Source of the DNA: Clostridia bacterium
GTDB taxonomy: Bacteria > Bacillota > Clostridia > Oscillospirales > Acutalibacteraceae
Assembly (NCBI GenBank): GCA_017465825.1
Contig: JAFTVI010000025.1
Span: 1-46,431, forward strand
DNA: 46,431 bases
Direction of reading: 5' to 3'
How positions within the stretch are numbered: the stretch's first letter is position 1; the number at the start of each line of letters is the position of its first letter. Made by a program: the position numbers and the translations under genes. This document shows, one piece after another, positions 1-46,431 of the stretch. The notes beneath the pieces are model-generated. The model did not search any database. It was not told the origin of the DNA and was given only the letters and a program-made list of their open reading frames with translations.

Positions 1-189
1 CCTTTAATTCGCTCTTACGTCATTGCTGACTTTCTTTAACTCTGTGTTTTCCAGAATTTCTGTCGCAAGTTTTTCTAAACTTACTAAAATTTCAGGGTTC
101 CTTTTTCTATCTCGTCGTTGTTTAATTTTCAAGGTTCAAATTGACTCTTGCAGAGGTTTTTTATTTACCTCTCGTTTGAGTGCCTATAT
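1..189 (-). other. Leader region of an rRNA operon leaving the window to the left
   Basis: Read on the minus strand, this segment follows two strong promoters. It contains the phrase CCTTGAAAATTAAACAA (about 114-136), which resembles the leader commonly seen before 16S rRNA in Firmicutes. A small hairpin (AGAGGT / ACCTCT, about 151-172) lies upstream of it. The segment holds no credible gene; a 76-codon plus-strand open frame here has no ribosome-binding site and reads against the leader. The 16S gene itself is not in the window, so the assignment is inferred from the promoters and leader phrase. Confidence 0.55.
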
Positions 190-218
190 ACTATATCACA
201 AACAAACACGCTTGTCAA
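190..218 (-). promoter_or_regulatory. Strong promoter P2 of the putative rRNA operon
   Basis: On the minus strand the -35 is a perfect TTGACA (213-218), the spacer is 17 bp and the -10 is TATAGT (190-195). An A/T tract immediately upstream (221-240) looks like an UP element. This is the promoter nearer to the putative 16S gene. Confidence 0.75.
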
Positions 219-302
219 GAGTTTTTTTAAATTTTTTTTACCGTTTTTTTTGAGAGCAACTACTCAACCAAGGTGTTGCGTTTCTCGTCTGACGGCTTGC
301 AT

Positions 303-331
303 ATAATATCACACATAAAGCAGTTTGTCAA
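303..331 (-). promoter_or_regulatory. Strong promoter P1 of the putative rRNA operon
   Basis: On the minus strand the -35 is a perfect TTGACA (326-331), the spacer is 17 bp and the -10 is TATTAT (303-308), with an A/T tract at 332-350. It repeats the design of P2 113 bp away. Tandem promoters with UP-like tracts are typical of rRNA operons. Confidence 0.75.
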
Positions 332-486
332 CAGTTTTTTTTAATATTTTTTCAGCTTTGTGCAACTGTTTTTTATGTGTACAACATATTGGTATTTTAA
401 TCATTTACAACCACAATTTTATCGTCATTTTTACAACATTTTTTCAAAGAATACTAATGTATTAACATCAGGAGGAATGAATTTTA

Positions 487-1224
487 ATGAATAGAGTAAA
501 TATCAGAATAAAAAAATCAACTCTTAAAAAGTTATGGCAAATAATGGTAATTATTTTATTAACACTACTTATGACGCAAATTATAGAATACACGGCATCC
601 GTATACAACATCATTAACAATAATAATTCCAGTGATTACACTGCAGAATATGTGTTATCACAATTAGGCTCAAGAGGTGACGAGGTAAGAAGAATACAAA
701 GAAAGCTGAAACAGTTGGGTTATTATACAGGTAGTGTTGACGGTATATACGGAAATAATACAAAAAATGCCGTAATTGCATTTCAGAGAAATTGCGGTCT
801 TACTGCAGACGGTATTGCAGGTCCGAGAACACTTTTATATTTAGGATTAAGCTCATCATCTACCGGATATTCTTCAAATGACAAATATCTTCTTGCAAAG
901 GTCATCGAAGGAGAGGCAAGAGGGGAGAGTTATGTCGGCCAAGTTGCTGTAGGAGCTGTTATTCTTAACCGAGTTGACCATTCGTCTTTTCCTGATTCGA
1001 TATCAGGCGTTGTATACCAGTCAGGAGCGTTTGATTGTGTTTACGACAGCAATTGGTCTGTAGAGCCCAGTGCAACGGCAAAAAAAGCCGCTGAGGATGC
1101 CCTGAACGGTTGGGACCCTACCGGGGGAGCAATTTATTATTACAATCCTTCCAAGACTGCTAACCAATGGATAAGATCAAGAACAGTTGTTACGGTAATC
1201 GGAAGACACTATTTTGCTATATGA
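487..1224 (+). CDS. sleB: Spore cortex-lytic enzyme SleB (lytic transglycosylase)
   Basis: A 245-residue exported protein. Residues 16-38 form a hydrophobic signal/anchor. Residues 60-118 are a peptidoglycan-binding type 1 domain (RGDEVRRIQRKL, DGIYG, AFQ). Residues 134-245 are a SleB-type hydrolase domain with the EGEARGE motif, whose Glu143 is the expected catalytic residue, and a conserved YNPSKTANQWIRSR...GRHYFA ending. SleB cleaves the muramic-lactam-containing cortex peptidoglycan during spore germination, so the host probably sporulates. AGGAGG lies 11 bp before the ATG, slightly long. A five-codon frame starting at the nearer ATG (478) overlaps the start. The stop codon lies inside a long palindrome. 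No convincing sporulation-sigma promoter was found in 332-486. Confidence 0.9.
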   Translation: MNRVNIRIKKSTLKKLWQIMVIILLTLLMTQIIEYTASVYNIINNNNSSDYTAEYVLSQLGSRGDEVRRIQRKLKQLGYYTGSVDGIYGNNTKNAVIAFQRNCGLTADGIAGPRTLLYLGLSSSSTGYSSNDKYLLAKVIEGEARGESYVGQVAVGAVILNRVDHSSFPDSISGVVYQSGAFDCVYDSNWSVEPSATAKKAAEDALNGWDPTGGAIYYYNPSKTANQWIRSRTVVTVIGRHYFAI

Positions 1225-1260
1225 TAAATCATATATATAATATATATGATTTATCATATA
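1218..1260. repeat. 43-bp perfect A/T palindrome covering the sleB stop
   Basis: Two 21-bp arms pair perfectly around a single central base at 1239. All but four of the arm bases are A or T. The sleB TGA (1222-1224) is inside the left arm. It could form a weak 3' hairpin for sleB mRNA, or a cruciform. There is no T-run, so it is not a classical terminator. Confidence 0.8.
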
Positions 1261-1303
1261 TATTATAAGTATTATATAATACCTATAATGTATTGCATAT
1301 CGT

Positions 1304-1319
1304 TGTTTCACGTGAAACA
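1304..1319. promoter_or_regulatory. parS: parS site 1
   Basis: TGTTTCACGTGAAACA is a perfect 16-bp palindrome identical to the consensus parS bound by chromosomal ParB. It sits 66 bp before the ATPase gene and 1.2 kb from the parB gene. Confidence 0.97.
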
Positions 1320-1385
1320 TTTGTAACAGGACATTTTTGTGCTGCATAAAATTATATTGAACTAATTTTATGGAGTGATATTTGA

Positions 1386-2438
1386 ATGGATTCAGTATAT
1401 TTTTTAGGTGCAAACACACCTCAGGGTTTTTATTCACTATTCAAGGAATTATATAATCCGTATGACAAATGGGAAATGTATATAATCAAAGGCGGACCGG
1501 GAACAGGGAAGTCGACTCTTATGAAACAGGTAGCGCAAAAAGCGGCTGAAAAGGGAATAGCAGTTGATAGAATACCTTGTTCATCCGATCCGAACAGTCT
1601 TGACGGGATTATTATTCCTTCGTTAAAAATTGCAATGTGTGACGGCACATCTCCGCATATAGTTGAGCCTGTATTTCCGGGTGTATGCGAACATTTGATA
1701 AATTTAAGTGAATGTTGGGATAAGAATAAATTAAAAGACAATGCAAGCAAAATAAAGCTGATTTCTATGACTAATTCATCAGCGCATCAGAAGTGTCTGA
1801 AATATTTAAAAACAGCAAAACTGATTGATGACGAGTTATCAAGATACATTATGCCTGCTGTGAATCACGAAAAAATTAAAAGGTTTACCGAAAGACTTAC
1901 TGAGCTGAAATATGATAAAGCAGGGGAGTCGGTACAAAAAACAAGGTTTCTGAGTGCACTTACGCCCATCGGAATTAATATTAATTATGATACATTCAAA
2001 AATGATTGCGATAAAATAATTAAAATCAAAGACAGTCACAACATTTCTCATATTATAATTAAATCCATTTTAAAAGATTTTGACAGAAGTATAATTAAAT
2101 ACAACTGTCCTCTTGAGCCCGAAAGCAAAACTGAACATATAATATTTACTGATATAAAACTGGGTATATTCACATCCAATATTTACCACCCTATGAAAGA
2201 AAAAACATATAAAACCGTTTCAACTGACAGATTCATTGATAAAGACATATTGAATGAACACAAATCAACTATTGCATTTTTAAACAAAACAAAATCAGAA
2301 ATGATTAATGAAGCCATACTTTCTTTGCAGACAGCAAAGGCATCACACGACATTTTAGAGAGCTATTACATTGAGGCAATGGATTTTGATAAGGTGAACA
2401 ATATCAAAGAAAAAACAATAAATGAAATATTTAATTAA
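1386..2438 (+). CDS. P-loop ATPase of unknown function, next to parS
   Basis: A 350-residue protein with a Walker A motif GGPGTGKST at residues 36-44, after a conserved-looking start (FLGANTPQGF). It resembles the uncharacterised clostridial ATPase family of about 360 residues (PRK06851 type), recognised only from its general pattern. It is not ParA/Soj, whose deviant Walker A is KGGxGKT(T). No signal peptide or membrane segment is visible. GGAGTGAT lies 7 bp before the ATG. The gene is bracketed by two perfect parS sites, one 66 bp before the start and one directly after the stop, so it should lie under the ParB-loaded zone. Function is unknown. Confidence 0.75.
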   Translation: MDSVYFLGANTPQGFYSLFKELYNPYDKWEMYIIKGGPGTGKSTLMKQVAQKAAEKGIAVDRIPCSSDPNSLDGIIIPSLKIAMCDGTSPHIVEPVFPGVCEHLINLSECWDKNKLKDNASKIKLISMTNSSAHQKCLKYLKTAKLIDDELSRYIMPAVNHEKIKRFTERLTELKYDKAGESVQKTRFLSALTPIGININYDTFKNDCDKIIKIKDSHNISHIIIKSILKDFDRSIIKYNCPLEPESKTEHIIFTDIKLGIFTSNIYHPMKEKTYKTVSTDRFIDKDILNEHKSTIAFLNKTKSEMINEAILSLQTAKASHDILESYYIEAMDFDKVNNIKEKTINEIFN

Positions 2439-2454
2439 TGTTTCACGTGAAACA
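2439..2454. promoter_or_regulatory. parS: parS site 2
   Basis: A second perfect TGTTTCACGTGAAACA begins directly after the TAA of the ATPase gene, and lies about 80 bp from the 3' end of parB. Confidence 0.97.
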
Positions 2455-2463
2455 TAACAACAA

Positions 2464-2487
2464 ACAGCCGGTTTTTACGCCGGCTGT
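2464..2487. terminator. Hairpin between convergent ATPase and parB genes
   Basis: ACAGCCGG and CCGGCTGT form a perfect 8-bp stem with an 8-nt loop. It lies between two convergent genes, so it probably ends transcription, but no long T-run follows on either strand. Confidence 0.55.
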
Positions 2488-2536
2488 CTGCTGTTTGGAT
2501 GTGGGTGTGAAAGAAAAAGATATGGATATATAGAAT

Positions 2537-3376
2537 CTATGCAGAACCGACGCATTCATTTAAAATGACCGGAGAGATGGTCGTTTTCGGTATACGTACA
2601 ACATACTCGAAATAATTTTCTGTTTCAAGCTGTTCCGCAACCGCCTTAACACCGGCTCTGTGCATAGTGTCTACCGCGTGGTTGAGTGTGTTTACTAATA
2701 TTTTAATATCCTTGAGTTTTATAAATTTTGGCTTGGCAGAAGATAAAAGCGAATCTATATAGTTCTCTGTTTCATTCACATCTAAGCTGTTGTCTATAAT
2801 ATAATTAAGAATTTCAATCTGAGTTTTTTCATCTGAAATACAAAGTAACGGTTTTATCTGTTTTTCGGTTAAAGAATAAGAGCTTATAATTAACCGTACT
2901 TTTTTACTTAAATTGATAAATCTGAGCTTGTCCTTAATATAAATTACTGATTTTTCCGTTATTTCGGATAATTGATTGATGGTAAAGCCAAATTTTTTAA
3001 TAACATAATTATAAAAATCAGCTTCTTCAAGAAAATCAAGGTCTGCACGCTGAAGATTTTCCGTTACAGCAAACGCAGCACATTGTTCGTCTGAAACAGA
3101 CATAACAATACAGGGAACACTTATAAGACCAGCCATCACAGCCGCCCTGAGCCTGCGTTCTCCGGAAATAAGCTCATAGCCGTCGTTATTCTTTCTTACA
3201 ATCAAAGGCTGAATAATTCCGTATTTTTTAATTGAATCAACAAGACCTTCAAGCTCGGATAAATTGAAGTTTTTTCTTAAACATACCGGATTCGGTTTGA
3301 TGATTTCACAGGGGAGCAAAACAACTGAACCGACACATTTGTATTTTACCGAAGAATTCATCAATAACATCACCAA
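2537..3376 (-). CDS. parB: Chromosome-partitioning protein ParB (Spo0J type)
   Basis: A 279-residue ParB/Spo0J family protein that loads at parS and slides as a CTP-dependent clamp. The N-domain has the CTP-binding motif SGERRLRAA (71-79) and ENLQRADL (106-113). A helix-turn-helix domain follows (about 128-170), then a short C-terminal dimer domain. The two parS sites nearby match ParB rather than Noc, whose site is different. No parA/soj gene adjoins it in this window, although ParA usually does. Start choice is uncertain: AAGGA precedes in-frame TTG (3376), GTG (3373) and ATG (3370) by 6, 9 and 12 bp, and another ATG is at 3361. Downstream of rsmG with a 111-bp gap. Confidence 0.9.
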   Translation of the reverse strand: MVMLLMNSSVKYKCVGSVVLLPCEIIKPNPVCLRKNFNLSELEGLVDSIKKYGIIQPLIVRKNNDGYELISGERRLRAAVMAGLISVPCIVMSVSDEQCAAFAVTENLQRADLDFLEEADFYNYVIKKFGFTINQLSEITEKSVIYIKDKLRFINLSKKVRLIISSYSLTEKQIKPLLCISDEKTQIEILNYIIDNSLDVNETENYIDSLLSSAKPKFIKLKDIKILVNTLNHAVDTMHRAGVKAVAEQLETENYFEYVVRIPKTTISPVILNECVGSA

Positions 3377-3487
3377 AAAAAATCCTTGAGTTATTTCTGT
3401 TTACAACAGGATAATAACACAAGGATAATAAAAACTCGCACGAATTATGTATATCAAAAACAAGGATTTAAACTGATTTAAACAGTT

Positions 3488-4201
3488 TTACAGAGGTTTT
3501 TTGGATATCTGACTCATATTTCTGGGATATTTAGGCGAAATTTGCGAAACTTTTTTTGCAATAATTATATTTCTTTCATCGCCGTTATGAATAGAATAAA
3601 AAATATCATCATATAATTCTGCACCAACTTTATTGAATGCAGTAATACCGAAGCTCTTTTCCTCCTCGGAAATTGAGCCCTTCATTGATATAAAATATCC
3701 GCCTGTCTTTACAAGAGGTAAGCAATATTCGGATAAAATTCTCAGCTGAGCTACGGCTCTTGCCGTTGCAAAATCGAACTTTTCACGGTATTCAGGCTTT
3801 CTTCCTGCGTCTTCGGCTCTTGAATGAATAACGTTTGCGTCAAGTCCCAATTCAGCAACAACATATCTTATAAAATCAAGCTTTTTATTTACCGCATCAA
3901 AAAACGTAACCCTTAATTCGGGAGATGCAATAAGAAGAGGCATTCCGGGAAAGCCTGCACCCGTTCCCACATCGGCAAGAGTACCTCTGAGCTCACAGGG
4001 AGCGTATTTACATATTGCAAGGCTGTCAGCAAAGTGCTTTATAACTATTTCATCAGGATCGGTTATGGCAGTAAGATTAACTTTTTCATTATAATCCACA
4101 AGCATCTTTGCGTAATTATCAAACATATCTGTCTGCTCGTCTGTAAGCTCAACGGAAAATTCTGCGGCAGATACGGTAAGAAGTTCTTTTGAAATAAACA
4201 T
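3488..4201 (-). CDS. rsmG: 16S rRNA m7G527 methyltransferase RsmG (GidB)
   Basis: A 237-residue S-adenosylmethionine-dependent methyltransferase that modifies G527 of 16S rRNA. Family marks are YNEKVNLTAI (38-47), KHFADSL (55-61) and the AdoMet motif DVGTGAGFPG (77-86), followed by FDAVNKKLDFI and FATARAVA. The last 20 residues or so are a non-conserved basic tail. AAAGGAA precedes the ATG. It is transcribed divergently from dnaA from its own promoter (4238-4266) and probably continues into parB. The gidB-parB order near the origin is standard in Firmicutes, but mnmG and mnmE, often its neighbours, are absent here. Confidence 0.95.
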   Translation of the reverse strand: MFISKELLTVSAAEFSVELTDEQTDMFDNYAKMLVDYNEKVNLTAITDPDEIVIKHFADSLAICKYAPCELRGTLADVGTGAGFPGMPLLIASPELRVTFFDAVNKKLDFIRYVVAELGLDANVIHSRAEDAGRKPEYREKFDFATARAVAQLRILSEYCLPLVKTGGYFISMKGSISEEEKSFGITAFNKVGAELYDDIFYSIHNGDERNIIIAKKVSQISPKYPRNMSQISKKPL

Positions 4202-4237
4202 AAAATTTATATTTCCTTTATCAGTATTTTTAATTAG

Positions 4238-4266
4238 ATTTTAATATCAGTAATAAGATTTGTCAA
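4238..4266 (-). promoter_or_regulatory. Promoter of rsmG-parB
   Basis: On the minus strand: TTGACA (4261-4266), 17-bp spacer, TAAAAT (4238-4243). It starts transcription about 30 bp before rsmG and lies back to back with the dnaA promoter. Confidence 0.75.
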
Positions 4267-4301
4267 GTCAAAATATAGTCAAATAAATATTGGTTAAATG
4301 C

Positions 4302-4330
4302 TTGAATTTGAAACATATTTATGGTATAAT
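4302..4330 (+). promoter_or_regulatory. Promoter of dnaA
   Basis: TTGAAT (4302-4307), 17-bp spacer, perfect TATAAT (4325-4330). This predicts a leader of about 119 nt before dnaA. No canonical DnaA box (TTATCCACA) was found in 4202-4455, so classical autoregulation through such boxes is not supported. Confidence 0.75.
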
Positions 4331-4455
4331 AAAATCCAAAATGGTGTTATAGCGTTTACAAGGCTTATACAATCAATTTTTACAGAAAATAATATAAAAC
4401 CATTACAGATAATAAAATCCCGTTACAGATATATTCAGAGAGGAATTTAACAAAA

Positions 4456-5781
4456 ATGGAGTCATTTAAAGAAGTATGGGAGCAAGTGCTCGAATACTGC
4501 AAAGGTGTAATGTCTGAAACAAGCTTCAAGACTTGGATATATAAAATTGAAGATCCCGAATTCGTTGACAGCAAGGTTGTAATATATTCACAATCCGAAT
4601 TCAGAAATTCAATATTAAAAGACAATTTCAGTGAGGTCCTTAAAGAAGCATTTGAAGCAGTTCTGGGAATTGCCCTTAACATAGAATTCAGAGTTAAGTT
4701 AAAAGAAGAAGAAATTACGGAAGAAAGCAAAGAGGAAGTACAGCACGTAGTACCGAAGGATGCATATTCGGATTATAATTTTGACAATTTCATCGTAGGC
4801 TCATCAAACAGACTCGCTCACGCCGCATCCTGGAGAGTGGCAACATCGGATTTAGGCTCTGTTTACAATCCTTTGTTTATTTACGGAAACTCAGGTCTTG
4901 GCAAAACCCACCTTGTTATGGCTATAAGAAACGAGCTTAAAAGAAGATATAAGGATATAAATATCGTTTATACTACAAGTGAAAATTTCCTTAATGAGTT
5001 CATTTCCTGCATCAATATTGCAGATAACATCCGTTTCAGAGAAAAATACAGAAACGCTGATGCACTGTTTATTGATGACATTCAGTTTTTTAAGAAAAAG
5101 GAATCAACGCAGGAAGAATTCTTCCACACCTTCAACGAGCTTATTAATTCAAGCAAGCAGATCGTTATCACCTCCGACAGACCGCCAAAAGAAATAGAAG
5201 ACCTTGATGACAGAATAAAAACAAGATTCGAAAGCGGTCTTATTGCCGATATTCAGCCTCCAGAGATTGAGACCCGTATGGCAATTATAATGCAGAAGGC
5301 TCAGGAGAGTAATTTAAAACTGTCCACACAGATGGTAAATTACATAGCGGAAAAAATAAAGGAAAACGTCCGTCAAATAGAAGGTACTATCAACAAAATC
5401 GCCGCAATGCAGTCACTTTACGGTATAGAACCCACAATGGGCAGTATTCAGCAGATTATTAAAGATATTGAAACCGATACAAGGCCTACCTCTGTGTTAG
5501 TAGACGAAATTATAGAAAGTGTCGCCGATAAATACGATATTTCAAAATCAGATATCGTATCCGAAAAAAGAAACGCAAATATTTCACTTGCAAGAAACGT
5601 TGCAATGTACGTAATAAGAGAAATCACAGGTCTTTCACTGGAAAATATCGGCAACAAATTCGGCGGTAAAAAGCACTCAACCGTAAAACACTCTATTGAT
5701 ACCGTGCTTGAAAAAATGGCTCACGATATAAAATTCAAAAATTCAGTTAACAATATAATCAAGCAGTTCGGTAACAAATAA
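4456..5781 (+). CDS. dnaA: Replication initiator DnaA
   Basis: A 441-residue initiator with all four domains: helicase-interaction domain I (1-80), a short linker, an AAA+ ATPase domain with Walker A GNSGLGKTH (about 143-151), Walker B LFIDDIQF (about 203-210) and an arginine-finger region, then a C-terminal DNA-binding domain. The recognition helix reads GGKKHSTVKHS where most DnaA proteins have GG(R/K)DHTTVxHA. The usual base-contacting Asp (E. coli Asp433) is therefore Lys, and the following Thr is Ser. The neighbouring origin lacks canonical boxes, which fits an altered DNA specificity (inference). GAGAGGAA precedes the ATG. Confidence 0.97.
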   Translation: MESFKEVWEQVLEYCKGVMSETSFKTWIYKIEDPEFVDSKVVIYSQSEFRNSILKDNFSEVLKEAFEAVLGIALNIEFRVKLKEEEITEESKEEVQHVVPKDAYSDYNFDNFIVGSSNRLAHAASWRVATSDLGSVYNPLFIYGNSGLGKTHLVMAIRNELKRRYKDINIVYTTSENFLNEFISCINIADNIRFREKYRNADALFIDDIQFFKKKESTQEEFFHTFNELINSSKQIVITSDRPPKEIEDLDDRIKTRFESGLIADIQPPEIETRMAIIMQKAQESNLKLSTQMVNYIAEKIKENVRQIEGTINKIAAMQSLYGIEPTMGSIQQIIKDIETDTRPTSVLVDEIIESVADKYDISKSDIVSEKRNANISLARNVAMYVIREITGLSLENIGNKFGGKKHSTVKHSIDTVLEKMAHDIKFKNSVNNIIKQFGNK

Positions 5782-6044
5782 AGTTTTGAAAAAGTTTTGA
5801 ACTTTAAACATAAAAGTTTTAAACAGTTTCTACATTTTATTTATTTTCTGTTTTAGAATTATACTTTTAAACAGGAAACAGTTACTGTTATAAACATTAT
5901 CTGTATATAAAAAAATCAAGCAGAATCAACACTTAAAATAGTTTTGAACGGTTTGAACACACCCTACTACTAATACTACTATATTAAAGTATAGTTATGT
6001 TATGTAAAACAATTCGGCAAAACTAAAAATTGAAAAGAAGGGAG
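5782..6044. other. oriC: Chromosome replication origin (oriC), dnaA-dnaN spacer
   Basis: The spacer is very AT-rich and non-coding. It contains at least eight copies of a 9-mer close to TTTTRAACA, at 5784, 5795, 5802, 5817, 5865, 5888, 5942 and 5951. All lie on the same strand, and the 5888 copy reads TTATAAACA. They resemble but do not match the DnaA box TTATCCACA. The last two are head to tail and abut a short C-rich tract (5960-5964) and a DnaA-trio element. An AT-rich stretch (5982-6010) follows and would be the unwinding region. The layout mirrors the Bacillus subtilis basal unwinding system. Confidence 0.85.
5964..5981. other. DnaA-trio element of the origin
   Basis: The top strand reads CTACTACTAATACTACTA, six triplets. 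Five are CTA, giving 3'-GAT-5' on the partner strand, and one is ATA. The B. subtilis trio tract is CTACTATTACTTCTACTA. It lies 4 bp after the last 9-mer repeat, on the correct side for DnaA to spread onto a single strand. Confidence 0.85.
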
Positions 6045-6092
6045 ATGTGCGGTAACATACAATGTAGAAAACCGCACGGTCACTTGAAATGA
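6045..6092 (+). promoter_or_regulatory. Leader mini-ORF and hairpin before dnaN
   Basis: The only strong Shine-Dalgarno sequence before dnaN (AAGAAGGGAG, 6035-6044) is 45 bp upstream and abuts an ATG. That ATG opens a 15-codon frame (6045-6092) whose TGA overlaps the dnaN ATG as ATGA. Inside it, GTGCGGT (6047-6053) and ACCGCAC (6071-6077) form a perfect 7-bp stem with a 17-nt loop. dnaN itself has no ribosome-binding site directly before its ATG. Either translational coupling from the mini-ORF, or folding that brings the upstream site closer, could explain dnaN translation. Both are inferences. Confidence 0.55.
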
Positions 6093-7189
6093 AAATAATA
6101 TGCAATACTTCCATTCTTGCTGAAGCGGCGTCAAACGTACAGAAAGCCGTTATGACCAAAACAACTATGCCCATTCTTGAGGGTATACTTTTCACTACTG
6201 AGGAAAACGGCGTCAAACTTACGGGCTATGACCTTGAAATAGGTATTGAAACAGTTGTTGAGGCGGATGTTATAGAGGAAGGCTCTGTAATACTCAATGC
6301 AAAAACCTTTTGCGATATTATAAGACATATTCCCTATGACAAAGTAATATTTGAAACCGACGATAAGCTTCAGTGCAAAATTTACTGCGGAGATATTGAA
6401 TATTATATGACAGGTATCAATCCTAAGGATTATCCTGAGCTTCCCATAATCATAAACGGCAAAAATATTGAGCTTTCACAGAAAGTGCTCAAGGATATGA
6501 TCAAAAAAACCATATTCTCCGTTGCTGTCAATGACGTAAGAGTTATTCACAAGGGTATAAAATTTGAAATCAGACCCGGTGAAATCAGACTTGTTGCTAT
6601 TGACTCTCACCGAATTGCCGTAAGAAAAGAATTTATAGAATATAACGATGAGGAGCTTAACTTTGTTGTTCCCTCAAAAACAATGAGCGAAATTATGAAG
6701 CTCATTCCCGATGAGGATACATTCATTAAAATCGGTCTCGGCAGAAGACATATTCTTTTTGAAATCAACGGATATACTATCATATCAAGGCTTCTTGAAG
6801 GCGAATTTATGAAGTATGAGTCCATTATTCCTCAGACATTCAACACTGTTGTAAGAGCAAAATCAAAAAATCTTATTGAATGTATCGAGCGTGTATCACT
6901 TATTATTACAGACCGCTTCAAAGGCCCTCTCAAGCTTGAATTCAATAACGATGAATTGAGAATTTCCGCCGCAACTGCATTGGGTATTGCAAACGATAAG
7001 CTGGATGTATCAATTGACGGCAATTCCATTGAAATCGGTATTCAGTCAAGATATATTCTTGATGCGTTGAGAGCAAGTGAAGAAGAGGAAGTTTTAATCA
7101 ATATGGTAAATCCTCTGTCACCTGTCTGTATCGTACCCACTACCGGTAATTCATTCCTTTATCTCATTTTGCCGGTAAGATTAACATAA
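6089..7189 (+). CDS. dnaN: DNA polymerase III sliding clamp (beta subunit)
   Basis: A 366-residue beta clamp, the usual family length, with three repeated domains. It forms a dimeric ring that tethers the replicase and other factors to DNA. The start MKIICNTSILAEAASNVQKA aligns with the normal family N-terminus, including the TMPILEGILF segment, and the protein ends in the typical (P)VR(L)T tail. The start at 6089 is therefore secure from homology although it lacks a local ribosome-binding site. It lies 307 bp after dnaA across the origin and leads the yaaA-recF-remB-gyrBA cluster. Confidence 0.97.
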   Translation: MKIICNTSILAEAASNVQKAVMTKTTMPILEGILFTTEENGVKLTGYDLEIGIETVVEADVIEEGSVILNAKTFCDIIRHIPYDKVIFETDDKLQCKIYCGDIEYYMTGINPKDYPELPIIINGKNIELSQKVLKDMIKKTIFSVAVNDVRVIHKGIKFEIRPGEIRLVAIDSHRIAVRKEFIEYNDEELNFVVPSKTMSEIMKLIPDEDTFIKIGLGRRHILFEINGYTIISRLLEGEFMKYESIIPQTFNTVVRAKSKNLIECIERVSLIITDRFKGPLKLEFNNDELRISAATALGIANDKLDVSIDGNSIEIGIQSRYILDALRASEEEEVLINMVNPLSPVCIVPTTGNSFLYLILPVRLT

Positions 7190-7202
7190 GCGGATAATAA
7201 TT

Positions 7203-7454
7203 ATGAAAAAAGTTATAAAAGTAAAAGCTATAAAAAAAGAAAATAAAACCGTATATATTGATACGGATTTTATCAAGCTCGATTCTCTTTTAAAGCTTTG
7301 TGATATCGCACAGACGGGCGGTCACGCTAAAATACTTATTTTAGACGGCGCAATTGAGGTTAACGGCGAGGTATGCGAGCAGAGGGGAAGAAAAATCAAA
7401 CCGGGCGATCAGGTAAGATTTGAAAATACCGTTTATACCGTTGAAGCAAAATGA
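7203..7454 (+). CDS. yaaA: S4-domain RNA-binding protein YaaA (RlbA type)
   Basis: An 83-residue protein that is mostly one S4 RNA-binding domain (about 17-78). Marks are DSLLKLCDIAQTGGHAK, the VNGEVCEQRGRKI turn and GDQV. Its position between dnaN and recF is the conserved Firmicutes arrangement, where this small protein is linked to ribosome assembly. Its N-terminal 15 residues are Lys-rich and longer than usual. The ribosome-binding site is weak (GCGGA). It starts 13 bp after dnaN and its stop overlaps the recF start by 4 bp (ATGA), so the two are translationally coupled. Confidence 0.9.
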   Translation: MKKVIKVKAIKKENKTVYIDTDFIKLDSLLKLCDIAQTGGHAKILILDGAIEVNGEVCEQRGRKIKPGDQVRFENTVYTVEAK

Positions 7455-8554
7455 ACGTAAACAGTATTCATATAAGCAATTACAGAAATATCGGCGAAAT
7501 GGAGCTTTTTCCCTATAAGGGTGTAAACGTAATCTTCGGCGAAAATGCTCAGGGTAAAACAAATCTTTTAGAGAGTATCTGGCTTTTCAGCGGATTCCGC
7601 TCTTTCAGAGGTTCAAAAGATAACGAGCTTATAAAATTCGGTGAGGATTATTTGAAATCGGAGATCGATTTTTACGGTGCAGGCAGAGAACAGAGTGCTA
7701 AAATAGTTATAAGCAGGCAGTCAAAAAAAATATTGCTCAATTCCGTACCTGTTACGGCTGCTTCAAGGCTTATAGGCAATTTCAACTGTGTTGTTTTTTC
7801 TCCTGCTTATCTTTCACTTGTAAAGGGAAGTCCGTCGGAGAGAAGAAGATTTATTGATTCTGCAATCTGTCAGATAAAACCCTCTTATACAAAATCTATT
7901 TCCGATTACAATAAAGTGCTTGTTCAGCGCAATTCATTTTTAAAGGATTTGAAATTCAATAACAGCTCTTATGATTTTTTGGAAATATGGAATCAGAAAT
8001 TAGCTCAGCTGGCGGCTGTAATTATAAATGAGAGAATCAGCTATATAAAGCGTCTGTCAGCAACCGCATCAGATATATATCTGGGTCTTTCCGGCGAAAA
8101 AGAGCAGATGGATATTGAATATAAAATGAGAGTTTCATCCAACAGATATGAATCCGTCAGTGAAAACGTTGATGCTGAACATATTGAAAAACTGTTAAAA
8201 CAGAGTGAAAACAGCGATATTATGTACGGCAGTACAAATATCGGCGCACATCACGATGAAATAGATATAAAAATAGATAATATGTCTGCTAAAAGCTTCG
8301 GCTCACAGGGTCAGCAGAGGTCTGCGGCTCTTGCACTGAAGTTAGGCGAGGCTGAAATTCTTAAAGAAATTACAGGCGAAAGACCTGTTGCTTTGCTTGA
8401 CGATGTTATGAGTGAGCTTGATGTAAACAGACAGGATTATATTCTTAATCATATAAAGGACTGGCAGGTTTTTATTACCTGCTGTGAGCCGTCAACGGTT
8501 TTAAGGCTGTGTGAGGGTAAGACCTTTGAAATAAGTAACGGAAGGCTTAAGTAA
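7451..8554 (+). CDS. recF: DNA replication and repair protein RecF
   Basis: A 367-residue SMC-like ATPase that helps load RecA at gaps through RecO and RecR. The N-terminus reads ISNYRNIGEMELFPYKGVNVIFGENAQGKTNLLE, with Walker A GENAQGKT at 31-38. The ABC-type signature region is SFGSQGQQRSAALALKL, and Walker B is PVALLDDVMSELD. Its length and position are standard. It overlaps yaaA by 4 bp and ends one base before remB. Confidence 0.97.
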   Translation: MNVNSIHISNYRNIGEMELFPYKGVNVIFGENAQGKTNLLESIWLFSGFRSFRGSKDNELIKFGEDYLKSEIDFYGAGREQSAKIVISRQSKKILLNSVPVTAASRLIGNFNCVVFSPAYLSLVKGSPSERRRFIDSAICQIKPSYTKSISDYNKVLVQRNSFLKDLKFNNSSYDFLEIWNQKLAQLAAVIINERISYIKRLSATASDIYLGLSGEKEQMDIEYKMRVSSNRYESVSENVDAEHIEKLLKQSENSDIMYGSTNIGAHHDEIDIKIDNMSAKSFGSQGQQRSAALALKLGEAEILKEITGERPVALLDDVMSELDVNRQDYILNHIKDWQVFITCCEPSTVLRLCEGKTFEISNGRLK

Positions 8555-8555
8555 A

Positions 8556-8820
8556 ATGTATTTACATCTGGGGCAGTCTACGGTAATTACTACAAAAGAG
8601 CTTATCGGCATTTTCGATATGGATAACACAACGGTTATGAAATCCACAAGGGATTACCTGACCAAAGCCGAAAAAAGCGGCGAAGTTGTAAATGTATCTT
8701 ACGAATTGCCCAAGTCCTTTATAGTATGTACGGATAAAGCAAATAATTCAAAAAAAGTATATATATCGCAGATTTCGCCGTCTACACTTCTTAAAAGAGC
8801 GAAATCAAAGCAGTTTGAAT

Positions 8821-8822
<2 letters not shown>
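8556..8822 (+). CDS. remB: RemB-like regulator (DUF370/YaaB)
   Basis: An 88-residue protein starting MYLHLGQSTVITTKELIGIFDMDN and ending SPSTLLKRAKSKQFE, closely matching Bacillus YaaB/RemB. That family is tied to extracellular-matrix gene control and always sits between recF and gyrB. It starts one base after the recF stop, so it is part of the same transcript. A direct regulatory role in this host is inferred only from family membership. Confidence 0.88.
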
Positions 8823-10871
<2,049 letters not shown>

Positions 10872-10916
10872 TATTCTTAATTCGATATTTAACATCCGTA
10901 AAGGAGTATAAAATTT

Positions 10917-13475
10917 ATGGACGAAAATAATAACATAAATGACACTTCAATGGAAGAAAACGTTGTCAATATGAACGATTCTTCCGACGAAGGCGGAAAG
11001 GTTATAGATGTTGATATTATTAAGGAAATGAGAACATCTTTCCTTGACTACTCAATGTCGGTTATCACATCAAGAGCTTTGCCTGATGTAAGGGACGGTT
11101 TAAAGCCCGTACACAGACGAATCCTCTATACAATGTTTGAAAACAGACTTATGCCCAACACGGCTTACCGTAAATGTGCCGATACAGTCGGCGCGGTTCT
11201 TGGTCGTTACCATCCGCACGGTGACTCTTCCGTTTACGATGCAATGGTACGTCTTGCACAGGATTTCTCAATGAGATATACACTCGTTGACGGTCACGGT
11301 AACTTCGGTTCGGTTGACGGTGACCCGCCTGCTGCTTACAGATATACAGAGTCAAGAATGAGCAAGCTTTCACTTGAAATGCTTACAAATATTGATGAAG
11401 AAACAGTTGACTTTATGTCCAACTATGATGACCGTCTTAAAGAGCCTACTGTTCTTCCCTCAAAATTCCCCAATCTGCTTGTAAACGGTTCAACGGGTAT
11501 TGCCGTAGGTATGGCAACGAATATTCCCCCTCACAACCTCGGTGAGACCATTGACGCAATCTTCTGCCTTATGGACAATCCCGATGCATCTGTTGCGGAG
11601 CTTATGGAGCATCTTAAAGGTCCCGATTTCCCCACAGCAGGTATTATTATGGGTAAATCAGGTATCAGAGCGGCTTATGCAACGGGCAGGGGCAAAATGG
11701 CTCTTCGTGCAAGAACTGAAATTGTCGAAACAAAGACAGGCAGATTCCAGATAGTTGTTACAGAGCTTCCTTATCAGGTAAACAAGGCAAGACTTATTGA
11801 ATCTATCGCTGACCTTGTCAAGGATAAGAAAATTGAAGGTATTTCCGATATCAACGACTACTCAAACCGTGAGGGTATCAATGTAGTTATTGACCTTAAG
11901 CGTGATGCAAATCCGCAGGTTATTCTCAATCAGCTGTTCTCATTTACACAGCTGCAGATTTCTTACGGTATCATTATGCTTGCTCTCGTTAACGGCGAGC
12001 CTAAAATTCTTACTCTTAAAGAAATACTTAATCACTATATTGACCATCAGTGTGAGGTTATCACAAGAAGAACACGCTACAGACTGCGCAAGGCAGAGGA
12101 AAGAGCACATATTGTTGAGGCTCTTATAAAAGCTCTCAATATTATCGACGAGGTTATTGCCGTACTTAAAAAGTCAAAGAGTGTTCAGGAAGGTAAAATT
12201 GCCTTGATGGAGAACTTCGGCTTTGACGAGATTCAGGCTACACACATCGTTCAGATGCGTTTAGGTCAGCTGACAGGTCTTGAAAGACAGAAGCTCCTTG
12301 ACGAAATGGCTGAGCTTCGTGCAAAAATCGCAGAATACAACGAGATTCTTTCATCACACGAAAAGGTGCTTGAAATCATCAAGGGCGAGCTTAACGAAAT
12401 CAGAGAAAAATTCGGCGACGAGAGAAAAACAGAGATACAGAACGTGAGCGGTGAGGTTGATATTGAGGACCTTATCCCCGAGGAAAACTGTATTTTCACT
12501 CTTACCACTATGGGTTATATCAAGCGTCAGACTGCTGATACCTATAAGCTTCAGCGCAGAGGCGGCAAGGGCGTTATCGGTATGACAAGGCGTGAAGAAG
12601 ACGTTGCGGAAACAATGTTCTCCTGCTCAACTCACGACTATATTATGTTCTACACCACAAAGGGTAAGGCTTACAGACTTAAGGGCTATGAGATTCCCGA
12701 AGGCGGCAGAACAAGTAAGGGTATGAATGTGGTAAATCTTCTTCCTCTTGAAGCAGATGAAAAGATTTCAGCTATGATTCGCGTTCCCGGTAACGATTTT
12801 GATAATGAAGAAAGAGAAGATATGTACCTTTGTATGTTCACAAGAAAGGGTATCATCAAGAGATCTTCACTTTCAGAGTACAAAACTATACGTAAAACAG
12901 GTATTATTGCAATCAATCTTGATGAGGACGACGAGCTTGCCTGGGTTAAGCTCACTCACGGTAACGACGATATTCTTGTTGCTACAAAGAAGGGTATGTC
13001 CATCCGCTTCAATGAGAATGACGCAAGAGCCATAGGCAGAACCGCAAGAGGTGTAAGAGCTATCACTCTCAAAGAGGGTGACGAGGTTGTCGGTATGGAT
13101 ATTGTTACGGATGACAGCTGTGTTCTTACAGTCAGCGAAACAGGCTACGGCAGACGCAGTATGGGCTCGGATTACAGAGTTCAGTCAAGAGGCGGCTTAG
13201 GTCTTATCAACTACCGCACAGAGCAGTACGGTGAGGTTGCGGCTCTCAGAGTTGTTAACGAAGAGGACGATATTGTTATCATTTCTTCCGACGGTGTTAT
13301 TATCAGAATCCCCGTTAACAGCATAAGCATTTTCGCAAGACCTTCAAAGGGTGTAAGAGTAATGAAGGTCAAAGACGGCGAAAGAGTTGTAACGCTTACG
13401 GATATTGAACACAGTGACGAGGAATCAAACTCGGAAGAAACAGATAATTCCGAAATCACACAGGAAAATAATTAA
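10917..13475 (+). CDS. gyrA: DNA gyrase subunit A
   Basis: An 852-residue DNA-cleaving subunit of gyrase. The catalytic Tyr is about residue 143 in [12 protein letters not shown]. The quinolone-determining region reads [17 protein letters not shown], keeping the Ser and Asp that are changed in resistant strains. The C-terminal wrapping domain has a GyrA box QRRGGKG (about 546-552). That box marks it as gyrase A rather than ParC. The first 30 residues are an acidic low-complexity extension, and the last 20 are an acidic tail. AAAGGAG precedes the ATG. It follows gyrB by 45 bp, presumably in the same transcript. Confidence 0.97.
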
Positions 13476-13502
13476 TCACTTATTTTCAAATGAGGTTTGG
13501 AT

Positions 13503-14639
13503 ATGGATAAAAGAAAAATCAGCAATGAGGTAGTGGATGTGCCTCAGAAAAAGAAAAAAAGCGCGAAAAAAGTAATAATTGCCATTGTTGCAATTATTCT
13601 TGTGCTTATAATCGGAGTTGTGGGCGCAGTTTATCTTTATATGCACTCTCTTGGTATCAATTTTCACGATGAAAACGATATTATACCCGACAGTGAGCTT
13701 GGAACAAGTGATGACGTCCTTTACGATGACCTTGCCGGAGAAGAAGTTTCAGAATATCACGAAATTATCAGCACCGTAAGAGGTGATAACAGTCTTTCGT
13801 CAACTCTCTATAACTGGTATCACAGCGGGGGAGACATTATGTCCTCTAAAAACGTGCTTAATATTCTCATTATCGGTGTTGACAGCAGAAGCGGTAAGAT
13901 TCAGGGCAACAGCGATGTTATGATGCTCGCTTCAATCAATAAGAAAACGCAGTCTATAACTCTTTGTTCGTTCCTGCGTGACAGCTACACTTATTTTGAA
14001 TCATCAAGCGGTAAGGGTTATTATTCAAAGCTTACTCACGCATTTTCATACGGCGGCGCGGACTGTCTTGTAAAGGCTATCGAAAATAACTACAAAATTG
14101 CCATTGACTATTTTGTAGCAGTTGATTTTTCCGCATTTGAAAAGGTTATTGATGAAATCGGCGGCGTAACCCTTGATGTTACACAGGCAGAAGCCAGAGC
14201 TATGGAAAATTACGGTAAGATTTCCGGTATTCCCTACGGCGACGATGTATTACTCAACGGTGAACAGGCACTCCTTTTTGCAAGAATGAGAAAAATCTAT
14301 GCATCGGGTGACGTTAAGAGAACCGAAAATCAGCGTGAAGTTATAAATGCTATTATCAAAAAAACAAAGGATCTGAGTATTTCCGATCTTAATAATGTTG
14401 TACAGACTTTGGGAGAATATGTTTATACTGACTGTTCTGCGTCAAAGATAATATCATTGGGAACAAATGCGATTCTCGGTCAGTGGTATAACTATCAGGT
14501 TTATTCTATGGAATCACCGCCCGAAAGTGCAAGACAGGACCATAAAGGCAACTCCTGGATGTGGATCGTTGACTATCCATATTCAGCACAGTATGTGCAG
14601 AAACAGATTTACGGCGAAACAAATATCGTTATTGAATAA
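13503..14639 (+). CDS. LytR-CpsA-Psr (LCP) family cell-wall polymer ligase
   Basis: A 378-residue single-pass membrane protein. It has a basic cytoplasmic start, a membrane helix (about 22-46) and an extracellular LCP domain with NILIIGVDSRSG, DVMMLASIN, FLRDSY, the KLTHAFSYGG segment, IGGVTLDV, LNGEQALLFARMRK and GDVKRTENQREV. LCP enzymes transfer lipid-linked polymers onto peptidoglycan, using conserved Asp and Arg residues visible here. GAGG lies 7 bp before ATG 13503; an in-frame TTG at 13497 is too close to it. It follows gyrA by only 27 bp, so it may share that transcript. Confidence 0.9.
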   Translation: MDKRKISNEVVDVPQKKKKSAKKVIIAIVAIILVLIIGVVGAVYLYMHSLGINFHDENDIIPDSELGTSDDVLYDDLAGEEVSEYHEIISTVRGDNSLSSTLYNWYHSGGDIMSSKNVLNILIIGVDSRSGKIQGNSDVMMLASINKKTQSITLCSFLRDSYTYFESSSGKGYYSKLTHAFSYGGADCLVKAIENNYKIAIDYFVAVDFSAFEKVIDEIGGVTLDVTQAEARAMENYGKISGIPYGDDVLLNGEQALLFARMRKIYASGDVKRTENQREVINAIIKKTKDLSISDLNNVVQTLGEYVYTDCSASKIISLGTNAILGQWYNYQVYSMESPPESARQDHKGNSWMWIVDYPYSAQYVQKQIYGETNIVIE

Positions 14640-14650
14640 TTGATGAAAAA

Positions 14651-14678
14651 TAATTGTACATTGTAAATTGTACATTGT
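14651..14678. repeat. Solo copy of the AATTGTACATTGTAAATTG repeat
   Basis: The 28 bases here are the same as those at the right edge of the four-helix-bundle cassette (42643-42670). Shorter copies occur at 45741-45757 and in the element at 19414-19495. It lies in the 66-bp gap between the LCP and SDR genes and can fold back weakly on itself. Confidence 0.75.
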
Positions 14679-14705
14679 TAATTATCATAGAGAGGACTGA
14701 TAAAA

Positions 14706-15560
14706 ATGGGTTTTAAACACGAAAACTTAAACGGCCGAGTTGCAGTAGTAACCGGCGGCGGCGGTGTTCTTTGCAGTGCATTTGCAAAAGACCTTGCAGC
14801 TCAGGGTGTAAAGGTTGCAGTGCTCGACCTTAACAAGGATGCGGCTCAGGCTGTTGCAGATGAAATCAATGCAAACGGCGGTACTGCTATAGCTGTCGGC
14901 TGTAATGTTCTTGAAAAGGAGAGCCTTGATGCCGCAAGAGATGAAGTAAATGAAAAGCTCGGCACCTGTGATATCCTTCTTAACGGTGCAGGCGGCAACA
15001 ACGCAAGGGGTAATACCACAAAAGAAAAACTTGAGCTTGCTGATATTGCCGATAAGGCAGAGGGTGTAAAGACTTTCTTTGACCTTGATGCAAAGGGCAT
15101 TGAGTTTGTTTTCAATCTTAACTTCCTCGGTACACTTCTTACCACACAAGCATTTGCTATTGATATGGTAGGTAAAGAGAACGCAACTATCATCAATGTT
15201 TCATCAATGAACGCATTCCGTCCTCTTACAAAGATTCCTGCATATTCAGCGGCAAAAGCGGCAATTTCAAACTTTACTCAGTTTATGGCAGTTCATTTTT
15301 CCGAGGTTGGTATAAGAGTCAACGCTCTTGCACCGGGATTTTTTGCAACAAACCAGAACAAAGCTCTCCTTTACAATGAGGATGGCTCACTTACTCCCCG
15401 TTCTGAGAAAATTCTCACTCATACACCTCTCGGACGCTTCGGTACTCCCGAGGATCTTACAGGTGCACTTCTTTTCCTTGCTGACGAGAGCTATTCAGCA
15501 TTCGTTACAGGCGTTATTCTTCCCGTCGACGGCGGTTTTGCGGCATACTCAGGCGTTTAA
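14706..15560 (+). CDS. SDR oxidoreductase, D-mannonate oxidoreductase-like
   Basis: A 284-residue short-chain dehydrogenase. The nucleotide site is TGGGGVLCSAF (16-26), a form typical of the mannonate oxidoreductase (fructuronate reductase) SDR group rather than TGxxxGIG. NGAGGNNA follows. The catalytic triad is visible as INVSSMNAF (about 163-171) and YSAAK (Tyr about 180, Lys about 184), with an NALAPGFF segment. These enzymes interconvert D-fructuronate and D-mannonate in hexuronate breakdown. No uxuA or uxaC is nearby, but a beta-helix pectinase-like protein is 1.2 kb downstream, which supports uronate metabolism by context only. GAGAGGA precedes the ATG. Confidence 0.8.
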   Translation: MGFKHENLNGRVAVVTGGGGVLCSAFAKDLAAQGVKVAVLDLNKDAAQAVADEINANGGTAIAVGCNVLEKESLDAARDEVNEKLGTCDILLNGAGGNNARGNTTKEKLELADIADKAEGVKTFFDLDAKGIEFVFNLNFLGTLLTTQAFAIDMVGKENATIINVSSMNAFRPLTKIPAYSAAKAAISNFTQFMAVHFSEVGIRVNALAPGFFATNQNKALLYNEDGSLTPRSEKILTHTPLGRFGTPEDLTGALLFLADESYSAFVTGVILPVDGGFAAYSGV

Positions 15561-15587
15561 ACAATCATTTAACGAAGTTAAATTTTG

Positions 15588-15726
15588 TAATGAACAATGA
15601 GCAGTGAGTAATGAGCAATTAAGGAAGCCGCAAGCGGCTTGAATTATAATGGGTTAAAGGGCAACGCCCTTTCCACCATTACTCATTGCTACTTGCTAAT
15701 TACTCATTTTTATCGGTTTTCCGATA
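15588..15726. repeat. MITE-like palindromic intergenic element
   Basis: The 186-bp gap between the SDR and esterase genes is mostly this element. Imperfect inverted ends built from AATGAGTAATGAGCAATTA-like words (about 15588-15622 and 15679-15710) enclose two perfect hairpins: AAGCCGC/GCGGCTT (15625-15640) and AAAGGGC/GCCCTTT (15656-15672). A TATCGG/CCGATA hairpin (15711-15726) follows. The second inner hairpin and its flank recur in the element at 19414-19495. Confidence 0.7.
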
Positions 15727-15746
15727 AACAGAAAGGTTGATAAATT

Positions 15747-16619
15747 ATGTTGGAAAAAATTATTGCATTCTTTATGTCTATTATTACATTTTTTGCTTCA
15801 CTTTTCGGTATTAACCTCGCAAAGGTTTACTCTTTTGAGGATGTATCCTACGGCGAACACGAAAGACAGGTGCTCGATTTATACATCCCCGAAGAAAATG
15901 ACGGCACTGTAGGACTTATTCTTTGCATTCACGGCGGTGCGTGGATAGGCGGCGACAAGAGCGCTTATACAGAAACTGCTGAAAATATTGCAAAGGATTA
16001 CGGCTATGCGGCTGCATCTATCAATTACCGTTATCTTTCCGATGATGTTGATATGTATGATATCCTTGACGATATTGAGGCGGCTGTTGCAAAAATTAAG
16101 GCTCTCGGTGAAGAAAAAGGAGTTAAAATTGATAAAATGCTCCTTACAGGTCACTCTGCAGGCGGACATCTTTCATTGCTTTATGCATATTCAAGAGCTG
16201 TAACCTCTGCAATAGAACCCGTTGCTGTTGTAGATTACAGCGGTCCCACAGACCTTACCGATGAAGAATACTGGACAAACGCTCTCGGTGAGGGCACAGT
16301 CGCACAGCTTATCAGCTGGGCAACAGGTAAAGAAATAAAAACTACTGACGATCTGGTAACTTACAGAACAGAAATTCTTGCAGTATGCCCCATAGCTTAT
16401 GTAGCTACTGCCGTTCCTACCGTAATTGCTCACGGTGAAAAGGATTCAATCGTTCCTTATCAGAATGCAGTCGTGCTTGCAAACGCACTTGAGCTGGTCG
16501 GCGCAAAATATGATTTTGTATCTTATCCCAATTCCGACCACGACCTTGCAAACGATGATGATTGTGAAGACAAAACATATTCATTAATGGTTGAATATGC
16601 TGCCGAGTATCTTAAATAA
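15747..16619 (+). CDS. Exported alpha/beta-hydrolase (acetyl-esterase type)
   Basis: A 290-residue serine hydrolase. Residues 1-26 are a hydrophobic signal or anchor. The fold is of the BD-FAE / hormone-sensitive-lipase-like esterase group: oxyanion-hole HGGAW (about 61-65), nucleophile elbow GHSAGG (Ser about 137), acid residue in GEKDSIVPY (about 230-238) and His in SDHDL (about 263). Such enzymes remove acetyl or feruloyl groups from plant polysaccharides. It is a clear paralogue of the N-terminal half of the next gene (shared DVDMYD/DVNMYD, HLSLLYAYS, EEYWT, IEPVAVV). AGAAAGG precedes the ATG, and a strong terminator follows. Confidence 0.82.
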   Translation: MLEKIIAFFMSIITFFASLFGINLAKVYSFEDVSYGEHERQVLDLYIPEENDGTVGLILCIHGGAWIGGDKSAYTETAENIAKDYGYAAASINYRYLSDDVDMYDILDDIEAAVAKIKALGEEKGVKIDKMLLTGHSAGGHLSLLYAYSRAVTSAIEPVAVVDYSGPTDLTDEEYWTNALGEGTVAQLISWATGKEIKTTDDLVTYRTEILAVCPIAYVATAVPTVIAHGEKDSIVPYQNAVVLANALELVGAKYDFVSYPNSDHDLANDDDCEDKTYSLMVEYAAEYLK

Positions 16620-16628
16620 ACGGTTTCG

Positions 16629-16662
16629 GGGGAGCAGTTTTTTACTGTTCCCCTTATTTTTT
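16629..16662 (+). terminator. Intrinsic terminator of the esterase gene
   Basis: GGGGAGCAG (16629-16637) pairs with CTGTTCCCC (16645-16653) with one G-U pair, followed by TTATTTTTTTG. Confidence 0.9.
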
Positions 16663-16696
16663 TGTGTGGTAATTGTGCCGAATTATTTATTTTCTA

Positions 16697-16724
16697 TTGA
16701 CTTATGCCAAAATTTATTTATAAT
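16697..16724 (+). promoter_or_regulatory. Promoter of the esterase/beta-helix fusion gene
   Basis: TTGACT (16697-16702), 16-bp spacer, TATAAT (16719-16724). Together with the preceding terminator it shows the fusion gene is transcribed on its own. Confidence 0.7.
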
Positions 16725-16767
16725 TATAATTGGTATTAAATACTAATAAGTAAACGGAGGTTATTTT

Positions 16768-19368
16768 ATGATTGATCAGATTATTTCAATGCTGATGACA
16801 TTCATATTAATGATTCTTTCAATTTTCGGCGGAACAGGTGATATCACCAAACCCGAAGAAGATGGTGAGAATGCCGATGCAGATGCACAGGTATCTTATA
16901 CGTACACCATTAATGACGAGTATTATGAGTTCAAGAATTTACAGTACGGTGAAAGCAGTGAGCGTAATATTCTTGACCTTTATGTTCCCAGAACAAACAC
17001 AAAGTGTGAGATGGGTCTTGTACTCTATATCCACGGCGGCGGCTGGATATTGAATGATAAGGATTCAACCGGATACTCAAATGCCGCAAAAAATTATGCA
17101 CTCAGCAACGGTTATGCTTGTGCAGCAATCAATTACAGCTATCTTTCCGAAGATGTTAATATGTACGATCTTCTTGATGACATTACTGATGCACTTACCG
17201 CAATCAGTGCTGCAGGTAATCAGGTTGCCGTTACCATTGATAAAACTATTCTGTACGGTTATTCTGCAGGTGCACATCTTTCACTTCTTTATGCATATTC
17301 AATGGCAGACGTTGCTCCCATTGAGCCTGTTGCAGTAGTAAGCTTTGCCGGTCCTACAAATCTTTCAGCTGAAGAATACTGGACGACAGCTACCGATATT
17401 AAAGATAATTATAATACCTCAGTACCTGACGGAAGCGGCAGAAATGCACTTTCATATATTCTTTCCTGTGCTGTTGGAGAATCAATCAACAGCTATGCAG
17501 ATGTTCAGACTTACAGTGAAGAGCTTCTTGCTGTTTCACCTGTTGATTATGTAAAAACTGCAGTTCCCACAATTCTTGTTCACGGCAAGAAGGATGTTAC
17601 AGTTCCTTATGAAAATGCAACAGAGCTTGACAGTCTTCTTACTGCGTCAAATATCAAACATCAATTTATCTCTTATGATAATTACGGTCATGAAGTAGGT
17701 GCTGAAGCCGCAGTTATTGAAGAGGTTAATACATATCTGGCATCTTACGCAAGTGAATACCTTGTAAGCGTTGCAGATAAAATGGATATTCCCGAACCCT
17801 TTGAGTTTACATATCTTGAATATCCCGCAGAGGCAGTAAAGACTATTGCCGATAACAATACAACAGTTGCAACTCTTACAGCAAGAGCAAACAAGAATAA
17901 TGATGATTTGTACGGTGCAAATCAGGGTTACTCTGATGTAAACGGTGTTGTTATTTCTCCCTATTACACTGCATCTGTTGACGGTACAAAAATTCCCGTA
18001 TATGCATCATTGGTATACAGCGAAGAAACAAACGGCGCGCTTCATTCATTCTCCGAAATTTATATTACGGATGATATGGCTGATAATAAATTTGAGATTA
18101 AGCTCAATTCCGCTGACCTTAGGATTAAAGATGCGGTTTATATGACCACAAATGAAAAGGTTTCTGCAACTGTTTCAGGCGGTGTTATGACTGCTGAGCT
18201 TTCCGGCTGTGGCATTTACACATTCCTTATAAACAGCGAATCACAGGCATATGCATACACACTCTTTGTCCGTGAAGAGGTTGACGAAGATGCTGAAATT
18301 CAGGCACTCAGAGATCAGGGCTATACAGTTGATGTATACTCAGGTATTGTTGAATTCAATGCAAATTCAATTTACTATTATGACATTACAGGCGCATCAA
18401 ATTATGTAATTTACCTGAGAAGAGGTACTTATATAACTGCCGGAAATAAGCAGGATATAACAAGTGATGCTACACTTTATACCGAAGCCTCTGACTGTGC
18501 AGGTATCGGCGGACTTCAGAGACATCCCCTTATCGGCGGTTCAGGAACAACAAATGTTAAGATACTCAGTGGCGGCGGCGCTGTTGTTGACTTTACCGAC
18601 CTTGACAGAATGGAAAGAAAAGGCCTTGTATTCTCATGGGGCAGCAATATTGAGCTCAGAGGTCTTAAGCTTGTAAATGGTGCTGAATGGGGAATTCAGA
18701 CATACAGAATCAACGGTGTTACAATCAGTGATGTTGACGTTTTCGGTTACAGACTTAACTCCGATGCATTCGATATCTGTAACTCACAGAATGTTACAGT
18801 TTCCAATTGTTTTGCCCGTTCAGGTGATGACCTGTTCGCAGTAAAGACACTCGGCAGTGAAGATGTAGCAGCTTGCTATTCAACAAACATTGAAATTACA
18901 GATTGTGTAGCTTGGGCAGGTAAGGCAAGACCCTTCGGTATCTCCGGTGAAGCTTACCTTGATATAAATAATGTCACATTCAAGGATTGTGCTGTTATCT
19001 GTCACGACGCTACCTGGGGCGAGTATAATATTGCCGCAATCGGTATTATGGTTGATGAGTGCGGACAGCGAGCAAATACAATTTCAAATGTTACGTTTGA
19101 AAATATCAGAATATTCCGTAACGAATCAGCGGCATTCAGCTTGTACGTTGCTGAAAATGTCGGTTATGGCGTTACAATGAGCAATATTACGTTCAAGAAT
19201 GTTTATTACGATTCAAATGACGTTAAGAGTAAAGCCTGGTCAACAAAAGACGGTACAACAATTCAGGCAACTCTCAATAATGTATACTGCGGAACTAAAA
19301 AGCTTGTAGGTTCAGATTATCCCACATACATTGATACCACATCAAACATAAACCTTGCATTCTATTAA
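16768..19368 (+). CDS. Secreted fusion: esterase plus pectinase-like beta-helix
   Basis: An 866-residue exported protein. Residues 1-22 are hydrophobic. Residues 55-335 form an alpha/beta-hydrolase with IHGGGW, GYSAGAH (Ser about 165), HGKKDVTVPY and YGHEVG, paralogous to the preceding gene. Residues 380-510 look like a beta-sandwich linker. Residues 515-866 form a right-handed parallel beta-helix with repeated VTISDVDVFG / VTVSNCFARSGDD / IEITDCVAW / VTFKDCAVI / VTFENIRIF strands. NSDAFD (about 664-669) and SGDDLF (about 685-690) recall the paired catalytic Asp of GH28/GH49 glycosidases, though the exact family is uncertain. One chain could de-esterify and then cut an acidic plant polysaccharide. 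ACGGAGG precedes the ATG. Confidence 0.8.
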   Translation: MIDQIISMLMTFILMILSIFGGTGDITKPEEDGENADADAQVSYTYTINDEYYEFKNLQYGESSERNILDLYVPRTNTKCEMGLVLYIHGGGWILNDKDSTGYSNAAKNYALSNGYACAAINYSYLSEDVNMYDLLDDITDALTAISAAGNQVAVTIDKTILYGYSAGAHLSLLYAYSMADVAPIEPVAVVSFAGPTNLSAEEYWTTATDIKDNYNTSVPDGSGRNALSYILSCAVGESINSYADVQTYSEELLAVSPVDYVKTAVPTILVHGKKDVTVPYENATELDSLLTASNIKHQFISYDNYGHEVGAEAAVIEEVNTYLASYASEYLVSVADKMDIPEPFEFTYLEYPAEAVKTIADNNTTVATLTARANKNNDDLYGANQGYSDVNGVVISPYYTASVDGTKIPVYASLVYSEETNGALHSFSEIYITDDMADNKFEIKLNSADLRIKDAVYMTTNEKVSATVSGGVMTAELSGCGIYTFLINSESQAYAYTLFVREEVDEDAEIQALRDQGYTVDVYSGIVEFNANSIYYYDITGASNYVIYLRRGTYITAGNKQDITSDATLYTEASDCAGIGGLQRHPLIGGSGTTNVKILSGGGAVVDFTDLDRMERKGLVFSWGSNIELRGLKLVNGAEWGIQTYRINGVTISDVDVFGYRLNSDAFDICNSQNVTVSNCFARSGDDLFAVKTLGSEDVAACYSTNIEITDCVAWAGKARPFGISGEAYLDINNVTFKDCAVICHDATWGEYNIAAIGIMVDECGQRANTISNVTFENIRIFRNESAAFSLYVAENVGYGVTMSNITFKNVYYDSNDVKSKAWSTKDGTTIQATLNNVYCGTKKLVGSDYPTYIDTTSNINLAFY

Positions 19369-19377
19369 TTAAAATCA

Positions 19378-19404
19378 GGGCAGCGGTTAATCCGTTGCCC
19401 TTTG
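19378..19404 (+). terminator. Intrinsic terminator of the fusion gene
   Basis: GGGCAGCGG (19378-19386) pairs with CCGTTGCCC (19392-19400), loop TTAAT, followed by TTTGTT. Confidence 0.8.
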
Positions 19405-19413
19405 TTATGTAAA

Positions 19414-19495
19414 AATGTACAATTTACAATTAATTAATAACATACAAATCGGTTTAAAGGGCGGAGCTCTTTCCTCCATTGTACATTGTTAATTC
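19414..19495. repeat. MITE-like palindromic element with TGTACAAT-type ends
   Basis: Ends made of TGTACAATTTACAATTAATT and, inverted, CATTGTACATTGTTAATT enclose a hairpin AAAGGGC-GGA-GCTCTTT (19456-19472). The core and its flank (TTTCCTCCATT) match the element at 15651-15680. The ends match the repeats around the four-helix-bundle cassette. Confidence 0.65.
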
Positions 19496-19518
19496 GATTT
19501 ATATTCAATTAATTCAAT

Positions 19519-19558
19519 AAGAAAAAACCTCCTTGTATGAACAAGAAGGTTTTTTCTT
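19519..19558. terminator. Strong bidirectional terminator
   Basis: A stem of about 18 bp (19519-19536 with 19541-19558, one mismatch) carries an A-run on one side and a T-run on the other. It therefore works on both strands, ending the minus-strand operon and backing up the plus-strand terminator. Confidence 0.9.
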
Positions 19559-20572
19559 TTAATACTTGAACTGTGTATACTCCGTAATATCAACGATTCT
19601 TGCCTTAAGCTCTGCAATATGAGCGTTGGCTGTGATATCAATATTCATTGTCTGGTTGAGTGACTGCACGTGCTTTGTTTTATAATCATAAATGATTGTT
19701 ACTGTGCAATCGGTGTAATTGAAATTGATTTCGCTCAGGGCAAGTGATGAAATTGCAGTTATCTGTTCAAGTGCATTGTAAGGGTCGAAAATACCGCTTA
19801 TTGCACTTTGTGTTGACGTTGTACCGTAGGGCACGATTTCGGGATTAAGCTCGTCAACAACCGTTATAACAAGCTTATACATTCCGTCGTCGAGAATTTC
19901 GCAGTACGCATTTTTGATTTTTTCACTGTCCGTCAGAATGCAACCGTACGATGAATCAATAACGGGTAGCTTGTCGGAATTGCCTGCCACATAGTCTACT
20001 GCATTTGCCGCACTTTTTGAAGTTACGTATTTTTCGATTATCGGAAGCACAAGACCGCCCAGACCGCCTAAATTCTGATGTTCTGTGGGAAGATTCTGAT
20101 ACCTTATTTTTGAAAAAGCGGGGGAGTCGTTTTTAAGCTGATTCATAACAGCCGTGTATTCCGCAAGTATAGAGGACGCTGAAAGATAGGATTTGTCCGT
20201 TTTTATTTCACGGACCGTGCCGTCTGTATCTTTTACGGAAATTGTTGTGTTTCCCCAACCCTCTTTGTATTCTTTACCCTCCGCGTCGGTAACGGTTTCT
20301 TTTTTGAGGGTGTTGCCGTCGCCGCTGTCGGAATCACCTATGCTTGTAACGGCAAGTATAACAGTCACGGCAACAACAATCGTTACCATAAGAGCAATGC
20401 AAAGCTTTATTATGTTTTTCTTCTGCTTTTTTGAAGCAACTTTTTCTACAACCTGCTCAGGCTCTTCAGGTTCTATATCAATTACAGTTTCTTCACCTAT
20501 AAATTCCACGCCGCAGAATCTGCAAAATCTTGAATCGTCATCAATATTTTTGTTGCAATTCGGGCAAATCAT
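19559..20572 (-). CDS. Membrane-anchored zinc-ribbon protein, function unknown
   Basis: A 337-residue protein. An N-terminal zinc ribbon has Cys 3, 6, 17 and 20 (CPNC...CRFCG). An acidic stretch (27-45), a basic KKQKKN and a single membrane helix (about 53-76) follow, leaving a 260-residue outer domain. That domain is not recognised; it contains NYTDCTVTIIYDY and ends in TEYTQFKY. The layout (cytoplasmic zinc ribbon, one helix, extracellular domain) is common in clostridia and often of unknown role. It is the last gene of a three-gene operon with two membrane-anchored paralogues, 20 bp behind its neighbour, and is closed by a strong terminator. Confidence 0.75.
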   Translation of the reverse strand: MICPNCNKNIDDDSRFCRFCGVEFIGEETVIDIEPEEPEQVVEKVASKKQKKNIIKLCIALMVTIVVAVTVILAVTSIGDSDSGDGNTLKKETVTDAEGKEYKEGWGNTTISVKDTDGTVREIKTDKSYLSASSILAEYTAVMNQLKNDSPAFSKIRYQNLPTEHQNLGGLGGLVLPIIEKYVTSKSAANAVDYVAGNSDKLPVIDSSYGCILTDSEKIKNAYCEILDDGMYKLVITVVDELNPEIVPYGTTSTQSAISGIFDPYNALEQITAISSLALSEINFNYTDCTVTIIYDYKTKHVQSLNQTMNIDITANAHIAELKARIVDITEYTQFKY

Positions 20573-20592
20573 AACAAAAGAACCCCCTTGTT

Positions 20593-21627
20593 TTACATAT
20601 AGTCGGCAAACATCGTCATAAAGCCTGTTTCCTTGTAGCCTTTAAGAGAAAGCATATCTCCGGGAATTGAGGCTGTAAAATATGAAATAACAAACTGAGA
20701 TGTGATTTCTGTGCCTTCTCCAATATCAACCTGAACAAGCTCGTCGTCTGCAAAGTAGAAATTGAAAAATCCGCCGTTTTTGTCGTATCTGAAGCATACG
20801 CCGTCCTTGCCGTCGATGATAACGGGTTTAACGCTTGTGAGATGGTTTTTCATATCTTCATACGTTTTATCACCGAAATCAAAATTGAGCATATCAATTG
20901 ATAAGCCGAATGTCTGCATTACCGCATCCGTCAGCTGTGCATACTGCATAAGGGCAGTACGCTTGAAATAAAGCTTGCCGTCCAGCTTGACCAGCGATAC
21001 TTCCATACCCTCAAGACTTGTAAGCATTTCAAAATTATCTCCGTCAAAAGCAACGGCAATAGGCTCATTGTCCAGTGAGCCTTCAAGATAGCAGGAACGG
21101 TCAAGGTATGACTTTATGAGCGCTTCACAGGCAGCCTTGTCGTAGCCGGGTTCTGTCTGATTTTCGTTGGAATTCTCGTTTGCGACTGTTGTTTTTTCAA
21201 CTATTGAATGAGGATTTGCATTAGCCGTGTTTTCGTTGAGCAGAGTTGTAGCCTCACTTGCAATGTTCTGAATATAATCCTTGTATTCTTCGCTTGAAAT
21301 GGACTGACCCTCTTCATTTGTAAAGCTTTCGGCGTTGAATGCATCCTCCAGTGCTTCATAGTCAATGGAATCCGATGATGTGGTTGTTTCCGTGTCTGCG
21401 GTGCCGTCGCTGTCTTTCTGTACAAAGAAGAAAACAAGACCGCAAACTATGGCAACAAGAATTACGGCAATTACAACTATAACCGTTGTTTTGTTGTTTT
21501 TGTTTTTTGTTTCGGCGGGAACAATGTTGACTGTTTCCTTTACTTCAAAACGGATATCGTTTTTTTCTTCATTTTCGGGTGTAACGTCATTGTCTTGCCC
21601 GTTGTTTATGTTAAAATTTTCGTCCAT
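20593..21627 (-). CDS. Membrane-anchored protein, paralogue of the next gene upstream
   Basis: A 344-residue protein with an acidic cytoplasmic start, one membrane helix (about 46-70), a Ser/Thr/Glu-rich linker and a beta-rich outer domain (about 170-344). That domain shares a pattern with the upstream gene: AFDGDNFEMLTSLEGMEVSLVKLDGKLYF here versus AMDGENFIVYSEMDGIDMGILSLDGKFYL there, and both end in MLSL(K/D)GY. The fold may resemble LolA/LppX-type lipid-binding beta-sheets, but this is a guess. Function unknown. It is co-transcribed on both sides (12 and 20 bp gaps). Confidence 0.7.
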   Translation of the reverse strand: MDENFNINNGQDNDVTPENEEKNDIRFEVKETVNIVPAETKNKNNKTTVIVVIAVILVAIVCGLVFFFVQKDSDGTADTETTTSSDSIDYEALEDAFNAESFTNEEGQSISSEEYKDYIQNIASEATTLLNENTANANPHSIVEKTTVANENSNENQTEPGYDKAACEALIKSYLDRSCYLEGSLDNEPIAVAFDGDNFEMLTSLEGMEVSLVKLDGKLYFKRTALMQYAQLTDAVMQTFGLSIDMLNFDFGDKTYEDMKNHLTSVKPVIIDGKDGVCFRYDKNGGFFNFYFADDELVQVDIGEGTEITSQFVISYFTASIPGDMLSLKGYKETGFMTMFADYM

Positions 21628-21639
21628 TTTATTTTACTC

Positions 21640-22605
21640 CTATCCCATTAAATCTGTTACGAATGAAATAATATTGGTTTTTGAATAGCCATCGAGAGAA
21701 AGCATACTTTTATCAAAATCAGCTGTGAATTCATCAGCCTGCAGAATGGTGTTTGCCGTGCCGTTGCTGTCGTACTGAATCATCTGTATGATTTCATTGT
21801 TCACAACAACAAAATCAATATGGTTTTCACTGCTTTTGTAGGTATAACAAACAGCAGGCTGACCGTTATATTTAGCCTCAGTAACCTCAGTGGGGGACTT
21901 GTCCTTGAATGAGCTTACATTAAAGTCCAATTTAATTGAATCCATATCAATATCCATCATACTCTGGAGAGCGGAATTGAGAACGGTGTATTTTTTGCCG
22001 GCAGGATTTATGAGGTAGAATTTACCGTCAAGACTGAGTATACCCATATCAATGCCGTCCATTTCGGAATAAACGATGAAATTCTCGCCGTCCATAGCCA
22101 TTTCCATAGGGGATTTATCACCGTGTGATACCATTATTCCGTCAAAGTAATACTTGCCGCTAAAAAATGAAGATATAGTGTTGACAACCTCATTGTCTGC
22201 GGCAGTTTCTTTGTCCGTTTTTACGGTTGTCTGCTCAAGGTACTGCTCTGTTGTGATTTTTTCGGATTTAACTGTGGTATTTTCATTGTTTCTGACAGTT
22301 GTTTTGTCAGCAGTTACGATATTTTCAATTGTGGTAGCTTCCGGTTTCAAGGCAGCAGTCAGCGTTGTTATAACATCGTAATTTTCAAATTCTTCTGCCA
22401 GATCGCCGTTCATATTTTCAAAGCTTACCTGAACATCGTCATTTGCGGATACAGGCTCATAATCTCCCGATTCCTCATTGATAAATGATTCCCCATTGTC
22501 GGTATCGTTAGATTTGCCTTTCGTTACGGCAACGGCAACTATCACGGCAATAACAATAATTACAGCGATTACTCCGATTATTATGTATTTTGTTTTTGTT
22601 TCCAT
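21640..22605 (-). CDS. Membrane-anchored protein, first gene of the paralogue operon
   Basis: A 321-residue protein. ATG 22605 is chosen because AAGGG lies 8 bp before it; the frame is open 16 codons further upstream with no ribosome-binding site. METKTKY is followed by a membrane helix (residues 8-28), a Thr/Glu-rich linker with repeated TTVK/TTVR segments, and an outer domain (about 160-321) paralogous to that of the next gene. No catalytic motif is recognised. The linker length and low complexity suggest it spans the cell wall. Confidence 0.7.
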   Translation of the reverse strand: METKTKYIIIGVIAVIIVIAVIVAVAVTKGKSNDTDNGESFINEESGDYEPVSANDDVQVSFENMNGDLAEEFENYDVITTLTAALKPEATTIENIVTADKTTVRNNENTTVKSEKITTEQYLEQTTVKTDKETAADNEVVNTISSFFSGKYYFDGIMVSHGDKSPMEMAMDGENFIVYSEMDGIDMGILSLDGKFYLINPAGKKYTVLNSALQSMMDIDMDSIKLDFNVSSFKDKSPTEVTEAKYNGQPAVCYTYKSSENHIDFVVVNNEIIQMIQYDSNGTANTILQADEFTADFDKSMLSLDGYSKTNIISFVTDLMG

Positions 22606-22680
22606 TTTCTCAACCCTTAAATATAATCTTATATTACATTTTAACATAAGCAAATATATAATGCAAGACGGTAAAAACAG

Positions 22681-22702
22681 AAAAAGCGCCTGCTATGGCG
22701 CT
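22681..22702 (-). terminator. Terminator overlapping the stop of the oxidoreductase gene
   Basis: AGCGCC (22685-22690) and GGCGCT (22697-22702) form a 6-bp GC-rich stem. On the minus strand it is followed by a T-run. The stem touches the TGA stop of the gene it terminates. Confidence 0.8.
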
Positions 22703-23925
22703 CAGTTTAAGTTCTGCATATATTCGTGCATTGTTTCGGCAACGATTTTGCTGTGTGCAACTGCTTCAACAACAGTTCTTGCGCCGTTTACCACATCTCC
22801 CGATGCGAAAACTCCCGCACGGCTCGTTCTGCCCTTTTCGTCCGCAACAAGCAGACCTTTTTCATTCGCCTCAAGTCCCTGTGTGGTGGAAACAATTGCA
22901 TTCTGCGGACCCTGACTTATGGCAATAATCACACTGTCAGCCTTGTACAGCTTGTCGGAATTTTCAATTTCGGTAGTTACACCGTTTTCATCCTCATTCA
23001 GATTGCGGAAAATAACTCCCTCGTCCGTTATTTCAACAGGCTTTTTGTTGTATTCAAACCTTACGCCCTCAAGCTTTGCGTAGCTGAACTCGTACCTGCT
23101 TGCACGGATTCTTTTGCGCATAGAAAAACAGGTGATGTTCCTCGTTCCCTTTCTCAATGCGGTGCGGGCAACATCCATAGCGGCGTTACCTGCACCTATA
23201 ACGATTACCGTATCGCCCAGCTTGTATGAGTCGGGATTGCTTAAATAGTTTATTGCAAAATGCACGTTTCCGTTGGTTTCGCCTTTGATGTGCAGAGCGT
23301 TGGGTTTCCATACACCCGTGCCGATGAAGATTGCCTTGTAGTCGTCACGGAAAAGGTCGTCAATTCCGATTGTTGCTCCGATTTTGGTGTTAGGACGGAT
23401 TTTTATCCCCTTAAGCTCCAGATGTCTGTACTGTAAATCGTCTATTACGGATTTGGGCAAGCGGAATTCGGGGATTCCGTAGCGGAGAATACCGCCGATT
23501 TTGTCCCTGTCCTCAAAAATCGTCACCTGATAGCCGTAGCGTGCAAGAATAATTGCAATTGTCAGTCCTGCAGGCCCTGAGCCAACAATTGCAACCTTTG
23601 TTCCGTTTGAGGGAGCAGGTCCTGCCGTCATTTTGGGCGCATAGGTGCTTGAAACATAGTTTTCAATGGTTGAAAAATGAACGGGATTGCCTTTTCTGCC
23701 TAAAATGCAACTGCCCTCACATTGGTTTTCGTGATTGCATATAAGACTGCATACGGTGGTGAGCGGATTGTTTTCAAAAAGCAGTCTGCCTGCCTCGTCA
23801 AGACGGTTGTCCTTTAAAAGCTCAATAACTCTCGGAATGGGCGTGCTTATGGGACACCCTTTAACGCATTGAGGCTTTTTGCAGTTTAAGCACTTGTCGG
23901 CTTCATCCATAATGTGCAGAGCCAT
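22702..23925 (-). CDS. Stand-alone GltD-like FAD/NAD(P) oxidoreductase
   Basis: A 407-residue flavoprotein like the small subunit of glutamate synthase. The N-terminal iron-sulfur region has CLNCKKPQCVKGCP (12-25) and a second Cys cluster (CSLICNHENQCEGSC). It is followed by an FAD motif VAIVGSGPAGLTIA, GYQVTIFE and a second dinucleotide motif VIVIGAGNAAMDVARTA. The C-terminal GVFASGDVVNGARTVVEAVAHSK closes the FAD site. AAGGAG lies 7 bp before ATG 23925; an upstream in-frame ATG at 23988 has none. No large glutamate synthase subunit, NfnA or hydrogenase partner adjoins it, so the electron partner is unknown. Confidence 0.85.
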   Translation of the reverse strand: MALHIMDEADKCLNCKKPQCVKGCPISTPIPRVIELLKDNRLDEAGRLLFENNPLTTVCSLICNHENQCEGSCILGRKGNPVHFSTIENYVSSTYAPKMTAGPAPSNGTKVAIVGSGPAGLTIAIILARYGYQVTIFEDRDKIGGILRYGIPEFRLPKSVIDDLQYRHLELKGIKIRPNTKIGATIGIDDLFRDDYKAIFIGTGVWKPNALHIKGETNGNVHFAINYLSNPDSYKLGDTVIVIGAGNAAMDVARTALRKGTRNITCFSMRKRIRASRYEFSYAKLEGVRFEYNKKPVEITDEGVIFRNLNEDENGVTTEIENSDKLYKADSVIIAISQGPQNAIVSTTQGLEANEKGLLVADEKGRTSRAGVFASGDVVNGARTVVEAVAHSKIVAETMHEYMQNLN

Positions 23926-24025
23926 TGTTTCACTCCTTACAGCATTGTAACTGTAATTAGGATGTGGAGTTTCAGCTGAAAAATACAAAATACCTTTTCA
24001 ATAATAAAAATAATCAAATATGGTA

Positions 24026-24054
24026 TTGCTATTATTCCAACTTTAGAATATAAT
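24026..24054 (+). promoter_or_regulatory. Promoter of the restriction-modification operon
   Basis: TTGCTA (24026-24031), 17-bp spacer, TATAAT (24049-24054). It lies about 32 bp before the methylase start. Nearby AATACC (about 23989) and GGTATT (about 24022) words form a loose inverted repeat upstream that could be an operator. Confidence 0.65.
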
Positions 24055-24086
24055 TAATACAAACAATACAGAAGGTGGGTACACAA

Positions 24087-25157
24087 GTGGAATTTATGTC
24101 TGCGAGAGAAGCCGCTGATAAATGGGGCATTTCCCAAAGAAGAGTTGCAGTTCTTTGCTCTGAAAAAAGAATCGCTGATGCAACTATGGTTGGTAATATG
24201 TGGATTATACCTACTACTGCCGAAAAACCGACTGATGCAAGAAGTACACGATACAGCAAGACTGAAGAAAAAGCAGTCAAGCCTTTCTTGAAGTGGGCGG
24301 GCGGTAAAGGTCAGCTTCTTAAAGAGATTGAACGCTATTATCCTTTTGCGGATGGTCGTATTACAAAATATGCAGAGCCGTTTGTTGGTGGCGGTGCTGT
24401 TTTATTTGATATACTTAGCAAATATGATTTAGAAGAAATTTATATCAGTGATATTAATGCTGAACTTATCAATGCTTATCGCATTATTCGTGATGATATT
24501 GATGCTTTAATTGAAATGCTTTACGCTATGCAAAACGACTTTATACCGTTGGATACAGATAATCGTAAAGCATATTATATGGAAAAACGTGAGTGTTTTA
24601 ATGATTTGAAGGTCAACGGAAACGAGAACATAAACATCGAAAAAGCGGCATTGATGATATTCTTAAACAAAACTTGCTTCAATGGCCTGTTCCGAGTAAA
24701 TAAAAAAGGTTTGTTTAATGTTCCTATGGGCGCATATAAAAATCCAATGATTTGCGATGAAAATAACCTTCGGGCAGTATCGGAAAAACTACAAAGAGTT
24801 ACTATTGTATGTAGCGATTACACAGAGTCAGCAGACTTTATTGATGAAAATACTTTTGTTTATTTTGATCCGCCATACAGACCTATTACAGATACAGCAA
24901 GTTTTACAGCATATACTGAGAACTTGTTTAATGATGAAGAACAGATTGAACTCGCACGATTTGTTGATGATATGCACCGAAAAGGAGCAAAGGTAGTAAT
25001 TAGTAATTCCGATCCAAAGAACTCAAACACAGAAGATGATTTCTTTGATAACATTTATTCAGCTCACAAGATCAAACGAGTTGAAGCAACACGTATGATT
25101 AACTGTAATAGCGAAGCAAGAGGAAAAATTAAAGAGTTGCTTATTAGCAATTTTTAA
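24087..25157 (+). CDS. Dam-type adenine methylase with N-terminal HTH
   Basis: A 356-residue N6-adenine methyltransferase of the D12/Dam class, expected to methylate GATC. Residues 1-50 form a winged/MerR-like helix-turn-helix (MSAREAADKWGISQRRVAVLC...NMWIIP) not present in M.DpnII itself. The catalytic part has FLKWAGGKGQLLKEI (AdoMet motif), AEPFVGGGAV, DINAELINAYR, the motif IV VYFDPPYRP and VVISNSDP. The start is GTG 24087, with AAGGTGGG 7 bp upstream; another GTG at 24075 overlaps that site. It leads a four-gene DpnII-like cassette. The HTH could let the methylase regulate its own promoter (inference). Confidence 0.88.
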   Translation: MEFMSAREAADKWGISQRRVAVLCSEKRIADATMVGNMWIIPTTAEKPTDARSTRYSKTEEKAVKPFLKWAGGKGQLLKEIERYYPFADGRITKYAEPFVGGGAVLFDILSKYDLEEIYISDINAELINAYRIIRDDIDALIEMLYAMQNDFIPLDTDNRKAYYMEKRECFNDLKVNGNENINIEKAALMIFLNKTCFNGLFRVNKKGLFNVPMGAYKNPMICDENNLRAVSEKLQRVTIVCSDYTESADFIDENTFVYFDPPYRPITDTASFTAYTENLFNDEEQIELARFVDDMHRKGAKVVISNSDPKNSNTEDDFFDNIYSAHKIKRVEATRMINCNSEARGKIKELLISNF

Positions 25158-25177
25158 ACTAAAGGAGGAACAAATTT

Positions 25178-25432
25178 ATGATTTGCAAAAAAGACCATCG
25201 TTATTTAATCGAATATAATTCACTTCCTGAAGCACAAGATAATCAGCACGGCGATCGCCATATTTGTGCCGGTTGTGCGTATGAGGAAGGATTAAAAGAC
25301 GGTATGGCAGGAAATGATAGAAAAACAGATCTTTCACATTTGCCGTATAGTCAGGCGGGAACTGTACGCCATAAGGATGCCAAAGGAGCATATGACGAAG
25401 GATATGACGAAGGCAGAAAAAGAAGTTTATAA
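25178..25432 (+). CDS. Small Cys-containing protein within the R-M cassette
   Basis: An 84-residue protein with a perfect AAAGGAGG before its ATG, so it is certainly translated. It has Cys3 and a HICAGCAYEEG motif (Cys 31 and 34), a charged GLKDGMAGNDRK segment, LPYSQAGTVRHKDA and an end of EGYDEGRKRSL. The repeated (Y)(E/D)EG pattern suggests short amphipathic helices. It lies 20 bp after the methylase and 19 bp before the endonuclease. I recognise no named family; a control or accessory protein of the cassette is possible. It is not a classical C-protein, because no helix-turn-helix is visible. Confidence 0.8.
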   Translation: MICKKDHRYLIEYNSLPEAQDNQHGDRHICAGCAYEEGLKDGMAGNDRKTDLSHLPYSQAGTVRHKDAKGAYDEGYDEGRKRSL

Positions 25433-25451
25433 TTACAGTGGAGTGTGTAAA

Positions 25452-26327
25452 ATGCGAGATTTTAATAAATGGTTATCAGGATTTCGTGATAGTATTGCAG
25501 ACTATGGTTATTACATAGATTTTGAAAAGGTTCATAAAAACGTAGACCATATCAGGGTGGAACTTAATATCTTAAATTCTCTCATCGGCTCCAAGAATAT
25601 CGAAGCTGATTTTGAGGATTTGATGAGAAAATATCCCGAAGTATTAAAGTGTATTCCTCTGCTTTTAGCAGTTCGAGCGAATGAAATATACTGTCAGGAT
25701 GAAAATGGCGGTCATTTATTCCAATTTGATTTAGGAAAGTATCCGCCGAACAGTCACGTTTATTACGATAGATACAAATATTTTATGCGTGAAACCGGAT
25801 TATTTGATTTGTTGGAAAATCATATTGTGAATAATCTGGTTGACTATGCAACGGGTGTTGAAACAGGTCTTGACTCCAACGGTCGTAAAAATCGTGGCGG
25901 TCAACTTATGGAAGATTTTGTTGAGAGCTTTATTCAAAAAGCAGGTTTCGTAAAAGGTGTTAATTACTTTAAGGAAATGTATATCCACCAAATCACAGAT
26001 AAATGGAACATAGACTTATCTGCTATTTCCAATCAAGGCAAGATGGAAAAACGCTTTGATTTTGTTGTTAAGACACCTGATATGATTTACGGTATCGAAA
26101 CGAACTTTTACGGAAGCGGTGGTAGTAAGTTGAACGAAACCGCACGTAGTTATAAAACTCTTGCGTGGGAAACTGAAGAAATTGACGGTTTTACATTCGT
26201 TTGGTTTACCGACGGAAAAGGGTGGACAAGCGCAAGAAATAACCTCGAAGAAACTTTTGACATTATGCAGCACATCTACAACATTAAAGATTTGGAAGAT
26301 GGCGTAATCAGCGAGGTTTTTAAATAA
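25452..26327 (+). CDS. DpnII-family type II restriction endonuclease
   Basis: A 291-residue protein matching R.DpnII in length (about 288) and motifs. RNRGGQLMEDFVESFIQKAGF lies in the middle. The catalytic-looking part is KRFDFVVKTPDMIYGIETNFYGSGGSKLNETARSYKTL, where Asp, Glu and nearby polar residues would form the metal site. The predicted target is unmethylated GATC (family inference). The frame is open further upstream, but GGAG lies 8 bp before ATG 25452, which gives the expected N-terminus MRDFNKWLSGF. Its stop overlaps the start of the next methylase by one base. Confidence 0.9.
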   Translation: MRDFNKWLSGFRDSIADYGYYIDFEKVHKNVDHIRVELNILNSLIGSKNIEADFEDLMRKYPEVLKCIPLLLAVRANEIYCQDENGGHLFQFDLGKYPPNSHVYYDRYKYFMRETGLFDLLENHIVNNLVDYATGVETGLDSNGRKNRGGQLMEDFVESFIQKAGFVKGVNYFKEMYIHQITDKWNIDLSAISNQGKMEKRFDFVVKTPDMIYGIETNFYGSGGSKLNETARSYKTLAWETEEIDGFTFVWFTDGKGWTSARNNLEETFDIMQHIYNIKDLEDGVISEVFK

Positions 26328-27073
26328 TGGTAAAGAAAATAACAAAATGGGAGCCGGAAGATTTCGAGTTAGAAATGACTACGCATTGGTCGTTTCCAAA
26401 ACGTGGCGATTGGGCAACCCACGATGCAAAGTGGCGTGGTAATTGGTCACCATACATCCCCCGAAACATCCTTCTTCGCTATTCAAAAGAGGATGATTTG
26501 GTTCTCGATCAGTTTGCGGGTGGTGGCACTACCCTTGTAGAAGCAAAATTATTAAACAGAAATATTATTGGCGTAGATGTTAATGACGTTGCTCTTGCAC
26601 GTTGCAAAGAGAAAACTTCATTTGAATACGAAGGTGCAAACGGCAATGTGTATCTGTATAAAGGTGATGCAAGAAATCTTGACTTTGTTCCAGACAATAG
26701 TATTGATTTGATTTGTACTCATCCGCCATATGCCAATATTATTCAGTATAGCGAGGATATCCCCGAAGATTTATCTTTGTTAAAGGTTCAGGATTTTCTT
26801 GAGGAAATGAAAAAGGTTGCGGCAGAGAGTTATCGCGTTCTAAAAAAAGATAAGTTTTGTGCTGTTCTTATGGGAGATACCCGTCAGAAAGGTCATATGA
26901 TACCAATGTCATTTGAAGTTATGCGCATATTTGAAGATGCAGGATTTAAGCTGAAAGAGCTGATTATAAAAGAACAACACAACTGCAAAGCTACAGGATA
27001 TTGGAAAACAAATAGTGTAAAGTATAACTTCCTTTTAATTGCACACGAGTACCTATTTATATTTAGAAAATAA
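26327..27073 (+). CDS. Second DNA methyltransferase, permuted N4/N6 type
   Basis: A 248-residue AdoMet-dependent DNA methyltransferase. The AdoMet half comes first (SPYIPRNILLRYS, then LDQFAGGGTTLVEAKLLNRNIIGVDVN, about 40-85). The catalytic half follows with DNSIDLICTHPPYANIIQYS (about 125-144). In the common PF01555 layout the catalytic half comes first, so this protein is circularly permuted, and its motif IV is HPPY rather than DPPY or SPPY. In pneumococcus the equivalent slot holds DpnA, which protects single-stranded GATC DNA; a similar role is possible. It starts inside the endonuclease stop (TAATG) and ends before a strong terminator. Confidence 0.82.
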   Translation: MVKKITKWEPEDFELEMTTHWSFPKRGDWATHDAKWRGNWSPYIPRNILLRYSKEDDLVLDQFAGGGTTLVEAKLLNRNIIGVDVNDVALARCKEKTSFEYEGANGNVYLYKGDARNLDFVPDNSIDLICTHPPYANIIQYSEDIPEDLSLLKVQDFLEEMKKVAAESYRVLKKDKFCAVLMGDTRQKGHMIPMSFEVMRIFEDAGFKLKELIIKEQHNCKATGYWKTNSVKYNFLLIAHEYLFIFRK

Positions 27074-27077
27074 AATA

Positions 27078-27119
27078 AAAATCCGACTTGCAACAAATTA
27101 AATGTATAAGTCGGATTTT
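27078..27119. terminator. Bidirectional terminator after the R-M operon
   Basis: AAAATCCGACTT (27078-27089) pairs perfectly with AAGTCGGATTTT (27108-27119) around an 18-nt loop, with A- and T-runs outside. It serves both the R-M operon and the convergent sigma-factor operon. Confidence 0.9.
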
Positions 27120-27123
27120 ATTT

Positions 27124-28206
27124 TTAATATGAGAGTAATTCTGTCAAATTCTCAAAAACTGTTTTGTCAACTTTAACGCATACGTCACTTATGCCTGCGA
27201 ACATTACATATCCGCCGCTGAAAAGGCGCAGATGAACGGTTGTTCCGTTGTTCATTTTAAAGAAAAGGTGATATATTTCCTTTTCGTCGTAAACACTTGA
27301 ATTTTCACTGTCAAGGGGAATATCTGCGGTGTACATAAAACGGGAGCTGTACAGTGTGTCGATAAATTCATCAACAGCCTGACTGTTATCAAATTCCGTA
27401 GGCTCACCCGTGCTGTAATACCAGTCGCCGCGTGTCTGATAAGCTACGGATGTGTAATTTTCAGCGAGTTTCAGTCTGTCACGGAAAAGCTCATAGCCGT
27501 ATATCATTGTGATATCGTTGTTGTTTATATATGTTGTGACTGTTCCGTCTTTGTTATCTATACAAAGCATAAAATCCTCGCCGTAGCCGTTGACGGTATA
27601 AATATCGCCTGATGTACTGCCCGAAAATTCAATATAGTCATCGGGAGAGGACCACTCATCAATTGAACCTGTTGCTCTGCCGATATAGTCACCTTTCAGG
27701 GAATCGTCATCAAGGCTTTCGTATGAAACATAGCTTCTTCCGTTGTAAATGAAAAATCCGATCATATCCACTACCGCGTTTGAGTCGGACACGGAAATCA
27801 GCATTTTATCTATCGTTACGCCCGAATATTCATCACTCAGCCAACCCATTTCCGCAAGCTGAATAAGTATTTCGCTGTTGATATCTGAAACGGAGCCGTC
27901 TTCGAGCTTTATGCACAGATAAGCTCCCGTTTGCGCAGGGTATGTTTCTTCAATACCGTCGTGTATTACAAGAATTCTGTCACCCGTTTCAATGTCCTTG
28001 AAAAATTCGTTTTTGTCTTTTTTCGTTGATATAACAATAGGGGAGCTTTCGTCAATGAGCATATACGTGTCATTGTCGGTAATCAATGCCCTGCCTGCTG
28101 TTATGCCGTAGCCTTTGTGAATAATAAATGCAAATGCCGATGCAATCAGTATGAGAACCGCCGCGAAAACTGAGATAATGATAATTAAAATTTTCTTCTT
28201 TTTCAT
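27124..28206 (-). CDS. Membrane-anchored protein of the sigma operon, unknown
   Basis: A 360-residue protein with KKKK, then one hydrophobic helix (about 5-28), and a long extracytoplasmic domain rich in Asp, Tyr and Ser. It is not recognised. Its C-terminal part (GTTVHLRLFSGGYVMFAG...) looks beta-rich. It is the last gene of a four-gene operon starting with an ECF sigma factor and lies 15 bp behind its neighbour. By analogy with other sigma operons it could be an envelope target or sensor, but no motif shows this. Confidence 0.65.
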   Translation of the reverse strand: MKKKKILIIIISVFAAVLILIASAFAFIIHKGYGITAGRALITDNDTYMLIDESSPIVISTKKDKNEFFKDIETGDRILVIHDGIEETYPAQTGAYLCIKLEDGSVSDINSEILIQLAEMGWLSDEYSGVTIDKMLISVSDSNAVVDMIGFFIYNGRSYVSYESLDDDSLKGDYIGRATGSIDEWSSPDDYIEFSGSTSGDIYTVNGYGEDFMLCIDNKDGTVTTYINNNDITMIYGYELFRDRLKLAENYTSVAYQTRGDWYYSTGEPTEFDNSQAVDEFIDTLYSSRFMYTADIPLDSENSSVYDEKEIYHLFFKMNNGTTVHLRLFSGGYVMFAGISDVCVKVDKTVFENLTELLSY

Positions 28207-28221
28207 AAAAGGTCACTCCTT

Positions 28222-29103
28222 TCAGAAAATTCCCGGAATGATATGTGCAATCAGCAGACCTGTACCGAATGAAAGAGCGTTTGCAATCAATGCATAAACT
28301 GCAGGAACGTACTTTTTGATTTGTTTGTCGGTAACGCGGTGAAGTGAATAGCTGAATATAACAGCTTCAATTGCAAAAACAATTATCTCAAACAGAATAT
28401 AATATGCCGTGAATGCCATTGAACCGCTTGAATAGTTGATAATATTGAGCAGAACATTCAGTATTATCTGCGTTGTGATGTTCACACCCGATATAATGAG
28501 CAGATGCTTTCTGTTCCTGAACCCGAACAGAATCCCAATCCCGATTTCAAGGATAATTGTGAATACAATTCTCACCGCAAGAGAAATCAGTTCCCAGGTG
28601 TAGTCGTAGCTTTTTTCGGCAACGAGAATATGGGACATATCACTTACATCAACCGTGAAATAGCTGTCGAATGCATAAGTTTCGTAAATTCCGCTTGTAA
28701 CAAACGTACCGCTTTCGGGGAAATACAGCAGAATTTTAAAGGAGTTCGGGGGATAGTATGTCCAGCTGAGAGCTTTTGTTTCGTTGATCTGCCAGCCCTC
28801 CTGCAAAAAGTAGTAGCCGTCGGCGTCCTCGTAATCAACAAAGGCTTTCCATTCGTCATAATCAAGCACCGCCCAGTCATAATTGCCCGAATGTACGGCG
28901 TAATCCGTTTCACCGTCGTATACGGATGCAGGCCCTGTTGATTTGTTCTTTGACAACAGAGTGCCGTAGCAAAGCTCATCGCCCAGATTCTCAAAAATTA
29001 TGTTTACCGACGGCTTTGGGCCCATATCCGCGTAAGATGTTATTGAAAATAGCGTAATGAATACAAATGTACACAAAAATGTGCAGATAAGTTTTTTCTT
29101 CAT
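28222..29103 (-). CDS. Membrane protein with signal peptide, sigma operon
   Basis: A 293-residue protein. It has a classic signal peptide ending near SITSYADMGPKPS, a roughly 140-residue extracellular part with many aromatic residues (YDWAVLDYDEWKAF, YYPPNSFKILLYFPESG), then four or so membrane helices (about residues 170-290). ATG 29103 is preferred because AAAGGAG lies 8 bp before it; an upstream in-frame GTG (29112) abuts that site. The ADMGPKPS start of the mature region is a pattern I have seen in clostridial proteins near sigma factors, but no function is known to me. Confidence 0.68.
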   Translation of the reverse strand: MKKKLICTFLCTFVFITLFSITSYADMGPKPSVNIIFENLGDELCYGTLLSKNKSTGPASVYDGETDYAVHSGNYDWAVLDYDEWKAFVDYEDADGYYFLQEGWQINETKALSWTYYPPNSFKILLYFPESGTFVTSGIYETYAFDSYFTVDVSDMSHILVAEKSYDYTWELISLAVRIVFTIILEIGIGILFGFRNRKHLLIISGVNITTQIILNVLLNIINYSSGSMAFTAYYILFEIIVFAIEAVIFSYSLHRVTDKQIKKYVPAVYALIANALSFGTGLLIAHIIPGIF

Positions 29104-29108
29104 TGCTT

Positions 29109-29633
29109 TCACTCCTTTCGGAATAGATCAAGTGCGCCTTTCTGTTGGTCTGTAAGGGTGTAAGAGTTGTTCGTTGCTGTGTTGAAAAGGGTGTTTCCGC
29201 TGATTCTGTACACCGTTGACCTTCCGGTGCTATCAACAACCGTAATTGAATAACTGTCCTCGGTGTAATTTTCATCGGATGTTTCTTCATTTGATAAACC
29301 TGCGTTGATAACGGTGTCTATCGTGCCGCAAATACTGTTTATGTCCTCTGCTCCCGTATAAAAGTCGGTAAGATTACCGTCGATGTCAAAAAATTCAACG
29401 GTAACGGGGTAAGCTGCAACATCTGCAATATCCTCAAGCTCCTGATGTACGTTGTTGTCTGCGCTTTCTTTCGCAGGCATCATAGCAGGCAGAATGAATA
29501 TCGAGTATGCGCCTATGCAGATGAACAGTGGGATGCATATCGAAAGTATGCGGTTCCGTTTCTTTTTGCGTTCGATGATTCGTTCTTCACTTCTGCGGAA
29601 GATCTCCGCTTTGCGTTCTTCAAAATTTCTCAT
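29109..29633 (-). CDS. Putative anti-sigma factor (single-pass membrane protein)
   Basis: A 174-residue protein with a highly charged cytoplasmic start (RNFEERKAEIFRRSEERIIERKKKRNR), one membrane helix (about 29-52) and an extracellular domain of 120 residues. Its start overlaps the sigma-factor stop by 4 bp, the usual arrangement for a sigma/anti-sigma pair. No zinc-finger anti-sigma motif (HxxxCxxC) is present. The assignment as anti-sigma factor is from context and topology. Confidence 0.65.
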   Translation of the reverse strand: MRNFEERKAEIFRRSEERIIERKKKRNRILSICIPLFICIGAYSIFILPAMMPAKESADNNVHQELEDIADVAAYPVTVEFFDIDGNLTDFYTGAEDINSICGTIDTVINAGLSNEETSDENYTEDSYSITVVDSTGRSTVYRISGNTLFNTATNNSYTLTDQQKGALDLFRKE

Positions 29634-30181
29634 AAGTACAGCTCAGCCTCCTCTCCCAGAATGGTGCGAAGCTTGTTTTTCGCTCTGTAAAGAAGATTGT
29701 CAATCTGCTTTTTGTTCTTCTTCATAACCTTTGCGGCTTCATCGTAAGAAAGATCTTCAAAGTATACAAGATGAACTGCAATTTTCATTTCATCGGGCAG
29801 TTCTTCAATGGCGTCGTTGACTTTTTTATTCAGTTCACTTGTAAAAATCTGTTCTTCGGGAGAATGTCTGTCCGCAAGCTCATTTTCGACCTCGGATAAT
29901 TCAACCGTTCTGAACCTGTTTCTGCGTTTTATGTAATTGAGCGCTCTGCTTCTGCCGATCATAAACAGATAGGTTTTAAGCGTCACCTTAAAATTGTATC
30001 TGTGCCTGTGTACGATCAGGTCGGAAAATGCATCTATCGCAATATCCTCTGCGGCGCCTGTATCGTGCAGATAGCGGTCGAGAAAAAACACAAGCGAGTC
30101 AAAATAAGCGTGCATTATATCATCAAATGCACTCTCGTCACCGTCAAGAAAACGGCGGTAGCTGCCTGCACCGTTATCCAT
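29630..30181 (-). CDS. ECF-type RNA polymerase sigma factor
   Basis: A 183-residue sigma-70 family protein. Region 2 is YFDSLVFFLDRYLHDTGAAEDIAIDAFSDLI with YLFMIGRSRALNYIKRRNR. Region 4 is ELPDEMKIAVHLVYFEDLSYDEAAKVMKKNKKQIDNLLYRAKNKLR. The AAAGGGTG 7 bp upstream selects ATG 30181, although the frame is open to 30268. A TATAAT (30201-30206, minus strand) just upstream may be its -10, but no good -35 goes with it, so it may be read from its own specific promoter. It heads the operon 30181-27124. Confidence 0.88.
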   Translation of the reverse strand: MDNGAGSYRRFLDGDESAFDDIMHAYFDSLVFFLDRYLHDTGAAEDIAIDAFSDLIVHRHRYNFKVTLKTYLFMIGRSRALNYIKRRNRFRTVELSEVENELADRHSPEEQIFTSELNKKVNDAIEELPDEMKIAVHLVYFEDLSYDEAAKVMKKNKKQIDNLLYRAKNKLRTILGEEAELYL

Positions 30182-30262
30182 AATTTTCACCCTTTCACTT
30201 ATTATACAATCGGGAATGAAAAAATCCTTATTTATTTTAGCATAAATTTTATAAAAATAAAA

Positions 30263-30278
30263 CCGCACAAAAGTGCGG
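30263..30278 (-). terminator. Terminator after the paralogous membrane-protein pair
   Basis: CCGCAC / GTGCGG, a 6-bp stem with an AAAA/TTTT loop. On the minus strand it is followed by TTTTATTTTTAT. It separates the pair at 30283-31456 from the sigma operon. Confidence 0.8.
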
Positions 30279-30282
30279 AATT

Positions 30283-30870
30283 TTATATATGCAGAATTAT
30301 AAAAACAAAGATAGCCATAGCAATAAGGAATATTCCTGTGATTAATTCAATTATGCAAAACGGTGTAGTTTTTCTCTGTATAATATTCAGCTGCGGTATT
30401 TCAGGGTGAATATATATTTCACATTTTGCACGGTATTCAGAATGATTTTTGATATACTTATATGGCATTAATTGTTGTGACTGTGTTTCATATTCTTTGC
30501 CCTCATATCTGAATTTGAAATAACAGCGATAGCTGTGGGTTTTATATATATGTTGAGTGTTTGTAAGTTCAGCTGTTATTTTTTCGGTACAGATATGAAT
30601 TAAAATGAATTCATAAACAGAGAATGACAGAACAGACAAAACGCAAAGAAGTAAAAATGCAACGGAAACTGTTTTTTCGTATTTTTGATTGGTTGCTAAA
30701 ATCGTTAATACACTAAGTGTCAGCAATAATATAACAACAATTGGTGATAAAGGATTATATTGTTTTGATTCTTTTTTCAGGACTTTTGGTAATCTGATTA
30801 AGAAAAAGACACCTGTCAAAAACAATATAATTGCAAAAACATAAAAAAGAGTTTTTAAATCTTCATTCAT
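30283..30870 (-). CDS. Small membrane protein (paralogue of the upstream gene)
   Basis: A 195-residue protein with three or four membrane helices, grouped as two near the N-terminus, one about 60-100 and one at the C-terminal end. A soluble loop contains YRCYFKFRYEGKEYETQSQQLMPYKYIKNHSEYRAKCEIYIHPEIPQLNII. A related loop occurs in the upstream gene, resembling the DUF3592 group. AGGGGTG before ATG 30870 decides the start. Function unknown. Confidence 0.68.
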   Translation of the reverse strand: MNEDLKTLFYVFAIILFLTGVFFLIRLPKVLKKESKQYNPLSPIVVILLLTLSVLTILATNQKYEKTVSVAFLLLCVLSVLSFSVYEFILIHICTEKITAELTNTQHIYKTHSYRCYFKFRYEGKEYETQSQQLMPYKYIKNHSEYRAKCEIYIHPEIPQLNIIQRKTTPFCIIELITGIFLIAMAIFVFIILHI

Positions 30871-30874
30871 AAAA

Positions 30875-31456
30875 TCACCCCTGTAAAAGTTCAAACAGGT
30901 TATATTTAATCACAAAAAATGAAACAATCCCCGCTACCATAAGAATTGCGCCCAATATAACAAAGTCTTTATTGTGTTTCAGGAGCTTAGGGAAAACGAT
31001 ATTGCACTGCGGCTTGTCAGGGTTTATATAAATACGGTAGGACTTGTCCGCAACTAAAATATTTGAAGATAATATCTGCTGTGATGTTGCTTTGTAGTAT
31101 TCTCCCTCGTATGTATAGGTAAATACAGGGCGGGTCTCACCTTTTCTTGCTGTACAGTATAAGCACACGGCATTGACCTGATATGTGCATTTGCGTGCAA
31201 GATTCAGATCATATACTCCCCAAAGTAAAACAGGGATACTTATGGTCGTCAGAAAAAGCGGAAGCATCATATTTATGTCATCCATGAAAGGAAAGATAAT
31301 TATATTAATACCCCCAATAACAAAGCCGAGTGATATTATCTGTGTTTTTCCGAACTGTCTGGGTTTCTGCTGTCTGAAAAAATCATATAATGACGCAAAT
31401 ATACCTATACCTGCAAAACCGATGCCACAAAGTATCAATTCAATGGTATCTCGCAT
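30875..31456 (-). CDS. Small membrane protein (first of a paralogous pair)
   Basis: A 193-residue protein with helices near residues 5-22, 40-58, 65-85 and 165-190. Its loop (PVFTYTYEGEYYKATSQQIL...YRIYINPDKPQCNIVFP) matches its neighbour's loop, showing tandem duplication. DUF3592-like by pattern. AAAGAGGTG precedes the ATG, and a promoter is visible at 31480-31508. Only 4 bp separates it from the next gene. Confidence 0.68.
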   Translation of the reverse strand: MRDTIELILCGIGFAGIGIFASLYDFFRQQKPRQFGKTQIISLGFVIGGINIIIFPFMDDINMMLPLFLTTISIPVLLWGVYDLNLARKCTYQVNAVCLYCTARKGETRPVFTYTYEGEYYKATSQQILSSNILVADKSYRIYINPDKPQCNIVFPKLLKHNKDFVILGAILMVAGIVSFFVIKYNLFELLQG

Positions 31457-31479
31457 AAATGATTCACCTCTTTATGCTC

Positions 31480-31508
31480 ATTGTATCATACGGTTTTAAG
31501 TTGTTCAA
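31480..31508 (-). promoter_or_regulatory. Promoter of the paralogous membrane-protein pair
   Basis: On the minus strand: TTGAAC (31503-31508), 17-bp spacer, TACAAT (31480-31485). Confidence 0.65.
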
Positions 31509-31595
31509 TATTTGAAAAAAATAATCTTTGTGAAAAATTTGTCAATCCGTATCAAAAAATCGTTAAATTTTATTATTTTTTGCATTAAATACTAC

Positions 31596-31624
31596 TTTAC
31601 ATTTTGCGCTGTAAGTGTTATTAT
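31596..31624 (+). promoter_or_regulatory. Promoter of nifJ
   Basis: TTTACA (31596-31601), 17-bp spacer, TATTAT (31619-31624), giving a leader of about 50 nt. The rest of the gap 31509-31595 is AT-rich with no other feature seen. Confidence 0.65.
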
Positions 31625-31680
31625 GATAAATGGTGAATTACATTATAACCGTATAATTATTCAAGGAGGAAAATATATCC

Positions 31681-34600
31681 ATGGCAAGAAAAATGAAAAC
31701 TATGGACGGTAACAACGCTGCGGCTCACGTGTCTTATGCGTTTACCGAAGTAGCGGGTATTTATCCCATCACACCTTCAAGCCCTATGGCTGACTACGTT
31801 GACCAGTGGTCTGCTCAGGGTCTTAAAAACATTTTCGGCACAACAGTAAAGGTTTCCGAAATGGAATCAGAAGCAGGTGCTGCAGGTACAGTTCACGGCT
31901 CTCTTAACGCCGGTGCTCTTACCACAACCTACACAGCTTCACAGGGTCTTCTTCTTATGATCCCCAATATGTACAAGATCGCAGGTGAACTTCTTCCCTG
32001 TGTATTCCACGTATCAGCTCGTTGTGTAGCATCTCACGCTCTTAACATTTTCGGCGATCATTCAGACGTTTATGCCTGCCGTCAGACAGGTTTTGCTATG
32101 CTTGCTGAAACAAACACTCAGGAAGTTATGGATCTCGGTGCTGTTGCTCACCTTGCATCAATCAAGGGCAGAGTTCCTTTCATCAACTTCTTTGACGGTT
32201 TCAGAACTTCTCACGAGCTTCAGAAGATTGAAGTCTGGGATTTTGACGATCTTAAAGAAATGTGCGATATGGATGCTGTTGATGCATTCCGTAAGAGAGC
32301 ACTTAACCCCGAGCACCCCGTAATGCGCGGTTCTCACGAAAACGGCGATATCTTCTTCCAGCACCGTGAAGCTTGCAACAAGTATTACGATGCTATGCCC
32401 GAAATCGTTGAGGAGTATATGGACAAGGTCAATGCTAAGCTCGGCACTGACTACAAGCTTTTCAACTACTACGGCGCACCCGATGCTGACAGAGTTATCA
32501 TCGCTATGGGTTCAATCTGTGACGTAGCAGAAGAAGTTATCGACTATCTCACAGCTCAGGGCGAGAAGGTTGGTCTTGTTAAGGTAAGACTTTACAGACC
32601 CTTCTCAACAGAAAGACTTGTTGAAGCTATCCCCGCAACAGCTACAAAGATTGCTGTTCTTGACAGAACAAAGGAGCCCGGCGCTATCGGCGAGCCTCTT
32701 TATATGGACGTTGTTACAGCTCTTGCATCAAAGGGTATTGTAAAGACAGTTGTAGGCGGCAGATACGGTCTCGGTTCAAAGGATACACCTCCCTCAAGCA
32801 TTTTCGCAGTATACGAGGAGCTTGCTAAGGATCAGCCCAAGGCACAGTTCACACTCGGCATCACAGACGACGTTACAATGCTTTCTCTTGAAGAGAAGCC
32901 CGCTCCCGATACTGCAGCAGCAGGTACGATCGAGTGTAAGTTCTGGGGTCTCGGCGGTGACGGTACCGTTGGCGCTAACAAAGACTCTATCAAGATCATC
33001 GGTGACCATACAGACAAGTACGTTCAGGCTTACTTCCAGTATGACTCAAAGAAGACCGGCGGTATCACAATTTCTCACCTTCGTTTCGGTGACAAGCCCA
33101 TCAAGAGCCCCTACTACATCAACAAGGCAAACTTCGTTGCCTGCCACAACCCCTCATATGTAGAAAAAGGCTTCAAGATGGTTCAGGACGTTAAGCCCGG
33201 CGGTGTTTACCTCATCAACTGCCAGTGGACACCCGAAGAGCTTGCTGAAAAGATTGACGCTGCTTCAAAGCGTTATATCGCACAGAACAACATTCAGCTC
33301 TACACAGTTAACGCTATTGACATCGCTGCACAGATCGGTCTGGGCAAGCGTACAAATACAGTTCTTCAGTCTGCTTTCTTCTCACTTGCTAAGGTTCTTC
33401 CTGCAGAGGAAGCTATCGGCTATATGAAGGAAAAAGCTCAGAAGTTTATGAAGAAGGGTAAAGAAATCGTTGAAATGAACGAGAAGGCAATCGATATGGG
33501 CGCATCCGCTTATGTTAAGATTGACGTACCCGCAGAATGGGCAAACGCTGTTGACGCAGATGCAGCTGCAGTTGCAGACGGCGATTCCAAGCTCGCTAAG
33601 ATGGTTAACAACATTATGGCTCCCGTTGGCAAGATGGACGGTGACTCACTTCCCGTTTCAGCTTTCGTTGACCACGCTGACGGTACATTTGAACAGGGCG
33701 CATCCGCTTACGAGAAGCGCGGTGTTGCAGTTATGGTTCCCGAGTGGAATGCAGAAACCTGTGCAAAGTGTAACAAGTGTTCATTCGTATGTCCTCACGC
33801 AACAATCCGTCCCTTCGCTATGAGCGAGGAAGAAGTTGCAGCAGCTCCCGCAAACATCAAGATTGCTCCCAAGCCCGTTGTTAAGACTGCTTACAAGTAT
33901 ACTCTTGCAGTATCTCCTATGGATTGTATGGGTTGCGGCGTATGTATCGGCGTATGTCCCACAAATTCACTTAAGATGGTTGCCCGTGAATCTCAGGATG
34001 ATATGCAGGCTGTATTTGATTACTGCGTAGCTAACGTAACAGAGAAGGAAGAAGTATCTTCTGCTGCTACAGTTATCGCATCTCAGTACAAGAAGCCTCT
34101 CCTTGAGTTCTCCGGCTCCTGCGCAGGCTGTGCTGAAACAGCTTATGCAAGACTTATCACACAGCTCTTCGGTGACAGAATGTACATCTCCAACGCTACA
34201 GGCTGTTCATCAATCTGGGGCGGCCCCGCAGCAACATCTCCCTACACAACAGATGCTAAGGGTCACGGTCCTGCTTGGGCAAACTCACTCTTTGAGGATA
34301 ACGCTGAGCACGGTTACGGTATGTACCTCGGTCAGGAAGCTGTACGTGAGAGCCTTATGGCAGAAGTAGAAGCTATGGCTGCTTCCGATGAAGCTCCCGC
34401 AGAGTTCAAGGCAGCTGCTGAGAAGTATCTTGCAACAAAGAACGACGGCAAAGCTAACGCAGAGGCTACAAAGGATCTCGTTGCAGCTCTCGAAGCAGGC
34501 GCAGCAAACGGTTGCGACAAGTGCGCATCTATCCTTAAGAATAAAGAATTCCTTTCCAAGAAGTCCGTATGGATCTTCGGTGGTGACGGTTGGGCTTACG

Positions 34601-35226
34601 ATATCGGTTTCGGCGGTCTTGACCACGTTCTTGCTCAGGGCAGAGATGTAAACGTTATGGTATTTGATACTGAAGTTTACTCCAACACAGGCGGACAGGC
34701 TTCAAAGGCTTCTCAGGTAGGTCAGGTTGCACAGTTCGCAGCAGCAGGTAAGGGCGTTTCCAAGAAGAGCCTTGCAGAAATCGCTATGTCTTACGGCTAT
34801 GTTTACGTTGCACAGATTGCTATGGGTGCTGATATGAACCAGACAATCAAGGCAATTGCAGAGGCAGAAGCTTACAACGGACCTTCACTTATCATCGGCT
34901 ACTCACCCTGTGAGATGCACTCCATCAAGGGCGGTATGGTTAACTGCCAGGCTGAAATGAAGAAGGCTGTTGACTGCGGTTACTGGAATATGTTCAGATA
35001 TAATCCCGCACTCAAGGCAGAAGGCAAGAATCCCTTCACTCTTGACAGCAAGGAGCCCGCAACAGATGCTTACCGTGCATTCCTTCTTAACGAAGCCCGT
35101 TATGCATCACTTACACGTTCCTTCCCCGAAAGAGCAGAAGAGCTCTTCACTCAGTCCGAGAGACTTGCACAGGACAGATATGCTCACCTTGCAAAGCTCA
35201 AAGCACTTTACAGCATCGACGAATAA
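31681..35226 (+). CDS. nifJ: Pyruvate:ferredoxin (flavodoxin) oxidoreductase
   Basis: A 1181-residue single-chain enzyme of normal length that splits pyruvate to acetyl-CoA and CO2 and reduces ferredoxin, central to anaerobic fermentation. Domains in order are the pyrimidine-binding TPP part (YPITPSSPMADYVDQW), the transketolase-like C part, the EKR region (YEKRGVAVMVPEW) and two ferredoxin-type clusters CAKCNKCSFVCP (about 694-705) and CMGCGVCIGVCP (about 750-761). The proximal cluster and diphosphate TPP site follow (SGSCAGCAET, GDGWAYDIGFGGLDHVLA, about 968). Codon choice is strongly biased, as in highly expressed genes. CAAGGAGG precedes the ATG. Confidence 0.97.
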   Translation: MARKMKTMDGNNAAAHVSYAFTEVAGIYPITPSSPMADYVDQWSAQGLKNIFGTTVKVSEMESEAGAAGTVHGSLNAGALTTTYTASQGLLLMIPNMYKIAGELLPCVFHVSARCVASHALNIFGDHSDVYACRQTGFAMLAETNTQEVMDLGAVAHLASIKGRVPFINFFDGFRTSHELQKIEVWDFDDLKEMCDMDAVDAFRKRALNPEHPVMRGSHENGDIFFQHREACNKYYDAMPEIVEEYMDKVNAKLGTDYKLFNYYGAPDADRVIIAMGSICDVAEEVIDYLTAQGEKVGLVKVRLYRPFSTERLVEAIPATATKIAVLDRTKEPGAIGEPLYMDVVTALASKGIVKTVVGGRYGLGSKDTPPSSIFAVYEELAKDQPKAQFTLGITDDVTMLSLEEKPAPDTAAAGTIECKFWGLGGDGTVGANKDSIKIIGDHTDKYVQAYFQYDSKKTGGITISHLRFGDKPIKSPYYINKANFVACHNPSYVEKGFKMVQDVKPGGVYLINCQWTPEELAEKIDAASKRYIAQNNIQLYTVNAIDIAAQIGLGKRTNTVLQSAFFSLAKVLPAEEAIGYMKEKAQKFMKKGKEIVEMNEKAIDMGASAYVKIDVPAEWANAVDADAAAVADGDSKLAKMVNNIMAPVGKMDGDSLPVSAFVDHADGTFEQGASAYEKRGVAVMVPEWNAETCAKCNKCSFVCPHATIRPFAMSEEEVAAAPANIKIAPKPVVKTAYKYTLAVSPMDCMGCGVCIGVCPTNSLKMVARESQDDMQAVFDYCVANVTEKEEVSSAATVIASQYKKPLLEFSGSCAGCAETAYARLITQLFGDRMYISNATGCSSIWGGPAATSPYTTDAKGHGPAWANSLFEDNAEHGYGMYLGQEAVRESLMAEVEAMAASDEAPAEFKAAAEKYLATKNDGKANAEATKDLVAALEAGAANGCDKCASILKNKEFLSKKSVWIFGGDGWAYDIGFGGLDHVLAQGRDVNVMVFDTEVYSNTGGQASKASQVGQVAQFAAAGKGVSKKSLAEIAMSYGYVYVAQIAMGADMNQTIKAIAEAEAYNGPSLIIGYSPCEMHSIKGGMVNCQAEMKKAVDCGYWNMFRYNPALKAEGKNPFTLDSKEPATDAYRAFLLNEARYASLTRSFPERAEELFTQSERLAQDRYAHLAKLKALYSIDE

Positions 35227-35246
35227 TCAGCTGTTATAATAAAATT

Positions 35247-35278
35247 GACCTCGGTGTAACAACCGGGGTCTGATTTTT
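35247..35278 (+). terminator. Intrinsic terminator of nifJ
   Basis: GACCTCGGT (35247-35255) pairs with ACCGGGGTC (35262-35270), with one G-U pair, followed by TGATTTTTAA. Confidence 0.85.
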
Positions 35279-35291
35279 AATATGTTTTATA

Positions 35292-35320
35292 TTGTTTTTT
35301 ATTTTAATGTGTGATATACT
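35292..35320 (+). promoter_or_regulatory. Promoter of the DUF4258/YgiT pair
   Basis: TTGTTT (35292-35297), 17-bp spacer, TATACT (35315-35320). The start site would be about 30 bp before the DUF4258 gene. Confidence 0.6.
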
Positions 35321-35356
35321 ATATTAAAAGATTATTATGCGAAGCGGATTGTGGTT

Positions 35357-35659
35357 ATGGACTTAAATATTGAAATTTTGCAATCATTTTGTAATGATGA
35401 ATCAATTATGATGACAAATCACGTGTTTAACAGAATGATAGAACGTGGCATAGAATATGATGATATAAAAAATGCTGTGTTGACCGGCAAAATAATAGAA
35501 CAATATCCTGATGATTTTCCATACCCAAGCTGTCTTGTATTGGGATATACAAAAAATGATGTAGTATGAGTTACAGAAGATAGTATATGGATAATAACGG
35601 CCTATTACCCAAATGATAAAAAATGGGAAGATAATTATGAACACAGAAAGGAGTATTAA
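35357..35659 (+). pseudogene. DUF4258 toxin-like gene interrupted by an in-frame stop
   Basis: The frame reads as a DUF4258 protein for 70 codons (TNHVFNRMIERGIEYDDIKNAVLTGKIIEQYP...LVLGYTKND), meets TGA at 35567-35569, then continues in the same frame for 29 codons with the family's usual ending (VTEDSIWIITAYYPNDKKWEDNYEHRKEY) to TAA at 35657-35659. The usual residues between GYT.N and the ITAY segment are about five too few, so a short deletion probably created the stop. DUF4258 proteins are RelE/HigB-like toxin candidates paired with YgiT-type antitoxins, and one follows directly. A GTG at 35351 is an alternative start. Confidence 0.75.
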
Positions 35660-35660
35660 T

Positions 35661-35891
35661 ATGAAGTGTATGTTTTGTAAAGGAATTATGGAAGAAACAA
35701 CAACAATTCACGCGGTAGAGGTTGATGGCAGAATTATAATTATTAAAAATGTACCCTGCAAAAAATGTACTCTCTGTGGTGAAATTGTTTATTCCGGTGT
35801 AACATTGAAAAAACTTGAACAGCTCATAAATGCTGTAAAAAACGCTCTTACTGAAGTGGCTATTGTTAATTATACGGATAAGGTTGCATAA
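35661..35891 (+). CDS. YgiT-type zinc-finger protein (antitoxin-like)
   Basis: A 76-residue protein with two CxxC pairs, CMFC (3-6) and CKKC..C (about 34-40), matching the MqsA/YgiT N-terminal zinc-binding domain. It is followed by EIVYSGVTLKKLEQLI and a short helical end. It lacks the C-terminal helix-turn-helix of MqsA, so it is probably a short YgiT protein. AAAGGAG lies inside the end of the interrupted DUF4258 gene and one base separates them, so the pair was one operon. With the toxin broken it may be an orphan antitoxin. Confidence 0.8.
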   Translation: MKCMFCKGIMEETTTIHAVEVDGRIIIIKNVPCKKCTLCGEIVYSGVTLKKLEQLINAVKNALTEVAIVNYTDKVA

Positions 35892-35914
35892 ATTCAATTC
35901 ATATTAAGCAAAAG

Positions 35915-35934
35915 TCCCCCGAGAAATCGGGGGA
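35915..35934 (+). terminator. Terminator after the YgiT gene
   Basis: TCCCCCGA and TCGGGGGA form an 8-bp perfect stem with a GAAA tetraloop. The tail TTAGTTATATTTT is only moderately T-rich. Confidence 0.8.
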
Positions 35935-35976
35935 TTAGTTATATTTTGAAAGATAGATAATAATTTAGCGTTGTTC

Positions 35977-36241
35977 CGTAGGGCGCGTCGCCCTCGTCGC
36001 GCCGATTAATGAAAATGTACCATTTTCATTAATAAAATACCTACACCAAATCAACAAAAACATAAGACTCCCTCATTGAGGGAGCTGGATTTTGCGTAGC
36101 AAAAGACTGAGGGAGTTAAAATTTGCAGTAAACTTTACTCCATCCGTCGCCTTCGGCGCCACCTTCCTCAAGGAGGAAGGCTTGCTATATTTATTGGTTT
36201 TGTGCAGATATTACGGAGCGACGAGGGCGTCGCTCCCTACG
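35977..36241. repeat. Nested palindromic repeat cluster, 265 bp
   Basis: This fills nearly all of the 376-bp gap 35892-36267, which holds no gene. The ends are 27-bp inverted repeats (35977-36003 and 36215-36241, 24 of 27 matching) carrying GTAGGG and CGCCCTCGTCGC. Inside are a perfect 12-bp hairpin (36006-36032), a unit with CTCCCTCATTGAGGGAG, TTTTGC-GTA-GCAAAA and TGAGGGAG (36067-36117), and a unit with CGTCGCCTTCGGCG and CTTCCTCAAGGAGGAAG (36140-36181). Units like these are dispersed in many gut clostridia (recalled, not searched). It looks like repeats inserted into repeats. Confidence 0.75.
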
Positions 36242-36267
36242 ATTTATGCCATCAACATTCTGCTGAA

Positions 36268-37812
36268 TTATTGATTATTCCATTCAAAAATATTCTTATA
36301 CACATTACCGAAGTCGCAGTCGGCGGCAGGGGTAATTTCGTTTGAGTAAATCAGCACGCCCGCTCTGAAACATATAGGAACGAATGGCATATTCTGCAAA
36401 AATGAATCGGTAAGTGCATTGATTGAAATATTTCCGGCAGCAAATTCGCTGTATGCAGTGTTTGTGGTATCTGCGGCAGAAACACCGTAAACCGCCTTGC
36501 TGTCTGTGAAAAGGGCGGACATATCCATATTTGCAGGGAGCTTGATTTCTCCGATATAAAGGTCGTAAGCTCCGTTTACAAGAGCGGCTTTGTAATTTTC
36601 CCAGGTAAGCTCTGATATCGTTACGGTTATGCCCACGTTTGCAAGGCTTGCCTGTATTTCCTTTGCAGCCGCTGTTTTGAAGTTATTGCCCGAATACACA
36701 ATCAGCGTGTAGTTTATGTTATCGTTATAGCCTTCGTTTTTAAGGAGCGTCTGCGCCTTGGAGTAGTCAAGGGCAAGGGCGGATGAATCGTAATCCGCCG
36801 CTGCGTATATATGCCATTCGGGATGATACGGCGTGTAGCTTTCAACTGCATAGTTTTTGAATGCGTTTGTGACTATCGACTGCCTGTTTACTGAGTGATA
36901 AATGGCTTTTCTCACTGCGGATGACGATAAACCGTACGATGCGCTGTTCATTCCGAGGAACACAAGATTCGTCATATTCGTTTTGGTCGTCTGAGCGTTT
37001 GCCTGTGAATAATTTCCTGCCGATAAATCGTCAAAATATGCGTCAATTGAACCCAACTCAAGGGTGTGTACCAGCGTCGACGCCGAATCAAGGGGATGTA
37101 ACTCTATTTTTGATATGTTTGGTTGCGGCTTTCTGCAATAGGGATTGTAGGAGAGTGTTACGCTGTCGCCGTCTGCGTTGATTGCATATAAGCCTGTGCC
37201 TATTGGCGTGCCGGCTGAGTTGTCAGCCGTAGCATTTTTAACAATAGGGAAGTTCAGTGATTCTTCTGCAGACCTGTAATAGCCTGAAAGGCTGAATATT
37301 ACCGTATCACTTCCCGATGCGCTTGCAGACTGCACGTATTTAAGATTGTTTTTGTATGCAGATGAGCTTTTTGCAAGGTTGAATGAATAGACCACATCTG
37401 TTGATGAAAACTGAACACCGTCTGAAAAAGCGGCAGATGTATCAAGCTTTACAGTCAGCGTGTTGCCTGAAAGAGAGCTCGATAACGCAAGCCCGTTGTC
37501 TGCGCTGAAAGAATCGTCAATGTAGTAAAGCGGCTCAAATACAAGGGAAATCAAGTCCGAATTCAGATCTGTGGACATAAAATAAGGGTTGAGCGAATCG
37601 TCAGCGGAGTAGCCGAGCCTGAGTGTGACAGTCGAGGTTTGTACCTGTGCGGTTTTGTCAACATATGTGTCAGCTTCCGTTGCAACCGTTGTATTGTCAC
37701 AGCCTGAAAAACCGCATACAAGCAATGCGCATACTGTAAGCAGGCTTATTATTTTAAGTGATAATGACTTGTTCAACTGAAAGTGTTTTGCCCGTTTTGT
37801 TGTCGATTTCAA
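36268..37812 (-). CDS. Peptide-type ABC transporter substrate-binding lipoprotein
   Basis: A 514-residue family 5 solute-binding protein (oligopeptide/dipeptide/nickel type). A basic start (MKSTTKRAKHFQLNKSLSLK) leads into a hydrophobic signal ending in a lipobox GFSGC (Cys about 38). Family marks are LRLGYSADDSLNPYF, LKLDTSAAFSDGVQFSSTDVVYSF, VRKAIYHSVNRQSIV and the C-terminal WENYKAALVNGAYDLYIGE. The start is TTG 37812, with GGAGGG 8 bp upstream. It overlaps the 3' end of the phosphoesterase gene by 59 bp. No permease or ATPase genes adjoin it, so it is an orphan that must share a transporter elsewhere. Confidence 0.83.
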   Translation of the reverse strand: MKSTTKRAKHFQLNKSLSLKIISLLTVCALLVCGFSGCDNTTVATEADTYVDKTAQVQTSTVTLRLGYSADDSLNPYFMSTDLNSDLISLVFEPLYYIDDSFSADNGLALSSSLSGNTLTVKLDTSAAFSDGVQFSSTDVVYSFNLAKSSSAYKNNLKYVQSASASGSDTVIFSLSGYYRSAEESLNFPIVKNATADNSAGTPIGTGLYAINADGDSVTLSYNPYCRKPQPNISKIELHPLDSASTLVHTLELGSIDAYFDDLSAGNYSQANAQTTKTNMTNLVFLGMNSASYGLSSSAVRKAIYHSVNRQSIVTNAFKNYAVESYTPYHPEWHIYAAADYDSSALALDYSKAQTLLKNEGYNDNINYTLIVYSGNNFKTAAAKEIQASLANVGITVTISELTWENYKAALVNGAYDLYIGEIKLPANMDMSALFTDSKAVYGVSAADTTNTAYSEFAAGNISINALTDSFLQNMPFVPICFRAGVLIYSNEITPAADCDFGNVYKNIFEWNNQ

Positions 37813-38527
37813 AAATACATCCCTCCATTTTGCACGCACCCTCTGTGTTTTCAAATTTAACGGGCAGATTTGTGCGCGTTTTTTCTATTGCAAGCTCCGG
37901 TTTGATGCCCAGAACGGAGTGTATGGGCCCAGTCATACCCAGATCGGTGATGTATCCCGTTCCGTTGGGAAGAATCTGTGCATCAGCGGTGGGAACGTGT
38001 GTGTGAGTGCCGAACATAGCTGAAATTCTGCCGTCAAGATAAAATCCCATAGCTCTTTTTTCGGCGGTTGCCTCAGCGTGAAAATCAAGAAGCTTGATTT
38101 TGCAATGTGCCACCTCTTCAAGGATTCTGTCAATGCAGTCAAAGGGGTTTTCGTTGTTTTCAAGGTAAACCACCCCTTGAAGATTTATAACTGCAATCTG
38201 TACGGCACCCTTGTCAATTATATAGTATCCTTTACCCGGTGCGGTACGGTGGAAGTTTGCAGGACGAATCAGCGGAAAAGCTTCGCTGTCGAATTTTTCG
38301 TAAATTTCAAAACGGCGCATAGCGTGATTGCCCGTTGTTATAACATCCGCGCCGCTGTCAAGAATGTGATTTGCAGACTGCGGTATGATACCGTTTCCCT
38401 GTGCGGAATTTTCGCCGTTAACAATGCACACATCTATTTTTTTCAGTCTTTTCAGTGCAGGCAGATTTTTTCTTAAAAAATCACAGCCCGACGGACTGAC
38501 AACATCGCCGATTGCAAGTATATTCAT
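37754..38527 (-). CDS. YmdB-like metallophosphoesterase
   Basis: A 257-residue calcineurin-like phosphoesterase of the YmdB (TIGR00282) family, cyclic-nucleotide phosphodiesterases in Bacillus. Metal-site motifs are GDVVSPSG (7-14), VNGENSAQGNGI, GNHAM, DFHAEATAEKRAMGFYLDGR and GTHTHVPTADAQILPNGTGYITDLGMTGP. The usual GNHxWD is GNHAMRR here, so the Trp-Asp after the His is changed while the metal-binding Asn-His remain. GGGGAT precedes the ATG. The binding-protein gene overlaps its 3' end, suggesting one transcript. Confidence 0.87.
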   Translation of the reverse strand: MNILAIGDVVSPSGCDFLRKNLPALKRLKKIDVCIVNGENSAQGNGIIPQSANHILDSGADVITTGNHAMRRFEIYEKFDSEAFPLIRPANFHRTAPGKGYYIIDKGAVQIAVINLQGVVYLENNENPFDCIDRILEEVAHCKIKLLDFHAEATAEKRAMGFYLDGRISAMFGTHTHVPTADAQILPNGTGYITDLGMTGPIHSVLGIKPELAIEKTRTNLPVKFENTEGACKMEGCIFEIDNKTGKTLSVEQVIIT

Positions 38528-38582
38528 CAGGTATCCCCATTCATTACAAACTAATAATTTAATACTATTAAATAATACAAAA

Positions 38583-38606
38583 TATCCGTTGCGATGTCAA
38601 CGGATA
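38583..38606 (-). terminator. Terminator of the TetR gene
   Basis: TATCCGTTG and CAACGGATA form a perfect 9-bp stem with a 6-nt loop. On the minus strand it is followed by TTTTGTATTATTT. Confidence 0.8.
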
Positions 38607-38651
38607 AATTTTCAGCCGGAGATTGCGTAGTCTTCGACTGCAGTAAGTGTA

Positions 38652-39191
38652 TTAAAATTTTCTGCCTATATATTCATTTCTTATTATGCCTGCAATTTCT
38701 TCGGGTGATTCTTTGCAACCGTTTTTAAGCCACAGCTTTATTACCGAATTGAATCCGTTTCTGAAAAATTCAATGTGGTATTCTATATGTTTCGCAAATT
38801 TTTCGTCAACATCAACCGTGATTTCCGTCAGGCTTACCTGATGTCTTGAATCGTAACCCAATTTGAAATATGTGTTGTAGAATATCTGGTTTTCTTTGAT
38901 GTGCTTCAGCAGCGGAAGCACGCCCAAGGACTGATTCATTCCCAATGTGATGCTGTCAATGCTGTCACCGTAAAGCTCGTGAACATCATTATGCAGGTCG
39001 TCTCGCATTTTGTCCGCCAGATCGTAAATATCAAGAAAATTTGCATAAAACGTGCTTCGGTTTATCTGTGCCTGTTTGCATATGTCAGAAACTGATATCT
39101 CATTTATTTCTCTTGTCTGCAGAAACTGAATAAAAGCTCTTTTGATTTTCATTGCGGATTCTTTTTTTCGCTTGTTGTTAGGTGTATTCAC
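38652..39191 (-). CDS. TetR/AcrR-type transcription regulator
   Basis: A 179-residue regulator. The N-terminal helix-turn-helix is AFIQFLQTREINEISVSDICKQAQINRSTFYANFLDIYDLADKM (about 18-61), typical of TetR proteins with the dihydroxyacetone-kinase-regulator (DhaS) style C-terminal domain. The C-terminal 110 residues would bind an unknown ligand. The start is GTG 39191, with GGAG 7 bp before it. It is divergent from a three-gene membrane operon. A 23-bp inverted repeat lies between them at 39268-39290, so it probably represses that operon and itself. Confidence 0.85.
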   Translation of the reverse strand: MNTPNNKRKKESAMKIKRAFIQFLQTREINEISVSDICKQAQINRSTFYANFLDIYDLADKMRDDLHNDVHELYGDSIDSITLGMNQSLGVLPLLKHIKENQIFYNTYFKLGYDSRHQVSLTEITVDVDEKFAKHIEYHIEFFRNGFNSVIKLWLKNGCKESPEEIAGIIRNEYIGRKF

Positions 39192-39233
39192 AAAATCACT
39201 CCATTATCCCGACAAATCCTGAAAGATTGATGA

Positions 39234-39262
39234 TTGTTTTAACTTTTTTTATGGATTATAAT
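39234..39262 (+). promoter_or_regulatory. Promoter of the TetR-linked membrane operon
   Basis: TTGTTT (39234-39239), 17-bp spacer, TATAAT (39257-39262). On the opposite strand TTAATA and TATTAT at a 17-bp spacing could serve tetR, so the two promoters overlap. Confidence 0.7.
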
Positions 39263-39267
39263 ATAGG

Positions 39268-39290
39268 TGCGTTAAAAAAGTATTAACGCA
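39268..39290. promoter_or_regulatory. Probable TetR operator
   Basis: TGCGTTAA (39268-39275) and TTAACGCA (39283-39290) form a perfect inverted repeat with a 7-bp spacer. It begins 5 bp after the -10, so it covers the expected transcription start. Position and symmetry fit a dimeric repressor site. Confidence 0.7.
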
Positions 39291-39312
39291 ATAATGAAAA
39301 GGAGGCTTTTTT

Positions 39313-39681
39313 ATGAAAAAAAGCAGTTTTGCAGCACTTGTTTTAGGAACCGTCGGCGGAGTTTTGTTTGCGCTGGGTATGTGTATGGCTCTTGTTGAAG
39401 AATGGGCATCAATGACACAGGGTATCGTTGTGGGGGCAATCGGTCTTGTACTTGCTCTTATTACCGTATTTGTCTGGAGAAAAATGGAGCATAAGGCTCC
39501 CATAAAAATCTCAGGTAAGACTGCACTTACAATTCTTGTGGCACTTGTAGGTTCTGTAGTATTCGGCGTAGGTATGTGCCTTTGCCTTGTATGGGCAAAC
39601 TACATCACAGGTGTTGTTGTAGGTCTTGTGGGAATGGTTGTGCTTCTTGCTCTTATTCCCCTCAAAAAAGGTCTTAAATAA
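39313..39681 (+). CDS. Four-helix membrane protein with internal duplication
   Basis: A 122-residue protein made of two similar halves, each with two membrane helices: VGGVLFALGMCMAL...TQGIVVGAIGLVLALI (14-49) and VGSVVFGVGMCLCL...ITGVVVGLVGMVVLLAL (79-115). A basic linker lies between them. Each half keeps a GMC motif. AAAAGGAGG precedes the ATG. It is the first gene of the TetR-linked operon. Small duplicated two-helix proteins next to TetR genes can be transporters or stress proteins, but nothing here identifies a substrate. Confidence 0.72.
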   Translation: MKKSSFAALVLGTVGGVLFALGMCMALVEEWASMTQGIVVGAIGLVLALITVFVWRKMEHKAPIKISGKTALTILVALVGSVVFGVGMCLCLVWANYITGVVVGLVGMVVLLALIPLKKGLK

Positions 39682-39701
39682 TTTTTGTGCGGTGATATAT
39701 C

Positions 39702-40364
39702 TTGCCTAAGTGGATTAAAAATTTTCTTTACAGATTTAAGCTCGGCGTAAGATTCGTTGATGATACCCGATTCCGTATACTTGCAACAGCATCTGCCAGT
39801 TTTGCGATAAATGTAATATACGCTTTTTATAACGGCGTGCTCGGAATTATAGATAATTCCTGGTGGTATGTTACATTCTGCGTGTATTATCTTGTGCTGA
39901 GTGTTATGCGAATATACGTCATTACAGGTGAACGAAAAGCGGATGAATTTGTGCAGGAACGGCGTATTATGCGTGTCGTCGGTGCGTTGCTCATCGTATT
40001 GTCAACGGCAATGGCAGGCTCTGTTATACTTTGTACAGTGCTTGAGCCTGTTTCGGCAAAGCACGAAATCGTAATGATAACCATTGCGCTGTACACAACC
40101 ATAAAGGTCACGCTTGCGATTATGAATGCGGTCAAGGCAAGAAAATTCAATTCACCCATACTTACAACAATAAGAAACATCAGCTGTGCCGATGCGGCGG
40201 CTTCGGTTGTATCGTTGCAAAGGTCAATGTTTGTTTCTTTCGGGGATGCGGGGACAACAGATGTGTTTATTATGAATATTGCAACAGGCACAGCCGCATT
40301 TCTGTTTATTCTTGTGTTGGGAATATTTATGATCGTTTCAAAACAAAAGGGAAAGAGGAATTGA
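39702..40364 (+). CDS. Multi-helix membrane protein, function unknown
   Basis: A 220-residue protein with a basic start (MPKWIKNFLYRFKLGVRF) and about five or six membrane helices, including ASFAINVIYAFYNGVLGI, WYVTFCVYYLVLSVMRIYVI, VVGALLIVLSTAMAGSVILC, IVMITIALYTTIKVTLAIMNAV and a C-terminal FLFILVLGIFMIV. The start is TTG 39702, with GGTGAT 5 bp upstream. It lies between two small proteins in the same operon. Not recognised. Confidence 0.7.
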   Translation: MPKWIKNFLYRFKLGVRFVDDTRFRILATASASFAINVIYAFYNGVLGIIDNSWWYVTFCVYYLVLSVMRIYVITGERKADEFVQERRIMRVVGALLIVLSTAMAGSVILCTVLEPVSAKHEIVMITIALYTTIKVTLAIMNAVKARKFNSPILTTIRNISCADAAASVVSLQRSMFVSFGDAGTTDVFIMNIATGTAAFLFILVLGIFMIVSKQKGKRN

Positions 40365-40367
40365 TAT

Positions 40368-40607
40368 ATGGCAAAATCAAAAATTGTTGAGGTAAGCGAG
40401 AAAATCGCTGCCGACGGCGAAAAAGGCTTTCAGAAGCTTTGCGACACGGTTGTGGGCGGCTATAAAAAGATAGAAGATGCTGTTGTAGGCGGATACACCA
40501 AAATTGAAGACAGCTTTGTTGACAAGTATCTGACAAAAGACGGAGAAACTATTGAAGAAGCTAAAGCAAGGCTTAAAAAAGAGATGGAAGAACATAATTC
40601 ATTGTAA
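40368..40607 (+). CDS. Small charged repeat protein, last gene of the TetR operon
   Basis: A 79-residue soluble protein with a short internal repeat, VVGGYKKIEDA then VVGGYTKIEDS (about 28-49), followed by FVDKYLTKDGETIEEAKARLKKEMEEH, which is strongly helical. No membrane segment. GAGG precedes the ATG. It starts 4 bp after its neighbour and is closed by a strong terminator. It may be a soluble partner of the two membrane proteins. Confidence 0.72.
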   Translation: MAKSKIVEVSEKIAADGEKGFQKLCDTVVGGYKKIEDAVVGGYTKIEDSFVDKYLTKDGETIEEAKARLKKEMEEHNSL

Positions 40608-40616
40608 AACAAAAGT

Positions 40617-40653
40617 CCCGATGTCTGCAATTGTCAGATGTCGGGTCTTTTTT
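40617..40653 (+). terminator. Intrinsic terminator of the TetR-linked operon
   Basis: CCCGA-TG-TCTG pairs with CAGA-TG-TCGGG (one TG/TG internal mismatch), followed by TCTTTTTTTTG. Confidence 0.88.
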
Positions 40654-40677
40654 TGCGTTTTCATATTGTGATTCTCC

Positions 40678-40706
40678 TTGACTTTTTGCATTATTCCAAT
40701 TATAAT
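40678..40706 (+). promoter_or_regulatory. Promoter of ddl
   Basis: TTGACT (40678-40683), 17-bp spacer, perfect TATAAT (40701-40706). Confidence 0.8.
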
Positions 40707-40749
40707 TGTATATATTAAAATGAGATAGTTTGCACTTGGAGTGGATAAT

Positions 40750-41808
40750 ATGAAAAATGTTCTCATTATTTTCGGCGGCAAGAGTAGTGAATACGAGGTA
40801 TCTCTGCAATCTGCATATTCAGTTATTTCAAATATTCCGTCGGACAGATATACAGTTACACTTGTCGGTATTACAAAGGACGGCAGATGGTTGCTCTTTG
40901 AGGGTAATATTGAGGATATTCCCACCGAAAAATGGCTTGACAGCGCTTGCACGCCTGCTATGATATCAACCGACTTCGGTGATAACAGCATTATCGTTTT
41001 CAGAGAAAACGGAATTGAAAAAATACATATTGATGCCTGTTTCCCAGTTCTTCACGGCAAAAACGGCGAGGACGGCACAGTACAGGGACTTTTAGAGCTT
41101 TCGGGTATTCCTTATGTTGGATGTGACACTCTTTCCAGCGCAATGTGTATGGATAAGGCTGTTACCAATATGACAGCGGACTATGCACAGATTCCTCAGG
41201 CAAAATGGCTCGGCATTACATATTCTGATTATAACGCCGATAAGGATGCATTCGTATCCGCCTGTGTGGAGAAATTGGGACTGCCCGTGTTTATCAAGCC
41301 TGCAAACGCGGGTTCATCGGTCGGTATCTCAAAGGCAAAAACCAAAGAAGATATTTATACTGCTATGGATGTTGCATTCAGAGAGGACAGTAAGGTCGTT
41401 GCTGAGGAGAATATCGACGGCAGAGAGATTGAGTGCGCGGTTCTGGGTAACAGTCAGCCGATAGCTTCTGTTCTGGGTGAAATCAAGCCTGCAAGCGAGT
41501 TTTACGATTATGAGGCAAAGTATATAAATAACGATTCTGTCTTGTGTATTCCTGCAGATTTACCCCAATCTACGGCGGATGAGATCAGAGCTTATGCAGT
41601 TAAGGCATACAGAGCATTGGGATGTTCAGGTCTTTCAAGAGTTGATTTCTTTGTAAGAAAGAGCGACGGCAAGGCTTTGTTCAATGAAATCAACACACTT
41701 CCGGGGTTTACTCCCATAAGTATGTATCCCAAAATGCTTGATGCATCAGGTATTCCTTATTCTGAGCTTATTGACAGACTTATAAATTTAGCATTGGAAG
41801 TAAAATAA
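40750..41808 (+). CDS. ddl: D-alanine:D-alanine ligase
   Basis: A 352-residue ATP-grasp enzyme that makes the D-Ala-D-Ala end of peptidoglycan precursors. Motifs are IIFGGKSSEYEVSLQSA (N-terminal ligand site), HGKNGEDGTVQGLLELSGIPYVG, FIKPANAGSSVGISKA, the omega-loop YDYEAKYINND and FNEINTLPGFTPISMYPKM. The Tyr-type omega loop fits D-Ala:D-Ala rather than a VanA-like D-lactate ligase. GGAG lies 8 bp before ATG 40750; an in-frame GTG at 40741 is too close. It leads ddl-DUF1934. Confidence 0.93.
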   Translation: MKNVLIIFGGKSSEYEVSLQSAYSVISNIPSDRYTVTLVGITKDGRWLLFEGNIEDIPTEKWLDSACTPAMISTDFGDNSIIVFRENGIEKIHIDACFPVLHGKNGEDGTVQGLLELSGIPYVGCDTLSSAMCMDKAVTNMTADYAQIPQAKWLGITYSDYNADKDAFVSACVEKLGLPVFIKPANAGSSVGISKAKTKEDIYTAMDVAFREDSKVVAEENIDGREIECAVLGNSQPIASVLGEIKPASEFYDYEAKYINNDSVLCIPADLPQSTADEIRAYAVKAYRALGCSGLSRVDFFVRKSDGKALFNEINTLPGFTPISMYPKMLDASGIPYSELIDRLINLALEVK

Positions 41809-42221
41809 TGAAAAAAAATATTCTTGTAACTATCAACGATTCTCACACCAACGACGGTGAAACAGAGTCCTATGAAATGACAACAAGAGGCACTTTTGAC
41901 GGTGACGACTTCAATTACGTGGTTGAGTATGATGAACAGTACGACGAGCTTAAGGGCTGTCATACGGTTATGACCGTAAAAGAGGGTAAATGCGTTACTA
42001 TTCTGAGAACGGGCAGTTATCCCTCTGAGCTTACCATTGAGCGTGGCAAGCGTCATAACTGCGAGTACAACACCCCCTACGGCTCTATGCTTATAGGCAT
42101 TTCCGCGCAGAAGGTTAAATCAAAGGTGGAAAACGGCAACGGCACTCTTGAGCTTCAGTATACAATCGACTTCTACGGCGGAGTAGCGAGTGAAAACAGC
42201 CTGAAGATTAAATTTGAATAA
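41808..42221 (+). CDS. DUF1934 lipocalin-like protein (YwiB type)
   Basis: A 137-residue beta-barrel protein of the DUF1934 family (ILVTINDSHTNDGETESYEMTTRGTF, VEYDE, the middle ERGKRHNCEYNTPYGSMLIGISAQKV and the end LQYTIDFYGGVASENSLKIKF). In Bacillus its homologue YwiB lies next to argS. Here argS is also downstream, but a four-helix-bundle cassette sits between them. It starts in the ddl stop (TAATG), so the two are translationally coupled. Function unknown. Confidence 0.88.
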   Translation: MKKNILVTINDSHTNDGETESYEMTTRGTFDGDDFNYVVEYDEQYDELKGCHTVMTVKEGKCVTILRTGSYPSELTIERGKRHNCEYNTPYGSMLIGISAQKVKSKVENGNGTLELQYTIDFYGGVASENSLKIKFE

Positions 42222-42222
42222 A

Positions 42223-42678
42223 TTCAATGTACAATATACAATGGTATGATTGTGAAACAGATGTGTATAAGGTGGTTTGTGAATGCGAACTGATAATGCA
42301 ATTGTTACTAAAAGCAAAGCTTTTGCAATCAGAGTTGTAAAATTGAGAAAATATCTGCGTGAAGAAAAACGAGAATACGATATTTCAGCTCAAATAGTGC
42401 GTTCAGGTACAAGCATTGGTGCAAACGTGCACGAAGCCGTTATAAGTTTCAGCAAAGCAGATTTTACTTATAAGATGAATACTGCTTTGAAAGAAGCAGT
42501 TGAAACTGAATATTGGCTGGAAATCTTGCACGAAACAGAGTATATTACCGATGATGAATTTTTAAGTATAAATAAAGATTGCAGTGAACTGTCAAGAATG
42601 TTGACATCCATTGTAAAAACAAGCAAAATTAAAAATAAAATATAATTGTACATTGTAAATTGTACATTGTACATTGAA
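42223..42678. mobile_element. Four-helix-bundle cassette with 20-bp inverted repeats
   Basis: The left end reads TTCAATGTACAATATACAAT (42223-42242). The right end (42659-42678), read on the other strand, is the same with one change (G for A at position 14). Extra ATTGTACATTG units adjoin the right end (42645-42658). Between them is one gene, of the four-helix-bundle (S23/Avd-like) family. The cassette lies between the DUF1934 gene and argS, which are neighbours in other Firmicutes. The right end runs into the argS ribosome-binding site. No clear target-site duplication was seen. Confidence 0.6.
42283..42645 (+). CDS. Four-helix-bundle protein (S23/Avd-like)
   Basis: A 120-residue all-helical protein of the TIGR02436 type: VTKSKAFAIRVVKLRKYL, the hallmark ISAQIVRSGTSIGANVHEA (about 44-62), FTYKMNTALKEAVETEYWLEILHETEYI and a last helix LSRMLTSIVKTSK. 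Relatives are encoded inside 23S rRNA intervening sequences and as the accessory Avd protein of diversity-generating retroelements, where basic pentamers bind nucleic acid. No reverse transcriptase is nearby. Ribosome-binding site weak (AGGTGG about 10 bp upstream). Its stop touches the right-hand repeat. Role unknown. Confidence 0.85.
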   Translation: MRTDNAIVTKSKAFAIRVVKLRKYLREEKREYDISAQIVRSGTSIGANVHEAVISFSKADFTYKMNTALKEAVETEYWLEILHETEYITDDEFLSINKDCSELSRMLTSIVKTSKIKNKI

Positions 42679-42690
42679 GGATGTAATAAA

Positions 42691-44379
42691 ATGAGTTATG
42701 TAGTAAAAAAAGCAGAAGAACAGATTTATGATATTATAAAAAAATCTCTTGCAAAAGCAGTTGAAAAAGGGGAACTTCCCGAGGGTGAAGTTCCTGCATT
42801 CAAGGTTGAGATTCCTGCCGACAGAACACACGGCGACTATTCAACCAATGCGGCTATGGTTTCTGCAAGAGTTTTCAGAACAGCTCCTATGAAAATTGCC
42901 GACGCACTTTGCAAAAATGCAGAGCTTGAGGGCACATATTTCAACAAAATCGAGGCGGCAGGTGCAGGTTTTATCAACTTCACTCTTGACAGCTCCTACT
43001 ATGCCGATATTCTTTTTGATGTTGATGAAAAAGGCTCAATGTACGGTCATTCCGATATGGGCAAGGGCAAGAGCGCACTTGTTGAGTTCGTTTCCGCAAA
43101 CCCCACAGGACCTATGCATATCGGTAACGCAAGAGGCGGCGCAATGGGTGACTGTCTTGCTGAGATTCTCTCCTGGGCAGGCTATCATTCCGAAAGAGAA
43201 TTCTATGTCAACGACGGCGGCAATCAGATTGAGAAATTCGGTCTTTCACTTGATGTCCGTTATCAACAGCACTTCGGCGCAGATATCGAAATGCCCGAGG
43301 ATTCATATCACGGACAGGATATCATCGACCATGCAGTAAAATTTGCCGAAATTAACGGCGATAAGTATATGTCCGCAACACAGGAGGAGCGCAGACAGGC
43401 TCTTGTAGAGTATGCTCTCCCTCTCAATATTCAGGGACTTGAGCGCGATTTGCTCAAATACAAAATCAAATACGACACCTGGTTCAAGGAAAGCACACTC
43501 CACAACAGCGGCGAGGCTAAAAAGGTTGTTAATATGCTCACCGAAAACGGATATACCTATGAGCAGGACGGCGCCGTGTGGTTCAAGGCTGAACAGTTCG
43601 GCTGTGATAAGGACTTCGTTCTCCGCCGTTCAAACGGTTTCTATACCTATATTGTGCCTGATATTGCATATCATTATAATAAGCTTGTAACAAGAGGCTT
43701 TGACAGAGCAATTGACATTCTCGGCGCAGACCATCACGGCTATGTGCCCAGACTTAAAGCGGCTATTCAGGCTCTCGGCGTTGACCCCTCAAGAATCGAA
43801 GTTATCCTTATGCAGATGGTCCGTCTTGTAAGAAACGGCGAGGTCGTAAAGCTCTCAAAGCGTTCGGGTAAGGCAATTACGCTCGTTACACTTCTTGAAG
43901 AAGTTCCCATTGATGCGGCAAGATATTTCTTCAATATGCGTGAGGCAAACACACATTGTGATTTTGACCTTGATCTTGCTATTGAGGAGTCATCAACAAA
44001 TCCCGTTTACTACTGCCAGTATGCGCACGCAAGAATCTGCAGTATTTTCAGAAAAATGGAAGAAAAGGGCGTTAATTTTACAGGTTGCACAAAGGAACAG
44101 GCTATGCTTCTTACCGCATCGGAGGAAACAGAGCTTATCAGACATATTTCATCTCTTACAGGTGAAATTGAGAACGCCGCAAAGAATCTTGACCCTTCAA
44201 AAATCACTAAGTACGCACACGACCTTGCAACACTTTTCCATAAGTTCTATAACGCCTGCCGTTGTGATGTTGAGGATAAAGATTTGCAGACAGCAAGATT
44301 ATTCCTTTGCAAATGTGTCAAAGATGTTATGTATAACGTGCTGACAATGATGAAACTCTCCGCACCGGAGAGTATGTAA
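42691..44379 (+). CDS. argS: Arginyl-tRNA synthetase
   Basis: A 562-residue class I synthetase that charges tRNA-Arg. It has the N-terminal Add-1 domain, SANPTGPMHIGNARGGAMGD with the HIGH-like HIGN (about 136-139), YVNDGGNQIEKFGLSL, the KMSKS-like KLSKRSGKAITL, and a C-terminal helical anticodon domain (HARICSIFRKMEE...ALFHKFYNACR). The start at ATG 42691 follows GAAGGATG; the frame is open to 42646 but only through repeat sequence. The ribosome-binding site overlaps the end of the upstream repeat, so cassette insertion may have altered argS translation. Confidence 0.96.
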   Translation: MSYVVKKAEEQIYDIIKKSLAKAVEKGELPEGEVPAFKVEIPADRTHGDYSTNAAMVSARVFRTAPMKIADALCKNAELEGTYFNKIEAAGAGFINFTLDSSYYADILFDVDEKGSMYGHSDMGKGKSALVEFVSANPTGPMHIGNARGGAMGDCLAEILSWAGYHSEREFYVNDGGNQIEKFGLSLDVRYQQHFGADIEMPEDSYHGQDIIDHAVKFAEINGDKYMSATQEERRQALVEYALPLNIQGLERDLLKYKIKYDTWFKESTLHNSGEAKKVVNMLTENGYTYEQDGAVWFKAEQFGCDKDFVLRRSNGFYTYIVPDIAYHYNKLVTRGFDRAIDILGADHHGYVPRLKAAIQALGVDPSRIEVILMQMVRLVRNGEVVKLSKRSGKAITLVTLLEEVPIDAARYFFNMREANTHCDFDLDLAIEESSTNPVYYCQYAHARICSIFRKMEEKGVNFTGCTKEQAMLLTASEETELIRHISSLTGEIENAAKNLDPSKITKYAHDLATLFHKFYNACRCDVEDKDLQTARLFLCKCVKDVMYNVLTMMKLSAPESM

Positions 44380-44409
44380 CAATAATTCAGCGGAGCTGAA
44401 TTATTGTTA
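44377..44409. terminator. Long perfect hairpin at the argS stop
   Basis: A 15-bp perfect stem (44377-44391 with 44395-44409) closes a GGA loop and includes the argS TAA. It lacks a T-run, so it may stabilise the mRNA end or be part of the repeat cluster that follows. Confidence 0.6.
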
Positions 44410-44410
44410 G

Positions 44411-44565
44411 TGATATAAATCCGTAAACGGATTTGCGATATACCTGACAGTGCGATATATACATTCGTATGCGATATGTGCCTGTCGGCACTCGGATTTA
44501 TATCATATCGCATTTGCATAGCAAATATATCGTGTTGCGTAAGCAACATATCGCTAGATTATTAT
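44411..44565. repeat. Palindromic repeat cluster between argS and smpB
   Basis: TGATATAAATCCG (44411-44423) pairs perfectly with CGGATTTATATCA (44493-44505). Small hairpins lie within and after it: ATCCG-TAAA-CGGAT, TTTGC-ATA-GCAAA and GTTGC-GTAA-GCAAC, plus a TGCCTGTCGGCA stem. They are linked by GCGATAT or ATATCGC words. No coding potential. Such GCGATAT-hairpin units are familiar from other gut clostridia (recalled, not searched). Confidence 0.7.
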
Positions 44566-44582
44566 AAAAGGGGTGAAAAAAT

Positions 44583-45047
44583 ATGCCAAAAGACGAAAAC
44601 AAAACCGTATCCCAGAACAAAAAAGCCTACCACGATTATTTTGTTATCGAAACGTACGAGGCGGGTCTTGAACTGTTCGGTACGGAGGTAAAATCCGTGC
44701 GGCAGGGTAAGGTCAATCTCAAAGACTCCTGGTGCAATATAGTAGACGGTGAAATTTTTGCAAACGGAATGCATATTTCACCCTATGATCACGGTAATAT
44801 ATTCAACAGGGACCCGTTAAGACCGAAAAAGCTGCTAATGCACAAGAAAGAAATACTAAAGCTTTTCGGCTTGACAAAACAGCAGGGCTATGCGATAATA
44901 CCCTTGCAGGTTTACTTTAAAAAAGGCAAAGCAAAGGTGCAGATCGGTCTTTGTAAAGGTAAAAAACTTTACGATAAGCGTGAAGATGCTGCCAGAAAGA
45001 GCGCCGACAGAGAAATCGAGCGCAATTTGTCTTTAAGAAATCAGTAA
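44583..45047 (+). CDS. smpB: SsrA-binding protein SmpB
   Basis: A 154-residue OB-fold protein that delivers tmRNA to stalled ribosomes. Typical segments are NKKAYHDYFVIETYEAGLELFGTEVKSVRQGKVNLKDSW, LMHKKEILKLFGLTKQQGYAIIPLQVYFKKGKAKVQIGLCKGKKLYDKRED and the basic end. AAAAGGGGTG precedes the ATG. The tmRNA gene it works with lies 0.7 kb downstream, separated by one regulator gene. A weak hairpin with a T-run (about 45049-45076) may end its transcript. Confidence 0.96.
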   Translation: MPKDENKTVSQNKKAYHDYFVIETYEAGLELFGTEVKSVRQGKVNLKDSWCNIVDGEIFANGMHISPYDHGNIFNRDPLRPKKLLMHKKEILKLFGLTKQQGYAIIPLQVYFKKGKAKVQIGLCKGKKLYDKREDAARKSADREIERNLSLRNQ

Positions 45048-45187
45048 TCAACTGTTGGTTGAACCGATTTTTTAATGAAATCAACCATAAGTTGGGTAAA
45101 TTTTTCTCATTTCAACTTTTATTCTCTTCATTCAACCGCTTGAATCGGCTAAAATGAAATCATCAAACACAAAAGGAGAAATGATAA

Positions 45188-45715
45188 ATGGCACTTGAAA
45201 ACAAAGACAATGCATCAACATTAGGTTCAAGAATCGCCGATGCAAGAAAGCAGAAAGGCTATACGCAGGAGGAATTTTCACAGCTTTTAGGTGTATCACC
45301 GCAGGCTGTGTCAAAATGGGAAAACGATTTGTCCTGTCCCGACATTATGCTCTTACCGAAAATTTCGGAATTGCTGGGAATCAGTACCGATGAGCTGCTG
45401 ACGGGCAACGCACCGAAAAAGGATGATGCATCGCAAGTGACACCGGAAATAAAGCCTGCTGTTGATATCAGTAAATTAAAACTGCGTATCCGTGTTCTGG
45501 CACCCAATAAAAAACCGGTCAACGTAACCGTTCCCGTAATGCTTGTAAAAAAGGTTGCAAAAATCGGCAACGGCATTTCGGGTATAGTGGGTACGTCAGC
45601 CTTGACAAATGAGCAGATAGAGCAGATTTTTGACCTTGTTGACGAAGGCGTAACAGGTGAAATACTCAATATCATAAGCGATGACGATACAAATGTTATC
45701 ATTGAAATAAGTTGA
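45188..45715 (+). CDS. XRE-type regulator with SHOCT-like C-terminal domain
   Basis: A 175-residue protein. Residues 11-70 are a Cro/XRE helix-turn-helix (LGSRIADARKQKGYTQEEFSQLLGVSPQAVSKWENDLSCPDIMLLPKISELLGISTDELL). A short linker leads to a beta-rich C-terminal domain (LKLRIRVLAPNKKPVNVTVPVMLVKKVAKIG...EQIEQIFDLVDEGVTGEILNIISDDDTNVIIEIS) like those found with SHOCT/YvlB-type proteins. It may sense an envelope signal or ligand. AAAAGGAG precedes the ATG. Target genes are unknown. Confidence 0.82.
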   Translation: MALENKDNASTLGSRIADARKQKGYTQEEFSQLLGVSPQAVSKWENDLSCPDIMLLPKISELLGISTDELLTGNAPKKDDASQVTPEIKPAVDISKLKLRIRVLAPNKKPVNVTVPVMLVKKVAKIGNGISGIVGTSALTNEQIEQIFDLVDEGVTGEILNIISDDDTNVIIEIS

Positions 45716-45724
45716 TTCAGAATT

Positions 45725-45759
45725 TTCAATGTGCAAAATAATTGTACATTGTTAATTAT
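45725..45759. repeat. Short ATTGTACATTG repeat before tmRNA
   Basis: CAATGTGCAAAATAATTGTACATTGTTAATTAT-like sequence matching the repeat family at 14651, 19414 and 42643. It ends 4 bp before the tmRNA 5' end. Confidence 0.6.
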
Positions 45760-45763
45760 ATCG

Positions 45764-46116
45764 GGGGATGAAAGGATTTCGACGGGGGTTTTGAACCTCG
45801 GTAAGCGAGCAGAGGTGCGGTACCGCTTTAAAAATCGCAAGTTTATTAAAAATAAACGACAACAATAAAACTGTTTTAGCAGCTGCTTAATAGCTGCCGT
45901 CTTGCCTGAGAGGACTGCGGCTCGGGACTAAGGCGTCGATTAGCAGTGAACGTGAACGGGTGAGCGTCTCCGTAACCCGTCAGGCATAACGGAGCTGTCC
46001 GATTGTAAGCCTGCCGACAGGCGTGCAAAAGGAGAGATTTAGTTTATCGGCTACGCTCGTAGAAAGCTGTGGGAATGAATTTTCGGACGCGGTTTCGATT
46101 ACCGCCATCTCCACCA
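45764..46116 (+). ncRNA. ssrA: Transfer-messenger RNA (tmRNA)
   Basis: A 353-nt tmRNA. The 5' GGGGATG pairs with the 3' CATCTCC to form the acceptor stem (one G-U pair), and ACCA is encoded at the end (46113-46116). The TTTCGAC near the 5' end and GGTTTCGATTACC near the 3' end give the tRNA-like domain. The tag frame most likely resumes at GCA 45837 and ends at TAA 45888-45890, encoding ASLLKINDNNKTVLAAA (17 residues) with a second stop (TAG) directly after. The hydrophobic LAAA end fits protease tags. Pseudoknot stems follow. It releases ribosomes stalled on broken mRNA together with SmpB. Confidence 0.96.
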
Positions 46117-46124
46117 GTAAAAGC

Positions 46125-46202
46125 ACAGTTCTGTTTTGCCACCACTCGATAAGGATGTAATTTGAAACTCGTAAAAATTACACTATTTATCGGGTGTGGC
46201 AA
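46125..46202 (+). other. Structured RNA region after tmRNA
   Basis: TTGCCACCACTCGATAA (46136-46152) pairs imperfectly with TTATCGGGTGTGGCAA (46187-46202) around an inner GTAATTT/AAATTAC stem (46157-46163, 46175-46181). ACAGTTCT (46125-46132) is complementary to AGAACTGT (46231-46238), which lies in the loop of the following terminator. That could give a pseudoknot. It could be the tmRNA 3' trailer or a separate small RNA. Confidence 0.45.
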
Positions 46203-46220
46203 GGGCAAATGCAAAAGATG

Positions 46221-46262
46221 AATACCGAGAAGAACTGTAAAAGGTTTTTCTCGGTATTTTTC
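46221..46262 (+). terminator. Intrinsic terminator downstream of tmRNA
   Basis: AATACCGAGAA (46221-46231) and TTCTCGGTATT (46248-46258) form an 11-bp stem with a 16-nt loop, ending in TTTTTC. Confidence 0.88.
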
Positions 46263-46278
46263 TGTTTATAGCGGTACA

Positions 46279-46308
46279 TTCGACTATTAAACCGCCTTTG
46301 AGTACAAT
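46279..46308 (+). promoter_or_regulatory. Probable promoter of the last gene
   Basis: TTCGAC (46279-46284), 18-bp spacer, TACAAT (46303-46308). It lies after the terminator and about 30 bp before the start codon. Confidence 0.5.
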
Positions 46309-46337
46309 TATGGTAGAAAATCAAAGGAGGTAACAAT

Positions 46338-46431
46338 ATGGGCAAATTCATAGAAGAATTTTATTACGGCAACATTGATCCGCAGGCACGAAGCACCAAA
46401 CAGAACAAAGTCGTGCAGAAGCAAATGAAAG
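46338..46431 (+). CDS. Small conserved clostridial protein (partial, runs off the end)
   Basis: The first 31 codons of a gene: MGKFIEEFYYGNIDPQARST, then KQNKVVQKQMK. A perfect AAAGGAGG lies 7 bp before the ATG. The start resembles short clostridial proteins of about 90-100 residues beginning MGKFLEEFYYGNI-PQ (DUF6809-like, recalled). Function unknown. The 3' part is outside the window. Confidence 0.75.
   Translation, partial: MGKFIEEFYYGNIDPQARSTKQNKVVQKQMK

Follow-up and report, generated by a model that had tools for sequence, protein, structure and literature searches.

The window analysed here, a stretch of 46,431 nucleotides from the assembly of a Clostridia bacterium, holds the usual neighbourhood of a chromosomal replication origin: rsmG on the minus strand, dnaA, an intergenic spacer, dnaN and a recF-like gene. 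The dnaA gene (4456-5781, plus strand) is intact and encodes a protein of 441 residues with both the AAA+ domain and the C-terminal helix-turn-helix of DnaA; the Pfam profiles Bac_DnaA (217.3 bits) and Bac_DnaA_C (87.9 bits) match it above their cut-offs, and DnaA_N is matched as well. Bac_DnaA_C has no other match in the 2.2 Mb assembly (rated 87% complete). The spacer (5782-6088, 307 bases) is bounded by dnaN (6089-7189, plus strand), which we named from its position. Elsewhere in the window are a ParB family gene near the origin (2537-3376, minus strand), a tmRNA gene (45764-46116, plus strand) and a 350-residue protein (1386-2438) with weak, sub-cut-off matches to STAND/AAA NTPase families.

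The start of the DnaA recognition helix reads GGKKHSTVKHS (5662-5694, plus strand). The GGxxHxTV motif aligns without gaps to B. subtilis DnaA (8btg), with the second Lys (codon 5671-5673) falling on the Asp that in Firmicutes has been equated with E. coli Asp433 (PMC7561715). Together with Ser at 435 (codon 5677-5679), the window DnaA has Lys433, His434 and Ser435 where the reading residues would be Asp433-His434-Thr435, which bears out both substitutions proposed in an earlier, sequence-only reading of this DNA. As described in PMC7561715, Arg399, Pro423, Asp433, His434, Thr435 and His439 are conserved among Firmicutes and E. coli, and the canonical origin of C. difficile and other Firmicutes likewise lies between dnaA and dnaN with boxes and DnaA-trios; the window's family departs from it at 433 and 435.

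Candidate DnaA boxes in the dnaA-dnaN spacer

The spacer had been read as lacking canonical DnaA boxes, and a search for the canonical TTATCCACA that allows one mismatch finds nothing in it; the looser TTATNCACA, again with up to one mismatch, finds two sites, TTATAAACA and TTATATACA. The eight same-strand copies close to TTTTRAACA that had been noted are recovered as eight plus-strand sites with at most one mismatch, with none on the minus strand of the spacer. A first-order Markov model gives a mean of 0.92 such plus-strand sites, and none of 400 shuffles reaches eight; only two of the eight are exact, however, and two overlap each other. From the dnaA side, pattern search places variant candidate boxes, all on the plus strand, at 5784-5792 (TTTTGAAAA), 5795-5803 (TTTTGAACT), 5802-5810 (CTTTAAACA, sharing two bases with the preceding one), 5817-5825 and 5865-5873 (both TTTTAAACA) and 5888-5896 (TTATAAACA). 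These are followed by a head-to-tail pair with a distal box at 5942-5950 (TTTTGAACG) and a trio-proximal box at 5951-5959 (GTTTGAACA). In all eight, position 5 is a purine (A or G) and position 6 is A, and none is of the Epsilonproteobacterial type with T at position 5 and the core TTCAC.

The pair does lie beside DnaA-trios, as had been claimed: its end is 5 nt before a plus-strand trio run at 5965-5982 (TACTACTAATACTACTAT), the likely start of unwinding. The register is that of the relatives, in which the box and the trios are 5 nt apart in 57 of 121 loci with Asp or His433, seven of ten with Asn433 and six of 12 with Lys, Gln, Ser or Thr433; the 5-nt gap is the commonest distance in Asp/His433 relatives too. 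The arrangement resembles the B. subtilis-type basal unwinding system, in which tandem co-directional boxes stand a few bases before the DnaA-trios in the dnaA-dnaN spacer (PMC10721633, PMC8287927). It differs from that system in having Lys at residue 433 and in the consensus box of the window's genus, TTTTGAACA, which departs from TTATCCACA at positions 3, 5 and 6. A AGTTATGTTATGTA-like stretch right after the trios (approximately 5994-6010) was also seen by eye to recur in same-genus origins.

Exact TTTTGAACA is absent from the whole window. A dnaA match was found in ten of the 11 same-genus genomes searched. Besides the window, eight of these (L003-L010), with 73-78% DnaA identity to it, share the GGKKHSTVKHS helix and carry a number of TTTTGAACA or TTTTAAACA sites at the origin, with exact TTTTGAACA in all eight; TTTCTACA or TTTTCTACA is also present in some loci of the genus. 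One further locus labelled as the same genus (L011, genome G006) has a DnaA only 50% identical to that of the window, with the helix KTHSTVMHS, which may reflect contamination or gene replacement.

Residue 433 covaries with box positions 6 and 5

Spacers were gathered from genomes scanned at the level of the family (200 and 398), order (394), class (391) and phylum (398), together with 80 named loci. The 383 records (the window and L001-L382) gave 318 distinct spacers once we had dropped 18 records without a parsed DnaA, four copies of the window, 28 repeat spacers and 15 spacers shorter than 60 nt (two with Asn433, one with His433 and 12 with Asp433); nine loci in which no dnaN start was found were read for 400 nt. 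Residue 433, highly conserved according to the literature, is variable in the window's order: the 318 loci comprise 239 with Asp at this position, 31 with His, 22 with Asn, 16 with Lys, five with Thr, three with Ser and two with Gln. The 76 named loci that were kept account for 70 with Asp, two each with Asn and His, one with Ser (Hippea, L084) and one with Thr (L088). A profile built on Lys/Gln/Ser/Thr433 helices served to rank the matches of the class and phylum scans, and only the top ones were fetched, so that less common cases could have escaped; among the loci examined from these top-ranked matches none outside the order has Lys, Gln, Ser or Thr at 433, and the 45 non-named loci outside the order in our table, themselves top matches, comprise 44 with Asp433 and one with His433.

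Both strands of each spacer were searched for TTWTNNACA, which is found in all but 24 of the 318, and the sites were grouped by residue 433. C at position 6 (hereafter C6) occurs in 356 of 706 sites of Asp433 loci and 47 of 92 of His433 loci; the corresponding counts are 2/79 for Asn, 6/90 for Lys, 4/16 for Thr, 0/8 for Ser and 0/10 for Gln. At position 5 the ratio of G to C is 24:438 with Asp, 4:48 with His, 9:37 with Asn, 37:8 with Lys, 8:3 with Thr, 3:0 with Ser and 4:0 with Gln, and 42 of the Lys433 sites have A; Lys, Gln, Ser and Thr433 go with purines rather than C at this position. The classical TTWTCCACA is found in 138 of 239 Asp433 and 21 of 31 His433 loci and in none of the other 48 (Asn, Lys, Gln, Ser or Thr433), while TTWTGAACA is found in 12 of the 16 Lys433 loci and six of the 239 Asp433 loci. 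The family comparison that the sequence-only reading had called for is in line with its proposal: TTWTCCACA, sought as the sign of canonical boxes alongside the same helix, is in none of the 16 Lys433 loci. Four Lys433 loci, the window among them, lack TTWTGAACA, and five of the 16 have one or two TTWTNCACA sites.

The proposal of a joint change in box and helix is therefore supported by covariation with residue 433, albeit in a narrower form. The box positions that covary are 6, and then 5, rather than 3. T at position 3 (TTTTCCACA, TTTTCAACA) and Ser435 are both common in Asp433 relatives within the order and are therefore not part of the switch. The association with Lys holds, but Lys is only one of several substitutions, with Asn, Gln, Ser and Thr showing related behaviour and His behaving like Asp.

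The main exception to a simple rule is a genus with the helix KKHSTV(I/L)YS (g58), which has mixed boxes (TTTTGAACA, TTTTAAACA and TTTTCTACA), with TTTTCTACA near the trios. These mixed boxes, along with the TTTCTACA and TTTTCTACA sites in the window's genus, imply that G at position 5 is no strict consequence of Lys433. Further, the Thr433 locus L088 retains C6, with the box TTATGCACA. Two other variations of the helix were observed. In five loci of one family (f1: L113, L121, L126, L127 and L147), His-Tyr replaces Asp433-His434 (RHYST); these DnaA proteins nevertheless go with boxes that have C or T at position 5 and, as a class, show no loss of C6. In L263, five residues are inserted ahead of GKNHST in the helix-turn-helix.

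The mixed boxes, and the fact that several boxes in the window itself are degenerate, might be taken to mean that DnaA with Lys433 has merely stopped reading positions 5 and 6, leaving the boxes to drift there. We regard such a loss of specificity as rather unlikely. The Lys433 sites have GA or AA at positions 5-6 in 68 of 90 cases and CC in none, a distribution far from random in which the commonest box of the relatives is missing. An array of such sites outside the origin (see below) also has its sequence and spacing kept across eight species.

Base composition, kinship and the register of the boxes

A different objection is that AT-rich drift has altered the boxes and, separately, the Lys and Asn codons, so that composition and kinship alone produce the pattern with specificity unchanged. 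There are grounds for taking this seriously: C6 among Asp/His433 loci is predicted by spacer GC, and the median spacer GC is 0.27 for Lys433 loci versus 0.35 for Asp433 loci. In a plain non-phylogenetic scan of alignment columns, residue 433 ranks second for C6 and second for purine at position 5. A clade scan run naively over 107 columns of domain IV finds many that correlate with C6, gives other columns smaller p-values for it than residue 433, and puts residue 433 itself at p=0.042 for the control position 3. We read these column-scan signals as GC and kinship; GC is a real confounder, and GC matching and a trio-anchored test were therefore added.

To account for kinship, clades were collapsed on a tree built from the AAA+ domain only and each was compared with its five nearest Asp/His loci. 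C6 is below that of the neighbours in all 14 non-Asp/His clades (Wilcoxon p=1.2e-4), a 15th (L084) having too few sites; purine at position 5 is higher in 11 clades and lower in two. When the neighbours are also matched for GC, C6 is lower in 12 of the 14 clades, higher in one and tied in one (p=0.0024). In the same GC-matched analysis G5 exceeds C5 in all six informative Lys/Gln/Ser/Thr clades (the seventh has neither), with the neighbour pools of these clades holding 0-1 G5 versus 7-13 C5. If Asn loci are pooled with Asp and His as the GC-matched neighbours, C6 is lower in just five of seven Lys/Gln/Ser/Thr clades (p=0.078), as expected if the loss of C6 had already happened at an Asn stage. 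Strict independent pairs on the tree left 2-9 starred pairs that could be used, of which hardly any or none pointed the other way, and never so for position 6; the median p of 0.125-0.25 is not significant, the comparison being underpowered because most pairs do not differ.

The second approach dispensed with a search pattern and took 9-mers at a fixed distance from the DnaA-trios in the 176 of 318 loci with a clear trio run, comparing, at the genus level and with the tree not modelled, 13 genera (only two of them Lys433) with 127. Of the nine positions only position 6 shifts, with the observed difference reached in 0 of 2000 permutations for the proximal box and 3 of 2000 for the distal one; the next smallest position is reached in 146 of 2000.

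Taken with these tests, composition and kinship alone appear an unlikely account. Spacer GC predicts C6 in 32.6 of 68 sites for Asn433 and 33.3 of 75 for Lys433, but two and six are observed. G5 in place of C5 is GC-neutral, C8 and the other trio-anchored positions are unshifted, and the His433 loci, which are AT-rich too (median 0.31), nevertheless retain C6. Genome-wide word counts were tried as another diagnostic and set aside: in the window's assembly TTTTGAACA occurs 54 times versus 21 for the reversed word, and this is uninformative because TTWTCMACA is in still larger excess (399 versus 96).

A second array of the variant sites

Clusters of TTTTGAACA are also found at two further intergenic places in the window's own genome. 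One is an array downstream of spoIIR, a gene identified by the Pfam profile Spore_II_R (L384 1982-2046, G000:C29:66481-66545; also in L387-L393 and L402). Of the 11 same-genus genomes searched, spoIIR was found in eight, and each of the eight has four to seven TTWTNNACA sites within 200 nt. The eight regions of 200 nt hold 47 such sites versus 5.3 expected; 25 are TTWTGAACA, the array being mostly of this type and TTWTAAACA, with spacing conserved in most. Such sites also occur downstream of spoIIR in the sister genus g108, whose helix reads KKHSTIKHS, while the 24 other family loci that could be parsed each have at most one site there (two loci were unparsed). The array may be DnaA-titrating or regulatory. 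Repeated GTAAAG...CTTTAC inverted repeats flank it and are conserved in the genus (L386-L393, 300 nt downstream of spoIIR). The other cluster comprises three exact TTTTGAACA copies in 86 bases (L383 2772-2857, G000:C12) upstream of an OGG_N/HhH-GPD glycosylase gene.

The presence of the same repeats in an array away from the origin, flanked by other inverted repeats, raises the prospect that they belong to a different regulator whose sites are superimposed on the origin, with DnaA using few of them. This strikes us as very improbable: the origin repeats stand in the register of the boxes of Asp/His433 relatives relative to the trios, and their sequence tracks the DnaA helix in several clades.

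A likely stepwise change of DnaA specificity

We think it quite probable that the DNA specificity of DnaA has changed at a chromosomal origin of otherwise ordinary type, with Lys433 matched by boxes lacking C6. Two co-directional boxes would feed DnaA, which presumably binds the variant sites, onto the trios, as at other origins of the type. The boxes would have moved from TTWTC(C/A)ACA to TTWT(G/A)AACA, that is, with C6 gone and C5 replaced by a purine. The path was likely stepwise. Asp433 goes with both TTTTCCACA and TTTTCAACA, relatives with Asn433 lack C6 and have TTTTCAACA or TTTCGACA boxes, and loci with Lys, Ser, Thr or Gln433 have TTTTGAACA and TTTTAAACA; TTTTCAACA would thus be a possible bridge, letting protein and sites change one after another. 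In a tree of 57 rows, some forks of which are weakly supported, the window's Lys433 clade falls within a group in which some genera combine Asn433 with TTTTCAACA boxes. The same group holds a genus with Ser433 whose boxes are TTTTGAACA and TTTTAAACA, with TTTCGACA beside the trios. Judged from these placements, the tree suggests a course from Asp through Asn to Lys or Ser with TTTTCAACA as the shared bridge. Other Lys, Thr and Gln433 lineages (g58, g98 and g89) are placed apart.

In mechanistic terms, residue 433, alone or with 438 and 439, would read positions 5 and 6 directly, with a hydrogen-bond acceptor replaced by a donor as C gives way to A or G. The Asp433 contact has been assigned to box position 7 (PMC8235120), and position 5 is described as unimportant in E. 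coli (PMC5043019). The covariation lies at position 6, one base pair off position 7, and direct reading by residue 433 is plausible.

The general idea of a box changing with the helix has precedents. In Epsilonproteobacteria a T5 box with the TTCAC core has been proposed to accompany an altered helix 5 in domain IV; in that group residues 435, 438 and 439 vary while the 433-434 dyad is described as highly conservative (PMC5043019), whereas the window's order changes 433 itself, together with positions 6 and 5. Thermotoga maritima has, by alignment, Ser at 433 and a non-canonical 12-mer box, AAACCTACCACC (PMC4285127, PMC10316083), but its whole recognition helix differs (RSHPVVV) and its box is by eye unrelated to TTTTGAACA. 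The most distant 9-mer among those described as studied, that of pylori, has two mismatches. The sequence-only reading knew of no earlier description of the present case, and in the open-licence PMC literature we likewise found none of Lys433 with changed boxes or of TTTTGAACA as a DnaA box.

The initiator DnaA and the 9-base box are regarded as close to universal, and programs that predict origins look for TTATCCACA-like sites. The evidence leaves us evenly divided on a broader proposition, namely that a readable recognition code links residue 433 to base pairs 6 and 5 of the box and has been rewritten repeatedly within one order. C6 or A6 would then belong to Asp or His, A6 or G6 to Asn, and a purine at position 5 with A6 to Lys, Ser, Thr or Gln. 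In such a code the lineages combining Asn433 and TTTTCAACA would be living intermediates, showing how specificity can change in an essential initiator and its dispersed sites without losing replication. How an essential initiator changes its recognition sequence when many sites must follow is a long-standing question, and it becomes directly testable in a group where this residue and the box letters that match it have shifted jointly on several occasions and where intermediates exist. Such a system would give mutually exclusive pairs of DnaA and origin, and would make origins easier to predict in gut bacteria that are abundant and for the most part uncultured.
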